A stretch of DNA of 64,000 nucleotides from Zanthoxylum bungeanum (lineage: Eukaryota > Streptophyta > Magnoliopsida > Sapindales > Rutaceae), in contig SKCR01026822.1 in the NCBI GenBank assembly GCA_019454045.1, forward strand, positions 23,227-87,226, written 5' to 3'. Position 1 is the stretch's first letter, and each line of letters opens with the position of its first letter. Under the pieces are notes generated by a model that made no database searches, had not been told where the DNA came from, and was given only the letters and a program-made list of their open reading frames with translations. Below, piece after piece: positions 1-64,000 of this stretch. Made by a program: the position numbers and the translations under genes.

Positions 1-1
1 C

Positions 2-205
2 TCAAGATCCGAGATTGGCATTGGGTTGTTGGCCAAAGTCAAGCCCTTTGTCCGTCGAAGATGTGTTTGAATCACGAGAGCTTTGTTCCATATCGGTGTC
101 TTGTCCAAGTTGTGGTTTGTTGGCCAAAGTCAAGACCACTTCTTGTCCATCGACATTGATTACGAAGCTTTCCATGGTCAATGGGTCACACTTGACTAGG
201 ATCAC
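2..205 (-). other. ORF antisense to element D, conserved in elements B and C
   Basis: This is a 67-codon frame on the strand opposite to element D, between the primer site and gag. It begins MILVKCDPLT and ends NANLGS. Near-identical frames with the same C-terminus occur in B (31743-32024) and C (46698-47042), and a broken one lies in A (about 51296-51500). An overlapping sense frame (15-239, + strand) is also open. I do not recognise a protein family. It may only be a constrained leader sequence that happens to lack stops. Confidence 0.4.
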
Positions 206-569
206 TAGGTTTGTTGTGCCAAAGCCAAGGCTTAGTTGATTCAGAGGAAAAAGGTTAGGTAATACATTGGATGTATTGGCATATATAAGATATATGTTTA
301 GGATTTGGATATCCGCCTACTGGATCTAGGAATTGGATGGGATCCAATTGATCTTCGAGATCTACCTAGTTAATTATCATACAATTTGTTGGCCAAAGTC
401 AAGATTGTGTGATATTTAACGGGATCCTAGCCCACTAGGAAAACGGTTTCCCGAGTACTCGACAGAGGGTTAGAGGCTCGCCGAAAAATAGTGGGAGGCA
501 AGAATTGAATTTGCAATACTCGTTCAATTACTCGCCATACGCGCTCATTCAAATTATTTCGTCGTTAGA

Positions 570-860
570 TTAAATGTTAGTTGGACTAATATTTAAATTG
601 TTGTTTTTTATAAACAGTTGGATGTATTATATTTGATTATATATAATTGGATTATATTAATCAATATATTTGAATTAATTAATTTCAGTTTACAGTTGAT
701 TTTATAGTTGGACTATAGTAATCAATGTAATTGAGGTTAATTAATTTAGATTATTTTGATTATATAGTTGGACTATTATAATCATTATAATAAATAGTAC
801 CACAACAATCGTTGATTATATAGTTGGACTATTAGAATCAAGATATAAAATGAAAGATTA
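570..860 (+). repeat. AT-rich array of TAGTTGGACTAT-type motifs (element D)
   Basis: The stretch contains repeated copies of a 12-base motif, gttggacta or agttggactat, near 581, 704, 765 and 821 (plus weaker copies). They are separated by 50-60 bp of A/T-only sequence such as ttgattatat. Counterparts on the opposite strand occur in B (31240-31450), A (40700-40800 and 50811-50930) and C (46310-46470). The array lies just upstream of gag in each element. Function is unknown. Confidence 0.6.
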
Positions 861-1899
861 ATGTTTAAGACATAATCCTGGGCGAAAATGTATTTAAACG
901 GTTTTATTTTCAAATTGGGAATAAATTTCAGGATGGTCCTGGAAAAATAATAACTTATTTTATTTGATAAAATAACGTATTATGCCTAAGCCTGGAGTTA
1001 AGAAATAGTAGAGCATAATCTTTGGAAGATCATGTAATGATAACTTAAGTGCTTAATCCATTATGTTTGTCATAATTATGTTCACAGCAAGTATTAAATT
1101 GGATTTTAGATACTTAGTGTGGTACATAAAATATATATATTGATGTTCATAATCTATTTTGAACAGGATACTGACTTCAATTGAGATTTATCTGCGAATT
1201 GAAAACGGGACGAAAGTCGCTGTTTTAACCGTAGATACCTGAATTTAGGAACTACCTTCGGGTTAGTACTTAAATTTAGAAACTGTTATAATGTAGCTAG
1301 TTTGACTAGTAATATTATCTCTATATCGCGTATAACCCGCTGCGGGTGTACCTTTATATTCTAGAACACTAAAATGTTTCATTATATAAAGATGATATTG
1401 AGATAACACATTAGATGTGAATAACAGAATTTATATTTTGAATATAAATGATATCTCAATTATATAACATGACAAGTAAATAGCTCAAATTGATTTGATC
1501 AGTTAAGAAACTTAATTGTGCATAGTTGTCAGGGACACTATTAAACAAGAATCGTATATCCGCACTTTTGAAGAGCGGGTACTAGGACTGATTTGATTCC
1601 ATTCAAATAAAGTCTACGAATCTAGTCTATTGGGCAAAGTGCCTAAAACACTATTTACTTGGTAAAAGTGTAAATGCCACCGATCTGTTAGCCCTACTTC
1701 ATAGTGAAGCAAGTGGGCCCATGTCTAGTTAGGCTAGATATGGATTTGAATATTTCGTGACCTGTACGGATGTGCATCGCGTATGGTTATGTGTTTCTTT
1801 TGAAACACAAATCGGAAACTTTTAGAGTTTCGACACGAAATAGACAAATAGATCGGCTAAAGTATTAAACCGTCATGGTAAGACTGTAATGGAAAATAC

Positions 1900-3728
1900 T
1901 TAAGCATAAGTTTCTAGTTTTTATGAAAGAGTATAGTATTCTTTCAAATAAGGACTCCTCCCGGAATACGTCAGTTTGACGGTGTGTCCGAACGGATTAA
2001 CCGAATTTTATTAGACATAATAAGGTTAATCATGAGTCGCTCTGAGCTACCATTTCCTTCAACGGATAAGCTTTAAACAGTGCAAGAACTTACTTTGAAT
2101 AAGGTTCCATAATAATCTGTTTAACAGATATCATATTAGATATGAACGGGAAAGAAACCAGGTTTCTCATTCCTGATAATTTGGGCATGCTAGGCATATG
2201 TTTGGATGATACCAAACTAAAACCCAAATAGGATAAGTGCCAAATGTAGGTTATCCTAGGGATACCATAAGTATTGTACTTATACATCTCACAAGAGAAC
2301 AATTAGATTGTTACTCACCATACGGTTTTCCTGAAAGGAATACCGATATGCAGTGGTAAGTGGGAGGATAGTATAACTCGATGGAAATCGGAGTAATACT
2401 GTTCAAGGCACTGAATCTTAATGGAACATGAATAGTTCATCTAGGATGAGACTATTACCATTAATCTTCGAATACACAAGAACCGTGTAGGTCGGATAGA
2501 GTCAGAAAACAACCTGGGGTATGGGTTTCTGATCGCACCTTATAAAGATGTTTATCTTATTGAGGAATACTAACTGACTACGTATGAGGAAGTGATACAA
2601 GGTATCAACTCCCTAATTATGGCAAAGTGTCATGTAATCCGAAATGGATTCCATGTATATCAACCAGTTTGGATACTAGTTGATGTACCACAAAGCATTG
2701 TGCCTATTGGTACTATATGTCTTCTAGGAAGACATACATGGATGGCAACATACCAACATATAAAGCTAGGCTTTAACGGAAATGTATCGTTATCAACATT
2801 GTGTTGATTACGATTCAACCTTTTACATGTTGCCACGGTAAAGCCATTTGGATAATGCAGACTATTCGATCCATGATTGGATTGAAGCAAGCATTAGGTT
2901 CTTGGAATTATCGTTTTGATATAATCATAATGATGTATGATTTAATTCAAAACGAAAATAATTCTAGTGTATATAAGAAGGTTAGTGGGAGCGCACTGAT
3001 AGTGGCTGTCCTATAAAATAATGATAATACGTCATTTCTTGGAAATGATATTCCATAAAATAAATATCGGCGAAATCTTGGTTTTCGCAATACTCTCCTA
3101 GAAACCGTACATTGAAAAATGTACGAGACTTGGTGTATCATACGTTTTGAGCATATGGATTCACAAACAGGCCAATCCGAGTGATAGTCACTGGATTGAT
3201 GTTAAGAACATCCGTTAGTATCTTAGAGAACTAAGGATGCTGTCTTAGTCTATGGAGAAAGAGAACTTGAAGTGACTGGGGTCACTGTAGCAAGTTTCCT
3301 ATAACCGATAAAGACGACTAAAAGTCGCAAACGGTACTATATAGTTTGAATAACGGTACAGTGAGCTGGAAATATTCCAAGTAAGATACTGTTACCGAAT
3401 AAACAACAAATGCGGGTTGTTGCTGCAGCTAAAGCAGCAATAGAAGTCATTTGGGTCGATACAAATCTAATTAGATTAGATATAGTTCTGTTAGCAGCTG
3501 AGCTAGGCGTCAGCACAGGCTAAAGAATTAATGGTCTCATCAACGATCCAGATACATACTTAGATACTCATCTGATTCATTCGGATCATATATCGTGGCG
3601 ATGTGATGATCGAATAAATCGCATCAAGATGATAATCATGCAAATCCGCAGACGAATGCATTTCTCAGCAGTTTGAGCCAACCGTACATAGTTCGGGTGT
3701 AGGACACTTGAGTGACTGGCTATGTGCC
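1900..3728 (+). pseudogene. Copia pol remnants (integrase, reverse transcriptase, RNase H) of D
   Basis: Short peptide islands in shifting frames match a Copia polyprotein. An integrase end lies near 2050-2115. Reverse transcriptase islands follow from about 2640, with WILVDVP...IVPIG, then GLKQA..SWN and IQNENNSSVYKKVSGSAL at about 2880-3005. An RNase H stretch with AAKAAIEVIWV lies near 3430-3480. Stops and frameshifts interrupt every domain, and the conserved active-site segment after the VSGSAL island is not in frame. The same islands can be lined up with A, B and C. Confidence 0.8.
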
Positions 3729-3739
3729 AAGTGGGAGAT
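3729..3739 (+). other. Polypurine tract of D
   Basis: The sequence aagtgggagat lies immediately before the TGTTGGAC start of the 3' LTR. The identical tract, reversed, follows the LTRs at 10474, 37121 and 42885, so it is the plus-strand primer of this family. Confidence 0.85.
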
Positions 3740-4791
3740 TGTTGGACAAAATGACCCATAGCGTCACTATTTGCACAGATCATTGTGTTGTTGTAGCAAA
3801 TTAACTATGTGACAAGGAAATTGCACTCTCATCATTTGTGATTAGATCACTATAGATATATAAATGAAGAGAGGTCCCTATGATTAGTTCCTGGACTGAG
3901 AATGATATGAGACAGTATCAGTCCCCGAAGGTTTAATCATTAAATATCCCTAGCCGGAGTATTATCGAGACTGGACATCGATAATGCGGAATATGCTAGT
4001 ATTGCACTTGTGTGCGTTGTGAGGGCACAACAGAATAGTTCTCATATATATAAGTATCGGATACTTATGCAAGTGCGATAGGAGGTCGTGTTTCACCGAT
4101 GGTACGGGAAACAGCTTCGCTCTGGATAGACCATCGGAATCCCATTGGTATTATGACTATGTGTCTATGGGAGGCCGAAATCAAGGTAGGTGTGTATAGT
4201 CTTAACCTGAGACTTACATCGCTAATACTTGCGATAATCGGTAGACTTTGGTCTTGGTGGTACAGGGCTTTAACCGGTTCTGCGTACACCACTTCTGGGT
4301 TTATCAGAGAGTCGTAGTGTATTGGGTGTGATGTCAAGATGGAAGTATCACTCCAGTCATAGTGGAGATGATGTCACGCAGGATACGGTATTAGTGCTCT
4401 TAAGTGCTGGCCGGCCATCGGATGTTTGATGACAAGGTCATGTATATCCGATTATAGAGACTAGTTACCAGACATCCGACATGTGCTTCGGACGGGGCAG
4501 ACACTTATCCAGCCCCAGCCCTAGCACGTGACTATCCGATACTGGGCTGATATACGCAATACTACGGTATACTACGCTTGATATAGATCATATATTCCTG
4601 TAAGAATATTTCTGGAGAATTGGGTAGGCATGGCGCTTTGCTAGAAGCCAACCTTGTCTTGTAAATCGGTATAAACGTAGTACGAGGTACTTACGTGTTC
4701 GAATAGTCCGACGACCGTATTTACTGCCAACATATCCGGAGATCTCATGGGTCGCTTCCCGAAGATTCACCGATGACGTATAACTCGCACT

Positions 4792-5059
4792 TAATTAATC
4801 TGGGATTAATTAGAAGAGAGAGAAAATTAATCTGGGATTAATCACGGAGAGAGAATGATTAATTTGGAATTAATCGATAAAATAATATATTTGATATATT
4901 ATTAGAAATTGGATTTCGACGCGGAATTAAAATTGGATTTTAATTCGGGCGAACGAATTAATTTGGAATTAATTCGTTAGCGACGTGAATAGTGATTTCG
5001 CTAGGCGTAATCATTTAATTACGACGCGACGGAAAATTCGTTAATTTGGAATTAGCGAA
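4792..5059 (+). repeat. Array of eight inverted repeats with a fixed 3-base spacer
   Basis: Eight inverted repeats follow one another in 268 bp. Spans (arm lengths): 4792-4812 (9), 4826-4842 (7), 4857-4875 (8), 4881-4903 (10), 4905-4917 (5), 4924-4946 (10), 4952-4978 (12) and 5037-5059 (10, one mismatch). The spacer is TGG in seven and TTG in one. For example, AACGAATTAATT, TGG, then its exact reverse complement. The other LTRs of the family contain comparable arrays, read as CCA, CTA or CCG spacers where the element is on the - strand. Confidence 0.85.
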
Positions 5060-5304
5060 CCCGAGCCCGAGAGTGATTGCGAGCCAATTCGCATTTCGAA
5101 TTCGAGCGCGGCACGCAAGTCACTTCAAGCGTCAAATCGCTAGTCACATCAAGCGTCAAATCAAATGTCACTTTGAGTGATGTGACAAGTTGTCATTTGA
5201 TTTGAGTGATTGATGTGGTAGTTGAAAGGCATTTATTGTTTTGCTTTTTGACTTTTTGGTTTTTGGGAAATGAAAAGTGGTAAATGGTTTATTTATTTTT
5301 GGAA

Positions 5305-5357
5305 AATATATAAACCAAAATACTATTTTATTTTTATTATCTCTCTCTCTCTCTCTC
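5305..5357 (+). promoter_or_regulatory. LTR promoter of D: TATA box and CT-rich initiator region
   Basis: A TATA-like aatatataaa (5305-5314) is followed about 27 bp later by an uninterrupted CT repeat (5341-5357), a common plant transcription-start context. In element C the same position has gtataaaagc (reverse of 41281-41290) followed by a CT run. Transcription start is therefore inferred near 5340. Confidence 0.55.
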
Positions 5358-5808
5358 CACACTGTTTCACGTGAAACCTTTTTCCCTCTCTTTTCTTCTT
5401 CCTCTCCTTCACGGTTTTGGAACCGTTTCTTCCTCTAAATGTTTCTGGTTTGACCGAATCAAGGGGAAGCAAGGAAGAAGACTTAGTGCTAGCACACCAT
5501 GAGTGATACAAAGGTGATAGGGCAGTGAACTTATGAGCTTGGAATCGTTTTTAGAGCTTGGAGCTTGGAGCTTCCATGGTGTTCATCAATGGCCGACCAT
5601 GGAGGAGACAAAAAACAGTGAAACCGAGCAGCCCACTGCTTGAAGAAGCCACTGCCGAGCATGGAGAGAGGCAGAAAACGCATCTTGTTCTTCGCATCTC
5701 AAACCGTTCAATGTGAGTATGTATTCCGCCTTACTTCTTTGATGTGTTCATGCGAATTTTGTGCTTGATTTCATGATCTTGGGACCTAATTAGAAACTCA
5801 ACATAATT

Positions 5809-6541
5809 CGTATAGAAGAGAGAACGCGATTAATTTATAATTAATCGATAAAATAATTTTAATTGTTAAATTGGATTTTTCTATTTAATTTATTTATTTG
5901 GCTAAAATAATATATCAGATATATTGATTGAAATTGGATTTCAATACGAAATTAAAATTGGATTTTAATTCAAGCGAACGAATTAATTTGGAATTAATTC
6001 GAAAGCGATTATCGTAATAATTTTGCGAGGCATAATTATTTAATTAAATTGGATTTAATTATGTCGCGATGAAAAATTCGTTTAATTCAGAATTAAACGA
6101 ACCTGGGCCCAAGCTAAGTTGTGTGTTGGAGAAGCCAACTTAAATTTGGAATTTAAAATGGTGGGACCCACGACTTACATCAAATGTCTCACATTGATGG
6201 AAGTAGTTGGCAATAGTAATTGGATTATTTAAAGCACACAACAACCAAAAAGTCTCGGAACTATTCATTCTCTATTTTCTTTCTTACATGGCTGAACCTT
6301 GCTCTCTCTTGGTATGAATTTTTGCTTCAAAATTTTGATCAAGCTAGCACTTGGAGAGTTGATTAAGGTGATAGGGAACTCACCAAGAGTTCAAACAACA
6401 AATCAAAAGCTTGGAGCTTCATCATCCAAGGAAATTTTTGAAAATTCTCAACACATCAATGTAAGTTTTTCCGCAACTTTACTTGATTTTTCACACGCAA
6501 ATCATGTTTAGGATCTTGGGCATGTCTTAGAGACACTAACA
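5809..6541 (+). repeat. 5'-truncated LTR of an older Copia relative, flanking D
   Basis: Directly beyond D's 3' end the sequence resumes in the middle of another LTR of the same superfamily. It has the palindromic gattaatttataattaatc type repeats and an aaaattggattttaat repeat. It then continues through the U5-like end to ...ggatcttgggcatgtc and closes with ACTAACA. D probably inserted into this LTR. Its left part is not in the window. Confidence 0.65.
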
Positions 6542-8069
6542 AATCACGCGTATGTGAGTATTTCCCAAGTGGTACGTGGAGTTGTATCCCAAGTACAAAC
6601 CGCACTACCGTCCATTCGGATTCGGCTACGGAATTTATGTCTGGGTTTCCATCCGATATACCACAAGGGATAATAACACACATGAACATTAATGCAATGT
6701 AAATAACAAAATAATAAAATAAAGCATATGCGGATAATGAACAAATAAAATAAAGGCGAGAAAAAAATAAATACTAAACTAAATGCGAAATAGTAAAATA
6801 ATGATAAATAAATAAATAACAAACTAAATGCGAAATAATAAAATAAAAATAAAAATAAATAGACAAAAAACTGAATAGAAAAAATAAATACGGAAAAAGA
6901 TAATAACGACGGAAGTAAATAAATAAATAAAAAAGGATGAATAACACTAAATAAATATCAAAATAAATAACAAAATGCAGAAGAAAGAAAAAGATGTGAC
7001 CAGAAGTTTGGCCGTCTTTAATGTAGGACTTCGCATACCCGGTTGGACGTATTGCACGTCCAACCAGGCATGCCGTGTCCGGAACTATAAAAATAAATAT
7101 CGTAAAGGGTGCCATCAGGTCTTACCTTTTAAGTTGCTTCTCAGAAGTGCGTTAGGCCGTGGCCGGAAGGATTAAAGCTTACTGTTTTTCTGGTTTGCTT
7201 GTTCGCTGCTTCTACTCACTGTTTCGTCATTTTTGTTTTTGTTGTTTTTGGGCGGCTGTTTTTGCTATTTTTGGGCTGTTATTTTTGGTGTTTTTTGGGG
7301 TGCTGTTTTTACTATTTTTTGGGTGATTTTTGGGACTGTTTTTGGTGTTTCAAGGACTTTTTTGGGACTGTTTTTGGTTGATTTTTGGGACTATTTGAGG
7401 CTGCTGGTTTCACGTGGATTTGGTGATTATTTTGGGTTTTTGGTTTCGTTTTTTTGTGTTGTTTGGGGCTGTTGGTTTCACGTGGATTTGGCTAGTCTTA
7501 GGGGGCTGGTTTTGTTGTGTGAGTCGGTGGTGAGCTGCTTTTTTTGCTTTGTTTTGTGTCGGTCAGGGCTGCTTGGTTTTGTTGCTGTTTTATGTTGGTT
7601 TGTGGCTTCTTAGTTTTGTTGCTGTTTTGTGTCGGTTTTTGGCTTAGTTTTGTTGATGTTTTGTGTCGGTCGAAGGGCTGCTGGTTGAAGGGTTTTTCTT
7701 TAGTGGTTGTTGTTGCTGTGTGTAAGCTTGTGGCCTGTGTTTTTCCGTGTGTGTGTGAGTTGGCCGTGTGTGTGTGTTTCAAGGTGTAAGAAAAAAATGT
7801 GTTTGCTGTCTGTCTCTTAAAGGAGAGTCCTCTTTAGGGTTTGGTTTTGTTGTCTTTTTATAATACCAAGGGATCTCCTAATCTTGGAAATAAAATCAAG
7901 CAAATTTGGGAGATATATTCTCAATTTATTTATGGAACACAATCTCATAATTTTGGTGGGGATGGGATTCACAATCTTTTTAAATTGTAAGGTGATTTGA
8001 GGGGATTTTAACATGTGTTTTGCATGAGATTTTTTTTATTTGGGAAGGCTTGGGCGTGCATGTAGGTTT
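6542..8069 (-). repeat. Reversed Gypsy (F-type) LTR fragment with low-complexity expansions
   Basis: Bases 6555-6700 match the reverse complement of about 28380-28500 in the 3' LTR of element F (the gtggtacgtggagttgtatcc stretch, in reverse). 7120-7170 matches the region near 28190-28270. Between them is an A/T-rich run built from aataaataaa (6700-6970). From 7200 to 7780 there is a G/T-rich run made of ttttgggactgttttt variants, which gives meaningless long frames. No gene is supported here. Element A begins at 8070. Confidence 0.6.
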
Positions 8070-8475
8070 TGTTGGGTTTTCTAGGTCAAACCAAGATCAA
8101 TTAAGCATATGAAAAGTGCGAATACAACAAAGTAAAGTAGCGGAAATACTCACTTTGATCGGCTTTTGGATGCGATGAACACAAAACTTTTATTTGCTCT
8201 ATGGAATTCGGCCAAGCCCTTGGTTGTCCTCCTTGAGTTGTCTTCAAGCTCCAAGCTTTGAAAAAGGATTCCATGCTCATGAATGGGTTACCCTATCACC
8301 TTTGTGTGACCCCTTGGATGTGCTAGCATCATTGAAAAATTTGCCATAAATCTTTCTTTAGCTTCTTGTTGCTCTCGGCATTTTAAGAAAATGGAGAGGA
8401 AAAATGGCTTCCAAACCGTGAGGTGGAGATGAGAGAAGTTGGCTTCCAAGCCGTGAGGGAGAGAGAATAGAGAAG
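8070..8475 (-). repeat. 3' LTR of element A, distal piece
   Basis: It starts TGTTGGGTTTTCTAGG in + orientation and matches the beginning of A's other LTR at 52997-53405. It ends with agaag (8471-8475), the left target-site copy of element B. The rest of this LTR resumes at 35525. The bases on its left (ggttt, 8065-8069) would be A's own target site, but the right partner is lost. Confidence 0.85.
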
Positions 8476-10473
8476 TGTTGGGTTTCTGCTATAGTCCCAA
8501 GATCATTCAAGCAATGAAAATAAGTGAATACAATAAATAAGTATGGCGGAATCATACTTACAATGAATGGATTTGCAATGCGAAGAACACAAAAACGTTT
8601 GCTCCTCCATGAAGGTCTCGGCCAAGCCCAAATTTGTGCTCCTTCAAGATTCGGTCAACCTCCTCTTTGTGCTCCATGGATGATCTTCAAGCTCCAAGCT
8701 TTGAGAATGAATTCCATGCTCACGAATGAGTTTCCCTATCACCTTTGGATGACTCTTTAGTGTGCTAGCACTTGGAAAAATTTGCCACAAATCTTCCTTT
8801 GCTTCTTCTTTGTTCTCGGCATTTTCAGAAAATGGAGAATGAGAGAAATGGCCCTTGGCCGAATGGGAGAGAAGAAGAGAGAAGTGAGTTGTGTTGGTTT
8901 TTGATTTCAAAAATCAATTAAAATGATACACCAAAAATAAATAAATGGTATTAGTCATTCAAGCCATCACAATTGAGTGTTTCATACTCAAGCATCAACC
9001 AACAACTTCCATCACAATAAAGTGATAAAGTTGACTAGTGATTTGACGCTTGATGTGACATGTGGGCACCACTTGATTCGAAATGCGAGTGGGCCCGCAA
9101 ACACTCCCGCGCTTGGGTTCGCTAATTCCGAATTAACGAATTTTCCATTGCGACGTAATTAAATCAAATTTAATTAAATAATTATGCATAACAAAATTAC
9201 TATTCATGCGCTAGCGAATTAATTCTAAATTAACTCGTTCGCCCAAATTAAAATCCAATTTTAATTCCGCGTCGAAATCCAATTTCGTTTAATATATCGA
9301 ATATATTATTTTATCGATTAATTCCAAATTAATCGCTCTCTCTTTAAATAATATTTTATCCCAGATAAAATATCTCTGTAATTAATCCTAGATTAATTTT
9401 CTCTCTCTACTAATTAATCCCAGATTAATTATGTGCGAGTCATACGTCATCGGTGAATCTTCGGGAAGCGACCCATGAGATCCCTGGATATGTTGGCAGT
9501 AAATTCGGACGTCGGACTATCTGAACACGTACGTACCTAGTATTACATTTTTACCGATTTACAAGACATGGTTGGCTTCTAGCAAAACATCGTGCCTACC
9601 CAATTCTCCAGAAATATTCTTAAAGGAATATGTGATCTATATCAGGCGTAGTATACATAGTATTGCGTATTGCGATCCAGTATCAGATGTAACGTGCTAG
9701 GCCTGGGGCTGGAATTGTGTCTGCCTCGTACGAAACACATATCAAATATCTTGTAACTAGTATCTATAATCGGATAAACATGACCTAGTCATAATATCCT
9801 GATAGCTGCAGCATATAAGAGCACCAGTTCCGTATCCTACGTGACCATCATCTCCATATGACTGAAGTGATACTTCCATCTTGACATCACACCCAATACA
9901 CTACGATTCTCAATATACCCAGAAGAGGCTTACATAGAACCAGTTAAAGCCTTGGATGACCAAAACCAAAGTATATTGATTGTCGCAAGTATTAGCGGTG
10001 CAAGTCTGAGGTTAAGACCAAATACACTTACCCTGATTCGGACTTCCATAGACATATAATCATACTACCAATGGAATTCCGATGGGTCTATCCAGAGCGA
10101 AGCTGTTTCTGTACCATCGGTAAACACAACCTTCTATTACACTTGCATGAGTATCCAATACCCAAATATATGAGAACTATGCCGTTATGCTCCTATAAAA
10201 CGCACAAGTGTAATACTAGTCTATTACGCATTATCGATGTCCAATCTCGATAATACTCCGACTAGGGATGTTTTAATGATTAAACCTTCGTGGATTGATA
10301 CTGTCTCATATCATCTCAATCCGGAACTAATCATATGGACTTTTATCATTTATATATTCTGGTGATCTAATTACAAATGATAAAAGAGCAATTTTCTTTG
10401 TCACATAGTTAATTTGTACAACAACACCATGTTATGTACAAATAGTGATGCTATGGGTCATAATTGTCCAACA
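8476..10473 (-). repeat. 3' LTR of element B
   Basis: It runs from TGTTGGGTTTCTGC to ...TTGTCCAACA (+ strand view), 1998 bp, and pairs with 33543-35519. Reversed inverted-repeat array elements such as aatccaattttaatt are present at about 9120-9430. The polypurine tract follows directly at 10474. Confidence 0.88.
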
Positions 10474-10484
10474 ATCTCCCACTT

Positions 10485-12560
10485 GGCCTATAACCAATCA
10501 CTCAGGTGTCCTATACCTGAACTATGTACGGTTCGCTCAAAATTCTGCTGAGAAAAAACTTTCGTCAGCGGATTTGCAAAGTTATCATCTGATTCGATTT
10601 ACTCGATCATCACATCGCCACGATGTATGATCCGAACGAATCAGATGAATAGATGAAGTATATACTCGGATCGTTGATGAGACCATTAATTCCTTAGCCT
10701 GTGCTGTAGCCTAGCTCAGCTGCTAACAGAACTACTCCTAATCTAATTAGGATTATTTAGATCCTAAGTGCTTCTATTGCTGCCTCAGCTGCAGTAATAT
10801 TCCGCCTTTTTTGTTTATTCGGCAACAGTATCTTGCTTGGAATATTCCCAGCTCATTGTTCCGGTATTCAAACTATATAGTACCTTTATTACGACTTACA
10901 GTCGTTATTATCGGTTAGGAAACTTGCAACAGTGAACCCAGTCACTTCAAGTTCTCCTTCTCCATAGCTTAAGAAAGCATCCTTAGATCATCTAAGATAC
11001 TTAAGGATGTTCTTAACATCAATCCAGTGTCTATCACTTGGATTGGCCTGATTGTGACTCCATATGCTCAAAGCATATGAGACACCAGGTCGCGTACATT
11101 TATTTCAATGTACGAGTTCTCGGAGAGTACTAACAACTTTTAGATCTATCCCAGTAGATCTTTATTCCTAGAATAAAGGTTGTGTCTCCCAAGTATTCTA
11201 CGGAGAGTTCTCATGAAAGCCAAGTTTTCACCGATTATATTACGGGAATTTCATTTCCAAGAAATGATACATCATCATTTTATAGGACGATCACTTTTAG
11301 TGCACTCCCACTAACCTCCTTATATACACAAGAATCATATCAGTTTTGAATTAAATCATACACCATTATGATTACATTAAAACATCAGTTCCAAGAACAT
11401 AATGCTTGCTTCAATCCATAAGTGGATCGAATAACTTGCAAACCTAGTTTGCTTGTTTTGGTACGAAAAAATCGTTAGGATGTTCTAAACATCCTCCAAA
11501 AGGTTTCCGTTTAAGGAAAGCAATTTTGACATTCAGCTGCCCTATTTCATAAATGAAACATGCAGCATTAGCAAGCATTATCCAAATGGATTTAACCATG
11601 GCAACAATTAAAAGGTTTCGTCGTAATCGACACAATGTTGATAACGATACATTTTCGCTACAAGCCTAGCTTTGTACGTTGGTATGTTGCCATCCATGTA
11701 TGTCTTCCTTGAAGACTTATATAGTACCAATAGGCACAATGCCTTCTGGTACATCAACCAGTGTCTAAACTCGGTTGGTATACATGGAATCCATTTCGGA
11801 CATCATGGCACTTTGCCATAATTGGGAGTCGATACCTTGTATCACTTCCTCATACGTAGTCAGTTTGTTTTCCTCAATAAGATTGACATCTTTATGAGGT
11901 GAGATCAGAAACCCATACCTCTCAGGTTGTTTTCTGACTCACTCCGATTTACGCGGTTCTTGTGTATTCGAAGATTATTGGTATAGTTTCATCCTTGATG
12001 AACTATTTGTGTTCCTTTAAGGAATCGGTGCCTGGAACAATATTACTCTGATTTTCATCGAGGTTTACTTTCCTCCCACTTACCACGGCATATAGGTTTT
12101 CCTCTTAGGAAAACCGCATGGAGAGCAACAATTACATTGTTCTCTAGTGAGGTATATAAGTACTATACTTTGGTTTCCCTAGGATAACCTACAAATTAGG
12201 CACTTATCCGATTTGGGTTCTAGTTTGGTATCGTCCAAACATATGCCTAGCATTCCCAAATCTTCAGGAATGAGAAAACCCGGTTTCTTTCCTGTTCATA
12301 TCTAATATGAAGTCTGTCAAACAGATTTTCGTGGAACCTTATTCAAAATAAGTGTTGCACTGTTTAATGCGTATCCCTTGAAGGAAAATGGTAGCTCAGA
12401 GCGATTAATGATTAAACTTATCATGTCTAACAAAATTCGGTTTCTCCGTTCGGACACATCGCTCAATTGAGGTGTTCCGGGAAGAGTCCACTGTGAAAGA
12501 ATGCTACACTCTTTCAAGTAGTCGAGAAAATTATTGCTTAAGTACTTTCCACCATGGTCT
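10485..12560 (-). pseudogene. Copia pol remnants of element B
   Basis: On the - strand, integrase C-terminal islands are seen at 12317-12517 (for example SERRNRILLDM and LILNKVP). Reverse transcriptase islands lie at about 11280-11860 (including LNVKIAFLK and HPNDFFVPKQAN), and RNase H traces at about 10500-10900. Frames are broken throughout. The remnant stops at 12560, where element E begins; the missing N-terminal integrase part is probably the segment deleted at this junction. Confidence 0.8.
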
Positions 12561-12562
12561 AA

Positions 12563-14370
12563 CGCAAGCGCACGTATCGTTCAAGTAGTATAAAAATATC
12601 GATCCCACGAGGACTTAATTCCTACTGTTGTTATTAATTGTTGATACTATTTATTTACAAATATCTAATAAGATGATTGATTGATTTGAAAGGATGATGA
12701 TTCTAAAAACAAGTAAAAGAAATTGAAAGAAGATTAATGAAGATTAAAACTATATAGGGTTGTGAATTCTTCCAATATTAATTAAAAGATGAAGTAGTTA
12801 TATCATAGTTGGGTAAATTATTGAATTATTAATCTGGAACACTAAATTATGTAAAAGCCTCTTCTGAATGATCATTTACAAATACCTAGTATAATCCAAT
12901 TGAACCATATGTCTATGTCAATTAAATTACCTAGATTCATTAAGATTGAGTTCCAATTATGACTACCCCCGCCCAACAGGTATATTCCTATCCTGTAAGG
13001 AAATCTATTAAAAGGGTTATCTATCCTTAAGGAAGATCGTGGGTTATTGAGTCTGTGGTATTTAACTTAAAATCCCTATGTCTAGTTCATTTTAAGTTTA
13101 TCTAAATCAATTTTATTAATGGCCAATTAATAAAAATGCATTAAGATTATGACTCAATAAATAACTCTTTTAAATTACTCAAACTATAATCTAACCCTTT
13201 TAAAACCGGTTATATTAGATTTTATCACAACCCTAGATATTTAATTTAGTTACAATACATAGCTAAAACTAATAAAAACTTAAAAGACATAAAATGAAAT
13301 TGCTGAAAAGTAATAAAAAGAAATGGTAAGGTAAAAGGAATTAACTTCTACTATTCACTATTTAGATATCTCCCATAAAATAATATATAATCTTGTGATA
13401 TTTTAAACCAATCGTCCAGAATGGCGGTATCCTGATTAAGTCAAATTCAAATATACCAGCCATAAGGCGGAACAGAAATATAAACTTAAACCAACCGTCC
13501 AGTATGGCGGTATCCTCATTAAGTCAGGTTTAACCAGATTAAATTTAATAACCAACCGTCCGAAAATGGCGGTATCCTTTATTAATTCAGATTTTAAATA
13601 GTTTATATATTATTTTTTAAGGGAGATTAATCTAAAAAGCAAAAGTAAAAGAATTACCTTATTACCTCAGCATTGTGAGGTTACTCCCTCATGGTTGAAT
13701 AGAATTACTACTACAAAGCGTAAATAAAACTGAATATATGAAGAAAATATGAAGAACTCTCTATTATATAAGTATTTACAGAGGATTTGGTACATTTGAA
13801 ACTAAAAATTCGAAATCTATTTATAGGCAAAAAAAAATCTAATTTTTTATTATTATTTTCTGATTTTTATTATTTTATTATTATTTTTTTTTTTGGATCG
13901 CTGAATTTTCGACACGTGGCATGGTGTGCTAAAAAAGATGGCTCGTTGAATTTTTGACACGTGGCATGGTGGTGCAATTACCAAAATACCCTCGGTGTCG
14001 GGACGCTCAAAATTACCAAAATACCCTCGGTGTCGGGACGCTCAAAATTACCAAAATACCCTTTTCGTCAAATTTCACAGTTTTGCTCCAAATCACCTCC
14101 AGAATATCTTGAAACTTTATTTCGGTGTCGGGATGTCCAAAATTACCAAAATACCCTTTGTGTCGGGACGCCCAAAAATTACCAAAATACCCTTTTTGCC
14201 AAATTTCACCAAATTTCACAGTTTTGCTCCAAATCACCTCCAGAATGTCCTGAAATTTTATTTATCTGCAAAATAACACAAAACACATCAAAATATTCAC
14301 AAAACTCAAGAAACTATACAAAATATTAAGTTAAATGAGTGGGAAATAGTGATAGTTTTACCACTCATCA
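12563..14370 (-). repeat. 3' LTR of element E
   Basis: It ends (+ view) ...TTTTACCACTCATCA, i.e. it begins TGATGAGTGG in element sense. It lacks the last 26 bp of the 5' LTR copy (19060-19085), because the junction with element B at 12560 is deleted. It contains extra copies of a unit with gtgtcgggacgc...aattaccaaaatac at 13980-14180 relative to the 5' LTR, which accounts for the 78-bp size difference. Confidence 0.85.
13409..13578 (-). repeat. Four ACCGCC/GGACGGT hairpin-type units in the E LTR
   Basis: Units at about 13409-13433, 13456-13470, 13489-13515 and 13550-13578 read, in element sense, ATACCGCCATACTGGACGGTT with variants. Each could fold into a short stem (ACCGCC with GGACGGT). The same four lie in the 5' LTR at 19929-20099, and four related units with 36-37 bp spacing are in G (55448-55585). 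Confidence 0.65.
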
Positions 14371-14382
14371 CACCCCCAAACC
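14371..14382 (-). other. Polypurine tract of E
   Basis: In element sense ggtttgggggtg lies directly before the TGATGAG start of the 3' LTR. The same tract, one base shorter, follows the 5' LTR at 20816-20826, where it belongs to the second, truncated internal copy. Confidence 0.8.
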
Positions 14383-15520
14383 TAACATTTTGCTAGTCCT
14401 CGAGCAAAATAAAATAACGTAATAAAAATTTAACTAAGCCACTTTCGTATGGATCACGATTGCATTTAGCATATACAACAAGCCTTTAAACCCCTAGGTG
14501 TCCCTAGTGGACGAGTTGTAGTCTCGTGAAGGTTTACAGCAATGATACCCACAAACATTTTATAAAAGTAAAAAGGTAGTGAAACTAATGCACACAAAAG
14601 CAAAAAGACAAGAGAAATAAGAAGTTAGTGACTAATCATGTGAAACTTCTACTCCAAGTTATTAGTTGTTTTGTTTCATTCTAAATTACTAAATAAGTAA
14701 ATTCTCCGATTATTTTTACCATTCTTCATATACACAGCCAACAAAATATTAAACAACTCATTTTTGCCCACAACGGTCATAAGTGCAGTTGATAAGAGAG
14801 TAATATTTTTGTCCTAAAGTTCTATCAGATTTCACACCTGTTGTAGCAATGGAATAATTTTTCTGATTTTTCTGATTTTTTCTTTGATTTTTCATTTTTC
14901 AATTTTTTATTTATATACAATATCTTCCATCTATGTAGCGAGCTTAGGTTGGTGACTCCCAAACCAGTTGGCTTTAGGGCATCAGGTGTTAGACACCCCT
15001 ACGGACTTAATTACTCAGACTTCAGATATATATACATATATATAAAATTTTCATCATTTTTGATCCATGTAGCGAGCTTTGGGCCAATGACTCCCAAACC
15101 AGTTCGTTTTAGGGCATTAGGTATTAAAATACCCTTACAGACTTAATAACTCGGATCTCAGACATTTTTTTTATTCCATTACTTTTTTTTGAGATGCTTC
15201 TCCAATTAAACTATAGCACTGAATATTACAATCTTTTCAATTTTATCCTATGTCCGTATGTTACCATGTATGTTGATAATATCTACCAACTAAGTATATG
15301 AAGATTCATTTTAGTCAGTTTTATGGAGAATTTACATATTTAATAATTCAAAAGTGAATAAACAAAAATTAACTTGTTTTGAATTAGGTTTGAAATACGT
15401 CTCAGGAGTGGAAATTCCTTACACAGCTATTTCTTACCAATTTCATCTTTTTAGTCAACATAACAACCACATATTTCTACTAGTCATAAAACTATAATTT
15501 ACATGTTTTTTTTTTTAAAA

Positions 15521-15919
15521 GGCTCTCGCTGACAAAGGATTGTTCACAACTAGGACTCCCCACTCAAGGGTTCAAGCGACCAAGTGAACGCACTTTTTTT
15601 ATACCTTATGGTACGTGCCAACGAATTTATGATGTGTGACTAACTGTCGAATGGACTTCCCGTTGTAGATTCCCCAGAGGGAAGGTGGAGCGAGGCTCAC
15701 TTAAATACCCAAGCCCCTTAGGCTCTTATCGCTTGTTGTCAGGAATAAACAACGAGTCCTCCAAACTAGTCTGTCACAACACGCTACAAGTGAATGATTA
15801 TCTAGGTGCCTCCACAGCTTTTCCTTATAAAAAGGTAGTGAGTGAAGGAAAACACCAAACCATTACCTAGCTTTAAATATGCCCTTTGTTTTTATTAATT
15901 TTTTAATTTTTTTTTCAAA
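15521..15919 (+). repeat. SINE-like unit, copy 1
   Basis: This 399-bp unit begins ggctctcgctgacaaagg and ends in a T-rich tail (about 15880-15915). It contains gggttcaagcgacc (near 15570), resembling a pol III B box, about 35 bp after a weak A-box-like ctgacaaaggat. Copy 2 follows directly, and a third, diverged copy lies in element F on the opposite strand (23020-23388). T-rich tails occur in some plant SINEs such as p-SINE1. The SINE identity is tentative. Confidence 0.4.
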
Positions 15920-16315
15920 GGCTCTAGCTGACGAAGGATTTTTCACAACTAGGACTCCCCACTCAAGGGTTCAAGCGACCAAGTGAACGCACCTTTTTTA
16001 TACCTTATGGTACGTGCCAATGAATTTATGGTGTGTGACTAACTGTCGAATGGACTTCCCGTTGTAGATTCCCCAGAGGGAAGGTGGAGCGAGGCTCACT
16101 TAAATACCCAAACCCCTTAGGCTCTTATCGCTTGTTGTCAGGAATAAACAACGAGTCCTCCAAACTAGTCTGTCACAACACGCTACAAGTGAATGATTAT
16201 CTAGGTGCCTCCACAGCTTTTCCTTATAAAAAGGTAGTGAGTGAAGGAAGACACCAACCATCACCTAGCTTTAAATATGCCCTTTGTTTTTATTAATTTT
16301 TAAATTTTTTTTTTT
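15920..16315 (+). repeat. SINE-like unit, copy 2 (tandem)
   Basis: This is nearly identical to the preceding unit. Differences include ggctctagctgacgaagg at the start and a longer T run at the end. The high identity and direct adjacency indicate a recent tandem duplication inside element E rather than two separate insertions. The frame MERGSLKYPNPLGSY inside it is not considered coding. Confidence 0.5.
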
Positions 16316-16480
16316 AATTTTTCCAAAAAATTTTGGACTAAAAATAAAAACACAATACAAACAAGTACTATTAACTATTCCTCACCCTCAAACCTAAATG
16401 AGACATTGTCCCCAATGTCTTAAACAGTAGAAGAAGAGTTTAGAAGATAGTACCTAGTTGGCTGAATTACTATAAGCAAA

Positions 16481-17158
16481 TTAATGGTTAAGATCCAGAT
16501 TAACACGACGCCTCTTACCACGATCATCATCAGAACATTTTATCTTTGAAATGATAGGGTCAACTTGTGGTTCATAGGCTACGAGTTGGTCAAGTAGATC
16601 TGGAGCAGTTCTGGCAGTAAAGAGGAGGTCTTTCATAGGTTTTGATACGAACCCATTTCTCCGAGCATCATCAAGAAACACACAAAGAAAATCATAAAAT
16701 CCATCAACGTTGAGCAGTCCAAGCGGTTTCTGGTGGATGTTCAGGTTCGCCCAAGATAGTACTACAAAAATTTCCTCCAATGTGCCCAAGCCACCTGGCA
16801 AAGCAATAAAAGCATCAGAACGGTTAATCATTTCTACCAGTCGTTCAGACATACCTGGCACGATCAGTTCCTCTCCGTTTGATGATCCAATAAGATTTGC
16901 CTCTGCCAAGGGTTTTGGGATGATTCCCAAAACATGACTGCCTCCTTCTTGTACGGCCTTTGAAACGATCCCCATTAGTCCAAGATTGCCTCCGCCATAT
17001 ATTAAGTGCATATTCCTTGCAGCTAAGACTCGACCCAATTCATGTGCTGCTTCTATGTATTGTGGTTTAGTACCAACAGTACTACCGCAAAACACACAGA
17101 TGTTCTCAACTCGTCTTCTTGAAGTGGCTTCCATTTTTTTTACTATGGATGTCTTCAA
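16481..17158 (-). CDS. LOG-family cytokinin riboside 5'-monophosphate phosphoribohydrolase, intronless, within element E
   Basis: The 225-codon frame is open and uninterrupted. LOG enzymes release free cytokinin base from its riboside monophosphate in the cytosol or nucleus. Seen here: the nucleotide-binding start ICVFCGSTVG (20-29), YGGGNLGLMG (54-63), arginine 106 in the position of the conserved R, and the family signature PGGxGTxxE as PGGLGTLEE (121-129), followed by KPLGLLNVDGFY (144-155). Leu at the variable signature position and the lack of the usual RKAxM motif suggest a non-canonical LOG subgroup. The tail is basic (GKRRR, 214-218) then VNLDLNH. Met1 or Met9 could be the start; length fits the family (about 210-230). 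Plant LOG genes normally have several introns; this copy has none, lies on the same strand as element E between its LTRs, and has an acceptor-like cccttttcag just upstream (ending at 17189). It is inferred to be a cDNA-derived captured gene. Whether it is expressed is not known. Confidence 0.88.
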   Translation of the reverse strand: MKTSIVKKMEATSRRRVENICVFCGSTVGTKPQYIEAAHELGRVLAARNMHLIYGGGNLGLMGIVSKAVQEGGSHVLGIIPKPLAEANLIGSSNGEELIVPGMSERLVEMINRSDAFIALPGGLGTLEEIFVVLSWANLNIHQKPLGLLNVDGFYDFLCVFLDDARRNGFVSKPMKDLLFTARTAPDLLDQLVAYEPQVDPIISKIKCSDDDRGKRRRVNLDLNH

Positions 17159-17907
17159 AAGTGCAATGATGAATTGAATTTATAATACCTGAAAAGGGTG
17201 AGTAAAATAATAGCACAAGTATCTTCCAAAGGAAGCTTGTTAGCTAAACAAAACAAAAGAAATCGTGAAAGGTCAAAAAGTCTGGATCTTGTCTACGAAA
17301 ATAAAGATAATTTCAACAGAAAAGTGAATCAAAGCAATGATTAAGGCAATAGAATTGTGTATGCAATACGGCACTCGCTTAGTATAAATTCATTAGGATG
17401 CGTCTCGAAAATTCATTCTTTACTCAGCCATCCCTAATGAATTATCTCTTTTCTTTGCCAAACACCTCTCCTTCTGTCTTAAAATGCTTTGTTTGAGCTT
17501 TTCCCCTACAAAAATAACACACAAAATTAAAAATATTCTACAACATGTATACATAAAATATAAAAAACAGAAATTACAATAAATTGCATGGGTTGCCTCC
17601 ATGCTAGCGCTAAATTTTTCGTCTTCAGCCAGACGTGACTGAAATCTATCTATCAATGAGGTTTTAGCGTCATTTTGGATGTCCGATTAAAGAAAATTCA
17701 ATGAGCGTTGCTTTTGAAAGGTCTCTTCCAACGGTAAAGTGACAAAAAGAGTTTTGTCTCATTCAGTGCTTGTGCCACCTTTTTAATCTTTGTTGCTCCA
17801 GTGGTTCCTGAAAAGAAAGAAAGAAAATCAGGAGGTCTTGTATGGTGCTTGACTTGGAATGGAAGTTTCATTCTGTCAAACTTCTGTGTGATATCTTTAA
17901 ATTGTAC
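17159..17907 (-). other. Post-pol region of E between the gag-like frame and the LOG ORF
   Basis: No reverse transcriptase, protease or integrase motif is seen. In element sense the stretch reads through tttaccgttggaagagacc and caagcaacgctcattg-like sequence. It then reaches ttagcgctagcatggaggcaacccatg (17582-17612 in + coordinates), similar to the ggaggcaaccca motif seen after pol in plant Gypsy elements. The whole pol gene has evidently been lost. A 78-codon frame (17656-17420) covering this motif is not regarded as a gene. A splice-acceptor-like sequence ends at 17189. Confidence 0.55.
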
Positions 17908-18887
17908 TCACCAAAACAGCGATGTTTTTCCTGAATGTTCTGGATCTTTGATAAGTTCAGACATTTGCTCCTCCATTTGCTCTGTTTCTTGCTCCACCTT
18001 TTCTTCACAGATGAATTTCAAAATTTCCTCGTTCAGTTCTTCATCTGTCATCTGTGAAATACATGCTTCAAAATTGTCAACCTGAGGATGAAAAGAAATG
18101 TCAGATTGTAGGTCTTCATCCTCTGATTTGGGTGAAATGATTGGCTCAGGTAGATCTTCTTCAAACATCATGGTAAAGCATGCTCCAAGATCTTTATTCT
18201 GAGGATGGAAAGTTTCATCCTTCCTTGTTGGTGCAGTTGGTACAAAAAACTCAGTTTCTTCATCCTCGTCAGAATAATAAAAATCAAATTGAGACTTTGT
18301 TGGTGCAGGCTCCTGAACTGATACCTCTGATTCTTGATACTGCTCAGCCTCATCCTCTGTTATGATGTCATGATGAATCTCAGGATATTGAAAGGCTTCT
18401 TCAGTAGTATTTGAATTTGCTCCGTGAGATATGTGATTCAGGTTCTCTGTTAATTGTCTAACTTGATCTGTCATTCTTTGTATATATGCTGCTTGACTCT
18501 GAATTTGTGCTTCAAATAGAGCTTCCCGTTCCTCGAACAAATCTTTGAGCATGTCATTCAACTGATCTTCCTCTGATGGATCTGGTTCTTGATGAATATC
18601 GTAGGTAGATGGTGGATAAGATGGAAAATGTGATGATTCTTCGTACCTTGTATGATTCCAATAATTCTGCCACTCTGAAAGGTATATACATTGATCGCTC
18701 GGGTGGTTGCCATCACAATTACACATCTCCCCATTTCATTATGTTGAGCAAATGTAGTGTTGTTTGGTTCTGGCTTCCAGTGATAGTTGTTGGGCTTGAC
18801 AACAGGCCTCAGAAAACTATACTGTTGCTCCTGGATTTGGGGTGTATCTTCTTCTAGTAAAGCTTGTAATTTTTCAAAATGTTCCAT
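17908..18887 (-). pseudogene. gag-like frame of element E, frameshifted in the zinc knuckle
   Basis: It starts MEHFEKLQALLEEDTPQIQE (18887) and corresponds to the G-element frame at 56548. After about 55 codons a one-base loss near 18705-18730 shifts the frame inside the zinc knuckle. The knuckle reads CDICNGNHPRDHC in G, but here its second half (CDGNHPSDQC) is in the next frame, which stays open from 18726 to 17908 (272 codons). That second part is rich in Glu/Asp/Gln with a coiled-coil-like stretch (EEREALFEAQIQSQAAY). It resembles the N-terminal, non-capsid frames found in large non-autonomous LTR elements. Confidence 0.65.
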
Positions 18888-19035
18888 TTTTTTTAATCAC
18901 CGGAAAACAAAAGAAAGAAATAAAAATTACAGATAATAATAAAGAAAATTAGATATAAAATTACAGATAATAATAAAGAAAATTAGATATAAGTAAATTA
19001 GACAGCTTCAAAATTAATAACTCAAGAAAAATAAG

Positions 19036-19053
19036 TCCCCGACAACGACGCCA
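19036..19053 (-). other. Primer-binding site of E (tRNA-Asp type)
   Basis: In element sense TGGCGTCGTTGTCGGGGA, two bases from TGGCGCCGTTGCCGGGGA, the complement of a plant tRNA-Asp 3' end and the usual Athila-type primer site. It lies 6 bp inside the 5' LTR end. The intact form is present in element G at 56447. Confidence 0.8.
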
Positions 19054-19059
19054 AAAACT

Positions 19060-20815
19060 TGACCGGCGTAAACACACACGTATAATGCAAGCGCACGTAT
19101 CGTTCAAGTAGTATAAAAATATCGATCCCACGAGGACTTAATTCCTACTGTTGTTATTAATTGTTGATACTATTTATTTACAAATATCTAATAAGATGAT
19201 TGATTGATTTGAAAGGATGATGATTCTAAAAACAAGTAAAAGAAATTGAAAGAAGATTAATGAAGATTAAAACTATATAGGGTTGTGAATTCTTCCAATA
19301 TTAATTAAAAGATGAAGTAGTTATATCATAGTTGGGTAAATTATTGAATTATTAATCTGGAACACTAAATTATGTAAAAGCCTCTTCTGAATGATCATTT
19401 ACAAATACCTAGTATAATCCAATTGAACCATATGTCTATGTCAATTAAATTACCTAGATTCATTAAGATTGAGTTCCAATTATGACTACCCCCGCCCAAC
19501 AGGTATATTCCTATCCTGTAAGGAAATCTATTAAAAGGGTTATCTATCCTTAAGGAAGATCGTGGGTTATTGAGTCTGTGGTATTTAACTTAAAATCCCT
19601 ATGTCTAGTTCATTTTAAGTTTATCTAAATCAATTTTATTAATGGCCAATTAATAAAAATGCATTAAGATTATGACTCAATAATAACTCTTTTAAATTAC
19701 TCAAACTATAATCTAACCCTTTTAAAACCGGTTATATTAGATTTTATCACAACCCTAGATATTTAATTTAGTTACAATACATAGCTAAAACTAATAAAAA
19801 CTTAAAAGACATAAAATGAAATTGCTGAAAAGTAATAAAAGAAATGGTAAGGTAAAATGAATTAACTTCTACTATTCACTATTTAGATATCTCCCATAAA
19901 ATAATATATAATCTTGTGATATTTTAAACCAACCGTCCAGAATGGCGGTATCCTGATTAAGTCAAATTCAAATATACCAGCCATAAGGCGGAACAGAAAT
20001 ATAAACTTAAACCAACCGTCCAGTATGGCGGTATCCTCATTAAGTCAGGTTTAACCAGATTAAATTTAATAACCAACCGTCCGAAAATGGCGGTATCCTT
20101 TATTAATTCAGATTTTAAATAGTTTATATATTATTTTTTAAGGGAGATTAATCTAAAATGCAAAAGTAAAAGAATTACCTTATTACCTCAGCATTGTGAG
20201 GTTACTCCCTCATGGTTGAATAGAATTACTACTATAAAGCGTAAATAAAACTGAATATATGAAGAAAATATGAAGAACTCTCTATTATATAAGTATTTAC
20301 AGAGGATTTGGTACATTTGAAACTAAAAATTCGAAATCTATTTATAGGCAAAAAAAAATCTAATTTTTTATTATTATTTTCTGATTTTTATTATTTTATT
20401 ATTTTATTATTATTTTTTTTGGATCGCTGAATTTTCGACACGTGGCATGGTGTGCTAAAAAAGATGGCTCGTTGAATTTTTGACACGTGGCATGGTGGTG
20501 CAATTACCAAAATACCCTCGGTGTCGGGACGCCCAAAATTACCAAAATACCCTTTTCGTCAAATTTCACAGTTTTGCTCCAAATCACCTCCAGAATATCT
20601 TGAAACTTTATTTCGGTGTCGGGATGTCCAAAATTACCAAAATACCCTTTTTGCCAAATTTCACAGTTTTGCTCCAAATCACCTCCAGAATGTCCTGAAA
20701 TTTTATTTATCTGCAAAATAACACAAAACACATCAAAATATTCACAAAACTCAAGAAACTATACAAAATATTAAGTTAAATGAGTGGGAAATAGTGATAG
20801 TTTTACCACTCATCA
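19060..20815 (-). repeat. 5' LTR of element E
   Basis: In + view it runs TGACCGGCG...CTCATCA (1756 bp). It pairs with 12563-14370 and is related to the G LTR at 54369-56440. It contains the hairpin-type units (19929-20099), a TATA box (20338-20347) and two G-box/ABRE motifs (20437-20446, 20481-20491). Confidence 0.85.
20338..20491 (-). promoter_or_regulatory. LTR promoter of E: TATA box with two GCCACGTGTC motifs
   Basis: In element sense two copies of GCCACGTGTC (20481-20491 and 20437-20446) lie about 90-150 bp upstream of ctataaatag (20338-20347). CACGTG is the G-box core and ACGTGTC matches ABA-responsive elements. Transcription from here would run through gag into the LOG ORF. The same set exists in the 3' LTR (13911-13920, 13955-13965, TATA 13817-13826). 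Confidence 0.6.
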
Positions 20816-21251
20816 CACCCCAAACCTAACATTTTGCTAGTCCTCGAGCAAAATAAAATAACGTAATAAAAATTTAACTAAGCCACTTTCGTATGGATCA
20901 CGATTGCATTTAGCATATACAACAAGCCTTTAAACCCCTAGGTGTCCCTAGTGGACGAGTTGTAGTCTCGTGAAAGTTTACAGCAATGATACCCACAAAC
21001 ATTTTATAAAAGTAAAAAGGTAGTGAAACTAATGCACACAAAAGCAAAAAGACAAGAGAAATAAAGAAGTTAGTGACTAATCATGTGAAACTTCTACTCC
21101 AAGTTATTAGTTGTTTTGTTTCATTCTAAATTACTAAATAAGTAAATTCTCCGATTATTTTTACCATTCTTCATATACACAGCCAACAAAATATTAAACA
21201 ACTCATTTTTGCCCACAACAGTCATAAGTGCAGTTGATAAGAGAGTAATAT
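20816..21251 (-). mobile_element. Second, truncated internal copy of element E
   Basis: These 436 bp repeat 14371-14806 almost base for base (polypurine tract and adjacent 3' untranslated region). They are then cut at taatatt, where element F's truncated LTR begins. An internal 3' end on the outer side of a 5' LTR is expected only in a tandem concatemer formed by LTR-LTR recombination. Confidence 0.75.
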
Positions 21252-22909
21252 TCCAACTCCACGTACCACTTGAGTAAACGGCGCGTATTTCATTTTATGT
21301 TGTTTTAATGTGTTTATTATTCATTATTTAATTTGTACATGTTATTCGTTTGCGTAGTGATGTGATCGGGCGCATGGGCTTAGTAAGTTGGATTAAAGGT
21401 CCCCTATTTTGAAGGGTTAAAACCCTTTACCACGATGCTTTGCCGCGCCGGTTGATGTATATTTGGTTGAATGTAAGATGTGTTCAATCAGGTATACGAA
21501 GTCCGATATTGTTTCTTTTATTTCTTATAAGTATTGTGAGATAAAGCGCATGGGCTTAGTAAGTGCGATTAAAGGTCCTCTATTTTAAGAGGTTTAAATC
21601 TTTTACCACGATGCTTTTCTACGCCGGATGATGTATATTCGATTGGATGTGAGATATGTTCAATCAGATATATGAAGTCTGATATCATTGTCTTCACTTT
21701 TTTTTACATGTATTGTGTTGTTTGCGCATGAGCTTAGTAAGTGCGATTAACGGTCCTCTATTTTGAGAGGTTAAAATCCTTTACCACGATGCTTTGCCTC
21801 GCCTTTTAGCCCGTTATTATTTATTAGGTGTCATCTAGTCATCCGTTCACGTAAGTGTCATGTTGTTTACTGCATTTTGGGGGTCACTGGTGTAACCCCG
21901 TTCAAACACGTTTCAGAACGCCGCACGAACGCATGTTTTCTGTCTCAGTTCGTTCGAAAGCATTATCAAACGCTATACGAACGCGAACCTTCTGTTTACC
22001 GTTCAAATGCATTTTCGAACGCTACTCAAACGCCCATGCATTTTTCCTTATCATGCATCAGGTCTCATTTCCGTTCGAACGTGTTTCTGAACGCCCTACG
22101 AACATGAGCATTCTGTTTCTTTTCCGTTCGAACATGTTTACGAACGCTACTCGAATGCGAACCTTCTGTTTACCATTCGAACGTGGATACGAACGCCGCA
22201 CGAACGCCCACGGTAAACAGGCCCTCTTTCATCATATCTCATGCATGGTTACTCATTTTGTCATTTGCCCTTTTTTTTATTGTTCATGTTCTCGTTTAAC
22301 CATTTATTGTGTGCACAAGATTACATGTTCGTTCCCATGATGTATGTTTACACGGTAGCCATCTACTTATGCTTCCGCATTCATCCATTCAACATGTTCA
22401 TGAAGTTATATGCTCGCCATTATTCCGATTTGCTTTCATGCGTGATTGTACAATTGTTATCTACTGGCATGCCTATGATGGAATGTAATTTGCTTATAAC
22501 ATTGTATGCTAGCCATATTTATCTTTATGCATGCAAATTCAGATATAGATTATATGCAAATAGGTTGTATGCAAACTTAAAAATGTGTTATATGTGAACT
22601 TAGATGGATTTTTTGATGTATGCATGCGAACTTAGGAGTAAATCATCCTTGGAAATATGTTGCTTAGGCTTGGTTAGATTATTGCACAAATCATTTTATT
22701 ACAAATGGCATAAGTAAGGGACCATTCCGAACCCAACGGTTTGAGGTCTTCCCTTGCGAGGGGTGAGTGAGGCCTTAAATCTTTGTCCCGGTTCACACCG
22801 GGTGGCGACTCTATCATTCTCCGGTTTAGTCCCTTGCGAGCTACTCCGTACTCCCAACCGGGCCGCGTGCCCGGGACAGAATGCGTCGCCCAGTTCCTGT
22901 GTCCCCACA
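21252..22909 (+). repeat. 5' LTR of F, lacking its first 1.35 kb
   Basis: It aligns with 28471-30126 of the 3' LTR. It contains three tandem units with gcatgggcttagtaag and ggtcctctattttgag (21370-21800), the TTCGAACG-type array (21893-22215) and the conserved end ...ttcctgtgtccccaca. The left border is an abrupt join to element E. Confidence 0.82.
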
Positions 22910-22912
22910 GTC

Positions 22913-22931
22913 TGGCGACTTCACTGGGGAT
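22913..22931 (+). other. Primer-binding site of F (tRNA-Arg type)
   Basis: TGGCGACTTCACTGGGGAT starts three bases after the LTR end. It resembles the complement of a plant tRNA-Arg 3' end (TGGCGACTCCACCGGGGAT), the primer usually assigned to Ogre/Tat elements. Confidence 0.65.
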
Positions 22932-23019
22932 AGAGAATCGGCCCCGAAATAATGTCTTGTAATATTATGATTTGTGCTTTAAATTAATTGTGTCTACTGT
23001 GGGTTAAAAGTGGTTTAAT

Positions 23020-23388
23020 CAAAGGCACTTTTAAGGCTGGGTAATGGTTTGGTGTCTTCCTTCATTCACTACCTTTCTATAAGGAAAAGCTGTGAAGACA
23101 CCTAGATAATCATTTACTTGTAGCCTATTGTGATGGACTAATTTGGAGGACTCGTTGTTTATTCCTGTCACCAAGCGATAAGAGCCTAAGAGGCTAGGGT
23201 ACTTAAGAGAGCCTCGCTCCAACCTCCCTCTGGGGAATCTACAATGGGAAATCCATCTGACAGTCAGTCACACATCATAACTCGTGGGCACGTACTGTAA
23301 GGTATAAAAAAATGTGCGCTCACTTGGTCGCTCGAACCCTTGAGTGGGGAGACCTAGTTGTGGGAAATCCTTTGCCAGCGAGAGTCTT
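23020..23388 (-). repeat. SINE-like unit, copy 3 (in element F)
   Basis: This is a diverged, reverse-oriented counterpart of the two units at 15521-16315. On the - strand it contains gggttcgagcgacc, a closer match to the pol III B box (GGTTCGANNCC) than in E. It lies directly after F's primer site and in the same orientation relative to its host element as the copies in E. Confidence 0.45.
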
Positions 23389-23508
23389 TGTCTACACTCC
23401 CACAAACCCACACGTAGACCAGAGTTGTTTGGCCTATAGCAACTATTTCCTTTTGCTTGTGGACCATCCTCATTTGAATACAGTTGGACTTCTTGTCAGA
23501 AATGCGAA

Positions 23509-23900
23509 CTTGTTGGGCCATTTAAACTGGGACGAGTTCGTATCCTATGATAATTGGGCTAAAAGCTTCTGAAATGTTGATGGGCCACTCTGTAGAAATT
23601 ATTTCTGTATGCTTATGTTTAGGAACATTGTCGTTTGGATCTATTCAGACCTTTTGTCATTAGGTATGGGCTTGTTGGGCCATTTAAACTGGGACAAGAA
23701 CGTATCTTATGATGATTGGGCCAAAGGCTTCTAAAACGCCAATGGGCCATTATATGTTTGTGTTTAGGAACATTATCATTTGGATACGGTTGGAATTCTT
23801 TCCATGAAATGTGAACTTGTTGGGCCATTTAAACTGGGATGAGTTCACTCCCATGACAATTAGCCCAAAAGCTTCTAAAATGATGACGGGCCGATTTGCG
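23509..23900 (+). repeat. Three tandem units in the F leader
   Basis: The phrase ttgttgggccatttaaactg occurs at about 23510, 23671 and 23818. Each is followed by a degenerate tail ending caaaagcttctaaaa. Spacing is 161 and 147 bp. No coding capacity is credible. Confidence 0.7.
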
Positions 23901-24015
23901 TGAAGATTATAATGAATTGATATATTCCTTGTATCGCATGCATCTCATTCATCTCATACATACATCCTGTTAACACCCTCCATGTCTAAAAGATATCATA
24001 GAGTCCCGTTGGGTT

Positions 24016-25068
24016 ATGGAAGAAGGAAGACTCACTAAAAGGCCGGTAACAGATATGAGTACATCCGATAACGAGGTATCCCGGATATATCAGTTGGAAA
24101 ATGGTTTCGCCAAGATTACCGAACAGTTGCAAGCCTTGACTACTGCCATGGAAAATATGGTTGTGCCCCGTGCTGGGGTAAATTCTGAGAATGTGAGGTG
24201 TGAGGAGCCTCTGAATGGGTTGGGGGATGATATCCCCGCTTTTGATGATGATATGGCTGAATATGCCACGGGAAGAATAGCTGGGTCTCAGGCCGAGATA
24301 CAGAAACTCTGTGATCAGATGGAGTCAGTTACCAGTAAACTGAAAGGGAAACATGAGGACTTGTTGGATTATGAGGCGTTGACCTTCGAAGAACAGCTGC
24401 CAGCTCAGTTCAAAATGCCTGATATGGCTAAGTTCAACGGGAATGGGGACCCGAGGGTCCATCTGCGGCAATATGTCTCAGTGATGAGTTCAGTGGGCCT
24501 ATCACAGCGCCAAGTCACAGACCTAGAGATTGACTTGTCGCTCCGCGACTTGGAGAACACCAAGCAGAAGCCAGAAGAAAGTTTCAAGGAGTATGTAGAC
24601 CGCTGGAGAAGCCAGCTTCTGAAAATGCAGACTCGGCCCTCTGAGAAGGACCAGATTAAAATGATCATCAAGGGCACTAAACCCTCGATCTATGGTAAGT
24701 TGAGGAGAATGACCTCCATGATTGCAGATTTTCGACAGTTGAGGGAAACTGTCATGGATATAGAGGAAGAAGAGGCTGAAAACAGAAAGTTTTATGGCCA
24801 GAATAGAAGAACTTTTGGGGGGCCTTCTGAGACCAAGCCCGCTACTACCGAGGTTGCTACCGTCAAGAACAGGCGAATCTCTAATCTTGGTAGACCTTTG
24901 TCAAAGGTGCTTGAAAAGTTGAAGGGACAAGGGCTCTTAAAACCCTTAGAGCCTAAACCACTTCCAGATCCTATACCACCCAACCTTGACCTAAGCCTGT
25001 ATTGTCACTTCCATCAGAGGAGAGGCCATGAAACTGACAGTTGCACCCGCCTTAGGCATGAAATCTAA
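24016..25068 (+). CDS. Gag polyprotein of element F (Ogre/Tat-like), internally deleted
   Basis: This 350-codon frame starts MEEGRLTKRP. A coiled-coil-prone N-terminus (20-115) precedes the capsid start FKMPDMAKFNGNGDPRVHL (132-150). The usual middle of the retrotransposon gag domain, with its tryptophan-containing segment, is missing: VGLSQ joins directly to the late segment SLRDLENTKQKPEESFKEYV (175-194). The C-terminus has a CX2HX4HX4C knuckle (C330, H333, H338, C343) followed by LRHEI. The stop after LRHEI is a TAA where CAA (Gln) is expected, and the frame continues openly to 25266, so the end is probably a nonsense mutation. Gag would form particles with helper-supplied enzymes. The deletion makes this copy doubtful as a functional protein. 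Confidence 0.75.
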   Translation: MEEGRLTKRPVTDMSTSDNEVSRIYQLENGFAKITEQLQALTTAMENMVVPRAGVNSENVRCEEPLNGLGDDIPAFDDDMAEYATGRIAGSQAEIQKLCDQMESVTSKLKGKHEDLLDYEALTFEEQLPAQFKMPDMAKFNGNGDPRVHLRQYVSVMSSVGLSQRQVTDLEIDLSLRDLENTKQKPEESFKEYVDRWRSQLLKMQTRPSEKDQIKMIIKGTKPSIYGKLRRMTSMIADFRQLRETVMDIEEEEAENRKFYGQNRRTFGGPSETKPATTEVATVKNRRISNLGRPLSKVLEKLKGQGLLKPLEPKPLPDPIPPNLDLSLYCHFHQRRGHETDSCTRLRHEI

Positions 25069-25835
25069 AACCTCATCGATGCCCATAAAATACCTGATCC
25101 TGAGAAAGAACAAACCAACACACATCGGAACCCCCTACCAAATTACCACTCCCTTCCACCACCCACTTACATGATCAACTACGGCCTGCCCGAAACCTTT
25201 GTCCTCCAAACTCTCAACCACCAGGCTTCTTGCATTGAGATAAATGATAACAATGAAGAACCATAGGGCAAGGAAGAAGGCAATATTGCGAATGATGAAG
25301 TTATTCCTCCTAGTTTATTTGATCCTGCATTTTTAATACATATATTAACTTAGTCTACATGTTCGAATCATTTTATTAAATGATAATAAAGACGTTCATT
25401 TCGCTGAATCTCTTCTACAATATGAGTATATTTGAGAAAAACATTCAACCTTGGTACTATGAAATTCAGTGATGTTTAGAACACGGGAAATCCTCTGAAT
25501 AAGCAAACAGAAAAGATAAGATAGCCATTCAGAAATTGGAAATGGGGCAGTAAAGCTGTCAGACTTGGAAGGAAATGAGTTCACCGAGCCGATCAATGTG
25601 GATAAATTGAAGCAGTACTTTTCCAGAGGAAGAGAAAATCGAGCAGTCACCAAGGGAATTGGTGGACGACCTAACCCAACGGGATGGGTAACTCATTCAC
25701 GCATGCATGTATACACGTAACATATTTTGCATTCCTTTTTGTGTTTTGTGTTCACAGGTTTTGAAGAAGAGGAAGCGGCAAATGAAAGCCAATCAGAAGC
25801 ATCAATATGACATCAGCGGTTTGGGGACAAGTCCC
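25069..25835 (+). other. Gag tail and intron-like segment of F
   Basis: 25069-25266 continues the gag frame past the stop (proline-rich, ending with NDNNEEP). From 25267 to 25686 no coding is seen. 25687-25757 has the shape of a short intron: gtaact at its start, a T-rich stretch, and an acceptor-like tttgtgttcacag at its end. The next frame, beginning VLKKRKRQ, leads into the 28-bp array. Confidence 0.5.
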
Positions 25836-26450
25836 AGGGTTGAGGCCCGTATCAGCATCAGTTTGGGGCGAGGCCCATATCAGTATCAGTCTGGGGGCGA
25901 GGCCCATATCAGTATCAGTCTGGGGCGAGGCCCATATCAGTATCAGTCTAGGGCGAGGCCCATATCAGTATCAGTTTGGGGCGAGGCCCATATCAGTATC
26001 AGTCTGGGGCGAGGCCCATATCAGTATCAGTATGGGGCGAGGCCCATATCAGTATCAGTCTGGGGCGAGGCCCATATCAGTATCAGTTTGGGGGCGAGGC
26101 CTATATCAGTATCAGTCTAGGGCGAGGCCCATATCAGTATCAGTCTGGGACGAGGCCATATCAGTATCAGTCTGGGGCGAGGCCCATACCAGTATCAGTC
26201 TTGGGGCGAGGCCCATATCAGTATCAGACTAGTGGGGACGAGGCCATATCAGCATCAGTTTGGGGATGAGTCCCAAGGCCGAGGCCCGCATCAGCATCAG
26301 TTTGGGGATGAGTCCCAGGGCCGAGGCCCACTTCAGTGTCAGTTTGGGGGCGAGGCCCATATCAGTATCAGTATGGGGCGAGGCCCATATCAGTATCAGT
26401 TTGGGGGCGAGGCCCACATCAGTGTTAGTTTATGGGCGAGGCCCACATCA
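25836..26450 (+). repeat. Tandem array, 27-28 bp unit, in element F
   Basis: About twenty copies of a unit close to ggcgaggcccatatcagtat plus cagtctgg follow one another, with small length changes (27-29 bp), and two larger variant units with gatgagtcccaggg near 26265-26330. Because units vary in length the reading frame wanders, giving overlapping frames with GARPISVSV and GRGPYQYQ periodicity. No protein family is recognised. Confidence 0.9.
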
Positions 26451-26512
26451 GCATCATGCATCCATACATACATGCATATCACATACATACAATTTTTGTT
26501 TTGTATTCGCAG

Positions 26513-27039
26513 GATTGTAGCGGCAAAGACCACCTCATCAAGTAACGGTTCAAAAATGAGCCACATTCTCAGTCAGCACGGTTCAGAAATGGACCACAAC
26601 AGATGCCGAAAATGGCACTCCAAAATGGAGCACACACAACAGATGCCAAAAATGGCGTTCCAAAATGGAGCACACACAGCAAAGGCCGAAAATGGCGTTC
26701 CAAAATGGAGCACACACAGAAAATGCCGAAAATGGCATTCCAAAATGGAGCACACACAACAAAGGCTGAAAATGGCGTTCCAAAATAGAGCACACACAGC
26801 AAATGCCGAAAATGGCGTTCCAAAATGGAGCACACACAGCAAATGCCGAAAATGGCGTTCCAAAATGGAGCACACACAGCAGATGCCGAAAATGGCGCTT
26901 CAAAATGGAGCACACAGAACATATGCCGAAAATGGCGCTCCAAAAATGGAGCACGGTTCGGGAATGAACCAGGGGTCGCAGCACCTCACCACCAAATCAA
27001 CTCAACACATGGCAAGACAAGCGGCAGCTGGCGAGCCAG
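26513..27039 (+). repeat. Nine-unit 40-bp array inside an exon-like segment of F
   Basis: Units start at 26601, 26641, 26681, 26721, 26761, 26801, 26841, 26881 and 26921, an exact 40-bp period, each containing aatggcgttccaaaatggag or close variants. The segment is bounded on the left by an acceptor-like tttgtattcgcag (ending 26512) and on the right by cag/gtaagt (27037-27045). A frame of 271 codons (26232-27047) crosses both arrays. Since 40 is not a multiple of three, each frame reads three different peptides in rotation. Three frames on the other strand are open too, so the open frames reflect the unit composition rather than selection. Confidence 0.8.
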
Positions 27040-27119
27040 GTAAGTAAAAATGCATTGCATAACTTTGATAAGATTGTCACTATTACACATTACACAAGTC
27101 CCATCAAAGTAGAGGTGAC

Positions 27120-30100
27120 TGTAGGCACTGCATTTTTGCATACAAGTCCCTATGATGAGTCTCATTTGGATACACTACCTTTTAAGTCATGGAATTCACG
27201 GGAAACGGACGTCGGAAGGGGAAATTCAGAATAGGCATGTCATCAAATTCATTTCACGAGTTCACTATTTTCGTTCGTGCTGCGTTCGTTACTTCGTTCG
27301 AACGTCAGGCAGATTACGGGAGTTCGTGTAGCGTTCGAAGAGGCGTTTGAACGGCGTCGGTATTTTTGGTTTTGCTGCTAGCTTCACACCTAAGCCCAAG
27401 TAGCCCACCAAAGCCCATAAAACACATCCAAATTAATAAAACACATATTTAACACATGGGGAATTAAATAAAATCTAAAAATCACATACCAAATTAAAAT
27501 AAATATCAAATAAAATCATGCCTAATTAAAATCAATCAAGATTATTTTATACCAAACTAAACAAATATTATGCCTAATCCAAACAAATTAAATATATTAA
27601 CTTCCTAATTAATCAAATCTTGTCCCCCCCCCAATCTTTTGTTTTCCTTGTTTAACACCAAATCATATCTCACCTTTATTGCATGATCTCTCATTTTTTC
27701 TCCAACATGGACTCACCCTAACATTTGCCTATAAAAAGAACCCTTCACCACACATCTAAACCCCTAGCATATTGATACAAACCACAAAAATTCCGCAAGG
27801 CATTGACACCCTATCTCATTCACACAGAAAACTCATAGTTCATTCACACAAGAAACACCCAAGCTCATTGACACAACTCTCCCCCACTCTCAATAACCGA
27901 AAATCACAAACCAAAGAACCCTCATTGCCTTGACCAAAACACATCCCGAATAGTCCCTTTTACCTCATCAAAACAGCCCATTTACCTCACCAAAACAGTC
28001 CCCAAACCAAACCATAACAGCAGCCCAAATCACACCCAAAACAGTCCCCAAATACACCAAGAACAGTAGCCTAAATACAACAAACGTAGTGACCAGAAAA
28101 TGTCACCGAAAGAACAGCGAAGTACAGTAAAAATAGCAGCAAAACAGGGAGAACGACGACTCAAAACAGTGAGACAACGAATGAGAGCAGTGAACCAGAG
28201 GAGTTGCGGAATGTTAGCCCTTCCAACGATCGTGTACCGTACATCCGATAGGTGATTTAAAAGGTTAGACCTGATGGCACTTTTTCTATTTATTGTCATT
28301 CGTTTTTTTTAATTGTTTTATTGGCATCAGAGTCGTTTGTGGATGCATGTTGTGGCTTTGAATAAAATGGAAAATGTGTCGCCTCTTGTGGTATATAGGA
28401 TGGAAACCCGGACATAAATTTCATAGCTGATTCCGAATGGACGGTAGTATGATCTGTACTCGGGATACAACTCCACGTACCACTTGAGTAAACAACGCAT
28501 ATTTCGTTTTATGTTGTTTTAATGTGTTTATTATTCGTTATTTAATTTCTGCATGTTATTCATTTGCGTAATGATGTGATCGAGCGCATGGGCTTAGTAA
28601 GTTGGATTAAAGGTCCCCTATTTTGAGGGGTTAAAACCCTTTACCACGATGCTTTGTCGCGCCGGTTGATGTATATTTGGTTGAATGTAAGATGTGTTCA
28701 ATCGGGTATACGAAGTCCGATATTGTTTCTTTTATTTCTTATATGCATTGTGAGATAAAGCGCATGGGCTTAGTAAGTGCGATTAAAGGTCCTCTATTTT
28801 GAGAGGTTAAAATCCTTTACCACGATGCTTTGCCGCGCCGGATGATGTATATTTGATTGGATGTGAGATATGTTCAATCGGATACATGAAGTCCAATATC
28901 ATTGTCTTCACATTTTTTTACATGTATTGTGTTGTTTGCGCATGGGCTTAGTAAGTACGATTAAAGGTCCTCTATTTTGAGAGGTTAAAATCCTTTAACA
29001 CAATGCTTTGCCGTACCTTTTAGCCCATTATTATTTATTAGTTGTCATCTAGTCATCTGTTCACATATGTGTCATGTTGTTTACTGCATTTTGGGGGTCA
29101 CTACTTTAACCCCGTTCGAATGCGTTTCAGAACGCCGCACGAACGTATGTTTTCTGTCTCAGTTCGTTAGAACGCGTTATCAAACGCTATACGAACGCGA
29201 ACCTTCTGTTTACCGTTCGAAAACGTTTATGAACGCTACTCGAATGCGCATGCATTTTGCCTTATCATGCATCAGGTCTCATTTCCGTTCGAACGCGTTT
29301 CTGAACGCCCTACGAACGTGAGCATTCTGTTTCATTTCTGTTCTGTTCGAACGCGTTTACGAATGCTACTCGAACGCAAACCTTCTATTTATCGTTCAAA
29401 CGCGGATACGAACGCGGCACAAACACCCACGGTAAACAGGCCCTCTTTCATCACATCTCATGCATGGTTACTCATTTTGTCATTTGCCCTTTTTTGATTG
29501 TTCATGTTCTCCTTTAACCATTTATTGTGCGCACAATATTACATGTTCGTTCCCATGATGTATGTTTACATGGTAGCCATCTACTTATGCTTCCGCATTC
29601 ATCCATTCAACATGTTCATGAAGTTATATGCTCGCCATTATTCCGATTTGCTTTCATGCGTGATTGAACAATTGTTTTCTACTGGCATGCCTATGATGGA
29701 ATGTAATGTGCATATAACTTTGTATGCTAGCCATATTTATCTTTATGCATGCAAATTCGGACATAGATTATATGCAAATAGGTTGTATGCAAACTTAAAA
29801 ATGTGTTATATGTGAACTTAGATGAATTTTTTGATGTATGCATGCGAACTTAGGAGTAAATCATCCTTGGAAATATGTTGCTTAGGCTTGGTTAGATTAT
29901 TGCACAAATCATTTATTACAAATGGCATAAGTAAAGGACCATTCCGAACCCAGCGGTTTGAGGTCTTCCCTTGCGAGGGGTGAGTGCGGCCTTAAATCTT
30001 TGTCCTGGTTCACACCGGGTGGCGACTCCATCATTCTCCGGTTTAGTCCCCCGCTGGCTACTCCGTACTCCCAACCGGGCCGCGAGCCTGGGACAAAATG

Positions 30101-30126
30101 TGTCGCCCAGTTCCTGTGTCTCCACA
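27120..30126 (+). repeat. 3' LTR of element F (3.0 kb)
   Basis: It starts TGTAGGCACTGC and ends ...GTGTCTCCACA. The U3 part has a TATA box, cctataaaaag (27728-27738). A G/C-poor U5 follows with three tandem units (28560-29000), the TTCGAACG-type array (29108-29430) and repeated tatgc motifs (29600-29850). A short related TTCGAACG stretch lies at 27290-27350. Confidence 0.8.
29108..29430 (+). repeat. Six-unit array built on cgttcgaacgcgttt
   Basis: Six units spaced about 50-60 bp each contain (c)gttcgaacgcgttt, then gaacgc, five variable bases, and gaacg. The same six occur in the 5' LTR (21893-22215). TTCGAA and CGTTCGAACG are self-complementary, and the gaacg steps repeat about every 10-15 bases. 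Confidence 0.75.
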
Positions 30127-31200
30127 GTGTCCTAGACAACAATGCCACAAATAAGTCTCATCTGATCAAATCAGTTTGAGCTATTTGTTTATCATGTCAT
30201 ATGTGTGAGATTCATTTATATTCATAATATAAATTCTGTTATTCACATCTAATGTGTTTATCTCAATATCATTTTATAAAATGAAACACTTTAGTGTTCT
30301 AAAATATAAAGGTATACCCGCAACGAGTTAAACTCTGATATAGAGATAATGTTTCTAGTCAAACTAGGTATATTACAATAATTTCCTAATTTAAGTACAT
30401 ACCCGAAGGGTAGTTCATAAACTTAGGATTCTACGGTTAAAACAGCGACTCTCGTCCTGTTTCTGACTCGCAGATAAATCTCAACTGAAGTGAGTATCCT
30501 GCTAATGAGCAGATTCTGCACATCAATACATATTTATATACCACATCTAGTTATCAAAATCCAATTTTGAAACTAAAAGCGAACATGTTTATGACAAACA
30601 TACTTGAAGCCGGAGCCTTGCCCCTCTTCACTTCCTTCATGTCTGCCTTGTCCATACTGCAGTCACGCTTCCAGTGATCCCGTTTGCCACAGTTTAGGCA
30701 GACATCTCGGGATATGTCCTTTGTCTTCCCAGAAGACTATGATGATTTTGCCTTTGCCCTTTTCCACACCCCAGAAGCCTTGGCCATCTTTGATGTCGAA
30801 GTCAGATGCGCCTTGCGCTTCTTGCACTTTTTCTAACTATAGTTTTGTCTCCTTAAGCATAGCCATTAACTCTCCAAGAGTTTTCTATTGCAATTTATAC
30901 TTCTAAGAATAAATCTATGAAGATCCTTTAATTTCATCATCATGGTACAATGATCTAATCCTTAATTCTGACGACGGAATTAAAGTGTCATTGCAGTAAG
31001 CATAATGGATTGATCACTAAAGTTATCATCACATGAATCTTCCAAAGATCATGTTCTACTATTTGCTCAACTCCGGGCTTAGGCCTAAGAGGTTGTTCTA
31101 TCAATTAGAATAATTTCTCAATTCCCAAGACTATCCTAAGGTATTATTCCCAATTTGAAAATTAAATCCGTTTAAAAACATTTTTACCCAGGTTATGTTT
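30127..31200 (-). pseudogene. Copia gag remnant of element B
   Basis: On the - strand near 30735-30600 a nucleocapsid zinc knuckle is still readable as CLNCGKRDHWKRDC (CX2CX4HX4C), followed by DKADMKEVKRGKAPASS. Upstream and downstream the frame is broken. Element A has the corresponding stretch at about 40090-39960, with the histidine changed to glutamine. The part 30127-30560 corresponds to A 39492-39960. Confidence 0.8.
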
Positions 31201-31742
31201 TAAACGCTAATCTTTCAATTATCTTGATTTCTATAGTCCAACTATCCAATCAACGATTTCAGGTACTATTGAATATAATGATTACTATAGTCTAACTATA
31301 TAATCAACTATAATTTAATTATTTTGGTTAAATTTAAATATATTGATTAATATAATCCAATTATATAAGCAACTATAATTTGAAGTAGTTTGAATATAGT
31401 CTAACTGTTAAATTAAAACAACGATTAAATATTAGTCCAACTAATATATTTTTTATTTAATTGACGAAAAATTGAAATGAGCGTGTATTGGCAAGTATCT
31501 AAACGAAATTGCAAATTTAATACTTGCCTCCCACTATTTTTCGGCGAGCCTCTAACCCTCTGTTGAGTACTCAAGAAACTTGTTTCCTAGTGGGCTAGGA
31601 TCCCGTTAAATAACACACAACCTTGACTTTGACCAAAAAGCTGTATGATATTTAACTAGGTAGATATCTAAGATCAATTGGATCCCATCCAAATCCTAGA
31701 TCCAGTAGGTGGACATCCAAATCCGAAACATATATCTTATAT

Positions 31743-32024
31743 ATGCCAATATATCTAATATATTTTCCTAACATTTTTCCTCTGAATCAACTAAGCCTTG
31801 GCTTTGGCACAACAAACTTAATGATCTCAGTTAAACATGACCCATTGACCTTGGAAAGCTTCGTAATCGATGTCGATGAACAAGAAGTGATCTTTACTTT
31901 GGCCAACAAATCACAACTTGGACAAGACACCGATATGGAACAAAGCCTTAATGATTCAAACACATCCGCGATGGACAAAGGCCTTGACTTTGGCCAACAA
32001 ACTAGTGCCAATCTTGGATCTTGA
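31743..32024 (+). other. ORF antisense to element B (93 codons), conserved family-wide
   Basis: The frame MPIYLIYFPNIF...NLGS lies between gag and primer site of B, on the opposite strand. Its core (DPLTLESFVIDVD..EV, LANKSQLGQDTDMEQ, DKGLDFGQQ) is shared with the frames at 2-205 and 46698-47042. It contains the 18-base repeat ttgactttggccaacaaa-type motif. The family is not recognised, and an overlapping sense frame (32035-31787) is open as well. Confidence 0.4.
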
Positions 32025-33527
32025 GAATGGATCATTCAATGGAAGGAAAAACGCTTAATATATGTTGAGGGTTTTTCGGATAATTGGAAACCAATTAATT
32101 ATCTTTGTTAAGGTCTCATCATACACCCTTAAACATGCATTCTAAAAACATAATAAGGCGCGTAAATAAATTAATAATGATATGCGGATGGATATTTAAA
32201 ACAATTTGTTCCTAGAACAAATCTCTCAATTTCCTCTCTCCCGCTAGCACAAACCTTACTTCTACCCAATTACATAACACTTCTAAAGAAACCTCATTTA
32301 CATTGAGGGGAATAGGTGAGAAGAGAAATACAAAGAATCAAGAGGTAATAGGCTAGACACGCAGGTCCAATTTAATAAATTCCAAACTTATTACAATAAT
32401 TTCCAAAATTGCCCTCACCCATCTAATATCCATCCGATATTCATTATTCATACATCACATCCATGTATTCACACAAATCATGCTATCAATCAATCTAATC
32501 CAATTAATTAATCTGAAATTAATGACCATCCAATGTTCAAACAACGATTTGATTTGCGCGAGTCAAACTCGTTTTAAGAATAAGTACTCAAAGTACGAAT
32601 TCTTGAATTATATTAAACTACAACATTAAATCCAATTTAATTTGTATTCAATACTAATTCTTTATTTAATTCCAAATTAAATAATTACACTTTATTAATG
32701 AGCCTTTTTCGACTTAGATTCTAAATCTAATCTTTACGGGTCTCAAAGCCCATTAACATCCAATGTCAATTTAATTAAAGTCCAATGGGCTTTCAATTAA
32801 TTCATAAGGCATGGACTTTGGCAACCAAATCCCAATAAGGAATCACCCGTTTGCCAAAAATCAATTTAGGCCCATTAGGCCCAATTAAAATTTTAAAGGT
32901 CCATTTTATTATATTTGGACTTTATGGATATGGTTTTGGGCCCAATTGGATCCAACCAATTAACCTAAACCATACTTGGCCCAACCAAGCCCATTAAGCC
33001 CAATAACAACTTTATAAGCCCAATTCCAAATTTAGCCCAACTAATTAAATTACAAAATTCCAAATTTCATAATTTAATTAACTAAAGTGTATAGCCATAA
33101 TTAATTAGTCAAATTAACATTTCCAAAATACCAATTTACTTAATTAATCATGCTAATCATCATCAACACATGTCCAACACAATTGAAGCAAAATCAATCC
33201 CATTTTATGCTTAATGGTCACGGCAATTAGGGGTTTTTTGTTCAATTCCGATTTCAATCCAATTGAATCTCAAATCAACATTTCCCAAGTCTTTTAAACT
33301 CATCCAATGATCAAAAAACAAAATTACCATGACTTTAGGGCAACATCAAACTTTCGGCCAATCCTAGTTTTTGGGGAAAAATTGCTCCAATTCAATTTTC
33401 ATCAAATTGATCATGTATAACACTATGTTATCATCATTCAAGCATATTCAAACAATCAATTTCATCCAAACATGCTCAAATCAATTTTACCCAATTTTAC
33501 CCTAAATCCAATTTCATGCTTAAATAA
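32025..33527 (-). other. 5' leader of element B
   Basis: This is AT-rich non-coding sequence between primer site and antisense ORF, 1.5 kb, with many aagcccaatt-type repeats (32740-33050). No gene is seen. It corresponds to 47043-48705 in C and 51500-52982 in A. Confidence 0.6.
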
Positions 33528-33541
33528 GGCTCTTGATACCA
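33528..33541 (-). other. Primer-binding site of B (initiator tRNA-Met type)
   Basis: In element sense TGGTATCAAGAGCC, one base from TGGTATCAGAGCC complementary to plant initiator tRNA-Met, lies one base inside the 5' LTR end. This supports Copia identity. C has TGGCATCAAGAGCC (48706-48719), and A has TGGTATCAGAGCC (52983-52995). Confidence 0.85.
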
Positions 33542-33542
33542 T

Positions 33543-35519
33543 TGTTGGGTTTCTACTATTGTCCCAAGATCATTCAAGCAATGAAAATAAGTGAATACAA
33601 TAAAGAAGTATGGCAGAATCATACTTACAATGAACGGATTTGCGATGCGAAGAACACAAAAACTTTTACTCCTCCATGAAGCTCTCGGCCAAGCCCAAAT
33701 TTGTGCTCCTCCAAGATTCGGTCAACCTCCTCTTTGTGCTCCATGGATGATCTTCAAGCTCCTTTGAGAATGAATTCCATGCTCATGAATGAGTTTCCCT
33801 ATCACCTTTGGATGACTCTTTAGTGTGCTAGCACTTGGAAAAATTTGCCACAAATCTTCATTTGCTTCTTCTTTGTTCTCGGCATTTTCAGAAAATGGAG
33901 AAAGAGATAAATGACCCTTGGCCGAATGGGAGAGAAGAAAAGAGAAGTGAGTTGTGTTGGTTTTTGATTTCAAAAATCAATTAAAATGATATACCAAAAA
34001 TAAATAAATGGTATTAGTCATTCAAGCCAACAAAATTGAGTGTTTCATACTCAAGCATCAACCAACAACTTCCATCACAATAAAGTGATAAAGTTGACTA
34101 GTGATTTGACGCTCGATATGACATGTGGGACACACTTGATTTGAAATACGAGTGGGCCCGCAAACACTCCCGGGCTTGGGTTCGCTAATTCTGAATTAAC
34201 AAATTTTCTATTGCGACGTAATTAAATCAAATTTAATTAAATAATTATGCCTAGTAAAATTACTATTCACATCGCTAGCGAATTAATTCTAAATTAACTC
34301 GTTCGCCCGAATTAAAATCCAATTTTAATTCCGCGTCGAAATGCAATTTCGTTTAATATATCAAATATATTATTTTATCAATTAATTCCAAATTAATCGC
34401 TCTCTCTCTTTAAATAATATTTTATCCCAGATAAAATATCTCTGTAATTAATCCTAGATTAATTTTCTCTCTCTACTAATTAATCCCAGATTAATTATGT
34501 GCGAGTCATACGTAATTATGTGCGAGTCATACGTAATATGTTGGCAGTAAATTCGGACGTCGGACTATCCGAACACGTACGTACCTAATACTACGTTTTT
34601 ACCGATTTACAAGACATGATTGGCTTCTAGCAAAGCACCGTGCCTACCCAATTCTCCAGAAATATTCTTAAAGGAATATGTGATCTATATCAGGCGTAGT
34701 ATACGAGTATTGCGTATTGCGATCCAGTATCGGATGTCACGTGCTAGGCCTGGGACTGGAATTATGTATGCCCCGTACGAAGCACATATCAGATCTCTGG
34801 TAACTAGTCTCTATAATCGGATAAACATGACCTAGTCATAATATCCCGATACTTGCAGCATATAAGAGCACCAGTTCCGTATCCTACGTGACCATAATCT
34901 CCACTATGACTGGAGTGATACTTCCATCTTGACATCACACCCAATACACTACGATTCTCAATATACCGAGAATAGGCGTACACAGAACCGGTTAAAGCCC
35001 TGGATGACCAAAACCAAAGTAGATTGATTGTCGCAAGTATTAGCGGTGCAAGTCTCAGGTTAAGACCAAATACACCTACCCTGATTCGGACCTCCATAGA
35101 CATATAGTTATACTACCAATGGAATTCCGAGGGGTCTATCCAGAGCGAAGCTATTTCCGTACCATCGGTAAACACAACCTTCTATTACACTTGCATGAGT
35201 ATCCAATACCCAAATATATGAGAACTATGCTGTTATGCTCCTATAACACGCACAAGTGTAATACTAGTCTATTACATTATCGATTTCCAATCTCGATAAT
35301 ACTCCGACTAGGGATGTTTTAATGATTAAACCTTCATGGATTGATACTGTCTCATATCATCTCAATCTGAAACTAATAATATGGACTTTTATCATTTATA
35401 TATTCCGGTAATCTAATTACAAATGATAAAAGAGCAATTTCCTTTGTCACATAGTTAATTTGTACAACAACACCATGTTCTGTACAAATAGTGATGCTAT
35501 GGGTCATAATTGTCCAACA
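33543..35519 (-). repeat. 5' LTR of element B
   Basis: 1977 bp, paired with 8476-10473. It ends at 35519 with TTGTCCAACA and is followed by agaag, the right target-site copy (35520-35524). At 34500-34540 a short stretch, gtgcgagtcatacgtaat, is duplicated and replaces about 60 bp present in the partner. Confidence 0.88.
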
Positions 35520-35524
35520 AGAAG

Positions 35525-37120
35525 AAGTTGGGTGTTGTCTTTTGATTTCAAAAACCAAGCCAAAATGATATACCAAAATTAATTAAAATGGTATTTGTCA
35601 TTCAATCCATCACACTTGAGTGTTTGGTAAGCAACCATCAAATCCCATCAACTTCCATCAACCAAAATATGATGTGATAGACAAGTGATGTGACTTGTGA
35701 TGTGACTAGTGGGCCCCACTTGATTCGAAATCCGAGTGGGCCCGCAAACACTCCCGGGCTCGGGTTCGCTAATTCTGAATTAACGAATTTTCCGTTGCGG
35801 CGTAATTAAATCAAATTTACTTAAATAATTATGCATAGCAAAATTACTATTCACGTCGCTAGCGAATTAATTCTAAATTAATTCGTTTGCCCGAATTAAA
35901 ATCCAATTTTGATTTCGAGTCGAAATCTAATTTCGTATAATATATCAAATATATTATTTTATCGATTAAATCCAAATTAATCGTTCTCTCTCATTAAATA
36001 ATATTTTATCCCAGATAAAATATCTCCGTAATTAATCTTAGATTAATTTTATCTCTCTTATAATTAATCCTAGATTCATTATGTGAGAGTCATACGTCAT
36101 CGGTGAATCTTCAAGAAGCGACCCATGAGATCCCTGGATATGTTGGCAGTAAATCCGGTCGTCGGACTATCCGAATACGTACGTACCTAGTACTACGTTT
36201 TTACCAATTTACAAGACATGGTTGGCTTCTAACAAAGCACCGTGCCTAGCCAATTCTCCAGAAATATTCTTAAAGGAGTATTTAATCTATATAAGGCGTA
36301 GTATACGTAGTATTGCGTATTGCGATCCAGTATCATATGTCACGTGCTAGGCCTGTGGCTGAAATTGTGTTTGCCCCGTACGAAGCACATATCGGATCTC
36401 TGGTAACTAGTCTCTATAATCGGATAATCATGACCTAATCATATTATCCCGATGACTGCAGTACTAAAGAGTACTAGTTCCGTATCCTGCGTGACCATCA
36501 TCTCTATATGACTGGAGTGATACTTCCATCTTGACATCACACCCAATACACTGGGATTCTCAATATACCCAGAAGAGGCATACACAGAACATGTTAAAGC
36601 CCTGGACGACCAAAACCAAAGTATATTGATTGTGGCAAGTATTAGCGATGCAAGTCTCAGGTTAAGACCAAATACACCTACCCTGATTTGGACTTCCATA
36701 GACACATAGTCATACTACCAATGGAATTCCGAGGGGTATATCCAGAGAGAAGCTGTTTTCGTACCATCGATAAACACAACCTCCTATCACATTTGCATAA
36801 GTATCCAATACTTAAATATATGAGAACTATGCCGTTATGCTCTCACAACGCGCACAAGTGCAATACTAGTCTATTCCGCATTATCGATGTCAAGTCTCGA
36901 TAATACTACGACTAGGGATATTTTAATGATTAAACCTTCTTGGATTGATACTGTCTGATATCTTATCAATCCGGAACTAATCATATGGACTTTTATCATT
37001 TACGTATCTTGGTAATCCAATTAAAAATGATAAAAGAGCAATTTCCTTTGTCACATAGTTAATTTGTACAACAACACAATGTTCTGTACAAATAGTGCTA
37101 TGGCTCATAATTGTCCAACA
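35525..37120 (-). repeat. 3' LTR of element A, proximal piece
   Basis: It continues the LTR interrupted at 8475. The first bases aagttgggtgttgtcttttg match 53403-53422 in A's other LTR, where no insertion is present. It ends ...TTGTCCAACA before the polypurine tract at 37121. Confidence 0.88.
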
Positions 37121-40100
37121 ATCTCCCACTTGGCCTATAGCCAATCACTCAAGTGTCTTACACTTGAACTGTACGGTTCGCTCAAATTTCTGCTGAGAAA
37201 CTTCTTTCGTCAGCGGATTTGCAAAGTTATCATCTGATGATGATTTATTCGATCATCACATCGCCACGATGTATGATCCGAACGAATCAGATGAATAGTT
37301 GAAGTGTATACTTGGATCGTTGATGAGACCATTAATTCTTTAGCCTGTGCTGTAGTCTAGCTCAGCTGCTAACAAAACTACTCCTAATCCAATTAGGATT
37401 ATTATAGATCCAAAGTGCTTCTACTGCTGCCTCAGCTGCAGCAATATTCCGCTTTTGTTGTTTATTCGGCAACAAAATCTTGCTTGGAAGATTTCCAGCT
37501 CACTGTTCCGTTATTCAAACTATATAGTACCCCTTATTACGACTTAAAGTCATTTTTTGTCGGTTAGGAAACTTGCAACAGTGAACCCATTCAGTTCAAG
37601 TTCTCCTTTTCCATAGCTTAAGAAAGCATCCTTAAATCATCTAAGATACGTAAGGATGTTCTTAACATCAATCCAGTGACTATCACTTGGATTGGCCTGA
37701 TTGTGACTCCATATGCTCAAAGCACATGAGACACCAGGTCGCGTACATTTCCTTCAATGTACGAGTTCTCGGAGAGTGCCAACAACTTTTAGATCTATCC
37801 CAGTAGATCCTTATTCCTAGAATAAAGGTTGTTTCTCCCAAGTAGTCTACGAAGAATTTTCATGAAAGCCAAGCTTTCACCAATTGTATTTATGGGAATG
37901 TCATTTCCAAGAAATGATATGTCATCACTTTATAGGACAATCACTGTCAGTGCGCTACCACTAACCTCCTTATATACACAAGAATCATTTTTGTTTTGGA
38001 TTAAATCATATACCATTATGATTACATCAAAACTATAGTTCCAAGAACGTAATGCTTGCTTCAATCCATAATTGGATCGAATTAACTTGCAAACCTTGTT
38101 TGCTTGTTTTGGTGCGACAAAACCGTCAGGATGTTGTAAACATCCTCCAAAAGGTTTCTGTTTAAGGAAAGCGATTTTGACGTTCAGCTGCCACATTTCA
38201 TAAATGAAATATGCAGCATTAGCAAGCATTATCCAAATGGATTTAACCATGGCAACAAGTAAAAGGTTTCGTCGTAATCGACATAATGTTGATAACGATA
38301 CCTTTTCGCTACAAACCTAGCTTAGTACGTTGGTACGTTGCCATCCATGTATGTCTTCCTTGAAGACACATATAGTACCAATAGGCACAATGCTTTCCGG
38401 TACATCAACTAGTGTCCAAACTTAGTTGGTATACATGGAATCCATTTCGGACATCATGACACTTTGACATAATAGGGAGTCGATACCTTGTATCACTTCG
38501 TCATACATAGTCAGTTTGTCTTCCTCAATAAGATTGACATCTTTACGAGGTGAGATCAGAAACCTATACCTCCCAGGTTGTTTTCTGACTCTCTCCGACT
38601 TACGCGGTTCTTGTGTATTTGAATATTGTGGTACAGTTTCATCTTTGATGAACTATTTGTGTTCCATTAAGAAATCGGTGCCTGGAATAGTATTACTCTG
38701 ATTTTCATCGAATTTTACTTTCCTCCCACTTACCAGTGCATAAGTACTATACTTTGGTTACCCTAGGATAACCCACAAAGTATGCACTTATCCGATTTGG
38801 GTTCTAGTTTGGTATCATCCAAACATATGCCCAGCATTCCCAAATCTTCAGGAATGAGAAAATCCGGTTTCTTTCCTGTTCATATCTAATATGAAGTCTG
38901 TCAAACAAGTTTTTATGGAACCTTATTCAAAATAAGTATTGCAATGTTTAATGTGTATCCCTAGAAGGAAAATGGTAGCTCAGAGCGACTCATAAGTAAC
39001 CTTACTATGTCCAACAAGGTTCGGTTTCTCAATTCGGACACACCGTCAAATTTGGGTATTCCGAGAGGAGTCCTTTGTGAAAGAATACTATACTCTTTCA
39101 AGTAATTGAGAAACTTATTGCTTAAGTATTTTCATCACGGTCCAATCATGATGTTTTAATACTTTAGCCGATCTGTTTGTCTACTTCGTGTCGAAACTCT
39201 TTGAATTTATCAAAAGTTTCCGATTCGTGTTTCAAAAGAAACACATAACCATAACGCGATGCTACATCCTTAAAGGTTACGAAGCGTTCATATCCACCTC
39301 TAGCCTAGCTATACATGGGCCCACTTACGTCACTATGAACGAGGGCTAACTGATCGGTGGCACTTGCACTTTTACCAAGTAAAAGGTGTTTCAGGCACTT
39401 TGCCTAATAAACTAGATTCGTAGACATCATTGGAATAGGATCAAATCTGTCCTAGTATCCACTCTTCAAAAGTGGGGATATACGAGTCTTTTTTAATGTG
39501 TCCCAGACAACAATGCAACAATTTAGTCTCATCTGATTAATTCAGTTTGAGCTATATGTTTATCATGTCATACGTTTGAGATTCATTTATATTCAAAATA
39601 TAAATACTGTTATTCACATCTAATGTGTTTATCTCAATATCATCTTTATAAAATAAAACACTTTAGTGTTATAGAATATAAAGGTATACCCGCAACTAGT
39701 TATACTCTGATATAGAGATAATGTTTCTAGTCAAACTAGGTACATTTTAACAATCTCCTAATTTAGGTACACACCCAAAGGGTAGTTCCTAAACTTAGGT
39801 TTCTACGGTTAAAACAGTGACTCTCGTCCCGTTCTGATTCGCAGATCAATCTCAACTGAAGTCAGTCTCCTGCTAATCAGCAGATTCTGCACATCAGTAT
39901 ATATCTATGTACCACACTCTAGTATCAAAAATCCAATTTTGAAACTAATAGCGAACATGTTTATGACAAACATACTTGAAGTCGGAGCCTTGCCCGTCTT
40001 CACTTCCTTCATGTCTGCCTTGTCCATACGGCAGTCACGCATCCATTGACCCCGTTTGCCACAGTTTAGGCAGACATCTTGGGATATGTCATTTGTCTTC

Positions 40101-40800
40101 CTAGAAGACTATGATGATTTTACCTTTGCCTCTTTTAGAAGCTCTTGCTCTGCCTCCTAGAGCATAGCCATCAACTCTCCAAGAGTTTACTCTTGGTTCA
40201 TAATGAACCTACCCAGCTTTCGGTAGAGACTATAAGATCAAATCTTGGTAGTCTCGGCCACGTAGGTAATGCCCAGCTAACCTAGCTGATCGATGTCAGC
40301 AATCATCTGCGATACCTAGTGCTCGACAGATGTACCCTCTGACATACGTGAGCGAAAGAGTTTCTTATGCAAATAGTACTTCTAAGATTTAAGAATAGAT
40401 CTATGAAGATCTTTAATTTCAACATCATGGTACAATGATCTAATCCTTAATTTTGACAACGAAATTAAAGTAGGTCATTGCTTTAAGCATAATGGATTAA
40501 GCACCAAAGATCATCACATGAATCTTCAAAGATCATGTTCTACTATTTGCTCAGCTCCGGGCTTAGGCCCAAGAGGTGTTCTATCAAATAGAGTAACTTC
40601 TTAGTTCCAGGGAATCCTGGGATTTTATTCCCATTCTGAAAATTGGAGCGTTAAAGACATTTAATAGTATTATGTTTTAAACATTAATCTTCAGTACTGA
40701 TTGCTATAGTCAACTATCCAATCAACAATTTTTAGGTATTGAGATTATAATGATTAACATAGTCTAACTATCTAATAACTATAATTTGTTTGGTTAAATT
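37121..40800 (-). pseudogene. pol and gag remnants of element A
   Basis: The - strand frame at 38250-37930 is the best-preserved Copia reverse transcriptase stretch in the window. Visible are KIAFLKQKPFGG, HPDGFVAPKQANKVCKLI, YGLKQALRSWNYSFD and LIQNKNDSCVYKEVSGSAL; the catalytic segment that should follow is lost to stops. RNase H traces are at about 37190-37540 and integrase traces near 38900-39150. The gag knuckle (39960-40100) has Q in place of H. More N-terminal gag with HKKLFRSRMSEGTSVEH lies near 40380-40300. Element C interrupts at 40801. Confidence 0.82.
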
Positions 40801-42884
40801 TGTTGGTTTTATTCTAGGTCCCAAGATCATCAAACAAGCATGAAGATGTGTGAAATACATATCAAAGAAGTTGCGGAATACTTACATTGATCGGTTGAGA
40901 CGATTTGAAGACAAACAAAACCATTTTTCAGCCCTCCAAGGTGCGCCCACTGCATGCAGTCCACTGCTCAAAAATTTCAGTTTTGAGTCTTCAAGAATCC
41001 AAGATTTGAAAGCTCCAATCTTCGTCTAATGATTCCCGGCTCGTGGGTGGGTTTCCCTAACACCTTCGTATGCCTCTTAGAAGTGTACTAGCACTTGGAT
41101 CTTGCCACAAAATCCACAAAAACCTTCCCTCACTGCTCACGTTTTTCAGCAGCAAAACAGTGGGTTTTGGCCCCTGGGCGCGTGAAAGGAGAAGGAGATA
41201 AGGGGAGAGAGAGAGTTGTCTAGGGTTACTAAAATCCATCTAATGAATAATAATAATTACAAAGTGTAGAGAAATATTTTGCTTTTATACTTTAGGTAAA
41301 ACCATTTCACCTTTTACCCTAAACTTGGTAGGTGTGGGTAAATGGTTTGTAAAAGCAAAACAAGGTAGTTGGGTGGTAGGTACACCTACCACACATGGGC
41401 CCCACATATTTGAATTCAAAATTCAAATATCTCTACGAACATTTGCCGCGGCTCGGTTTCGTTTAATCCGATTAAACGAACTTCCGTCGTTAAATAATTA
41501 AATCTAATTTAATTAAATATCGATGCCTCGCAAATATATTACGAACGTCGTTTACGAATTAATTCTAAATTAATTCGTTCGTTCGCATTAAAGTCCGACT
41601 TTAATTTCGTAATGAAATCCAATTCATATTAATATATCCGATATATTAATTTTAGCCCATTCGAATAAATTAAATAGAAAAATCAAATTTAACTATTAAA
41701 TTATTTTACCGATTAATTCCAAATTAATCGCGTTCTCTCTCTTTAGACGATACTATCCCAGATAAAATATCTCCGTAATTAATCCCAGATTAATTTTCTC
41801 TCTCATCAAATTAATCCCAGATTAATTAAAGTGCGAGTCATACGTCATCGGTGTATCATTGGGAAGCGACCCATGAGATCTCCGGATATGTTGGCAGTAA
41901 ATTCGGTTATCGGACTATCCGAACACGTACGTACCAAGTACTACGTTTTACCGATTCACAAGACAAGGTTGGCTTCTAGCAAAGCGCCATGCCTACCCAA
42001 TTCTCCGGAAATATCCTTACAGGAATATATTGATCTGTATCAGGCGTAGTATACATCGTATAGTGCATATCGATCTAGTATCGGATGGTCACGTGCTAGG
42101 CCTGGGGCTGGAGTTGTGTCTGCCCCGTACGAAGCACATGTCGGATGTCTGGTAACTAGTCTCTATAATCGGATATACATGACCTAGTCATAATATCCCG
42201 ATGGCCGCGCAGCACTTAAGAGCACTAATACCGTATCCTACGTGACATCATCTCCACTATGACTGGAGTGATACTTCCGTCTTGACATCACACCCAATAC
42301 TCTACGATTCTCAATATACCCAGTATTGGCGTACACAGAACCGGTTAAAGCCCTGGACGACCTCAACCAAAGTATATGATTGTAGTATACGTATTAGCGG
42401 TGCAAGTCTCAGGTTAAGACCAAATACACCTACCCTGATGTCGGACTCCCATAGACACATAGTCAAACTACCAATGGGATTCCGAGGGGGTCTATCCAGA
42501 GCGAAGCTGTTTCCCGTACCATCGGTGTGAAACACAACCTCCTACTACACTTGCATAAGTATCCAATACTTAAATATATGAGAACTATGCCGTTATGCCC
42601 TCACAACGTGCACAAGTGCAATACTAGTCTTTTACGCATTACCGATGTCCAATCTCGATAATACTCTGACTAGGGATATTTAATGATTAATCCTTTGTGG
42701 ACTGATACTGTCTCATATCATTCTCAATCCAGGAACTAATCATAGGGACCTCCTATCATTTATATATCTAAGGTGATCTAATCACAAATGATAAGATAGC
42801 AATCTCCTTTGTCACATAGTTAATTTGTACAACAACACCATGATCTGTACAAATAGTGACGCTATGGGTCATAATTGTCCAACA
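40801..42884 (-). repeat. 3' LTR of element C
   Basis: It runs TGTTGGTTTTATTC to ...TTGTCCAACA. TATA box gtataaaagc is at 41281-41290 (reverse). The inverted-repeat array lies at about 41400-41830: examples are cgtttaat-ccg-attaaacg, attaaagt-ccg-actttaat, gattaatt-cca-aattaatc and ttaatc-cca-gattaa. Confidence 0.88.
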
Positions 42885-42895
42885 ATCTCCCACTT

Positions 42896-45850
42896 GGCCT
42901 ATAGCCAGTCACTCGAGTGCCTAACACCCGAACTATGTACGGTTCGCTCAAATTGCTGAGAAAAGGTTTTCGTCAGCGGATTTACATGATTATCGTCTGA
43001 CGCGATTTATACGATCATCACATCGCCACGATGTATGATCCGAACGAATCAGATGAATATCGAAGTATATATCTGGATCGTTGATGAGACCATTAATTCT
43101 TTAGCCTGTGCTGACGCCTAGCTCAGCCGCTAACAGAACTATATCTAATCTAATTAGATTTATTATCGAACCAAATGGCTTCTATTGCTGCCTCAGCTGC
43201 AGCAATAATCCGTATTTGTTGTTTATATGGTAACAGTATCTTGCTTGGAAGATTTCCAGCTCACTGTTCCGGTATTCAAACTTTATAGTACCGTTTGCAA
43301 CTTATAGTCGTCTTTATCGTTTGGAAACTTGCTACAACGATCCCAGTCACTTCAAGTTCTCCTTCTCCATAGACTAAGACATCGTCCTTAGTTCTCTGAG
43401 ATACTAACGGATGTTCTTAACTTCAATCCAGTGACTATCACTCGGATTGGTGATTGTGTCTCCATACGCTCAAAGCGTATGAGACACCAGGTCACGTACA
43501 TTTTAAATGTACAATTTCTCAGAGAGTGTTAACAACTTTAAATCTATCCCAATAGATCTTTATTCCTAGAATAAAGGTTGTTACTCCTAAGAATTCTACG
43601 GAGAATTATTTCGAAAGCCAAGCTTTCGCCGATTGTTTTATGGGAATATCATTTCCAAGAAATGACATATATTATCATTATTTTATACTTACACCATTGT
43701 CAGTGCGCTCCCACTAACCTCCTTATATACACAAGAATTATTTTCGTTTTGAATTAAATCATACACCATTATGATTACATCAAAACGTCAGCTCCAAGAA
43801 CATTATGCTTGCTTCAATCCAAACATGGATCGAACAACCCGCAAACCTAGTTTGCTGGTTTAGGTATAACAAAATCGTCAGGATGTTATAAACATCCTCC
43901 AAAAGGTTTCCGTTTAAGGAAAGCGATTTTGATCTTAACTGACACATTTCTTAAATGTACAATTTCAGCAGCAAGCATTATCCAAATGGATTTACCGTGG
44001 CAACATGTAAAAGGTTGAACCGTAATCAACACAATGTTGATAACGATACCTTTTCGTTAAAAGCCTAGCTTTATACGTTGGTATGTTGCCATCCATGTAT
44101 GTCTTCCTTGAAGACTTATACTGTACCAGTAGGCATAATGCCTTGTGGTACATTAACTAGTGTCCAAATATAGTTGGTATACATGGAATCCATTTTGGAC
44201 TCATGGCACTTTGCCATAATAGGGAGTCGATACCTTGTATCACTTCCTCAAACGTAGTGAGTTGGTCTACCTTAATAAGATCGACATCTTTATGAGGTGA
44301 GATCAGAAACCCATACCCCAGGTGTTTTCTGATTCTCTCCGATCTACGCGGTTCTTGTGTATTCGAAGATTAATGGTATAGTTTCATCCTTGATGAACTA
44401 TCTGTGTTCCATTAAGGACTTCGTGCCTTGAACAGTATTACTCCGACTTTCATCGAGTTATACCATCCTCCCACTTACCACTGCATATCGGTATTCCTCT
44501 TAGGAAAACCGCATGGTGAGCAACAATAACATTGTTCTCTCGTGAGATGTATAAGTACTATACTTATGGTATCCCTAGGATGACCTACAATTGGCACTTA
44601 TCCTATTTGGGTTTTAGTTTGGTATCATCCAAACATATGCCTAGCATACCCAAATCATCAGGAATGAGAAACCCGGTTTCTTTCCGTTCATATCTAATAT
44701 GATATCTGTCAAACAGATTTATATGGAACCTTATTCTAAATAAGTATTGCACTGTTAATGCATATCCGTTGAAGGAAATGGTAGCTCAGAGCGACTCATG
44801 ATTAACCTTATCATGTCCAACAAAATTCGGTTTCTCCGTACGGACACACCGTCAAACTGACATGTCCTAGGAGGAGTCCTCATTGAAAGAATACTATACT
44901 CTTTCACGTATGTTTGAAACTTACTGCTTAAGTATTTTCCATTACGGTCTTACCGCGATGGTTTAATACTTTAGATGATCTGTTTGTCTACTTCGTGTCG
45001 AAACTCTAAAAGTTATCGATTTGTGTTCTTCAAAAGAAACACATAACCATAATGTGATGCCACATCCGTTAAGGTCACGAAATATTCATATTCATATCTA
45101 GTATTGCTAGATATGGGCCCACTTACTTCACTATGAATAGGGCTAACAGATCGATGGCACTATTACTATTACCAAGTAAATAGCTTTAGGTTTTACCAAG
45201 GACTAAACTAGATTCGTAGACTTTATTTGAATATCAAATCAGTCCTAGTACCCACTCTTCAAAAGTGTGGATATACGAGTCTTGTTTATTGTGTCCCAGA
45301 CAACAATGCCACATTTAAGTCTTTTCTGATCAAATCAGTTAGAGCTATTTATTTGTCATATAATTGTTGAGATTTATTTATATTCAAAATATAAATACTG
45401 TTATTCACATCTAATGTGTTTATCTCAATATCATCTTTATATAATGAAACACTTTAGTGTTCTAGAATATAAAGGTTATCCGCAACGGATTAAACACTGA
45501 TATAGAGATAATGTTTCTAGTCTAACTAGTTACATTATAACAGTTCCTAATTTAAGTACATACCCGAAGGTAGTTCCTAAATTTAGGTATTATGTCGGTC
45601 GAAACAGCGACTTTCGTCCCGTTTCGGATTTGCAGATTAACCTCAGCTTGAAGTCAGTATCCTGCTCACAGCAGATTCTGAACATCAATACATATATTTA
45701 TGTACCATACTAAGTATTTTAAAATCCAATTTTAATACTAGTAATGGACATAATTTTGACAAACATCTTTAAAGTCAGAGCCTTGCCTTTCTTTAATTCC
45801 TTCATGTCTGCCATATCCAAACGACAGTCACTTTGGGATATGTTCTTTAT
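42896..45850 (-). pseudogene. pol and gag remnants of element C
   Basis: These are islands matching those of A and B in the same order (RNase H, reverse transcriptase, integrase, gag) but with more stops. No frame longer than about 60 codons remains. At about 45760-45830 the gag end (reverse of ccttcatgtctgccatatcc) is recognisable, but the zinc knuckle itself is deleted. Confidence 0.75.
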
Positions 45851-46697
45851 CTTCCCAGAAGATCATAATGATTTTGCCTTTACCCTTTCAATATTTCAGA
45901 ACCTTTGGCCAAGCCTTGGGTTTCTAGAATATTGAAGTATGGTGCGCCTTGCGCATTTTTCTAATTGCAAAGTTTGACTTTATCTCCTTGAGATAATTAA
46001 TTCTCCTCCAAGAATTATTAATTGCAAATTTAATACTTCTTAAATCTAAACATAGATTTATGACAAGTATATCGAATTAAGCACTTAAGTTATCATCACA
46101 TAAATCTTCCAAAGATTATGCTCTACTATTTGCTTAATTCTGGGCTTAGGCATAACAAGTTATTTTATCAAATAAAGTAACTTATTATTTATTTCCAGGA
46201 CCATCCTGAAATTATTCCCAATTTGAAAATTATTAAACCATTTTAAACATTTTATCCAAGATTATGTTTTAAATGTCCAATCTTCAATATATATTGATAT
46301 TTTAATAGTCCAACTATTTAATCAATAATAAGGTACTAATTAATTATAATGATTAAAATCAATTATATGATTACTATAAATTAATTATAAAATCAACTAT
46401 AATTGAATAGTTTGAATATATAGTCCAACTATTTTTTAACAACAATTTAAATATTAGTCCAACTAACATTTAATATAACGACGAATGATATTTGTTTGAG
46501 CGTGTATGGCAAGTAATTAAACGAATATTGCAAATTCAATTCTTGCCTCCCACTATTTTTCGGCGAGCCTCTAACCCTCTGTCGAGTACTCGGGAAACCG
46601 TGTTTCCTAGTGGGCTAGGATCCCGTTAAATAACACACAATCTTGACTTTGGCCAACAAATTGTATGATATTTAACTAGGTAGATCTCTAAGATCAA

Positions 46698-47042
46698 TTG
46701 GATCCAATCCAATTCCTAGATCCAGTAGGCGGATATCCAAATCCTTACATATATCTTATATATGCCAATACATCCAATGTATTACCTAACCTTTTTCCTC
46801 TGAATCAACTAAGCCTTGGCTTTGGCACAACAAACCTAATGATCCCAGTCAAGCGCGACCCATTGACCATGGAAAGCTTCGTAATCAATGTCGATGGACA
46901 AGAAGTGGTCTTGACTTTGGCCAACAAACCACAACTTGGACAAGACACAAATATAGAACAAAACTCTCGTGATTCAAACACATCTTCGACGGACAAAGGG
47001 CTTGACTTTGGCCAACAACCCAATGCCAATCTCGGATCTTGA
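46698..47042 (+). other. ORF antisense to element C (114 codons)
   Basis: This is the longest version of the family-wide antisense frame, starting MDPIQFLDPVGGYPN and ending NANLGS. Compared with B it has an N-terminal extension of about 20 codons. ttgactttggccaacaa occurs three times in and just before it (46645, 46914, 47003). No recognised domain. Confidence 0.42.
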
Positions 47043-48705
47043 GTAAGAATCACTCAATGGAAGGAAAAACGCATGATATTTGATGAGGGTTTTTCGCGTG
47101 CAAATTGGCTACCAATTTATTATCTTTGTTAAGGTCTCATCATCATACACCCTTAAACATGCATTCTAAATACATAATAAAGCGCATATGAAAATAAATA
47201 ATAATGATATGCGGATGGATACTTAACACATTGATCCTAGATCAAATCTCTCTTTAACTCTCAAACTAGCACTTGTATTACTTCTACCCGTTACACTACA
47301 CTTCTAAAGAAACCTCATAAATATTGAGGGGAATAGTGAGAAGAGAATACAAATAGAATAGAGGTGATAAGGCTGGACACGCAGGTCCAATTTAATAAAT
47401 CGAATTTATTACAACAATTTCCAAAATTTCCCCCACCCGAAATATCCATCCGACATACCTATTCATTCATCACAACCAAGTATTCACACAAGCATGTTAT
47501 CAATCAATCTAATCAAATTAAATTAATTAATCTAATTAGTGATCATCCAATGTTCAAACAACGATTTGATTTTGATCGAGTCAAACTCGTTTTGCGAATA
47601 AGTACTCAAAGTACGAATTCTCGAATTAAATTAAACTACGTCATTAAATCCAATTTAATATGTATTTAATTAATTCGTTATTTAATTCCAAATTAAATAT
47701 TACACTTTATTAATAAACCTTTTACGACTTAAATTCCAAATTTAATCGCAACGCGTCTCAAAGACCGATTAACGTCCAACGTCAATTCAATTAAAGTCCA
47801 ATGGGCTTTTAATTGATTTTTAAGCGTGGATTTTGGTCAACTCGGGTCAAACCGAATAACCAAAATCCATCCGGGATTTACCCCATAAGCCCATAAATCA
47901 ATTTGGCCCATTAGGCCCAATTAAACTTTAAAGGTTCATTAAATCGCATTTGGGCTTTATGGAAGCGGTTTTGGGCCCAATTGGATCCAATCCAATTTGC
48001 CTAAACCTAACTTTGTACAACAAAGCCCAACAAGCCCAATGACAACTTTAAAAGCCAAATCCAATTTCAAGGCCCAATTAATTAAATACAAAAATCCAAT
48101 TTCACATTCAATTAACCTAAAGTGTATACATGATTAATACCCAAATTAACATTTTCTAAAACATTAATTTTTACAATTAATCATGCACAATTTCATTATC
48201 ACATGCCCACACATTTAATGAAAAATCAAACCCATTTTCATGCTTCAAAGTCTTGGCCAAGGGGATTTATGTCCGATTCAAATTCAATCCAATCAATTAC
48301 ACAATCGACATTAAATCATACCCCAAATGATTTCCAATTCATCTAATGAACAAAAATCAAAATTCCAAGACAATTAGGACTTATCAAATCGGCCATAACA
48401 AATTAAAATGGGGAAAAATTATCCAATCACATTTTCATGAAATTGATCAATCAATCTTCAATTAACCATATTAAGCATACTTAATCATCCAATTTCAAAA
48501 ATTGCTCAAATTCAAAATACCCAATTATCATTTTAGGCCAACTTTAATATTTGGGGAAAAATGTTTCAAACATTAATCATGAAATTGATCTAATCAATAT
48601 TCAATTAAACATGTATTAAGCATACTTAAACATCCAATTTATTCAAATCATGCTCAAATACAAAATACCCAAATTTTAAGCCCTAAACATTCATGCTTGA
48701 ACCTA
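47043..48705 (-). other. 5' leader of element C
   Basis: Non-coding, AT-rich, 1.66 kb. It contains aagcccaat-type repeats near 47800-48080 and an internal direct duplication with catttaggccaa/ggggaaaaat (48400-48680). No gene is seen. Confidence 0.6.
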
Positions 48706-48720
48706 GGCTCTTGATGCCAT

Positions 48721-50805
48721 TGTTGGTTTTATTCTAGGTCCCAAGATCATCAAACAAGCATGAAGATGTGTGAAATACATATCAAAGAAGTTGCGGAATA
48801 CTTACATTGATCATTGTTGTTGAGACGATTTGAAGACAAACAAAACCATTTTTCAGCCCTCCAAGGTGCGCGCACCCACTGCTCAAAAATTTCAGTTTTG
48901 AGTCTTCAAGAATCCAAGATTTCAAGCTCCAATCTTCGTCTAATGATTCCCGGCTCATGGGTGGGTTTCCCTAACACCTTCGTATGCCTCTTAGAAGTGT
49001 ACTAGCACTTGGATCTTGCCACAAAATCCACAAAAACCTTCCCTCACTGCTCACGTTTTTCAGCAGCAAAAAGTGAGTTTTTGGCCCCTTGGGCGTGAAG
49101 GAGAAGGAGAGAAGGAGATGGGGAGAGAGAGTTGTCTAGGGTTACTAAAATCCATCTAATGAATAATAATAATTACTAACAGTTAGAGAAATATTTTGCT
49201 TTTATATTTTAGGTAAAACCATTTCACCTTTTACCCTAAACTTGGTATGTGGGTGGTGGTAAATGGTTTGTAAAAGCAAAACAAGGTAGTTGGGTGGTAG
49301 GTACACCTACCACAAATGGGCCCCACATATTTGAATTCAAAATTCAAATATCTCTACGAACATTTGCCGCGGCTCGGTTTCGTTTAATCCGATTAAACGA
49401 ACTTCCGTCGTTAAATAATTAAATCTAATTTAATAAAATCGATGCCTCGCAAATATATTACGAACGTCGTTTACGAATTAATTCTAAATTAATTCGTTCG
49501 TTCACATTAAAGTCCGACTTTAATTTCGTAATGAAATCCAATTCATATTAATATATCTGATATATTAATTTTAGCCCATTCGAATAAATTAAATAGAAAA
49601 ATCAAATTTAACTATTAAATTATTTTACCGATTAATTCCAAATTAATCACGTTCTCTTTCTTTAGACGATACTTTATCCCAGATAAAATATCTCCGTAAT
49701 TAATCCCAGATTAATTTTCTCTCTCATCAAATTAATCCCAGATTAATTAAAGTGCGAGTCATACGTCATCGGTGTATCATTGGGAAGCGACCCATGAGAT
49801 CTTCGGATATGTTGGCAGTAAATTCGGTTATCGGACTATCCGAACACGTACGTACCAAGTACTACGTTTTACCGATTCACAAGACAAGGTTAGCTTCTAG
49901 CAAAGCGCCATGCCTACCCAATTCACCGGAAATATCCTTACAGGAATATATTGATCTGTATCAGGCGTAGTATACATCGTATAGTGCATATCGATCTAGT
50001 ATCGGATGGTCACGTGCTAGGCCTGGGGCTGGAGTTGTGTCTGCCCCGTACGAAGCACATGTCGGATGTCTGGTAACTAGTCTCTATAATCGGATATACA
50101 TGACCTAGTCATAATATCCCGATGGCCGCGCAGCACTTAAGAGCACTAATACCGTATCCTACGTGACATCATCTCCACTATGACTGGAGTGATACTTCCA
50201 TCTTGACATCACACCCAATACTCTACGATTCTCAATATACCCAGTATTGGCGTACACAGAACCTGGTTAAAGCCCTAGACGACCTCAACCAAAGTATATT
50301 GATTGTCATAAGTATTAGCGGTGCAAGTCTCAGGTTAAGACCAAATACACCTACCCTGATGTCGGACTCCCATAGACACATAGTCAAACTACCAATGGGA
50401 TTCCGAGGGGGTCTATCCAGAGCGAAGCTGTTTCCCGTACTATCGGTGAAACACAACCTCCTACTCTACACTTGCATAAGTATCCAATACTTAAATATAT
50501 GAGAACTATGCCTGTTATGCCCTCACAACGTGCACAAGTGCAATACTAGTCTTTTACGCATTACCGATGTCCAATCTCGATAATACTCTGACTAGGGATA
50601 TTTAATGACTAATCCTTTGTGGACTGATACTGTCTCATATCATTCTCAATCCAGGAATAATCATAGGGACCTCCTATCATTTATATATCTAAGGTGATCT
50701 AATCACAAATGATAAGATAGCAATCTCCTTTGTCACATAGTTAATTTGTATAACAACACCATGATCTATACAAATAGTGACGCTATGGGTCATAATTGTC
50801 CAACA
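48721..50805 (-). repeat. 5' LTR of element C
   Basis: It is paired with 40801-42884, and its TATA box and inverted-repeat array are conserved. Right border ...TTGTCCAACA, then aaatt and return to element A. Confidence 0.88.
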
Positions 50806-50810
50806 AAATT

Positions 50811-52982
50811 CCAATATATTGATTACTATAATCCAATTATATAATCAACTATAATTTGAAGTAGTTTGAATACAGTCCAACTGTTTAATTAAAACAATGA
50901 TTAAATATTAGTCCAACTAATATATTTTTTATTTAATTGACGAAAAATTGAAATGAGCGCGTATTGGCAAGTATCTAAACAAAATTGCATATTTAATACT
51001 TGCCTCCCACTATTTTTCGGCGAGCCTCTAACCCTCTGTTGAGTACTCGGGAAACCTTGTTTCCTAGTGGGCTAGGATCCCGTTAAATAACACACAACCT
51101 TGACTTTGGCCAACAAGCTGTATGATATTTAACTAAGTAGATCTCTAAGATCAATTGGATCTCATTCAATTCCTAAATCCATTAGGTGGACATCCAAGTC
51201 TGAAACATATATCTAATATATGCCAATATATCTGATATATTCCCTAACCTTTTCCTCATAATCAACTAAGCCTTGGCTTTGGCACAACAAATTTTAATGA
51301 TTCCAGTTAAGCGGGACCCATTGACCTTGGAAAGCTTCGTAATCGATGTCGATGGACAAGAAGTGATCTTGACTTTGGCCAACAAATCACAACTTGGACA
51401 AGACATGCGATATGGAAAAAAGCCTTCATGATTCAAACACATACGTGATGGACAAAGGTCTTGACTTTGGCCAATAAACCAGTGCCAATCTTGGATCTTG
51501 AGAATGAATCATTCAATGGAAGGAAAAAAACGCTTAATATTTTTTTGAGGTTTTTCGCGTAATTGGCAACCATTAATTATCTTTGATTAGGTCTCATCAT
51601 AAACATGCATTCTAAAATCATAATAAGGCGCGATAAATAAATTAATAATGATATGCGGATGGATATTTAAAATAACTTGTTCCTAGAACAAATCTCTCAA
51701 TTTTCTCTCTCCCGCTAGCACAAATCTTACTTCTACCCAATTACATAACACTTTTAAAGAAACCTCATTTACATTGAGGGGAATAGGTGAGAAGAGAAAT
51801 ACAAAGAATCAAGAGGTAATAGGCTGGACACGCAGGTCTAATTTAATAAATTCTAAATTTATTACAAAATTTCCAAAATTGCCCTCACCTATCTAATATA
51901 CATCTGATATACATTATTCATACATCACATCCATGTATTCACACAAAACATGTTATCAATCAATCTAATCCAATTAATTAATCTGAAATTAATGACCATC
52001 CAATGTTCAAACAACGATTTGATTTGCGCGTGAGTCAAACTCGTTTTAAGAATAAGTACTCAAAGTATGAATTCTTGAATTATATCAAACTACAATATTA
52101 ATCCAATTTAATTTGTATTCAATACTAATTCTTTATTTAATTCTAAATTAAATAATTACACTTTATTAATGAGCCTTTGCGACTTACTTAGATTCTAAAT
52201 CTAATCTTAACGGGTCTCAAAGCCCAATTAACATCCAATGTCAATTTAATTAAAGTCCAATGGGCTTTCAATTAATTTATAAGGCATGGACTTTGGCAAC
52301 CAAAGCCCAATAAGGAATCACCCTTTGTCAAAAATCAATTTAGGCCCAATTAAAATTTTAAAGGCCCATTTTAATATATTTGGACTTTATGGAAATGGTT
52401 TTAGGCCCAATTGGATCCAACCATTAACTAAAACAAACTTGGCCCAACCAAGCCCATTAAGCTCCAAATATAACATTTTAAGCCCAATTCCAATTTAGCC
52501 CAACTAATTAAATTCTAAAATTCCAAATTTCACAATTTAATTAACTAAAGTGCTTTAGCCATAATTAATTAGTCAAATTAACATTTCCAAAATATCAATT
52601 ATACTAATTAATCATGCTAATCATCATCAACACATGTCCAACATTATTGAATCAAAAATCAATTCATTTCCATGCTTACTAGCTCACGACAATTTAGGGT
52701 TTTCTTAATTAATTTTGATTTCAATCCAATTAAATCACAAATCAATTTATCCCATGTCTTTCAACTCATCCAATGATCAAAAAATAAAATTACCATGACT
52801 TTAGGGCATACTCAAACTTTCGGCCAAGCTAAAAAATGTGGGAAAAATTAATCCAATTCAATTTTCATCAAATTGATCATGCATAACTCTAAGTTATCAT
52901 CATTCAAGCATACTCAATCAATCAATTTTATCAAATCATGCTCAAATCAATTTTACCCTAATTCGTTTTTATGCTTAATCAA
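50811..52982 (-). other. 5' part of element A: AT array, broken antisense ORF, leader
   Basis: The stretch resumes element A after the duplication aaatt. It contains the AT-rich gtccaact array (50811-50930). The counterpart of the antisense ORF (about 51296-51500) keeps DPLTLESFVIDVDGQEV but has a frameshift near 51405. About 1.4 kb of non-coding leader with aagcccaatt repeats follows. Confidence 0.65.
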
Positions 52983-52995
52983 GGCTCTGATACCA
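52983..52995 (-). other. Primer-binding site of A
   Basis: In element sense TGGTATCAGAGCC, an exact match to the initiator tRNA-Met type site, next to the LTR end at 52997. Confidence 0.85.
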
Positions 52996-52996
52996 T

Positions 52997-54368
52997 TATT
53001 GAGTTTTCTAGGTCAAACCAAGATCAATTAAGCATATGAATAGTGCGAATACAACAAAGTAAAGTAGCGGAAATACTCACTTTGATCGGCTTTCGGATGC
53101 GATGAACACAAAACTTTTCTTTGCTCCATGGAATTCGGCCAAGCCCTTGGTTGTCCTCATTGAGTTGTCTTCAAGCTCCAAGCTTTGAAAAAGGATTCCA
53201 TGCTCATGAATGGGTTTCCCTATCACCTTTGTGTGACCCCTTGGATGTGCTAGCATCATTGAAAAATTTGCCACAAATATTCTTTAGCTTCTTGTTGCTC
53301 TCGGTATTTTAAGGAAATGGAGAGGAAAAATGGCTTCCAAAACCGTAAGGTGGAGAGGAGAGAAGATGGTTTCCAAGCCGTGAGGGAGAGAGAAGAGAGA
53401 AGAAGTTGTGTGTTGTCTTTTGATTTCAAAAACCAAGTCAAAATGATATACCAAAATTAATTAAAATGGTATTTGTCATTCAATCCATCACACTTGTGTG
53501 TTTGGTAAGCAATCATCAAATCCCATCAACTTCCATTGATTCAAAATCCGAGTGGGCCCGCAAACACTCCCGGGCTCGGGTTCGCTAATTCCGAATTAAC
53601 GAATTTTCCGTTGCGACGTAATTAAATCAAATTTAATTAAATAATTATGCCTAGCAAAATTACTATTCACGTCGCTAGCGAATTAATTCTAAATTAATTC
53701 GTTTGCCCGAATTAAAATCCAATTTTAATTCCGCGTCGAAATCTAATTTCGTATAATATATCAAATATATTATTTTATCGATAAAATCCAAATTAATCGT
53801 TCTCTCTCATTAAATAGTATTTTATCCCATATAAAATATCTCCGTAATTAATCCTAGATTAATTTTCTCTCTTATAATTATTCCTAGATTAATTATGTGA
53901 GAGTCATACGTCATCGGTGAATCTTCAAGAAGCGACCCATGAGATCCCTGGATATGTTAGTCAGTAAATCGGTCGTCAGACTATCCGAACACGTACGTAC
54001 CTAGTACTACGTTTTTACTGATTTACAAGACATGGTTGGCTTCTAGCAAAGCACCGTGCCTAGCCAATTCTCCAGAAATATTCTTAAAGGAATATTTAAT
54101 CTATATCAGGCGTAGTATACGTAGTATTGCGTATTGCGATCCAGTATCATATGTCACGTGCTAGGCTTGGGGCTGGAATTGTGTCTGCCCCGTACGAAGC
54201 ACATATCAGTTCTCTGGTAACTAGTCTCTATAATCGGATAATCATGACATAGTAATATTATCCCGATGACTGTAGTACTAAAGAGTACTGGTTCCATATC
54301 CTGCGTGACCATCATCTCCATATGACTGGAGTGATACTTCCATCTTGACATCTCACCCAATACACTAC
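52997..54368 (-). repeat. 5' LTR of element A, cut by element G
   Basis: Its first bases are mutated (tattgag instead of tgttggg). It matches 8070-8475 plus 35525-36560 and stops at cccaatacactac, where G's LTR starts. The missing third is not found in the window. Confidence 0.85.
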
Positions 54369-54570
54369 TGATGAGTGGTAATTATATCACTATTTCCCAC
54401 TCATTTGACCTAATATTTTGTATAGTTTCTTGAGTTTTGGGAATATTTTGATGTGTTTTGTGTTATTTTGAAGATAAATAAAGTTTCAGGACACTCTGGA
54501 GGTGATTTGGGCCAAAACATTGAAAATTGGACGAAAAGGGCAAAATAGTCATTTTAGAGGTCGCGACGCC

Positions 54571-55149
54571 TAACGTGCGCCGAACAGTGCTAACGTGCGC
54601 CGGGTCCATGTGTCAGAATCTGAGAAAAGTTTGACTTTGCTAACGTGCGCCCTGCCACGTGTCACCATCACAACCGATCTGCTAACGTGCGCCGTGCCAC
54701 GTGTCATCATCCTACGGTGCCGACATTCACCATTGCCACGTGTCACCACATACTACTCCACCTGTCAGCCACGTCATCGTCCACATCACCGGTTGACCGG
54801 GTCAAAATGCCATGTCATCATCAACCAATCACAGCGTGCCACATGTCGCAATTCTATGGTGCCGACAGTCACTTTGCCACGTGTCGCCACATCAACACCA
54901 CATCAGCATCAATTATTGGCTCTCTTATCCGAAATTGACACGTAGCGGATAAGAATCTGAACCGACCAATCAGAAGCCGCCATGTGTCACAATAATTGAG
55001 CTCTAACCACCTTGCCACGTGTCACCTTATCACCTTATCCAGAATCGCCACGTGTCATCACCTCAGCATGCCACGACCAAAAAGCGCTGGCGTCGCGATG
55101 CCAAAGCCATTGGCGTCGTGACGCTGGGACCTCACTGATGCCTATAAAT
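54571..55149 (+). promoter_or_regulatory. LTR promoter of G with a G-box/ABRE array and TATA box
   Basis: Perfect GCCACGTGTCA copies start at 54654, 54696, 54735, 55014 and 55047; GCCACGTGTCG starts at 54876. Variants (gccacgtcat, gccacatgtcg, gccatgtgtca) start near 54768, 54837 and 54978. Four copies of taacgtgcgc (54571, 54591, 54641, 54683) are interleaved at the left. The TATA box tataaat is at 55143-55149, 86 bp after the last motif. CACGTG with flanking GTC is the binding core of plant bZIP (ABF/GBF) factors, so ABA or stress responsiveness is inferred. Confidence 0.65.
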
Positions 55150-55447
55150 TCAGCGTGATTTCAGAATTCAAAGCATGCCTTCCTTGAGTTTTGTAAGGAT
55201 TCCAAGGATTGCATCTTATGTGTTTTAGTTTTTGTAATTTTAATTTAGCATTTTTACTTTTAGTATTTTTAATTATGCACTTTTACTTTTTGTAATAAAA
55301 TTTTATTTACTTTTTTACTTTATGTTTTGTAGTTAATTTACCGTTGGGGTAAAATGTGAAACATTTAATATAATTATCTAGGTAAATCTCACTTAATTAT
55401 AATTTATAAATTATAATTTAACTGGATTAATTAATGGCAGACTTTAT

Positions 55448-55585
55448 TACCGCCTATATGGTCAGTCTAAATATAAATTACTTTACCGCCTATATGGCTG
55501 GTCTTTATGTGACAGAAAATTACCGCCTATATGGCTGGTGTAATTGGACTAAATGGATTACCGCCTATATGACTGGTTTTAAATG
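55448..55585 (+). repeat. Four 37-bp units with taccgcctatatggctggt
   Basis: Units start at 55448, 55484, 55521 and 55558 (spacing 36-37). Each has accgcc followed by ggctggt or ggtcagt and can form a short stem. They lie downstream of the LTR TATA box, hence in the transcribed leader, at the same relative place as the four units in E. Confidence 0.7.
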
Positions 55586-56446
55586 TTTAATATTATTAAT
55601 TCCTGAGAAAGCAGAACAGAAAATAATTTATATATTATAATAAGTGAGATTCCTAGATAAGAAATATTAAATGTGGATCTTCTAACCCCCAACATTTTAT
55701 TTTATTCTAGGGAAGTGATGAAACACAATATTATTAGGCTTAATAATTGATTTAATTATTTATTGGGTAATTCTTTAGTTTGTTTATTGAGTCTTAAGCT
55801 TAATGCTTCTTGTTGTCTGATCACCAATAAGATTGATGTGAAAACTTAAAATGTACTAGACATAGGGATTTTAGGTTTCAACCTTAGATTCAATAGCCCA
55901 CGGTCTTCATTGATGATAGATAACCCTTTAATAGATTTCCTTACAGGATAGACATATACCTGTCGGGCGGGGGTAGCCATAATTGGAACTTGATCTTAAT
56001 GAATCCAGGTAATTTGGTTGACATAGTCATATGGTTCAATTGGGTTATACTGGGTATTTGCGTCTGACCATCAACAGAGGCTTTTGCATATTTTCGTGTT
56101 CCAGGTAAGCAATTTGAAGTATTACACATATATAAGAGAATCAATTCATCTTTATATAATATTGTGTGGAATCACGACCCTAGATCTTTGAGTCTTTTCT
56201 TTTATTTTCCTTAGTATTTTCTTTTGAGTCTGTTTTTATCTTTAAGTATTTTAATTAGCAAATCCACATTCAACCAACCAAAAGCAATCAATTCCTTCTC
56301 TCTATAATTAGATACTTGTAAATAAATAAGTATCAATATTTAATAACAACAGTAGGAATTAAGTCCTCGTGGAATTGATATTTTTATACTACTTGAACGA
56401 TACGTACGCTTGCGTTATACGTGTGTGTTTACGCCGGTCAAGTTTT

Positions 56447-56464
56447 TGGCGCCGTTGCCGGGGA
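56447..56464 (+). other. Primer-binding site of G (tRNA-Asp)
   Basis: TGGCGCCGTTGCCGGGGA, six bases after the LTR end, matches the complement of the plant tRNA-Asp 3' end exactly as in Athila-type elements. Confidence 0.88.
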
Positions 56465-56547
56465 CTTATTTTTCTTGAGTTATTAATTTTGAAGCTATCT
56501 AATTTACTTGTATCTAATTTTCTTTATTTTTATCAGGTGATTGAAAA

Positions 56548-56940
56548 ATGGAACATTATTGGGAGATTGAGAGATCACGATCTTTACTAGAAGATACACC
56601 CCAAATCTGGGAGCAACAGTCCGGTTTTCTGAGGCCTGTTGTCCAGCTCAACAACTATCACTGGATGCCAGAACCAAGCAATACCACATTTGCTCAACAA
56701 GATGCAATGGGGAGATGTGACATATGTAATGGTAACCACCCGAGAGATCATTGTGAGTACAACTACAATCCAGGGTGGCAGAGCTATCAAAATCCTTCAT
56801 GGTATGAAGAACCATCATACTTTCCATCTTATCCACCACCCACCTTCGATTTCCATCAACAATCAGAACCATCAGAGGAAGATCAGATGATTGACATGCT
56901 CAAAGATAAAACCAGTGCCAGTGATAAGCATATATTGTGA
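56548..56940 (+). pseudogene. gag-like frame of G, truncated
   Basis: It starts MEHYWEIERS, is close to the frame in E, and has the zinc knuckle C57, C60, H64, C69 (CX2CX3HX4C). An aromatic and proline-rich stretch follows (YNPGWQSYQNPSWYEEPSYF). The homology with E ends after DMLKD (codon 120); the last codons come from the fused Copia sequence in another frame, and the stop follows at once. Confidence 0.7.
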
Positions 56941-57163
56941 TAGTCAATCGACTATTGGGAGAGCCCAAAATATAATGTATAATGGTAAGTCTCGACACAT
57001 ACGTCGCATACATAATACCATACGACAACTGCTCTCAAGTGGCATAATTTCGATAGATTATGTCAAATTAAAGGAAAACCTAGCGGATTCACTTACTAAA
57101 GGTTTACCTAGAGAGCAAGTTGAGAAGTCATCGAGGGGAATGAGCTTGAAGCTTATAAATTAA
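56908..57163 (+). pseudogene. Copia RNase H fragment of H
   Basis: About 85 codons in one frame match the C-terminal Copia RNase H, from VISIYCDSQS to SSRGMSLKL, and close at the stop at 57161-57163. In intact elements it would be the end of a polyprotein of over 1000 residues. Only the last domain survives, joined to a foreign gag start. Confidence 0.82.
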
Positions 57164-58215
57164 GAATTGTCACTGTGGAAACCCAACCTAGCTGACTGGA
57201 GATCCCAAGATCTAGGTTCAAATGGGACAACTGAAATTTTATGCAATTCAAAACAAACACTGTAGAGTTTTATACTCTTTCCCATTCCTATAATGACGCA
57301 GAGTGCTGTCTGTCGAGGTTAGGATAAACTAAGGTTTTTAATGATCACTATATTAGGAGAAGAGTCCTAACGGGGGTAAAGGCAGATTACTTCTTTATAG
57401 TAGATCACCTATTTCAAGTAAGAAGTGAGGCCGCTTCCATGGGAGTTATAAAGGCTAAATTCCCTAAAGTACTTGATGAATCCATGATCAATGTTCATGG
57501 CCGAAATGAACACAACCGTAGAACGGGAAATGGTCGAAGTAAAGCTGTGCGTTGGCAATTGTCTTGGTTTACACCAACGACAGAACAATTCAAGACTATG
57601 GGTCACTGGTTTGCCAAGTAAATCCGATTTTCAATCACTAGGAAAGGTTCAAAGCGAAAGCTACCTATTTCGATGCAGTTTTATTTCAAGGAAACTCTCT
57701 TAAGTGTCTGCATGAATATTTAGAAACTTGTGGGGGATTGTAGAAATTTTTTCTAAATATGGTTATAAGAGTTTATATATGAAATGAAAGGATGTAATCC
57801 TTAAGTGAAGAGATTAAACCCTTGGGTTTAAAGGGAAGAGTATGTCCTTTAAAGGGAAAGAACATAACCTTAGGAATTGCCTTATTTGACATAAGGGTAC
57901 CTTTTCAATGGTAACCCTCCATGTCTATAAATAAGGCATTGGATTCTTATTTCAATTCACTGAATTTTCATATACATTCTCTTACATGTCTTGCATATTA
58001 TGAGGTCTTGAGTTTTCATAGTCAAGAGAGTTCCCACCATTTGTCCTTGTTTAAGTTCTTGTGAAAGGAGTGCCCCTTCTATAAGAAGCAACCAAGTAAT
58101 CCTGGGAGAACATTAGCCACAAGACATCCGTAGAGCACCAAGGCGGGGCTAATAAGTTCTTAAGGACAGAGGCAACTCGACTTGGACCAAGTTTTCATTA
58201 TCGTCATCATTTTCC
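56908..58215 (+). mobile_element. 3' end of Copia element H (RNase H and LTR)
   Basis: An RNase H end is readable in the frame reaching 57163 (CDSQSTIGRA, MYNGKSRHIRRIHNT, SGIISIDYVKLKENLADSL). About 570 bp of non-coding 3' sequence follows, then a polypurine tract, tgtgggggat (57729-57738), and an LTR beginning TGTAGAAATTTTTTC (57739). The LTR has a TATA box, ctataaataagg (near 57925). Its right end is uncertain; ...ttttcca at 58215 is the best candidate. This Copia family differs from A-D. Small frames within 57409-57703 are not supported as genes. Confidence 0.75.
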
Positions 58216-58323
58216 AGGTTTTTTTTAAGTGTTATGGTTTATGTTCAATTTTGATATGTTAGTGTATTATTGGTTGAATGTAGCATGTTAATTTTGTTTA
58301 ATGATACATATATTACAACAATA

Positions 58324-58632
58324 ATGTCCATAATCTTCTCATCTTTGGAGAGAAACACACGGGGTCACTGGAATCAACCTGTTCAAAGTCTGACCCTGAA
58401 TGTCAAGAAGATATTTTCGGACTCCCATCAAGCTCTCTTCGATGAGTGCTTGGCCAGATTCCAACAAGATGAAGTCAAGGAGAAAGAGTCACAGGAGAAG
58501 TGAGAATCAACCTGGAAATGCATGGAAGATGTGGCTGCCTCCAGAGCTGTTAGTTATGAGGCTGTGCTTGTTTCAAAGTTCATCTCCTGTTGTTGTAGCC
58601 TCTACCACAAGCCCACGGGCTACTGCAAGTAG
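58324..58632 (+). pseudogene. Last-exon fragment of a PP2A B' (B56) regulatory subunit gene with a nonsense codon
   Basis: The frame reads [20 protein letters not shown], then [25 protein letters not shown], a typical C-terminal end of plant B' subunits, which direct PP2A to its substrates. After KESQEK the frame meets TGA (58501-58503), where the family has Arg (CGA to TGA is a one-base transition). It then continues in the same frame with STWKCMEDVAASRAVSYEAV and SLYHKPTGYCK to TAG at 58630-58632. No acceptor AG is visible just left of the homology, and everything to the left is retrotransposon, so upstream exons are absent. It could be a decayed gene truncated by element H, or a stray copy. 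Confidence 0.75.
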
Positions 58633-59248
58633 TTGAGAGCTGCATGGTGATTCCAAGTAGCCAAGGTGGAAGGTCACAGGGAGACCCAAATGGTGCCATC
58701 AGGGATTGTTTGGTCTTACTTCCCGCTGGTCTTTATAATACGAATCTACCAGCTAAATGATTAAATTGAGCAACAGTTTTGTGGATACTGAGGTTTCTCC
58801 CTTTGTTCATTCCTTGTTTGTTTGTTATAGCGCCTCCTCTCATGGAGGTGTTTGTGTATCATAAGGGATTTGGTTTATACAGGTCTTTGGATTTCTTACC
58901 TCATAATTATTTATTTCATGTAATGATGCAGAGATGTTCCCTTTTTGTCTAAGTTGAGTTTACATCCTAGTCTATTTGTGTTCGCTGTTGAATTTTAAGA
59001 CAAGTGTATATACCAACTCGGCTGTGATTTGTGCTATAGTGCAGTAGTTCCACAGCATGTATCCCTGTTATTATAACCTGTATGCTTTTATGGTCATGCC
59101 ATGAAAATCATTTAATACATTCGCTCTAGACCAAATTTAACTGAGATTCATTCTACATTCGATTTCAAAAGTTCAAACAATAAGATCAAAAGATAGATAT
59201 AAAGAAATGGCAAGGTAAAAAGATAGTCCATGCTGTGCTGAAGGGCTA
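58633..59248. other. Intergenic region with probable 3' ends
   Basis: Non-coding. The left part may be the former 3' untranslated region of the PP2A B' fragment, and the right part (about 59150-59248) that of the cupin gene on the - strand. No repeat or RNA gene is recognised. Confidence 0.5.
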
Positions 59249-59680
59249 TTAATCATCCCCATATGCACGAAAACTGTAACGTTCTTGGTATGGACCATTG
59301 AAGAAGAGGTCAGCTTCAAACCATTTGGGATAACGAACAAGGTCTCCAGCCAGAAATCTCATGTAGCGCTGGCTCCCTTCAGGCACAACTCTTACCTCTC
59401 CTTCCTCAATGTAAACTAACTGGTCTACCTGCCAGTCCCAGGGCAACTTGCACTTGCCAGTCTTCCACATTGACCATCTTGAAACACTAAGCTCCTTCAG
59501 TCGTTCGGGTGACACTTGTCGTTCCACCCTCACATTGTATAATTCCTCGAGAGGTTTCTCTACCCGCATTGCCTTTATACCAGGAGATTGCACATTCCTA
59601 TTACTTAATTTTCTGGAGTCTCTGCTGGTTTTCTTGACAGAGAAGAAACTCAATGTTGGGGCAGTAATCACACTTGCCAT
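59249..59680 (-). CDS. Plastid-targeted RmlC-like cupin protein (DUF861/EutQ-like)
   Basis: A complete 143-residue protein in a single coding exon. Residues 1-36 are Ser/Thr/Lys/Arg-rich with few acids (MASVITAPTLSFFSVKK...), as in chloroplast transit peptides. Residues 40-143 form a small cupin barrel: ELYNVRVERQVSPERL, WSMWKTGKCKLPWDW (69-83), VDQLVYIEEGEVRVVPEGS, FLAGDLVRYPKWFEADLFF. The glycine turns of cupin motifs 1 and 2 are present, but the histidines that normally bind metal are not, as is usual in this plant subfamily (recalled type: Arabidopsis At4g10300). The biochemical role of the family is poorly known. A 5' UTR intron is inferred at 59704-60594. The gene is divergent from the flavoprotein gene at 60968 and looks intact. 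Confidence 0.9.
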   Translation of the reverse strand: MASVITAPTLSFFSVKKTSRDSRKLSNRNVQSPGIKAMRVEKPLEELYNVRVERQVSPERLKELSVSRWSMWKTGKCKLPWDWQVDQLVYIEEGEVRVVPEGSQRYMRFLAGDLVRYPKWFEADLFFNGPYQERYSFRAYGDD

Positions 59681-59703
59681 GTCTCTAAGACAATGTTGGT
59701 CAC

Positions 59704-60594
59704 CTGCACAAAAGGCTATAGTTGCATCAAATCTTAGAGAAGCTCAGAACATCTGATGAACTATGCGCATTAAGTAATAGAACAAGACCATGGATTCTTG
59801 ATAAAACAAATCTACGAGAACCCCTTTGAATGTCAACATCCAAGACAGTATACATAAATGCACACACAAATTTGTCTAGAGATCAAGGTGGAAGTGGTCA
59901 TATTCAAAAATAAACTCGTTGAAATCCTTTCAAATACATGTTTAAGCTACAGTGCATGTTATGTCACTAATATTGCTCTCTCTTTCCAGATTTTGCATCA
60001 AGTACCGGAAAAGATTGAAGTGCCGCAGTTCAAGATCAAAGATGAAAATTTTGGATCCCAAACGCAACAATTATCATACAAGTTCCCGTGGACCATACAA
60101 GGCTCAAGAAATATTTCATTTAATTCATGGATTTGTTAAGTGCAGGCAGGTCTAACCATGTTTGTCATTTGTCAAATTTAATCAAGATAAAACCTCAGCA
60201 ATACTTGATGAAATGTTCTTTCCAAACACACTTGACATAGTCGAAATACATTACTTCATTTCAAACAATAAATCACTATGAAGAGAACATTTAGAATAAA
60301 ATAAAACAACCCAGATAGAGAACTGATTTTAAATCATTGAACCTCTGTTTTGTACCCAAGAAAATAAAGTAAAAGTGAAGAATTATTAAGCTAAGGGCAG
60401 TACGTCACATTATTTGACACCCCAAAAGAAAAAGAAGAAAAAAAATTGCACAGAAAATTTATGGAGGTTAAAATACCCAAAACGTTTATTTCAGTTCATT
60501 TCGGTTTTCCTCAGCAAAGAAGAAAAAGCAAATCACATGGCTAAAGATAATCAGAAGATAAAAGAGGGGAAAAAACGAACTTGTGGATATTTAC
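59704..60594 (-). other. Inferred 5' UTR intron of the cupin gene
   Basis: On the - strand the donor is caacag/gtaaat (boundary 60595/60594) and the acceptor ttttgtgcag/gtgacc (59704/59703), leaving 23 untranslated bases before the ATG at 59680. The intron is about 891 bp, T-rich, and its short frames are not coding. The first exon would extend from 60595 to about 60700. Confidence 0.6.
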
Positions 60595-60699
60595 CTGTTG
60601 TAGGATAAATGAAGATATCTTTTGGAGTTTGAAGTAGAACGAGCGAGAAAGAATATCGTTCTAAAACCCTATTGCTAAGGTTTTCTAACTGATTATCTG

Positions 60700-60967
60700 C
60701 AAGGATTTATTGTCGGGTCACGAGCCTGTGACATTTTACATTTCACCCGCAGGCTTTTTCTTACCCTTTAGTTACCGTGTCTTTCGGTGAAAAGAAGACG
60801 AAAGGTAAGAGTTTGGCCTTCAACGTGTCAGGTTTCTATACACACACAACTAATAATTAGTTTTTAGAGAGAGTTTGAAGGTTCAGATAAAAAACATGAG
60901 CAAAATATAAGGAGGTTAGAACTTAGAATCAGTAGAGAGACTTCCGAATTTGCTTTTGTTATAAGTC
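60700..60967. promoter_or_regulatory. Divergent promoter region between the cupin and flavoprotein genes
   Basis: About 270 bp separate the inferred cupin 5' UTR from the flavoprotein start codon. It includes tttacatttcacccgcaggc and acacacaactaataattag. No clear TATA box is seen on either strand. A shared promoter is plausible for two plastid-targeted products, but this rests on spacing only. Confidence 0.4.
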
Positions 60968-63846
60968 ATGGTGTTTCTGCAGCTAAGAAACTTTAATGGG
61001 GTCTCTCAGTTTCCAACATTGAGTCCACTAATTCATGGAAAAAGAAAGAGAGCTCAAAGGTGTATGTGCTTGCAAGCACAGGCGGCAGCTCCCTCTAGAA
61101 CACAGGTATGGTTTGTTTATTTATTTATTTATTTTTTTCGCAATTTAATGGTCCTTTTGGATTCTAAATTTCATTCAATTTGTAATACTTCTATGTGAAT
61201 GTTAAAGTTAGTGAAGTTGTGTACAATGGTCCATGATTAAATTTTATGGAAGATGTAATTAAAGCTGTAGTTAATTCACTGAATTATCAATTACTACTGA
61301 TTAAAAGGTTTGATTATGATTTATGAAGATGAAAAATAAAGTATGCTCAAACTCTCTTATTTCAATTTTCTAGAGGATAATGGAGAGCATTTCAGTTAGT
61401 GGGGAAGTTGGTGGTGCCGGTGGAGCATACTCTTACAAAGCCTTACAGAGGCTGGATCAGATTTGGTCAAGCATTTGTTCTTCACAAACAGGTAGAGCTT
61501 GTTCATTTTTGATTCTCATCTATTCTGTTCCATATTGTACTGCAAGGTTTGTGACTCAGGTGATTATACTTCTCACTTGCAGTTCAGCAAGAAACACAGC
61601 GGGTTGTTTCAAGTAATGCTGGTTTGTTTAGCCATTCTGATTTGTCTGAAAAAGTAGTTGATACATTTGATGTTATAGTTTGCGGAGGTACTTTGGGAAT
61701 CTTCATAGCTACAGCATTGAGTTTTAAAGGTCTTCGAGTTGCCATTGTTGAAAGAAATATACTGAAAGGGGTATAATACGTTGTGAAGTTGATTCTAGAA
61801 TCAAGAGTAATATTTTGAGTGAAAATTTTGCTTCAAAATATCAGGTGTTCTAACAGTTGTCAATTCTATATTCATAACCAATGATTAGAGAGATCAAGAA
61901 TGGAATATCTCAAGGAAAGAGCTCTTGGAACTTGTTGAATCTGGAATTCTGGTTGAAGATGACATTGATCAAGCTACTGCTGCAAAATTTAATCCAGTAA
62001 GCTCTTAAAATTGAATAACTCTCTGGTGTTTCTAAGTTCTGAGCCATAAATTAAAATACTATGATACTGTTCTATCTGTCTTATGCCACCTCTTTTGGTC
62101 CTGATACCATTGATTTTTATCTGTGCTTTGTGCATTTCTTACACCGAGCAGAATAGATGTGGATTTGAGGGGAAGGGTGAAATTTGGGTTGAAGACATTC
62201 TCAATCTTGGAGTTTCGTGAGTTATTGTTACCCGTCTTACTATGGATACTGATGCTTGATTGATGGATTTGAACATCAAAGTTTTTTATGCACACATATT
62301 TATCATCTATGTATATGAGAATAAGAACAATGGATTATTGTTTTTTACACTCCTTGTAGCAATGGAAAACATACCAAGCAAACTAGTCAAACTTTTTGTT
62401 ATGTCCTTTGCCTTGTGAAACTGGACTTGCTTCTGCAACTAATGAATAATTTGACTTGAATATCAGACCTGCAAAGCTTATAGAGATTGTGAAGAAGCGT
62501 TTTATTTCCCTTGGTGGAGTCATCTTTGAGGGTTACAGTGTTTCCAGCATTTGCACATACGAAGATGCAGCTGTGAGTTTACTTTCACTTGCATAGTATT
62601 ATAATGACATCAAAGTTTTGTTGATATTTTCTGTTAAATGGCTATTTATTAACGTGAACTTGTCTTTCTTTACAGGTTTTGCAACTTGTTGAGGGGAAGA
62701 TCCTGTCATCTCGTCTCATCATTGATGCAATGGGGAATTTTTCCCCTGTGGTGAAACAGGTCAGATTCCTTTTCTTATACATAATTGAGGTGTTGCAATA
62801 TTCATCCACCATCAAGCATTCACTCCAAGGAACAATTTCCAAAACACAAGATCAGCTAATTTTTTATACATACTGTCGCACGCCATGTACACTTGTGTGT
62901 TTGTTAAATTTGTAAATAATACTGTCTAGTAAATAAATAACTACTCCAGAGTTGAGAATTCTTAAAGGGTATTACTATTTGTCTAGGTCTATCCTAATGA
63001 ATATTTTCATGGTTGAATTAGCAATAGACTGGGTTGAGACTTGAGAGTGGTAAAAACTTGGTGCCTTGATATTTAAAAAAGGGTTCCATTTATTTTCATA
63101 ATTGTACATATAGTACATGCCTACGATCAGGCAGAAACCAACTCTTAATTGTGGTAAATTGTCTAAAGATAAGAAGCGGTAGGAAGCCGGATGGTGTTTG
63201 CCTTGTTGTTGGATCTTGCGCTCGTGGTTTTAAGGATAACTCTACAAGTGATGTCATATATAGTAGTTCATCTGTGAAGAAAGTTGGAGAGTCAGAAGTA
63301 CAGTTATTTTGGGAGGTATCTTACTTTCTTGGGTACTCTTCACACCAATCAAATGTTTTTTTTCTTTTGAAAATCAAGGGTCTTAAAATTGTTTCACAGG
63401 CATTTCCAGCTGGCTCCGGTCCCTTGGATCGTACCACTTACATGTTCACTTATATTGATCCTCAACCAGGGTCTCCAAAACTGGAAGAATTATTAGAACG
63501 TTACTGGGATCTGATGCCAGAATATCAGGTTTGTTTTCAGATCCATTCTCCAGATTTTCACAAATGATACTTCCACTTTAGCCAAATACTTTGCTTGTTT
63601 TGCGTAAGTTGTCAGGTAAAAAATAGTTACTGCTTTCTATTAATTTGCCTACTATTTATTACCTATCTTCAGGAATTCCTTTATTCTCCTAAAAATAGTA
63701 CTTTTCTGCTTGTTTTTTCCACCCTTGGTATCTCTCTCATATAAGCATAGATGTTGAGGTGCTTATTTAACTTTTTAGGGAGTCACTCTCGACAATCTGG
63801 AGATTCGAAGAGTTATATATGGAATTTTTCCTACGTATCGAGATAG
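60968..63846 (+). CDS. Lycopene beta/epsilon cyclase-like plastid flavoprotein, exons 1-10, truncated by the window end
   Basis: Ten exons can be joined in phase with GT-AG introns: 60968-61105, 61374-61491, 61583-61770, 61889-61996, 62152-62216, 62467-62572, 62676-62759, 63169-63315, 63400-63528 and 63779-63846, giving 383 codons; the rest lies beyond 64000. The N-terminus (MVFLQLRNFNGVSQF..., basic, serine-rich) suits a transit peptide. Residues 113-143 form a Rossmann FAD-binding start: FDVIVCGGTLGIFIATAL, then LRVAIVERN, with GGTLG replacing the usual GxGxxG. Further conserved blocks are REL-type EWNISRKELLEL (186-198 region), SSRLIIDAMGNFSPV (exon 7) and GPLDRTTYMFTYIDPQPGSP (exon 9). 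This matches a plant family annotated as lycopene cyclase-like (recalled type: Arabidopsis At2g32640); its reaction is not established and it is not the carotenoid cyclase itself. No stop or broken splice site is seen. In-intron readings such as exon 8 extension past 63315 are not used. Confidence 0.87.
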
Positions 63847-64000
63847 GTAGCGATCGTTAATCCTTTAAACCTCATAACTGTACATTCATCTATATTGCAG
63901 TTTTATGTCACTTTTTGATTTAACTAGATGCAAAAGTGTTCCCAATCTCTCTTAGATAAAAGCATCAGATGTTTGATCAAATATGGAAGATGTCTTGTGA

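Follow-up and report, generated by a model that had tools for sequence, protein, structure and literature searches.

Does the intronless LOG-family gene found inside an LTR retrotransposon of Zanthoxylum bungeanum belong to the element that carries it, and what does its product do? The gene lies in a stretch of 64,000 nucleotides, called the window in the following, with direct repeats of ~2.2 kb on either side of it. The features of the window copy of the element are:

16481..17134, minus strand: LOG-family gene, 217 codons plus stop, intronless; the open frame reaches 17179
19060..20815, minus strand: 5' LTR (TGATGAG...GCCGGTCA), limits from other copies with target duplications
12563..14370, minus strand: 3' LTR, beginning at 14370 and ending ~26 bases short, limits from other copies
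19036..19053, minus strand: primer binding site TGGCGTCGTTGTCGGGGA (TGGCGCCGTTGCCGGGGA in other copies), from the sequence
14371..14382, minus strand: GGTTTGGGGGTG, candidate polypurine tract directly before the 3' LTR
17908..18735, minus strand: gag-like open frame, shorter than those of other copies, with no Pfam match above cut-off
15508..16313, minus strand: tandem pair (spacing 399 bases) on the 3' side of LOG, with matches at 15 of the 20 other loci
20816..21252, minus strand: 437 bases of element-internal 3' sequence outside the 5' LTR, a sign of rearranged insertion

The ORF listing gives the LOG frame as open on the minus strand from 17179 to 16481 (232 codons). Its first ATG, at 17134, yields a product of 217 residues ending at the stop at 16481, and this start ATG recurs in other element copies (KMEATSRR). 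The frame had first been placed at 16481..17158; it is real, but its end lay 24 bases too far, with no ATG in frame upstream of 17134. The description of an uninterrupted LOG-family frame with the motif PGGLGTLEE was borne out, as the motif was found and profile scores were far above chance. Thus, the protein matched Pfam PF03641 with an E value of 4.8e-35 and 121.1 bits (cut-off 27) and NCBIfam TIGR00730 with 163.5 bits (cut-off 96.35), which exceeds the curated profile cut-offs for the LOG/TIGR00730 Rossmann-fold proteins. It also matched the solved chains of At2g37210 (2a33, E 1.7e-59), which we take to be AtLOG3, and of At5g11950 (1ydh, E 9e-51), presumably AtLOG8. With the NCBIfam LOG equivalog NF058542 it scored 117.6 bits, below a cut-off of 300 that plant LOGs may not reach either; we counted this score against the view of a resident LOG enzyme gene.

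The LTRs, primer site and gag-like frame around LOG, and their strand, agree with the original prediction, and the LOG gene was confirmed to be intronless and to lie inside an LTR element. The LTR limits had to be revised. In other copies, the LTR runs from TGATGAG to GCCGGTCA, with GGTTTGGGGGTG before it and AGTTTT and TGGCGCCGTTGCCGGGGA after it; hence, the repeat previously read as LTR (12563-21251) consists of the LTR together with 437 bases from the internal 3' region. The primer binding site is presumably of the tRNA-Asp type. The gag-like frame is open over 275 residues in the window copy versus up to 485 in other copies. The internal bases outside the 5' LTR indicate that the window copy is rearranged, and a search for its target duplication revealed none. 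Alignment of the two repeat copies shows 10 mismatches in 2,160 aligned bases and 91 gap columns, a near identity that indicates a young copy; we give no insertion date because of the rearrangement. The tandem copies at 15508-16313 are 97% alike to each other, with no long frame listed there, and possibly represent a control or packaging region. Degenerate tandem units of ~175 bases are found at 21361-21880, beside the element breakpoint at 21252.

We determined how widespread this arrangement is in the assembly (3,956,113,105 bases in 51,709 contigs), using as signature 39 bases from the LOG active site with up to three mismatches allowed. The 3.96-Gb assembly contains 23,077 LOG signature sites (11,602 forward and 11,475 reverse), and the reversed-pattern control gave 0. 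In a protein search, the best 150 of 70,119 candidates were all full length with 94-100% identity, and 147 of these 150 had no stop, a share that is biased because the scored matches are the best of all candidates. At ~8 kb each, the short-type elements described below would occupy roughly 180 Mb, many copies being partial and both haplotypes maybe being assembled, and as a rough estimate the LOG element family may fill several percent of the genome.

In the 20 LOG-selected loci of 9.5 kb, an LTR of the LOG element always adjoins LOG, on both sides in 18 loci and on one side in L015 and L028, whose other side falls beyond the stretch read. L002, L003, L004, L006, L008 and L029 were left out of all counts, as they represent the same places as other loci. 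Eight copies have both outer ends readable, and exact 5-bp target duplications bracket the whole element in five of them (L010, L019, L023, L024 and L026); the duplication has one mismatch in L018 and is imperfect or offset by a base in L017 and L025. Thus, the other copies display LTRs with TG...CA, a primer site and a 5-bp target duplication, as expected of Ty3/gypsy elements. The suggestion that many copies of the element carry LOG is therefore upheld by the signature sites and the LTR context. Neither of the contrary outcomes originally envisaged, a frame present in no other copy or LOG inserted alone, was encountered.

Selecting copies by gag gave a complementary view. In a sample of 20 drawn from 141 gag-like matches, 15 have LOG at most 1.7 kb downstream. 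The other five have no LOG in the 1.7 kb read, which indicates that LOG is not universal or lies further away and was counted against a resident gene. LOG is intact in four of these 15 gag-selected copies and in two of 20 copies that were taken in contig order on the basis of an exact 39-mer match; that the majority of single copies are broken was also counted against that view.

The structural types of the LOG-selected loci were assigned by similarity to frames, complemented by Pfam scans for L012, L014, L015 and L028, with L027 typed by similarity only. RT, RNaseH and integrase are found upstream of LOG in two of the 20 loci (L015 and L028), gag and an integrase tail without RT in three (L012, L014 and L027) and a short gag-like frame in 15. 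Pfam identified RT, RNaseH and integrase in L015 and gag in L014 and L012, while the gag of L071 and the RT and integrase of L028 were recognised by similarity; a protease in the LOG elements had no Pfam match and was recognised by eye only. L015 and the neighbouring stretch L071, which contains gag and the 5' LTR, make up an element of ~12.3 kb with interrupted frames. The full-type copies therefore have gag, RT-RNaseH-integrase and then LOG, the order of Ty3/gypsy elements, which places LOG 3' of pol and contradicts the original idea that LOG had replaced pol. The window copy, which has no pol, represents a derivative that lost pol but retained LOG. Besides LOG, the short derivatives devoid of RT and integrase keep the LTRs and the primer site; the retention of LOG in them is odd if LOG acts in trans and was counted against a resident gene.

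A small frame of ~139 residues with several cysteines is present between the integrase sequence and LOG in L015 (5476-5892, minus strand). It was also found in L012, L014, L027 and L028, i.e. in five of five pol- or gag-bearing loci, had no match in the 15 short-type loci and could not be given a name.

According to PMC6317226, most OTA elements have extra frames, and an extra aRH domain marks Tat. Pfam scans of three L015 frames, which are interrupted, detected no additional RNase H family. Domain order and primer site suggest an Athila-like Ty3/gypsy lineage, of which LOG is most likely a resident accessory gene and not a fresh transduction.

We then looked for relatives of the element LOG. 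Among its 120 best homologues, many-membered clusters come from Xanthoceras (39), Reevesia (28) and Diplodiscus (13), along with several Populus proteins; a scan of viral contigs for relatives found none. An 87-row tree was built with 53 of the 120 homologues, 32 of 120 host LOGs, the query and one bacterial row. The branch that parts 54 retroelement-associated rows from the host LOGs has a support of 98 in one build and of 86 (not starred) when the three pocket columns are omitted, the retroelement context of rows beyond the window being partial, namely from print for Citrus and Populus and from one Xanthoceras protein. In that protein, P0008, two LOG pieces flank a stretch resembling the polyprotein frame of the element (36% over 44 residues, E 1.6e-5 in a set of seven proteins), a layout that suggests that LOG-bearing elements may be present in Xanthoceras.

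The host LOG gene L072 of the same assembly has a GT...AG intron that splits the PGG motif, whereas the element copy reads through at this point. This fits the capture of a spliced LOG transcript, as was first proposed. The element LOG is 38-46% identical to 13 host LOGs in one alignment. Constrained trees joining the element clade with LOG8 or with LOG1-like proteins scored 10.58 and 10.70 log units, respectively, above the quick free tree (p-AU 0.691 and 0.698, neither significantly different from it). As both score better, the quick free tree is not optimal, and this comparison does not separate a LOG8 from a LOG1-like donor.

What the element protein does was approached through its active site. 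The relevant section of PMC4979012 proposes Arg99 and Glu122 as the catalytic pair of CgLOG and Met96, His97, Lys100, Glu125 and Trp129 as the prenyl pocket. These pocket residues are said to be shared unchanged by AtLOG3, OsLOG and CpLOG, and Lys100 is assigned to the adenine site as well. In the same section, Ala changes of AMP-site residues, which it leaves unlisted, are reported to abolish most activity, S19A excepted, and the prenyl-pocket roles are derived from superposition, with no cytokinin complex (PMC4979012). In 58 element copies, Glu121, Glu122, Met96 and Trp129 are invariably present, Arg99 is found in 57 (the exception is a stop) and residue 19 is Ser in 55 and Thr in three. The element copies thus have the catalytic Arg and Glu and the PGGxGTxxE loop that characterize the LOG family. 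His97 is replaced by Ser (57 copies) or Pro (1), Lys100 by Leu (58) and Glu125 by Ile (54) or Val (4), and so three of the five proposed pocket residues expected of a cytokinin-activating LOG are replaced in 58 of 58 copies. The window protein has Ser96, Leu99 and Val124 at these three places in its own numbering.

In the 120 listed homologues, Lys100 and Glu125 are both kept in 12 and both absent in 108, and Glu122 is kept in 116 and Arg99 in 111, the latter figure being counted against a resident gene. The tree needs one change each for Lys100 and Glu125 and five for His97. Lys100 and Glu125 thus appear to have been lost together once in the retroelement-associated LOG clade, a single event on the tree that gives no statistical proof of coupling.

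The original prediction spoke of mobile cytokinin activation, in which the element LOG would be an ordinary phosphoribohydrolase of cytokinin riboside monophosphates and would increase active cytokinin at the sites of element expression. The multiplication of the gene stands, but the replaced pocket weakens the claim on activity. Family membership, the preserved Arg99 and Glu122 and the constraint on the protein described below speak for such an enzyme. In addition, residues are a weak guide to the product, since wheat LOGs sharing all known residues gave different product ratios (PMC11593424). However, the loss of His97, Lys100 and Glu125 from the pocket proposed in the section of PMC4979012 cited above, together with the conservation of MHQRK and the Glu in host gene L072, makes a plain cytokinin enzyme rather unlikely.

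As the element protein preserves the catalytic Arg and Glu, together with the PGGxGT loop that binds phosphate, and has an altered base/prenyl pocket, hydrolysis or binding of a nucleoside monophosphate is most likely maintained, with a changed preference. A more far-reaching reading, which we hold to be less likely than not, starts from an old retrotransposon-borne clade with members in Sapindales, Malvales and Malpighiales. This clade would have lost Lys100 and Glu125 in one episode, His97 having changed several times, and would have become a selected transposon nucleotide hydrolase with a different substrate. It would act on the nucleotide or signalling state of the host and be kept even without RT and integrase.

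Selection on LOG was measured by pairwise NG86 comparisons. The 43 LOG-selected copies have a dN of 0.0152, a dS of 0.1445 and a mean dN/dS of 0.105, bearing in mind that selection of copies by LOG understates dN; the corresponding values for LOG in the 15 gag-selected copies are 0.0473, 0.1880 and 0.252. For the window copy and 15 short-type copies, dN/dS is 0.100 for LOG versus 0.680 for the gag-like frame, whose change is inflated by frame breaks. The LOG value is the lower one in 113 of 113 pairs with both values, seven of the 120 pairs being dropped because one or both were missing. Silent divergence between copies reaches 0.12 to 0.19, with amino acid change per site 4- to 10-fold lower.

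We also analysed the variant spectrum of 35 copies chosen without regard to LOG likeness except for the 39-mer, the columns of which were excluded. The per-site ratio of nonsynonymous to synonymous variants is 0.735 for those found in one copy (six stops), 0.405 for those in two copies (five stops) and 0.232 for those in three or more (three stops). The pattern is one of constraint during multiplication of the element and free decay once inserted. The neutral decay across copies that the original prediction had allowed for did not materialize at the family level, though single copies are mostly decayed. Stops recur at LOG codons 8, 25, 64, 98 and 128 in L073-L092, codon 98 being the catalytic Arg. 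This suggests repeated mutation at the same codons, as expected if methylated CG sites mutate repeatedly.

The constraint on the short type might have been inherited from the full type by sequence exchange, the short type itself not requiring LOG. Consistent with this, the LOG of L010, a short-type copy, groups with those of L014, L015, L027 and L028 in a codon tree, against structural type. However, pol- or gag-bearing types represent only five of the 20 LOG-selected copies, and the short type alone shows low dN/dS; exchange is thus an unlikely source of the constraint.

Gene capture by LTR elements is known, and LOG could have been transduced a single time and then have travelled as a passenger with an element whose amplification had other causes. 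The decay of most copies agrees with this, as does the tandem repeat beside LOG. This repeat is non-coding, yet where present (15 of 20 loci) it is 96-99% alike from element to element, more so than the LTR; conservation in this region is therefore not all at the protein level. Nevertheless, the low amino acid change relative to silent divergence, the lower dN/dS of LOG than of the gag-like frame in every pair compared and the paucity of amino acid changes among shared relative to private variants make a passenger highly improbable. An independent host retrogene that landed by chance in one element, as its intronless frame might suggest, is refuted by the LTR context in 20 of 20 loci and the target duplications around whole elements.

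As to its origin, we infer that a spliced plant LOG transcript was taken up downstream of integrase, in place of the usual 3' extra frame. The LOG-bearing element then multiplied to >20,000 signature sites, and its short pol-less derivatives kept LOG, as seen in the 20 LOG-selected copies. The substitution patterns indicate that purifying selection held the protein during propagation and that single copies decay after insertion. The benefit to the element might come from a local change of the cytokinin or nucleotide state of the cell in which it replicates; for instance, cells could be kept dividing or a nucleotide signal could be altered.

Related systems have been described. Bs1 of maize, a low-copy element that contains a cellular fragment, similarly has host gene sequence in an LTR element and is not known to show comparable amplification. 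Steinbauerova 2011 reportedly described two Athila-like elements with similarity to LOGL4. The original prediction knew of no LOG example, but a YgdH/LOG domain was already in print for LTR elements of Citrus sinensis, Citrus clementina and Populus trichocarpa (PMC9289625, citing Steinbauerova 2011), the only paper from our literature search on LOG in retrotransposons that bore on the subject. Like the present element, these have a LOG-family domain within Gypsy-type LTR elements of rosids, and Populus proteins, which may or may not be those of the published elements, fall in the LOG clade of the window. The section of PMC9289625 concerned devotes two sentences to them, whereas for the present element we report 23,077 signature sites in one genome, a constraint that was measured, LOG kept by derivatives lacking pol, and an altered pocket. 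In Phalaenopsis, Gypsy elements with AlkB likewise have an enzyme gene fixed in their lineage; that RNA demethylase was tested in vitro (PMC9289625), whereas the function of the element LOG is predicted from sequence.

With plant LOG1-7 and LOG8, the element LOG shares the family, the catalytic Arg and Glu and the PGGxGTxxE loop; unlike them, it is intronless, lacks His97, Lys100 and Glu125 and has the limited identity to host LOGs given above. Thus, this kind of element is already known, and the copy number, measured constraint, pol-less retention and pocket change are new as far as the literature search shows.

Host genes taken up by plant LTR elements tend to be regarded as passengers; the captured enzyme gene described here shows element-level selection. 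This, and its persistence where pol is gone, make the role of the extra genes of plant Gypsy elements for the element itself a testable question. For annotation, a LOG label in a genome of this kind may belong to a transposon gene and need not imply cytokinin activation.

Elsewhere in the window, a 61-residue stretch at 56725-56907 (plus strand) is 61% identical to the gag-like frame and is probably the remnant of a second element. An open frame of 364 residues at 23974-25068 (plus strand) resembles, by eye, the gag of a different LTR element. A cupin gene at 59252-59701, whose top match is 88% identical, places the host plant probably in the Sapindales; its best named relatives are from Pistacia, Xanthoceras and Dipteronia, with Mangifera among the first nine matches.
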